Shown here piece after piece: positions 1 through 15,758 of a stretch of 15,758 nt of DNA (the stretch's first letter is position 1; every line of letters starts with the position of its first letter). The stretch spans positions 3,208-18,965 of the forward strand of contig PAYF01000032.1 in NCBI GenBank assembly GCA_002714745.1. Direction: 5' to 3'. Under the pieces are notes generated by a model, which had not been told where the DNA came from, searched no databases, and saw nothing but the letters and a program-made list of their open reading frames with translations. Origin of the DNA: Methanobacteriota archaeon (lineage in GTDB: Archaea; Thermoplasmatota; Poseidoniia; Poseidoniales; Thalassarchaeaceae). Made by a program: the position numbers and the translations under genes.

Positions 1-1758
1 CGAGTCCAGACTCCAACTCTTGGGTTCATCGTAGAGCGAGAGATCGAAAGAGAGGCACACGTCCCCATCGAATACCATAGCGTGCATGCAGATAGTCATG
101 GCATCAGATTCAATGTTAGATTCCACGAGAAAGACGACAGTGAAGCATGGTTCGATGATTCAGGCAAACATAGGGCAGATAGGACATCTGATGACGACCT
201 AGCCAAATCCACATTCAATGCACTAGATTCTTCTGACCTGATGACTATCACTTCCATTAAGGAAGGAATCACAAAGAGGAATCCCCAACCGCCCTTCACT
301 ACAGACACCATGCTCCAAGCCGGGAGCTCGACCCTGGGATGGTCCGTTTCAAAGACGAGTCGTGTGTCTTCGGCCCTATATCAATCGGGATACGTGACAT
401 ACATCAGAACTGATTCAACTAGGACTAATCCTGCTGCTCGAGATAAAGTCAGACAATATCTTAGAGACAAGTATGGTGATGATTATCTGGGTAAAGGAGT
501 AGTTGGAAAGGATGCCAAGGGCAAGGCGAAAGTCCAAGATGCTCATGAGGCGATTCGTCCAAGTAAGCCGGAAGTTGTATCAATCAATGCCTCGACTGAT
601 GAAAAGAGGCTTTACGCTCTGATTTGGGCACGTTTTGCTGCCAGCCAGATGTCCCAATCCATCAGAGAGAGGCGTGATTTGGAAGCTAATGTAGATGGTT
701 GTGAGAAGCCTCTGCGGGGAACAGCATCTTGGAGAACACATAGCGGATGGGAAGTGGTATTTGAGCAATTCAACGGTAATGTGATGACTAAGCCCCCCAA
801 GGGTGTTCTTGAACAAAATGCCAGTTGGCCCATTGCTCAAAGTGACGACAGTCCTAAGATGGTGACGGATCAAACAAAGCCACCTAGACGATATTCCGAG
901 AGTTCAATTGTTCAGGCTATGAAAAGTGCTGAAATTGGACGTCCTTCTACCTACGTCAGCACCATACAAAAGCTCACTGGTAGAGGATACGTTAATTCAA
1001 ATGGGGGCTCTCTTATTCCAACTGATGATGGTAGAATGTTGTGGACAGATGTAGTTCCATTCTACAATGAACAAGACGGGGATGTTGGCTTGTTCACTCC
1101 AGATTTCACATCACACATGGAAGGGAATCTGGACCTCGTTGAAAACGGATCACAGTTTGCCCCCGAAGTTTGGGACACATTCGTCACCCAATTCAGAGAC
1201 ATGCACAACAATGCTCTGGGTATCAGAAAACAAACTGCTACTCCCAGACAGAAATCTCTGATTGAGTCTCGATTGGTTCATCTTGAGCCCGAAATTAAGG
1301 ATGAGTTGTTGTCAGGGAAGACAATGGCCGAGATAACTGGGGATGAGGCTCGTGCTATCATCGATAAGTTGAAGGAAATTGGAGATAGTATGGGCTACCC
1401 TCCTAGTGAAAAGCAAGCCGCTCTGATTGTCAGACTATCAGACCAATTGGGTATGGGGCTGGATGGGGCGCTTGAACTAGCTGGAGTTAGTGAAATGTCG
1501 GCCTTGACAGGCGGTGGCGAAGGCACTGCAAGCGAGCTAATTGGAAATCTGATTGAGAAGACCAAGGACCTACCCGCGACAGAGTCACAGGTGAATCTCA
1601 TCGAGAAACTCGCTGAGCAGAATGACAAGAAACTCTCCGAGGTACTAGCGACAGTGGGTGCGAGGGATATCTCGGAGTTGACAAAAACTGATGCGAGTGA
1701 TATTATTTCGAAAATGAAGGGGCGCTCAAGGAGACAATCTAGGAGAAGTCGTTCCTAG
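1..1758 (+). CDS. topA: DNA topoisomerase I, bacterial type (3' part; 5' end outside window)
   Basis: Type IA topoisomerase that relaxes negatively supercoiled DNA by single-strand passage through a 5'-phosphotyrosine link. The reading frame is open from base 1 and starts inside the conserved RVQTPTLGFIVERE stretch, so the N-terminal Toprim part lies left of the window. The GTG at base 82 is internal. The catalytic tyrosine is in GYVTYIRTDST (codon 400-402, fragment residue 134). DAHEAIRPSKPE follows, then SAEIGRPSTYVSTIQ and the FTPDFTSHMEGNLD region. These motifs match the bacterial TopA subfamily rather than archaeal topoisomerase III. The usual C-terminal four-cysteine zinc ribbons are absent. 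Three diverged helical repeats (1237-1725) and an Arg/Ser-rich tail (RSRRQSRRSRS) take their place. It is followed after 30 bases by the reductase gene. Family assignment is firm; the role of the tail is unknown. Confidence 0.95.
   Translation, partial: RVQTPTLGFIVEREIEREAHVPIEYHSVHADSHGIRFNVRFHEKDDSEAWFDDSGKHRADRTSDDDLAKSTFNALDSSDLMTITSIKEGITKRNPQPPFTTDTMLQAGSSTLGWSVSKTSRVSSALYQSGYVTYIRTDSTRTNPAARDKVRQYLRDKYGDDYLGKGVVGKDAKGKAKVQDAHEAIRPSKPEVVSINASTDEKRLYALIWARFAASQMSQSIRERRDLEANVDGCEKPLRGTASWRTHSGWEVVFEQFNGNVMTKPPKGVLEQNASWPIAQSDDSPKMVTDQTKPPRRYSESSIVQAMKSAEIGRPSTYVSTIQKLTGRGYVNSNGGSLIPTDDGRMLWTDVVPFYNEQDGDVGLFTPDFTSHMEGNLDLVENGSQFAPEVWDTFVTQFRDMHNNALGIRKQTATPRQKSLIESRLVHLEPEIKDELLSGKTMAEITGDEARAIIDKLKEIGDSMGYPPSEKQAALIVRLSDQLGMGLDGALELAGVSEMSALTGGGEGTASELIGNLIEKTKDLPATESQVNLIEKLAEQNDKKLSEVLATVGARDISELTKTDASDIISKMKGRSRRQSRRSRS
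1237..1725 (+). repeat. Three diverged ~52-58-codon repeats in the TopA C-terminus
   Basis: Three tandem protein-level repeats are encoded at about 1237-1395, 1396-1569 and 1570-1725. Each begins with a Q-containing helix (ATPRQKSLIESRL; PPSEKQAALIVRLSDQLG; PATESQVNLIEKLAEQ). Each then has a linker and a closing helix (TGDEARAIIDKLKEI; GTASELIGNLIEKTK; KTDASDIISKMKG). The pattern 'P-S/T-x-x-Q-x-x-L-I-x-x-L ... A-x-x-I-I-x-x-L/M-K' resembles small helical modules found appended to DNA-handling proteins. They stand where bacterial TopA carries zinc ribbons, so a DNA-binding role is inferred. The copies differ enough that the DNA itself is not an obvious direct repeat. Confidence 0.7.
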
Positions 1759-1788
1759 ATACTGTTCCTAGGTAGGACTCAATAACGG

Positions 1789-3009
1789 ATGGCTGAGAGG
1801 CCTATGCGTATGGATTACGACTTCGTGGTCGTAGGGGCAGGTCCGGTCGGTAGTTTACTCGCTAGGAGATTGTGCGAAGGAGGAGCATCAGTACTGATCA
1901 TCGAGGAACACGCCCAGATTGGAAGACCGTTTCAGTGCGCTGGACTCGTAAATCCTGAAGCAATGGAGATTGTTGGATTGCAAGATACTGTACTCACACC
2001 AATCTGGGGAGCTAGAATTCACGGGCCCTCTGGTGAAGTAGTTTCAATTGGTTCTCCCGATACTGTCAGGACTTGGAGTGTTTGTAGAAAGTTGTTTGAC
2101 GAATCTATACTTGAGTCCGCATTGCAATCTGGAGCAGACCTCTGGCTATCCAGCAAACCAATTTCTGCCGAGCAGGATGATGACACTGTCGGTATCACAA
2201 TCTCCACATCTACTGGAAATGTCGATGTTCGCTGTTCGATGCTTTGCGGGGCAGATGGGGCACACTCATGGGTTAGGCGCAATTTCAGAATGGGTCGCCC
2301 AAAGGAGATGATGATTGGTTTCCAAGTTGAGGTAACTGGATATATCGGAGAAGAAGGTAGGCTCGACATGTACACAGGCTCGGAGATTGCACCGGGATTT
2401 TTTGCTTGGGCTATTCCCTCTGGAGATACTACTAGAATAGGTGCCTGGAGTAAGGCTGACATGTTGCAAGGTAAATCACCTGAACAGCTTCTGGATACTC
2501 TGATGAAGAGTCGACTGTGGACACGAAGGTTCTCTGGATGCAGGGAGGTTGGTCGTTTCTGTGGACCTGTGCCCAGCGGTCTGGTCAGCCGACCTCTTAG
2601 AGGGAGGGTTGCCCTATTCGGAGATGCTGCGGGACTATGTAAGCCAACAACAGGTGGCGGAATAGGACCAGGATTCACTCATGTTGAGGCTCTTGTCCCT
2701 CTACTGTTGCAAAGAACTCTGGGTAATCTAACTCAATCTGGCTTAGAAGCAAGGGTGTCTAAGATTCTTGATCCCATGCGTAAGGATCAATTGAGGGCTA
2801 GAGCACTTAGAGATGCTTTCTTGACTCAAATGGATGATGATGAATTGGACAATGTGTTCTCCGTATGGTCCAAGCCTGATGTCATTGAACTGATTAATGA
2901 AGTCGGCGAGATTGAGAATCCGATTCCCTTGGGAATACGAATGCTTCGTGAAGTACCGGAATTCAGAACCCTTGCAAGGCGTGCAGTCAAGGCTGTATTG
3001 TGGGGTTAA
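1789..3009 (+). CDS. Geranylgeranyl reductase family FAD-dependent oxidoreductase
   Basis: This flavoprotein of 406 residues is of the type that saturates isoprenoid double bonds; archaeal members act on the geranylgeranyl chains of membrane lipids. An N-terminal Rossmann fold is visible with VVGAGPVGS (residues 14-22) and a terminal acidic pair IIEE (37-40). Then come the family motif CAGLV (50-54), GADGAHSWVRR (154-164) and the second FAD motif GDAAG followed by PTTGGGIGPG (278-295). The start is taken as ATG 1789. The ATG codons at 1804 or 1810 would give an N-terminus closer to the family norm (MRMDYDFVVVGAG), and a GAGAGG run lies just before 1804. It follows topA by 30 bases and precedes the next gene by 2 bases, so co-transcription is likely. 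Because mqnC is close by, a role in reducing the menaquinone side chain is a possible alternative. Confidence 0.88.
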   Translation: MAERPMRMDYDFVVVGAGPVGSLLARRLCEGGASVLIIEEHAQIGRPFQCAGLVNPEAMEIVGLQDTVLTPIWGARIHGPSGEVVSIGSPDTVRTWSVCRKLFDESILESALQSGADLWLSSKPISAEQDDDTVGITISTSTGNVDVRCSMLCGADGAHSWVRRNFRMGRPKEMMIGFQVEVTGYIGEEGRLDMYTGSEIAPGFFAWAIPSGDTTRIGAWSKADMLQGKSPEQLLDTLMKSRLWTRRFSGCREVGRFCGPVPSGLVSRPLRGRVALFGDAAGLCKPTTGGGIGPGFTHVEALVPLLLQRTLGNLTQSGLEARVSKILDPMRKDQLRARALRDAFLTQMDDDELDNVFSVWSKPDVIELINEVGEIENPIPLGIRMLREVPEFRTLARRAVKAVLWG

Positions 3010-3011
3010 TC

Positions 3012-4100
3012 ATGTTCCGATCGGTACAGAGATTGAGGTTTCCTCCCTTCGAGCACGCCAGTATGGACCCTCAGGGAGTCTCAATGATCGAGGTAGTAAT
3101 CGAGTCAGAACATAGACCGCCCCCTGCATTCTCAATCGGACAAGATGATGATTGGAAGGTGGAATGGAGATCATTGAAGACAGATGATGGATTTTCGACC
3201 CTATCTTGTGAGGTTTCGAGAGAACCTTTTGATTTCATCATGAGAACTAGAAATGGATGGTATATCGAGCCTGATCCTCTTCACTCAATAGCCAGAAAGG
3301 CGATTAGACCAGCGGTCGTGATAATCATTCTATCACTGCTTATCCACACTCTTGAACCCGGATTGGTTGCAAGTGGTTTGTTATCAGAATCATTCGCAGG
3401 CTCATACCGAATTGGCCCTCTGGACTATCCCAAACTCCTCTTCTTCTCATTCCCTCTGTTCATTGTACCTATCATGTTCAGGATTATTGCAAATCTGCGC
3501 GATATCAGGAGTCAGAACCGATACATCTCTTCCCCTCTGGAAGACATTTCAGTGTCAATGCAGGTAGATGGTAACGGTGTAGAGTTATTTTTCCAAGACA
3601 TCCCTGTAGATGTGATGCCAAATAGGGCTAGGATGCAAGTTGGAATGATTGTGCCAGAGAGAGAGAAAATGCTCGAAGCCTTGGGGAGAGAGGAAGGTAA
3701 GCAATCGGCACCGGGAATGTCGACTCTTCTACCTGATAGGAGAATTGCTGCAGGAGAGGAGCTAGGGACAGGTGTTGGTGAGTCGATACCATTGGCAGTA
3801 TCCCATCCGAGATTACTTCTGCTGGAGCCACTCAGAGTAATGGACTCCGGAGATTGGGTAGACTTGACGAGCACAACTACCAGATTTACCCTACCTGGGC
3901 CGAGTCAAATGTGGCCCGGTTCAATTTACTCCGCCCTAATTGCGATACACTGGGAGATTGTTGTTGATGCTGTGAGGGACGACGGTACTAGGATGAAATG
4001 GGTTATGCCAATTCTAATTCCTGACCGAGAAGGTCTTGATCCGATAGTCAAATTACCGGTACGAAGTGGAAGAATCGAGTCATCCGATCAATTAGGCTGA
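3012..4100 (+). CDS. Unrecognised membrane protein with two TM helices and possible arrestin-like C-terminal fold
   Basis: I do not recognise a named family. From ATG 3012 the product is about 362 residues; GTG 3000, overlapping the reductase stop, and ATG 3063 are other possible starts. The N-terminal ~90 residues are polar and beta-rich. Two hydrophobic segments follow: AIRPAVVIIILSLLIHTL (~97-114) and KLLFFSFPLFIVPIMFRII (~141-159). A long soluble C-terminal region comes after these. Near its end the stretch SIYSALIAIHWEIVVDAV followed by DDGTRMKWVMPILIP resembles the last strands of arrestin/Vps26-like beta-sandwich domains ('x-I-x-W-x-I-x-x-x-x-D'). That resemblance is weak and inferred. 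Two bases separate it from the upstream reductase gene, and its last 13 bases overlap the 3' end of mqnC on the other strand. Confidence 0.75.
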   Translation: MFRSVQRLRFPPFEHASMDPQGVSMIEVVIESEHRPPPAFSIGQDDDWKVEWRSLKTDDGFSTLSCEVSREPFDFIMRTRNGWYIEPDPLHSIARKAIRPAVVIIILSLLIHTLEPGLVASGLLSESFAGSYRIGPLDYPKLLFFSFPLFIVPIMFRIIANLRDIRSQNRYISSPLEDISVSMQVDGNGVELFFQDIPVDVMPNRARMQVGMIVPEREKMLEALGREEGKQSAPGMSTLLPDRRIAAGEELGTGVGESIPLAVSHPRLLLLEPLRVMDSGDWVDLTSTTTRFTLPGPSQMWPGSIYSALIAIHWEIVVDAVRDDGTRMKWVMPILIPDREGLDPIVKLPVRSGRIESSDQLG

Positions 4101-5254
4101 ATCGGAGGGGGCGAGAAGTTCTCTTCATCGATTGTTTCCGTGTCAAGAAGATTGTAATCAGAATCTCGTTTTACTGGAACGAATCCGGCCCTTGAGACGA
4201 TTAACTGAAGTTCTCTCTCGGAAGCACTTGTCTTTGTAGTTCCAGAAGATGATACGACGTTTTCTTCCATCATGGTAGAACCGATATCATCAGCCCCTGC
4301 GAATAATGCCATCTGAGCTATTTTGGTTCCCATTGTAGGCCAAGAAGCTTGGATGTGTTTGATGTTGTCAAAAAACAAACGAGATATAGCAACATGCCTG
4401 AGATATTCGTTCGAGCCGGCACCAAGAGTGTACTTATTCGTACCACTCTCTCTTCGTCCTAGTGAATTGTTCTCTAACATAACCGGCCACGAAATGAAAG
4501 ACGTGAAGCCTACTGAACCTCTAGACAAGGCTTCGTCCTGTAATTCTCTGACTTTACCCATATGCTCTAATCGGTGCAAATTGGTCTCTCCAAAGCCAAT
4601 CACATTGGTAGCAGAAGTTGTCAGACCCAACTCTTGGGCCTCTCGCATAACTTGCAACCAATTCTCAGCTGAACCCTTCTTCGGTGAGATATCTAGGCGA
4701 ACCTCATCAACCAACATCTCTGCACCCCCTCCTGGCAAACCATGCATCCCTGCAGCACGAAGCTCTTCGAGGACCTGATTGGTCGATAATCCACAGATAT
4801 CAGATATCCCTTCGATCTCTATTGGTGAAAAGCAATCTAAATCTATTGATGGATGCCTAATTCTTAATTCACGAATCAGATCTGTATACCACTCAAGAAC
4901 AAGGTCGGGATGTACTCCTCCTTGCATGAGTATTCTCGAACCTCCGATTTCCTCCAATTGTGTAATCCTCTCGCTAATTTGGTCCACGGTCTGTAGGTAC
5001 GTCTCAGGGTGCCCGGGTGGCCTGTAGAATGAACAGAACTGACAATTGATGGTGCATACATTGGTATAATTCACGTTTCTATCAACTAAGTAAGTCACAT
5101 GATTGCCAGGGACTCTTAGTCTGCGGTGGATGGAAGCTACATGCATTAACTCAGTGAGGTTGGCTTCCTGATACAATACGAGTGCGTCTTCGATACTGAG
5201 ACGTGGCGGAGAATCTTCAGATTGAGATTGCAGGATTTCCTGGCATTGGGACAA
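4088..5254 (-). CDS. mqnC: Cyclic dehypoxanthinyl futalosine synthase (radical SAM), MqnC
   Basis: Radical SAM enzyme that cyclises dehypoxanthine futalosine in the futalosine route to menaquinone. The 388-residue product has the cluster motif CTINCQFC (Cys67, 71, 74; CX3CX2C) inside YLVDRNVNYTNVCTIN. It then has LMQGGVHPDL, LPGGGAEMLVDEVR, ATNVIGFGET and QASWPTMGTKIAQMALF, ending with GSTMMEENVV. The GGGAE form (CofH has GTAAE), the IxASW segment and the MxEENVV segment separate MqnC from the related F420 enzyme CofH. The start is a TTG at 5254, chosen because the N-terminal helix RLSIEDALVL belongs to the family, no ATG lies before it, and an AGGGGTGAG element sits just upstream. pepP ends 4 bases before it, so the two are probably translationally coupled. 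The 3' end overlaps the convergent membrane protein gene by 13 bp. Confidence 0.9.
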   Translation of the reverse strand: MSQCQEILQSQSEDSPPRLSIEDALVLYQEANLTELMHVASIHRRLRVPGNHVTYLVDRNVNYTNVCTINCQFCSFYRPPGHPETYLQTVDQISERITQLEEIGGSRILMQGGVHPDLVLEWYTDLIRELRIRHPSIDLDCFSPIEIEGISDICGLSTNQVLEELRAAGMHGLPGGGAEMLVDEVRLDISPKKGSAENWLQVMREAQELGLTTSATNVIGFGETNLHRLEHMGKVRELQDEALSRGSVGFTSFISWPVMLENNSLGRRESGTNKYTLGAGSNEYLRHVAISRLFFDNIKHIQASWPTMGTKIAQMALFAGADDIGSTMMEENVVSSSGTTKTSASERELQLIVSRAGFVPVKRDSDYNLLDTETIDEENFSPPPIQPN

Positions 5255-5257
5255 GTA

Positions 5258-5266
5258 CTCACCCCT
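5258..5266 (-). promoter_or_regulatory. Ribosome binding site of mqnC, overlapping the pepP stop codon
   Basis: On the minus strand the bases read AGGGGTGAG, close to the archaeal Shine-Dalgarno core GGAGGTGA, and end 3 bases before the TTG start. The TGA inside it (5261-5259) is the stop codon of pepP. A terminating ribosome would therefore sit on the initiation site of mqnC. This supports both the TTG start and translational coupling. Confidence 0.6.
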
Positions 5267-6563
5267 CTTGCCCGATAATTGCCTCCATTTCGGAGATTTC
5301 CTTGGGACAGGATGAAGTTAGAACCACCGGGCCGTCCTTGGTGATTAGTACGTCATCTTCGATTCTAACTCCGATTCCAGCATACCTCTCAGGGATTTCG
5401 ACGTCTGTTCGCCAACTGCCGAAGTACAAACCTGGTTCGACAGTCACAATCATCCCTGGTCGGAGTACAGGCCCTGGATCATCATCACCTTGTCTGCCTC
5501 CACCTACGTCATGAACATCGAGTCCTAGGAAGTGGCCTGTTCCGTGCATGAAGTAATTACGATATGGGCCATCAAACTCCAAAGGGTCTCCGATTGCTTC
5601 ATCTAGGGTACAATCAAGAATTCCGAGTTCGATTAGGCCCTCAGCGATTACTCTAGATGCGGCTTCATGGAAGGCTACCCATCTGGCTCCGGGTTGACAT
5701 GCTTCGATTGCAGCAATCTGTGACTTCAGTACTAATTCGTAAATCTCCCTTTGAGCATCAGAAAACCTGCCATTAACAGGCCACGTGCGAGTGATATCTG
5801 ATGCATAGCCATCGACCTCGCAACCTGCATCGATGAGGACCAAATCCCCATCGCCAACGGGGTCGCGGTTTGAGTTGTAGTGCAGTATTGCAGCGTTCTC
5901 TCCGCCACCTACTATCGAAGGATATGCCCATTGTGAGCGATTTGAAGCGAAGCACGACTCAATTACAGATTGCAAATGCCATTCGCCAACTCCGGGTACA
6001 CCGGCCTTCATCGCTTGGATATGTGCCTGCGAGGCGAGTTCGGCCGACTTACTCATTAGTTCGATCTCGGCATCCGTTTTGATTACCCTAAGTGAATCAA
6101 GATTCGGTTTTGGGTCTGCAATCTCCTTACCGCAGTCGGCCAACAACGAATCAATCTTAGAATTCATGCCAGTAATAGAGAATACATGATTACAATCCTC
6201 AAGCAGAGGAGATAGTAATTTGTCTAAGTCATCAATAGAATGAGCATTGTCCACAGGCCAGTCTCTGGCAGCTCCCTCAGGGCCTGCCCTCCTTCCTTCC
6301 CAAATCTCTGATTTAGTATCCCTAGGCAAAACGAACAGGGATGTTGTCCATTCTCCTCCAGAATTACTTGCCATCCAAACAGAATCGGACTCTGTCCAAC
6401 CACATAGATAGAGCATGTATGAGTTCGCTCTGAATGGGTAATGAGTATCGTTTGACCTGATGGATTTAGGATTAGTTGGGATTAGTACAAGAGAGTTATC
6501 TGGCAATTCGCCTAGAAAGGCGGATTGTCTATTCGAATACTCTGATTCAGAGAAAGTTAGCAC
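5259..6563 (-). CDS. pepP: Xaa-Pro aminopeptidase (M24B)
   Basis: Dimetal aminopeptidase that removes an N-terminal residue preceding proline, normally cytosolic. Its 434 residues match Escherichia coli PepP along nearly their whole length. The aminopeptidase-P N-terminal domain (HYPFRANSYMLYLCGW, 41-56; IWEGRRAG, 87-94) is followed by the pita-bread catalytic domain. All five metal ligands are in place: Asp245 and Asp256 (IDAG... SDITRTWP), His344 (MHGTGHFLGLDVHD), Glu376 (TVEPGLY) and Glu402 (RIEDD). The start is GTG 6563: an in-frame stop lies at 6617-6615, no ATG occurs in between, and GAGGA sits 7 bases upstream. It follows the PKD protein gene by 47 bases and precedes mqnC by 4. Together with the secreted M6 protease elsewhere in the window it fits a proteolytic, peptide-using lifestyle. 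Confidence 0.95.
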   Translation of the reverse strand: MLTFSESEYSNRQSAFLGELPDNSLVLIPTNPKSIRSNDTHYPFRANSYMLYLCGWTESDSVWMASNSGGEWTTSLFVLPRDTKSEIWEGRRAGPEGAARDWPVDNAHSIDDLDKLLSPLLEDCNHVFSITGMNSKIDSLLADCGKEIADPKPNLDSLRVIKTDAEIELMSKSAELASQAHIQAMKAGVPGVGEWHLQSVIESCFASNRSQWAYPSIVGGGENAAILHYNSNRDPVGDGDLVLIDAGCEVDGYASDITRTWPVNGRFSDAQREIYELVLKSQIAAIEACQPGARWVAFHEAASRVIAEGLIELGILDCTLDEAIGDPLEFDGPYRNYFMHGTGHFLGLDVHDVGGGRQGDDDPGPVLRPGMIVTVEPGLYFGSWRTDVEIPERYAGIGVRIEDDVLITKDGPVVLTSSCPKEISEMEAIIGQEG

Positions 6564-6570
6564 CGTGCAA

Positions 6571-6575
6571 TCCTC
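6571..6575 (-). promoter_or_regulatory. Ribosome binding site of pepP
   Basis: The minus strand reads GAGGA 7 bases upstream of the GTG start of pepP. It supports the GTG as initiation codon, which is also the only standard start after the in-frame stop. Confidence 0.5.
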
Positions 6576-6610
6576 AGCATCGGTCCACAGGGGGTTGTTT
6601 ATGAGGGATT

Positions 6611-8068
6611 CTACTTATCAGAGTCAGAGTCCCATGTAGGAATTCCTGTAGATTCGTCGGTAGAACGGTATCTAAGGAATATAGCTGACAGCATGAATAG
6701 TGCAGAGACCAAGAGAACAATCACTGAGTAAGGCAGTGGTTCTGAGGAATCGGGGTGTATCAGAAGGACGGAGATACTAGAAAATTCATCATCATCGTCA
6801 ATAACGTCCAAAGTCAATACACATGATTCCAGTTCTGTCTCTTCCGGCCAAGTCAGCGTTCTCTGGCATCCTTCGTACATTGGTTCGTAGTCAATCTTCC
6901 AGACGCACCTAAGACTTGCTAAATCGTTATCTGAATCACTTGAGCCGGAGGCATCTAATTCCCATCCATCATCAACGCTTAGCCTGATGGTTCCTCCATC
7001 AATCATTGACGTTCCAGAAACTGATGCTACAGCACTGGGTATCTGATTCTCAATTACGAAATCATAAACTGTAGTGGAAGAAACTCCTCCTGAATCCGTA
7101 AGCCTCAGTGTGAGAGTATAGTTACCTCCGCTGTCGGCTGGTAGTGAATAAGTTCCACCCCCAATCTGGATGTTTAGCGGAGTCTGGCCGCTATGCGAGG
7201 GTTTGCGTAATACCCACATGTACTCCATTCCCTCTCTGCCCCAGTATGGGTCATCTGATGAACTAGCATCGAAGGATATCTCACCTGAATACTCTACGAA
7301 ATAGGAATCTCCGACTATGGAAACATACGGAGGGGCATTGTTGACTCTAATGCCCACACACTGCTGTGCGAAAGCTACCTCAGAAGGATCATAGTTTTCG
7401 ACATAAAGAGAATACCAGCCATCCTCCAATAAAGAAATGTTGAGAGTAGTGGAGAAATCTCCAGAAGGGCTGATTACAGACAGTAATTGGGTCGTGTCCG
7501 AGTCTCCTTCCTCAGAGCATGCTTGTACTGAACTAATAGCAGGATAAGTGAAAAATCTGGTCTCGGAATCTGCCCACACTGTCGGATGAAAACTCCAACC
7601 GGTGACAATGAGAGTTTCATGGGCCCAGTCAGCATAGCCGGGAGAATAGATTTGCAACCCGGAACGCATTGTGTCTCCGATGAAAATCACTCTGGTGTCG
7701 CTCCAACTCGATTCTTGGAAAGTGACTGTAATTGTGAAGTAGCAAGTACAGACTGGAATTTCGGCTAAATCCAAGTCGGTGTGCCATGACCAGAGTATTC
7801 TATCGTTCTGCGAATCCAACTCCTGAATAGTGTCTGTGAGATCTCCGGTAAGTGACAGAATGTCAGATACCATCGACCACCCTACAGAATCGGGAATTGA
7901 GTCGAATTCTATTGAGCCGGATAGTGAAATTGATTCATTGGCAGATAAACCATTTTCGAAGTCGAATCCAATGATTGCAGGATCTTCAGTCTCAGCGACT
8001 GCGGAGGGTGAGACGACCAGTAATGGAGCTATCAGCAGCATCGTTGCCACTATCTGTCTCAATCTCAT
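6611..8068 (-). CDS. Secreted, C-terminally anchored PKD-domain surface protein
   Basis: Envelope protein of 485 residues, probably displayed outside the membrane; the specific function is unknown. The N-terminus (MRLRQIVATMLLIAPLLVV...) is a Sec-type signal peptide with a good cleavage site after AVA at about residue 25. Two regions have PKD-like beta-sandwich character: NAPPYVSIVG...SFDASSSDD to YDFVIENQ (~243-342), and a second one with the typical ELDASGSSDSDNDL motif and CVLTLDVIDDDDE (~343-440). The N-terminal half is also beta-rich, with several cysteines (VCTCYF). A hydrophobic helix SVIVLLVSALFMLSAIFL (~448-465) and a short polar tail end the protein, giving a stop-transfer anchor. 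No protease or sugar-hydrolase motif is visible. The start is ATG 8068. It lies 49 bases after the kinase gene. Confidence 0.85.
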   Translation of the reverse strand: MRLRQIVATMLLIAPLLVVSPSAVAETEDPAIIGFDFENGLSANESISLSGSIEFDSIPDSVGWSMVSDILSLTGDLTDTIQELDSQNDRILWSWHTDLDLAEIPVCTCYFTITVTFQESSWSDTRVIFIGDTMRSGLQIYSPGYADWAHETLIVTGWSFHPTVWADSETRFFTYPAISSVQACSEEGDSDTTQLLSVISPSGDFSTTLNISLLEDGWYSLYVENYDPSEVAFAQQCVGIRVNNAPPYVSIVGDSYFVEYSGEISFDASSSDDPYWGREGMEYMWVLRKPSHSGQTPLNIQIGGGTYSLPADSGGNYTLTLRLTDSGGVSSTTVYDFVIENQIPSAVASVSGTSMIDGGTIRLSVDDGWELDASGSSDSDNDLASLRCVWKIDYEPMYEGCQRTLTWPEETELESCVLTLDVIDDDDEFSSISVLLIHPDSSEPLPYSVIVLLVSALFMLSAIFLRYRSTDESTGIPTWDSDSDK

Positions 8069-8117
8069 GATGCTGTGGCAATCCCGGCTGGTAATGAAAC
8101 CGATGCATAGTTGATTT

Positions 8118-9167
8118 TCATCTGTCAGATATTCTCAATTGCCAATATAATTCGTCTATCCATAGTCTAAGTGTCTCTCTATCAACGAATTCTCTGCTTG
8201 CCTCTGCAGCAAGTATACAATCGCAAGCAGCGGCGGCAAGAGTGGTGGCTTCAATTATCGACATTCCATTCCCTAGAGCTGCAGCTAAAGCTGTAGCAGC
8301 AGCATCGTGCAAGCCGATTTGCTGAACTGCAGAAGGAGAAAGACAAGGGATGTGGAAAGGATCCTCGTCGCCCCTGTATAGAGTGACTCCTTCTGTACCA
8401 CGAAGGACAACCAAAGCACCCCAATTGTACTGAGAAATCAGTGTCGCTGCAGCTCTGGCTTGATCGGTAGTGCCTTGCCTACGAGAAAGCAAATTGAGCC
8501 CCCTATTCTCAAATAGAACCACATCAGCACCTTCACTCCTGTCTAATCCTGTCAATTTCGGATCGGCGATTACTGGTAGTCCCGCCTTCTTAGCAGATGA
8601 AATCAACTTCAGTGATGTATGAATATCCAGTACTCCCTTATCATAATCAGACAAAACAACAGCACTGCTATCCGAAATCTCAGCTATGGCCCCATTAGCA
8701 ATTGATTTCCTGACATCATCAGAAAGCAGCTCTCTTGGACCGCGGTCAGCTTGCAACAGTATCTGACTTTCATCAAGAAGGCTTTCCCTGCTGCCATAGA
8801 ATCTGATTTTGGTCAGAGTATTTCGATTAGCAACCGAGTAGATGCTATTAGTTGAGATGCCGTGTTCATTGAGTTTGGAGACTATTGTCTCCCCTTCCCT
8901 GTCATCTCCGACACAACAGTGGAGGCTTACTTGCATGCCTAAGGATCTCAAACCCATTGCGATATGTGCTGCGGCTCCTGGGGTCTCTTCAGTTCTCATT
9001 ATCTTGAGGACTGGGACAGGTGCAGTAGAATCGAGGTTGTTGGCATAACCGTGATGGAACCTGTCAAGCATGACATCTCCAATCAGGGTGATTTTAGACT
9101 CACCCATAGAATCGAGCATCTCACCGAGTCTGGATAGTACTGATTCCCTTTCTTTGTCGCCTTCCAT
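8118..9167 (-). CDS. PfkB-family carbohydrate kinase, HldE/RfaE kinase-domain-like
   Basis: Ribokinase-fold kinase of 349 residues, closest in visible motifs to the D-glycero-beta-D-manno-heptose 7-phosphate kinase domain. It shows LIGDVMLDRFHHG (28-40), STAPVPVLK (47-55), TPGAAAHIA (62-70), VLSDYDKGVL (171-180), VIADPK (199-204) and LRGTEGVTLY (255-264). The nucleotidyltransferase half of bifunctional HldE is absent. Two signature positions differ from the norm. The GGAAN box reads GAAAH, and the catalytic anion-hole motif G-A-G-D near the C-terminus reads GLHD (285-288), keeping the general-base Asp288 but losing the small residues. It may be a diverged kinase with another substrate, or one with weak activity. 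ATG 9167 is the start. It leads the leftward gene run (kinase, PKD protein, pepP, mqnC) and is divergent from endA. Confidence 0.85.
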   Translation of the reverse strand: MEGDKERESVLSRLGEMLDSMGESKITLIGDVMLDRFHHGYANNLDSTAPVPVLKIMRTEETPGAAAHIAMGLRSLGMQVSLHCCVGDDREGETIVSKLNEHGISTNSIYSVANRNTLTKIRFYGSRESLLDESQILLQADRGPRELLSDDVRKSIANGAIAEISDSSAVVLSDYDKGVLDIHTSLKLISSAKKAGLPVIADPKLTGLDRSEGADVVLFENRGLNLLSRRQGTTDQARAAATLISQYNWGALVVLRGTEGVTLYRGDEDPFHIPCLSPSAVQQIGLHDAAATALAAALGNGMSIIEATTLAAAACDCILAAEASREFVDRETLRLWIDELYWQLRISDR

Positions 9168-9198
9168 GACACTGCGTGGTGAGTAATGCGAATGATGT
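9168..9198. other. Divergent intergenic spacer between the kinase gene and endA
   Basis: Only 31 bases separate the ATG of the kinase from the TTG proposed for endA (73 if endA begins at GTG 9241). Both promoters must lie here or inside the opposing genes. No clear TATA/BRE pair is visible on either strand. An imperfect palindrome, TCGAACTCAAGTCGA (about 9208-9222), is the only notable structure. It lies inside the first codons of the long endA form, or upstream of the shorter form. A regulatory role is speculative. Confidence 0.3.
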
Positions 9199-10251
9199 TT
9201 GCCACCGTCGAACTCAAGTCGAGAACCTTATGGCGCAGACGTGGAGAAGCACGCCGAAGGCTGGATTTATTCTGGTCAGGCCTCTGACAGACTGTGGGCC
9301 AAATCAGCCATAGGTAGACCATTGAGTAATTCTGGTCTGCTTCTGTCTAGTGCTGAAGTCATCTTCTGCCATGAACATAGGCATCTGGAATTGCCTTACT
9401 CGGAATGGATCGTTGACGCTGTCTCGGATGATCTGAATCTATTGGATGAGGCAGTGGTAATAGAAGCTCTAAGGGTCCCTGGGAACAAGGTAGTATTGAA
9501 TGCTAACCTAAAGCATCTAGGTGCCGATTATTCGACTACTACGTGGGCTGCAAGGTGGCCTTCAGATAAGCACCCAAGGGATGAAGATCCAATCGCAGAA
9601 GTCAGGTGGTTCCACGCGAGTAGTGAATTAGATGTAGAAGACCTCTACAACTGGACTGATGAAGTTTCTTTGAGGAATAGAATTGCAGAGGTGATGATAG
9701 TCGACGACGAGAGTTCTGTGGTTTCATACAGAGTGTCTACAATTACGCCATCCGGAGAGATTACTGGTTTGCAGGATAGTGTGCTCGAACAAATTCGGGG
9801 TCGAGAATTCAAACCTCTCGCTAATGGTGGTGTGTTGATCCTCAATGGTAAAGATTGGCCTGATGAGAGAATTGGTATTCCTCATCCAAACGGACGAATA
9901 ATCGATTCAATCTGCGCCCAGATGCTGTATGCAGACGAGGAGGATAATACAATCGGATCAAGTATTCTGTATGATCTACTGTCGAGAGGTTTGCACCCCA
10001 GGCCCGGTTTCAAGTATGGGACTAGATGGAGATGTTATGACAAGCCTCTGGGTGAAGAACATGCACCTTGGCTTGTAGTACACCCCGCGGAAGCGCCTAG
10101 AGATTGGGAAGGAGCTTGTCTAGCTTCTAGACTCGCAGCAGGAGTTGGAAAGACATGGTTACACCCTCTGCTTTTTGATGAATCATGGCAGTATCTGTCG
10201 ATTTCTAGACCTCCTGCCGACTCTAGGTGGAGCAATCCGAACAGAAGGTGA
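9199..10251 (+). CDS. endA: tRNA-splicing endonuclease, two-repeat archaeal form
   Basis: Cuts introns from precursor tRNAs at bulge-helix-bulge sites, leaving 2',3'-cyclic phosphate ends. The 350-residue length fits the archaeal two-repeat (homodimer) class. Residues ~21-180 form a first, non-catalytic repeat (WIYSGQASDRLWAKSAIGRP, then LLSSAEVIFCHEHRHLELP). Residues ~205-345 form the catalytic repeat with SILYDLLSRGLHPRPGFKYGTRWRCYD, EHAPWLVVHP and SRLAAGVGKTWLHPL. The Tyr273-His288-Lys318 triad is complete, and the His-Lys distance of 30 equals that of the Archaeoglobus enzyme. The start is uncertain: TTG 9199 is the longest, while GTG 9241 would give a 336-residue protein that still contains the whole first repeat. 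The stop codon abuts the stop of the convergent M6 gene with no base between them. Confidence 0.88.
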   Translation: MPPSNSSREPYGADVEKHAEGWIYSGQASDRLWAKSAIGRPLSNSGLLLSSAEVIFCHEHRHLELPYSEWIVDAVSDDLNLLDEAVVIEALRVPGNKVVLNANLKHLGADYSTTTWAARWPSDKHPRDEDPIAEVRWFHASSELDVEDLYNWTDEVSLRNRIAEVMIVDDESSVVSYRVSTITPSGEITGLQDSVLEQIRGREFKPLANGGVLILNGKDWPDERIGIPHPNGRIIDSICAQMLYADEEDNTIGSSILYDLLSRGLHPRPGFKYGTRWRCYDKPLGEEHAPWLVVHPAEAPRDWEGACLASRLAAGVGKTWLHPLLFDESWQYLSISRPPADSRWSNPNRR

Positions 10252-12186
10252 CTATTCTTTTCTCCCGCCTGTAAGGATTGAGATTGAAACTAGAATCGAT
10301 ATCACTAGCAATCCGTTTGCCGGTTCTGCTAACCATGCCAGCCAGTTGTCGCCAGTGAAAGGAGATTCAGCTTCTAACAAAAGTGGGATTCGATGTTCGG
10401 TTCCGTGGACATCGGACAGTACAATTGTCCCCCTAGCCAGCATTCCTGGCTCAAGTAAACCCCTGGGGTCAACATCAATCGTAAGATAATCTCCTGAACT
10501 TAGGGAGGCAGGAGACTGGGCTGTGGCTACTCTCGAAACAGCCCCCTCCAGTGCGATTGAATATGTCATCACTCCATCCCCCTCGTATTCGGGCATGACG
10601 GTAACTGTGGATGGAGACTCCCAAGACACTACGGAGTACAGTTCATCAGAAGAAATCCTATGTCCGACTATGTCTATTTCAAGAGAAATGTCAGTCTTGC
10701 TCTCTCCCTCACAGCCGATGTTCCCAATAAGGGTAAACGAATCAGATGTTATCTCTTCGTGGCCCAGAATATTCACAATAGTGGTACCTGCTGGAATATC
10801 GACAAATTTCGCTGTAGAATCGTCCGACTGAGAAGTTGATAGTGAAATCTCAAGATTGCAGGGCTCAGAAGCAATCACCTCAGCGAACGCGGATTCTGAA
10901 GGCAGCAACTGCAGAGGAGATCTAGGAGTCAGGGCATCAGTATTGGAAACTGGCCCAGCATGGAATGAAACGGTCATTGAATCATCAGACATGGTATCGA
11001 CTGATACAGTCCAAGGTACAAGCCGTCCTCGATTATCTCTAATCTTCATGCCCGATGCACCGAATGAATCGCCAACATCGAAAGCATCGCCGGGACTGCC
11101 TGAATCTCTGCCCCTCTGAAGGGCCGCATCTCCATCAGCCTCAATTATCATGACCCAAGCATTGTCAGGATCTGTGTTTACCAGATTCTCGATTGGGTTT
11201 CCATTGTTCTCGTCAGAATGCTCTACTAGAATCCCGTGACCTGGGAGTTCGGTATCGAACCCTGATTCGCCCCTGTAAGTAATCCAAATGTGCTCTCCGG
11301 GTGCAATTGGGATTGCTAATCCGTGGCCACCGAATGATATGGGCTCAAGCACATGGGACGAGTCTGCTGATGCGTCAATCTCGATGTATCTGTCAGCACC
11401 TATCTGATTGAGAGAAGCCGCCCCCGGCATGGCAGGGGTGTCTCCGCCTCCATTCCAGTTTCCACTGGCCATGACATCCCAATCCCCCAAGCCGTTCCAA
11501 TTTGAGGACGGTATGTCACTGTGAACATCATACAAGTCGTAAGCACCCATTTGATGCAGCATCTCGTGAATCACAGTTCCTATGCCTGAGTCGAGAGATG
11601 CTATAGTGTAGTGATTGATTGACCAATCACCGATTTCCAAAGGCTCGCTTAGCCACGACATGTGACTCCACAGGGCATCAGAGCCTCCTCCTGATTCTTG
11701 AGCTCTTCCAGAATGGAGAATTAGTAGTCTATCCACTACTCCATCATTGTCGAAATCCCACTTCGAAAGATCCATTCCAGACAACAAGTCGAGGCAAGAT
11801 GCTTCAATCAGACCATCGACTGAAATGTCTCTCTCATCCTCTGAATCATAGCCCCAATGACTCTCCGGACTCGGAGATGACCATACTCTGTCCGAAACTG
11901 TGGCATACAGAACTGATTGAGAGCCACTCATCTGGCCGATATAGTTGCTAGCCGGACCGTCTGCATCGAACATTGAATCGGCTTTCTCCTGAGCAAACGG
12001 CCGGTCTGGAAATTCTACTCTCAGTACTAGCCATTCCTCAGTATCTTGCAACCCGACTAATTCGCTATCTTCCACAGATACGTTTGAGGGCTCACTCAGC
12101 CAATCCTCAAGCACATCTGGATTGCTGTTAGCCCAAATACCCAATAGCAGAATCGCCACTGCCAGAGCAGCCCGTGCTGCATTCAT
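10252..12186 (-). CDS. Membrane-anchored M6-family (immune inhibitor A-like) metalloprotease
   Basis: Predicted extracellular zinc protease of about 644 residues. A short positively charged N-terminus and hydrophobic helix (MNAARAALAVAILLLGIW) form a signal peptide or anchor. The catalytic domain has the calcium-type loop WDFDNDGVVDRLLILHSG (~143-160), then IHEMLHQMGAYDLYD with the HExxH zinc site at 207-211, and WDVMASGNWNGGG. A beta-rich region follows, and a second hydrophobic helix near the end (NGLLVISILVSISIL) gives a C-terminal anchor. ATG 12186 is preferred: the longer form from ATG 12273 would overlap the upstream gene by 61 bases and put 29 extra residues before the signal sequence. 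An AAGGTGA element at 12212-12206 is 19 bases from that ATG but only 4 from an in-frame CTG at 12201, so a CTG start is possible. It is the last gene of the leftward pntB-side cluster. Confidence 0.88.
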   Translation of the reverse strand: MNAARAALAVAILLLGIWANSNPDVLEDWLSEPSNVSVEDSELVGLQDTEEWLVLRVEFPDRPFAQEKADSMFDADGPASNYIGQMSGSQSVLYATVSDRVWSSPSPESHWGYDSEDERDISVDGLIEASCLDLLSGMDLSKWDFDNDGVVDRLLILHSGRAQESGGGSDALWSHMSWLSEPLEIGDWSINHYTIASLDSGIGTVIHEMLHQMGAYDLYDVHSDIPSSNWNGLGDWDVMASGNWNGGGDTPAMPGAASLNQIGADRYIEIDASADSSHVLEPISFGGHGLAIPIAPGEHIWITYRGESGFDTELPGHGILVEHSDENNGNPIENLVNTDPDNAWVMIIEADGDAALQRGRDSGSPGDAFDVGDSFGASGMKIRDNRGRLVPWTVSVDTMSDDSMTVSFHAGPVSNTDALTPRSPLQLLPSESAFAEVIASEPCNLEISLSTSQSDDSTAKFVDIPAGTTIVNILGHEEITSDSFTLIGNIGCEGESKTDISLEIDIVGHRISSDELYSVVSWESPSTVTVMPEYEGDGVMTYSIALEGAVSRVATAQSPASLSSGDYLTIDVDPRGLLEPGMLARGTIVLSDVHGTEHRIPLLLEAESPFTGDNWLAWLAEPANGLLVISILVSISILTGGRKE

Positions 12187-12212
12187 ACGCGGACGTCCCA
12201 GATTTTCACCTT

Positions 12213-13328
12213 TCAATCCAATGTAGTCCCGATTCTGATTTGTGTCGAATGGGTCAGAGATGACCTTTTCCATTCATCTGATTCTGCACGGGGTTCATCC
12301 AACCATCCCAGTCCTTCTATCGTGCAACTAACCGATTGTAGGCTGCGTTTGAGTTCAGATGGAATAGGTCCTGAGTCACAACCAGTGACTAATAAATTGG
12401 TTATAGAGTGCTGAGATACCAAGTCCGCAAGAGCTTCCTGTTCGTGAGGATTCAGGCATAGGGCTTCACATGAAGGGGAAGCCACTCCTACGGGCACACC
12501 ACCAAGAGGGACTCTCGGACAAGCGCCTTCGCAACCGCAGTCAACAATACCTAGTCTGATTGGATTTACGCCAGATTGGAGATTCTTTACTTCGAAATAA
12601 CGGCTTCCAAGAGCTGCAGCAGGTAGGCTGGAAGAGATTCGATCTGCAATCGCCATAGAACAGAAGGCTAAGATTATCCTAAGTCCTTCAAATTCCGATG
12701 GGAGACTCAGGATAAGTGCTCCTCCGAGGATAGCTAGCACCCTATTACGAAGCCTAGTATGTCCATCGTCCACCATACCTAGAAGGCGAGCTAAGGACAA
12801 GGTCACAGTAGAGAGAATGATGCATACTATAATCCAAGATACTCCAATAGCAAGGCCAAAGATAGATGCTGCATCGTATCTACTACCGACTCCTTCCAAG
12901 TTATCCGCTGCTAATGCTGCCTCAACAAGAGTTGGGAATCCCATCCACCAGAGCAAAATTGTAATCATAGGTAGAACGAAAGTGCTGAAAATCAAGACCA
13001 TGGTGAACCACGAACGTTCTCTTGGCATCAGGCCCGGGGAAGCGAATCGCTGCAAACGAATCGAAAGTAATGGCATAACCGTGAGGATAGAAAGCAGGAT
13101 GGATATCGCCCATTTCATCTCAAGCCAATCAAATGGAGAGTAGATGGAAAGGTCTAGTGAGTGATTCCCCAGTGGTAGTGTGTCCAGCCATGAGGTCATC
13201 AGTGAATCGCTGGAATAACTCCAGAGCAGAGATATTGCCAGAATCAGCAAGATAGTCTGTCTAAAAATTGAGTACAACTCGGAGAGATGGTTGGAAAGAT
13301 CGGTCCTTTTGGCGCTTGGGTGTTCCAT
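12213..13328 (-). CDS. TatC-like translocase protein fused to a cysteine-rich HdrA-N-like domain
   Basis: A polytopic membrane protein of 371 residues. Residues ~8-240 follow TatC, the substrate-binding core of the twin-arginine export system. They begin NHLSELYSIFRQ, matching the HLxELRxRL amphipathic start with its conserved Glu, and continue with YSPFDWLEMKWAIS and RFASPGLMPRERSW, matching 'FxxPgLxxxER' with the critical Glu. About six hydrophobic helices are predicted. A later Glu typical of TatC (SFEVP in E. coli) reads SWIIV here. The C-terminal ~115 residues are soluble and not part of TatC: GIVDCGCEGACP (Cys264, 266, 270), SPSCEALCLNPHEQ (287, 291) and LLVTGCDSGP (317). These align by eye with the N-terminal domain of HdrA (CHCG... 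CSDPGQ... VVxAaCSPR). ATG 13328 is chosen because the earlier TTG overlaps the upstream stop. It lies 5 bases after the Reeler-like gene. TatC homology is firm; the fused domain's identity is inferred. Confidence 0.82.
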   Translation of the reverse strand: MEHPSAKRTDLSNHLSELYSIFRQTILLILAISLLWSYSSDSLMTSWLDTLPLGNHSLDLSIYSPFDWLEMKWAISILLSILTVMPLLSIRLQRFASPGLMPRERSWFTMVLIFSTFVLPMITILLWWMGFPTLVEAALAADNLEGVGSRYDAASIFGLAIGVSWIIVCIILSTVTLSLARLLGMVDDGHTRLRNRVLAILGGALILSLPSEFEGLRIILAFCSMAIADRISSSLPAAALGSRYFEVKNLQSGVNPIRLGIVDCGCEGACPRVPLGGVPVGVASPSCEALCLNPHEQEALADLVSQHSITNLLVTGCDSGPIPSELKRSLQSVSCTIEGLGWLDEPRAESDEWKRSSLTHSTQIRIGTTLD

Positions 13329-13333
13329 GCTTC

Positions 13334-14383
13334 TCAAAGGATATCCTTGACCTCACGCTCTACCCTAGTTGCCAGAATAGTCCTGTACACTCCATACGCA
13401 GCCCATGCACTGAGGAAGAAGGCGCAACCTGTCAAGAATCCAGTGAGATCGGTAATACGAGTTCCCTCATGTACGATACTCGCAGGAGGAAAAGAGATTG
13501 CAGTATCAGAAGATAGCCATCGTACACCGACCACAAACGAGGCTATACTTAGCAAGCCTCTGCGCATTGCCTGTGGGTAAGCAAGTTCCGTGGCAAGATA
13601 TTCCGGGCCGTCTCCATATCTCCTCTCGAGTATTTCCTTTTGGAAGACTGCCCCTACTAGCAGAGCGACCAAACTGGTCCAATACAGGGCATTACCCTGT
13701 CGATAGATGCTAAGGGCTAGGGCTGCTTGCCTCTCAGCTTCCTTCTGAGCCTCTGATTCTTCAATAAGGAATAGAGTATCATAATCGCCTACAGATATTG
13801 TCCTAGTCTCTAGGGTGGCTGCATCGTCTCCAGACACTATAGTTCCAGGTGGGCTGATTGAGAATGAAAGGATGTTCCAATAATCCATCTCATCGGGTAT
13901 GCCTCCTCCATCTACTGAGTTTCCAACAAGCCAGAAGTTGACTTGGCCTACGTCTTCTGCAGGTGAGGTCCATGTAAGATCCCAAATTCCGTCGGAATCA
14001 GGTTCAGAGTGAGAGACATCATCGGGTGCATCCTCAGCTTGCCTGAGCTCTTGATCATTTGACCAAGAAAAGGTTCCTATTCCTTCAGAGGATAAGAGGA
14101 AACCCGCCTTGGTGTTGCCATCTTCTCCGGCTAGTGTGAGGGAATCAGCTACTTTGATTGTGAGCGGGTAAGAAACCTCGGTGTCATACATCACTGGAAC
14201 GCCAGTAATCATCACAACGACTCTTTCGGAAGCCGCATTATTGTGGCAAGAACATCCATACTTCACAGTAGCCTCATCATTGCCATTGAGTGCTGCTGGA
14301 CCGCCACTCATTCCGAGTGCAGGCAGTGCAAGAAGCGTCAGAATTACCAAGCAAACTGAGGCTTTAGTCACCGCTGCTCGCAT
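13334..14383 (-). CDS. Reeler / choice-of-anchor-V-like exported membrane protein with CxCH motif
   Basis: Envelope protein of 349 residues, function unknown. A Sec-type signal peptide (MRAAVTKASVCLVILTLLALPALG) is followed by a beta-rich exported domain (~37-177). It opens with YGCSCHNN (Cys44, Cys46, His47) and continues with VMITGVPVMYDTEVSYPLTI, GIWDLTWTSP, VNFWLVGNSVDGGG and DYWNILSFSI. This order and spacing resemble Reeler / choice-of-anchor-V domains, in which a cysteine-His motif often starts the domain. A charged Ala/Glu/Gln helix and three hydrophobic segments (~232-247, 275-290, 313-331) end the protein, placing the domain outside the cell. ATG 14383 is favoured over GTG 14398 because a strong GAGGTGG lies 11 bases upstream of it and covers the GTG. 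Five bases separate it from the TatC-like gene, so the two are probably one operon. Confidence 0.8.
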   Translation of the reverse strand: MRAAVTKASVCLVILTLLALPALGMSGGPAALNGNDEATVKYGCSCHNNAASERVVVMITGVPVMYDTEVSYPLTIKVADSLTLAGEDGNTKAGFLLSSEGIGTFSWSNDQELRQAEDAPDDVSHSEPDSDGIWDLTWTSPAEDVGQVNFWLVGNSVDGGGIPDEMDYWNILSFSISPPGTIVSGDDAATLETRTISVGDYDTLFLIEESEAQKEAERQAALALSIYRQGNALYWTSLVALLVGAVFQKEILERRYGDGPEYLATELAYPQAMRRGLLSIASFVVGVRWLSSDTAISFPPASIVHEGTRITDLTGFLTGCAFFLSAWAAYGVYRTILATRVEREVKDIL

Positions 14384-14394
14384 TGTCACCGGTA

Positions 14395-14401
14395 CCACCT
14401 C
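14395..14401 (-). promoter_or_regulatory. Ribosome binding site of the Reeler-like gene
   Basis: The minus strand reads GAGGTGG, a near-perfect Shine-Dalgarno sequence, 11 bases upstream of ATG 14383. It includes the alternative GTG start at 14398, which argues against that GTG being used. Confidence 0.5.
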
Positions 14402-14431
14402 GTCGGTCGGAGTCTCATAACCGTTGCTCGA

Positions 14432-14450
14432 CGCATCCCATAGGGATGCG
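14432..14450 (-). terminator. Perfect 8-bp hairpin just after pntB (possible terminator or processing site)
   Basis: The plus strand reads CGCATCCC-ATA-GGGATGCG, a perfect 8-bp stem with a 3-base loop. It begins 6 bases after the pntB stop codon and lies 48 bases before the next start. No T-run follows on the minus strand, so it is not a classical terminator. It could instead be an RNA stability or processing element at the 3' end of the pntB message. Its function is inferred only from its position. Confidence 0.4.
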
Positions 14451-14456
14451 CTGACA

Positions 14457-15758
14457 TCACAACTCCTTCATGGATGAATTGAGTTCGTTCATCATCTTCT
14501 TGCCGTCACCGAACAGCATCATTGTCTTGTCCATGTAGAACAAATCATTGTCGACTCCAGCGTAACCTACAGATAGGCTTCTCTTGATGATTACGACCAC
14601 CCTCGCCTTGTCAACATCAAGAATCGGCATCCCTGCTAGAGGCCCTTCTCCTGTCCTAGCTGCCGGGTTGGTCGTGTCGTTGGCACCGATTACCAGTGCT
14701 ACATCGCACTCAGGGAATTCTGGATTGATCTCATCCATCTCGATTAGTTTCTCATATGGAACGCTGGCTTCGGCAAGCAGGACGTTCATGTGGCCGGGCA
14801 TTCTTCCAGCTACTGGGTGAATGGCGTACAAGACCTCACAACCCTCAGCTTCCATCAAGTCGGCGAACTCCTTGACTGCGTGCTGGCTTTGGCTCACTGC
14901 CATTCCATAGCCCGGGATAACAATCACCTTCTGGGCACCGTCGAGAACCATTGCGACTTCTTCGGGATCGCTCCCGACCTTGGTGCGAGTTAACTTATCC
15001 TTCTCTCCGGAACCACCGAATGCCTTGAACAGTACATCTGGCAGCGTTCTATTCATTGCCTTGCACATGATGAAAGTCAGAATCAGCCCTGCTGCGCCAA
15101 CCATTGAACCTGCAATAATCAGAACGTTGTTTCCGATTACAAATCCGGTGAATGCTGCTGCAATTCCAGATAATGAGTTCAGTAGGCTAACTACCACTGG
15201 CATGTCAGCTCCACCGATTGGGATTACGAATAGAATACCAAGCAGACTTGAGAAGCCCACAATCATCCAGATGTAGTCCTTGTTCGTTGGATCATCAATG
15301 GTCATCCAGATTAATGCTAGGGAGGCTGTGAGCAGAAGAATCTTGACAGCATTCAGCCAAGGAGGGCCCCATGTTGGGAAACTAATCCACTTGGGGCGAC
15401 CGCGATCATCCTTCTTGCTGAATGGGAGATAGAAACCACCCTTGAGTTTCATCATAGCCATAATGGAGCCAGTCAAGGTGATGCAACCGACGATTCCAGA
15501 AAGTCCGATAGCAACCCAAACTGCGTACAACTCGACACCGGCATCGGGAATATTTCCTTGCTGTAACCTGCCCAGAACCTCCGAAAGGGCTACCAATGCG
15601 GATGCGCCGCCACCGAATCCATTGAACAGGGCTACTAGTTCGGGCATCCCTGTCATCTCTACTCTGGTAGCCATTAGAGCGCCAATGATGGCACCGATGG
15701 CCAGACCACCTACAATCAACTCCCAACCTATGATGCCCTCCGATTGCATCCTAGCTAG
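14457..15758 (-). CDS. pntB: NAD(P) transhydrogenase, beta subunit (5' end outside window)
   Basis: Membrane subunit of the proton-translocating transhydrogenase, which uses the proton gradient to reduce NADP with NADH. ATG 15749 gives 430 residues, but the frame stays open to the window edge. Comparison with full-length PntB (about 460-480 residues) suggests that roughly the first membrane helices are missing, so the true start probably lies beyond base 15758. Domain II shows MATRVEMTGMPELVALFNGFGGGASALVA and many hydrophobic helices. Domain III (~270-430, numbered from that ATG) has the NADP(H) fold with VIVIPGYGMAVSQSQ, HPVAGRMPGHMNVLLAEA, VIGANDTTNPAA and the C-terminal KRSLSVGYAGVDNDLF. 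The alpha subunit (pntA) is not in the window and would be expected upstream, to the right. A hairpin and a 73-base gap separate it from the next gene. Confidence 0.95.
   Translation of the reverse strand, partial: LARMQSEGIIGWELIVGGLAIGAIIGALMATRVEMTGMPELVALFNGFGGGASALVALSEVLGRLQQGNIPDAGVELYAVWVAIGLSGIVGCITLTGSIMAMMKLKGGFYLPFSKKDDRGRPKWISFPTWGPPWLNAVKILLLTASLALIWMTIDDPTNKDYIWMIVGFSSLLGILFVIPIGGADMPVVVSLLNSLSGIAAAFTGFVIGNNVLIIAGSMVGAAGLILTFIMCKAMNRTLPDVLFKAFGGSGEKDKLTRTKVGSDPEEVAMVLDGAQKVIVIPGYGMAVSQSQHAVKEFADLMEAEGCEVLYAIHPVAGRMPGHMNVLLAEASVPYEKLIEMDEINPEFPECDVALVIGANDTTNPAARTGEGPLAGMPILDVDKARVVVIIKRSLSVGYAGVDNDLFYMDKTMMLFGDGKKMMNELNSSMKEL

Follow-up and report, generated by a model that had tools for sequence, protein, structure and literature searches.

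Tat exports folded cofactor proteins, and the C terminus of its receptor subunit TatC lies on the cytosolic side of the membrane. Haloarchaea have a TatCt protein with two TatC domains in one chain; it resembles the system described here in combining two TatC units, differs from it in being a single chain, and to our knowledge carries no tail of the HdrA N-terminal type. The iron-sulfur (Fe-S) module of HdrA is known from electron bifurcation in methanogens, and the Poseidoniales, with which we are concerned here, are very common archaea of the surface ocean. In a 2026 structural study (PMC13323110), residues H12, E15, F94, Y100, and E103 of Escherichia coli TatC recognize the twin-arginine peptide, E103A serves as a binding-negative control, and the complex has three TatBC units, each TatB touching two neighboring TatC subunits, the first through TMH5 and the TMH5-6 loop and the second through TMH1. 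E. coli TatC is reported to be an obligate oligomer in another study (PMC5102672). According to a third paper (PMC9012536), the HdrA N-terminal domain carries an Fe-S cluster that lies in the electron path, the other HdrA copy provides Cys197 as one ligand of that cluster, and ANME archaea have tandem HdrA paralogs with complementary losses for which a heterodimer was proposed. The ANME pair resembles the two TatC paralogs reported below in these complementary losses, in a different protein that bears no relation to TatC.

Here we analyze a stretch of 15,758 nucleotides (the window) on contig C32 of a Poseidoniales genome (1.21 Mb, 67% complete). The window encodes TatC2, which shares with E. 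coli TatBC/TatC a six-helix core and equivalents of H12, E15, P85, F94, and E103; it differs in having an added HdrA-N domain and in having lost the F-E-x-P of TM4 and P221/L225 of TM6, most of which are found in a second TatC. The tail has the fold, four cysteine positions, and a similar spacing in common with the HdrA N-terminal domain (5odc, 8rvy, and 7bkb) but, unlike that domain, sits on a membrane translocase. HdrA also has thioredoxin-reductase/FAD and ferredoxin domains, whereas the TatC2 chain consists only of TatC and the tail, so TatC2 is not an HdrA. A literature search that covered mostly material outside subscription journals returned, in the text available, no description of a TatC-HdrA fusion or of a Poseidoniales TatC.

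RESULTS

tatC2 and its recurrence

The reading frame of tatC2, which follows directly on the gene upstream, can start at an ATG (13328, giving 371 aa) or a TTG (13337) and stays open down to the stop at 12213. The ATG reproduces the numbering of the original prediction, and the ten closest full-length homologs are 371 or 372 aa long. The original prediction, made from the DNA letters, was of a TatC with an unusual C-terminal extension, and this reading holds: PF00902 (TatC) matched with an E value of 8.6e-13 and 49 bits against a cutoff of 25.1, over residues 17 to 204 of the TTG form, and is followed by a tail of about 125 aa, in which the whole-protein Pfam scan gave no match. The AlphaFold2 model (mean pLDDT, 78.2) has six helices (residues 11 to 50, 65 to 99, 102 to 145, 153 to 182, 192 to 208, and 217 to 233), with a mixed alpha/beta fold predicted for the tail. 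Features of the locus are collected in Table 1.

Table 1. Positions in the window (unless another contig is named) of tatC2, its parts, its neighbors, and the second TatC
Feature	Position	Strand	Basis
tatC2 (TatC core + C-terminal HdrA-N-like domain)	12213..13328	-	Pfam, homologs
TatC core, residues 1-235	12624..13328	-	Pfam; AlphaFold2 model
Kept signal-peptide-binding positions H14, E17, P86, F95, E104 (= E. coli H12, E15, P85, F94, E103)	13017..13289	-	Alignments
Degenerate TM4 segment, ~residues 163-169	12822..12842	-	TM4 motif in 0/50 TatC2
HdrA N-terminal-domain homolog, residues 247-371	12216..12590	-	Fold, profile, and profile-profile comparisons
Cys264-x-Cys266 (HdrA CxC position)	12531..12539	-	45/45 tails
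Cys291 (HdrA 'CS' position)	12456..12458	-	45/45 tails
Cys317 of GC (HdrA 'ASC/AAC' position)	12378..12380	-	45/45 tails
CxCH membrane protein, N-terminal signal-like segment (by eye)	13334..14398	-	Homolog in 49/50 loci, directly upstream of tatC2
pntB, NAD(P) transhydrogenase beta subunit	14457..15749	-	Pfam PNTB; 44/50 loci
M6-type metallopeptidase-like gene, downstream of tatC2	10252..12273	-	PF05547; 48/50 loci
TatC1 (L185)	Contig C28 of source genome, 5803-6645		

Among the 50 TatC2 sequences compared, the equivalents of F94 and E103 are present in all 50 and that of H12 in 49 (with one gap), and E15 is matched by Glu in 39 and Asp in 7. The degenerate TM4 segment lies where a usual TatC carries F-[EQ]-x-P (F169-E170-V-P172 in E. 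coli). Judged by these residues, TatC2 is an incomplete TatC, a homolog that retains some of the conserved positions, with a putative role in twin-arginine export.

The whole TatC2 protein was matched in 55 of 60 relative genomes and had no match in the other five (G002, G003, G004, G006, and G053, of which G004 is 97% and G053 is 90% complete). Recurrence of the fusion in related genomes had been named as a check in the original prediction, and a profile of the tail does find it in 48 of the 60, as one gene each at the TatC2 place; in G040 this gene is broken between the ends of two contigs. We read 50 of the 55 TatC2 loci (G030, G040, G044, G054, and G056 were left out), and the tail is present in 45 of them, while the remaining five (L019, L028, L029, L043, and L046) end at 241 to 261 aa. 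The fusion is kept in both families of Poseidoniales, with some tail-less members. In a sample of 194 genomes from the phylum, the tail profile matched 39, namely, 38 Poseidoniales and 1 other; none of the five MGIII genomes (sister family f3) was matched. A profile search of a large protein set retrieved 98 proteins, 86 of them at least 370 aa long and many from metagenomes. A homolog with 66% identity is encoded in a marine Euryarchaeota MAG (PBWO01000039.1), and family member P0057 is annotated "twin-arginine translocase subunit TatC [Poseidonia sp.]." An assembly or frame artifact is ruled out by this recurrence, which extends to both families and to many sequences from metagenomes.

Tail-less TatC2 proteins occur in several lineages of f1, one of the two families. 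On the gene tree, only L019, which has L012 as its sister, and L028, whose sister is L013, look like separate losses, and L029 and L043/L046 branch low. No stand-alone tail gene was established among nine candidates: each of the five examined (P0105 and P0108 to P0111; P0011, P0104, P0106, and P0107 were left out) either starts within TatC or within the tail or is cut off in the tail. One of these, P0110, which encodes 104 aa and lies on a contig of 44 kb, may be a copy with a broken frame or else a short gene.

Homology and cysteines of the tail

The structure predicted for the tail alone (residues 247 to 371) had a pLDDT of 87.5. When this model was compared with the PDB, HdrA chains took ranks 1 to 7 in both Foldseek and VIA-align; six of the seven VIA-align alignments fell within HdrA residues 2 to 143, and the seventh (8rvy_A) spanned 11..643. 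A profile built from the 45 tails gave a single match in 146 sampled genomes outside the Poseidoniales, to an HdrA N-terminal domain (E value of 1.3e-5 for that genome). Compared with an HdrA-N profile, the tail profile scored 33.2, whereas 200 column shuffles reached no more than 22.5; its four cysteines fell in register with those of 31/31 HdrA-N sequences, and hhalign gave a probability of 62.6% (P = 7.3e-5). When the tail was searched by sequence in Pfam, NCBIfam, and the PDB, nothing significant was returned: there were no PDB matches at E values up to 10, and the best NCBIfam HdrA match (E = 0.047) and the best Pfam FlpD match (E = 0.18) each involved 1 of the 45 members, with unrelated names at similar E values. 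An HdrA N-terminal layout had been seen by eye, and here the fold search, the tail-profile search, and the profile-profile comparison agree with it; we have hardly any doubt that the tail is a homolog of the HdrA N-terminal (Fe-S) domain.

FlpD/MvhD (PF02662), whose order of cysteines is similar by eye, was not supported as the identity of the tail. Its profile resembles that of HdrA-N (hhalign, 89.8%), whereas comparison with the tail gave 2.6%, and FlpD had no match in any Poseidoniales genome searched. An HdrA model run against 24 Poseidoniales genomes gave weak matches in 14 (best E value, 5.0e-6; position in the protein not given) and none in 10, and no whole HdrA was found, so that the fused HdrA-type domain occurs in archaea in which no whole HdrA was seen. 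In most of L020 to L052, which belong to the family with 2-Mb genomes or to certain genera of f1, TatC2 extends tens of residues beyond the HdrA-like core, and the extra stretch recalls, by eye, the "REQCSWVH" segment of HdrA.

All seven cysteines listed in the original prediction (264, 266, 270, 287, 291, 317, and 335) are present in the window's TatC2, but conservation is confined to four of them: Cys264, Cys266, Cys291, and Cys317 are invariant in 45/45 tails and no other cysteine is, with 270 found in 27/45, 287 in 14/45, and 335 in 27/45. Cys291 and Cys317 are 26 residues apart in TatC2, compared with 25 in the HdrA of L053. Because the tail lacks a thioredoxin-reductase domain, ligands for a cluster would have to come from the tail itself or from another partner. 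We consider it likely that the tail binds an Fe-S cluster. Alternatively, the HdrA-N fold could lack a cluster, with its cysteines holding zinc or a disulfide and the tail acting as a structural or docking appendage. The HdrA partner ligand Cys197 has no counterpart in the TatC2 tail, the tail is missing in several lineages, and surface-ocean aerobes may be hostile to exposed clusters, all of which would suit such an appendage; we nonetheless find it unlikely, given that exactly the four HdrA cysteine positions stay invariant across diverged tails.

Two TatC paralogs

A normal-sized TatC and a TatA elsewhere in the source genome had also been proposed as a check, and both are present; tatC1 and tatC2 lie apart, on contigs C28 and C32. 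Exactly two TatC copies were found in 52 of the 60 genomes, one in 7 (only TatC1 in G002, G003, G004, and G006; only TatC2 in G009, G024, and G034), and none in G053. Gaps in incomplete genomes may be the cause of the single-TatC genomes. The single TatC1 of G004 and the lack of a TatC in G053 reflect either an assembly gap or a real loss. TatA was found in 59 of the 60 genomes, as a single copy in 58. Outside the class, 17 of 18 Thermoplasmatota genomes with TatC have one TatC and G093 has two partial ones.

Alignment-free motif searches separated the two paralogs. The loop-1 (signal-binding) motif was found in 18/18 outgroup, 0/21 TatC1, and 48/50 TatC2 proteins, and the TM4 F-[EQ]-x-P motif was found in 18/18, 21/21, and 0/50, respectively. 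The same division appeared by residue (E. coli numbering; 18 outgroup, 21 TatC1 without duplicate loci, and 50 TatC2 proteins, with MGIII proteins kept out of the outgroup). Outgroup residues kept mainly in TatC2 (fractions in TatC1/TatC2) were E15 (0.00/0.78), P85 (0/1.00), F94 (0/1.00), P97 (0/0.70), L99 (0.19/0.98), and E103 (0.10/1.00). Those kept mainly in TatC1 were P54 (1.00/0.06), L117 (1.00/0.34), G121 (1.00/0.06), F157 (1.00/0.14), F169 (1.00/0.18), P172 (1.00/0.00), and, in TM6, P221 (1.00/0.00) and L225 (1.00/0.02). Columns A98, F118, F165, G166, E170, W193, A196, Y226, and G229 were lost or nearly so in both paralogs, and V64P, P131, G144, P209, and G182 were mostly retained by the two alike. 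In TatC1, the E170 position is Gln in 21/21 proteins and the E15 position is His in 16/21. D211 was dropped as a marker of the division because the outgroup lacks it.

In an hmmalign alignment, which left most of the TatC2 TM4 unaligned and gaps at positions 12, 15, 221, and 225 in at least one of the two groups, TatC2 has P, F, and E in 50/50 proteins at 85, 94, and 103, and P85 and F94 are not among the commonest TatC1 residues; TatC1 has L at position 99 in 11/21 and E at 103 in 5/21, so these two positions are less clear. The best solved-structure match of TatC2 (9e03; E = 1.2e-5) covered residues 14 to 156 and that of TatC1 (9r91; E = 6.3e-10) residues 124 to 249, with weaker matches covering more in each case. 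The residue patterns indicate that TatC1 and TatC2 are almost certainly reciprocally degenerate. This is a new finding beyond the original prediction and puts the missing Glu of the SFEVP region (E. coli E170) in a different light. That Glu is indeed absent from the window's TatC2, and its fraction is 0.00 at that position in 50 relatives; the altered function read from its absence is better seen as a loss belonging to the division between two TatCs.

Among the five MGIII genomes, G062 has both kinds of TatC and G127 has a TatC1-like gene together with a TatC2-like gene that is divided into two pieces at contig ends, while G137, G190, and G196 (86 to 92% complete) have only a TatC2-like gene, through an assembly gap or true loss. 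The two TatC1-like and four full TatC2-like MGIII proteins show the same motif split. In a tree of 96 TatC domains, TatC2 (50 sequences; support, 100/100), TatC1 (21; 100/99), and the outgroup (19, including E. coli; 100/89) were each recovered, and the MGIII TatC1-like pair grouped with TatC1 (100/96). The four MGIII TatC2-like proteins formed no single group, and L161 had a very long branch. Given that these four are tail-less, and given the tree placement, the division of TatC is probably older than the fusion.

We suggest that TatC2 would be the signal-binding member of a pair, keeping the twin-arginine site at its N terminus and first cytosolic loop and having lost most TM3-TM6 positions, and that TatC1 would be its converse, with the binding site lost and most TM3-TM6 positions kept. 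Since the E. coli complex has three units with contacts across neighbors and its TatC is an obligate oligomer, a mixed TatC ring would be a natural reading. TatC1 and TatC2 thus probably work together as a heteromer, a view we hold with less confidence because three of the five MGIII genomes show only a TatC2-like gene. The two could instead belong to separate translocases, or no longer serve export, each having drifted. Neither protein by itself has all the residues that matter in E. coli, their genes lie apart in the source genome, and, besides those three MGIII genomes, 7 of the 60 genomes show only one kind. We regard such separation as improbable: what one paralog has lost the other has kept, a pattern fixed in MGIII as well as in the two families, most genomes have a single TatA, and independent decay would hardly yield patterns near 0 versus near 100 percent on both sides.

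Gene neighborhood and search for Tat cargo

The order pntB, CxCH membrane protein, tatC2, and M6 peptidase is kept in both families, with neighbor counts over the 50 loci limited by short flanks and contig ends. The GC-x-CH motif of the CxCH protein (C49, C51, and H52) is invariant in the 46/46 sequences that cover it; it has one residue fewer than CxxCH and may bind heme or a metal or act as a thiol site. A Pfam match of this protein to Reeler fell below the cutoff. The longest open reading frame of the M6 gene overlaps the end of tatC2, and a start nearer 12186, after the tatC2 stop, is more likely and would remove the overlap. The neighborhood is also kept with tail-less genes, all five of which (L019, L028, L029, L043, and L046) have PNTB, CxCH, and M6 neighbors. 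Overall, it leans toward a possible redox function at the membrane.

This neighborhood raises the prospect that the tail does bind Fe-S but is an electron-transfer module for the transhydrogenase or the CxCH protein, with a soluble carrier as partner and TatC2 as a mere anchor. Its fixed association with pntB and the CxCH gene would fit such a role, as would the place of the HdrA N-domain cluster in the electron path (PMC9012536). We do not expect this to be the case, since the strict signal-site residues of TatC2 (the F94 and E103 equivalents, in 50/50) would be needless for an anchor and the neighbors stay around tail-less genes.

We searched 321 kb of the source genome and came upon no canonical Tat substrate. 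A strict twin-arginine motif scan of this sequence gave one RR, no KK, and one RK/KR protein, and a loose scan gave six RR (one of them TatC1), one KK, three RK, and two KR (RK and KR sharing one protein). A Rieske protein was rejected as Tat cargo: the only match in the source genome, about 5.5 kb from TatC1, starts without a signal-like segment and looks like a cytosolic oxygenase. That the tail checks cofactor-bearing cargo, docking Fe-S or folded cargo or assembly factors and using its cluster or its cysteines for transfer or sensing, would suit its place beside the docking site of a system that exports such proteins but is quite improbable, with no Fe-S Tat cargo found, the sole Rieske match lacking a signal-like start, and TatC2 kept in tail-less lineages.

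DISCUSSION

We propose that TatC1, TatC2, and TatA would form one hetero-oligomeric Tat receptor, in which TatC2 would dock the signal peptide and TatC1 would supply the missing half. As the C terminus of TatC is cytosolic, the tail would stand at the docking face, where it may bind an Fe-S cluster, and docking or release of folded cargo might answer to the redox or oxygen state of the cytosol; the co-encoded transhydrogenase and CxCH membrane protein are perhaps partners of the tail. The tail is not essential to transport, given that 5 of 50 TatC2 proteins and the TatC2-like genes of MGIII lack it. Redox gating of export by the tail is a tentative idea, one we would sooner doubt than assert. 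We give slightly better than an even chance to the explanation as a whole, a hetero-receptor with a redox-sensing HdrA-type tail on TatC2. Against it stand the genomes without both TatCs (7/60 with one and 1/60 with none, and three of five MGIII genomes with a TatC2-like gene only), the tail-less TatC2 genes, the lack of E170 in TatC1, and the outgroup residues lost in both paralogs. The missing counterpart of HdrA Cys197, the 321 kb without a canonical Tat substrate, and the low sequence-level signal of the tail (nothing significant in sequence searches and 62.6% in hhalign) also count against it. The strictest form, a redox-gated asymmetric Tat receptor in which the TatC1/TatC2 heteromer is obligate and the Fe-S domain opens and closes export according to redox, seems rather unlikely.

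In E. coli, all TatC copies are identical, which makes the division of work among receptor subunits hard to test. In Poseidoniales, the functions of signal binding and of TM3-TM6 seem to be split into two genes, which would provide a natural test of which neighbor's site matters. The presence of an HdrA-type Fe-S module on a protein exporter suggests that redox state could have a bearing on when folded proteins are exported.
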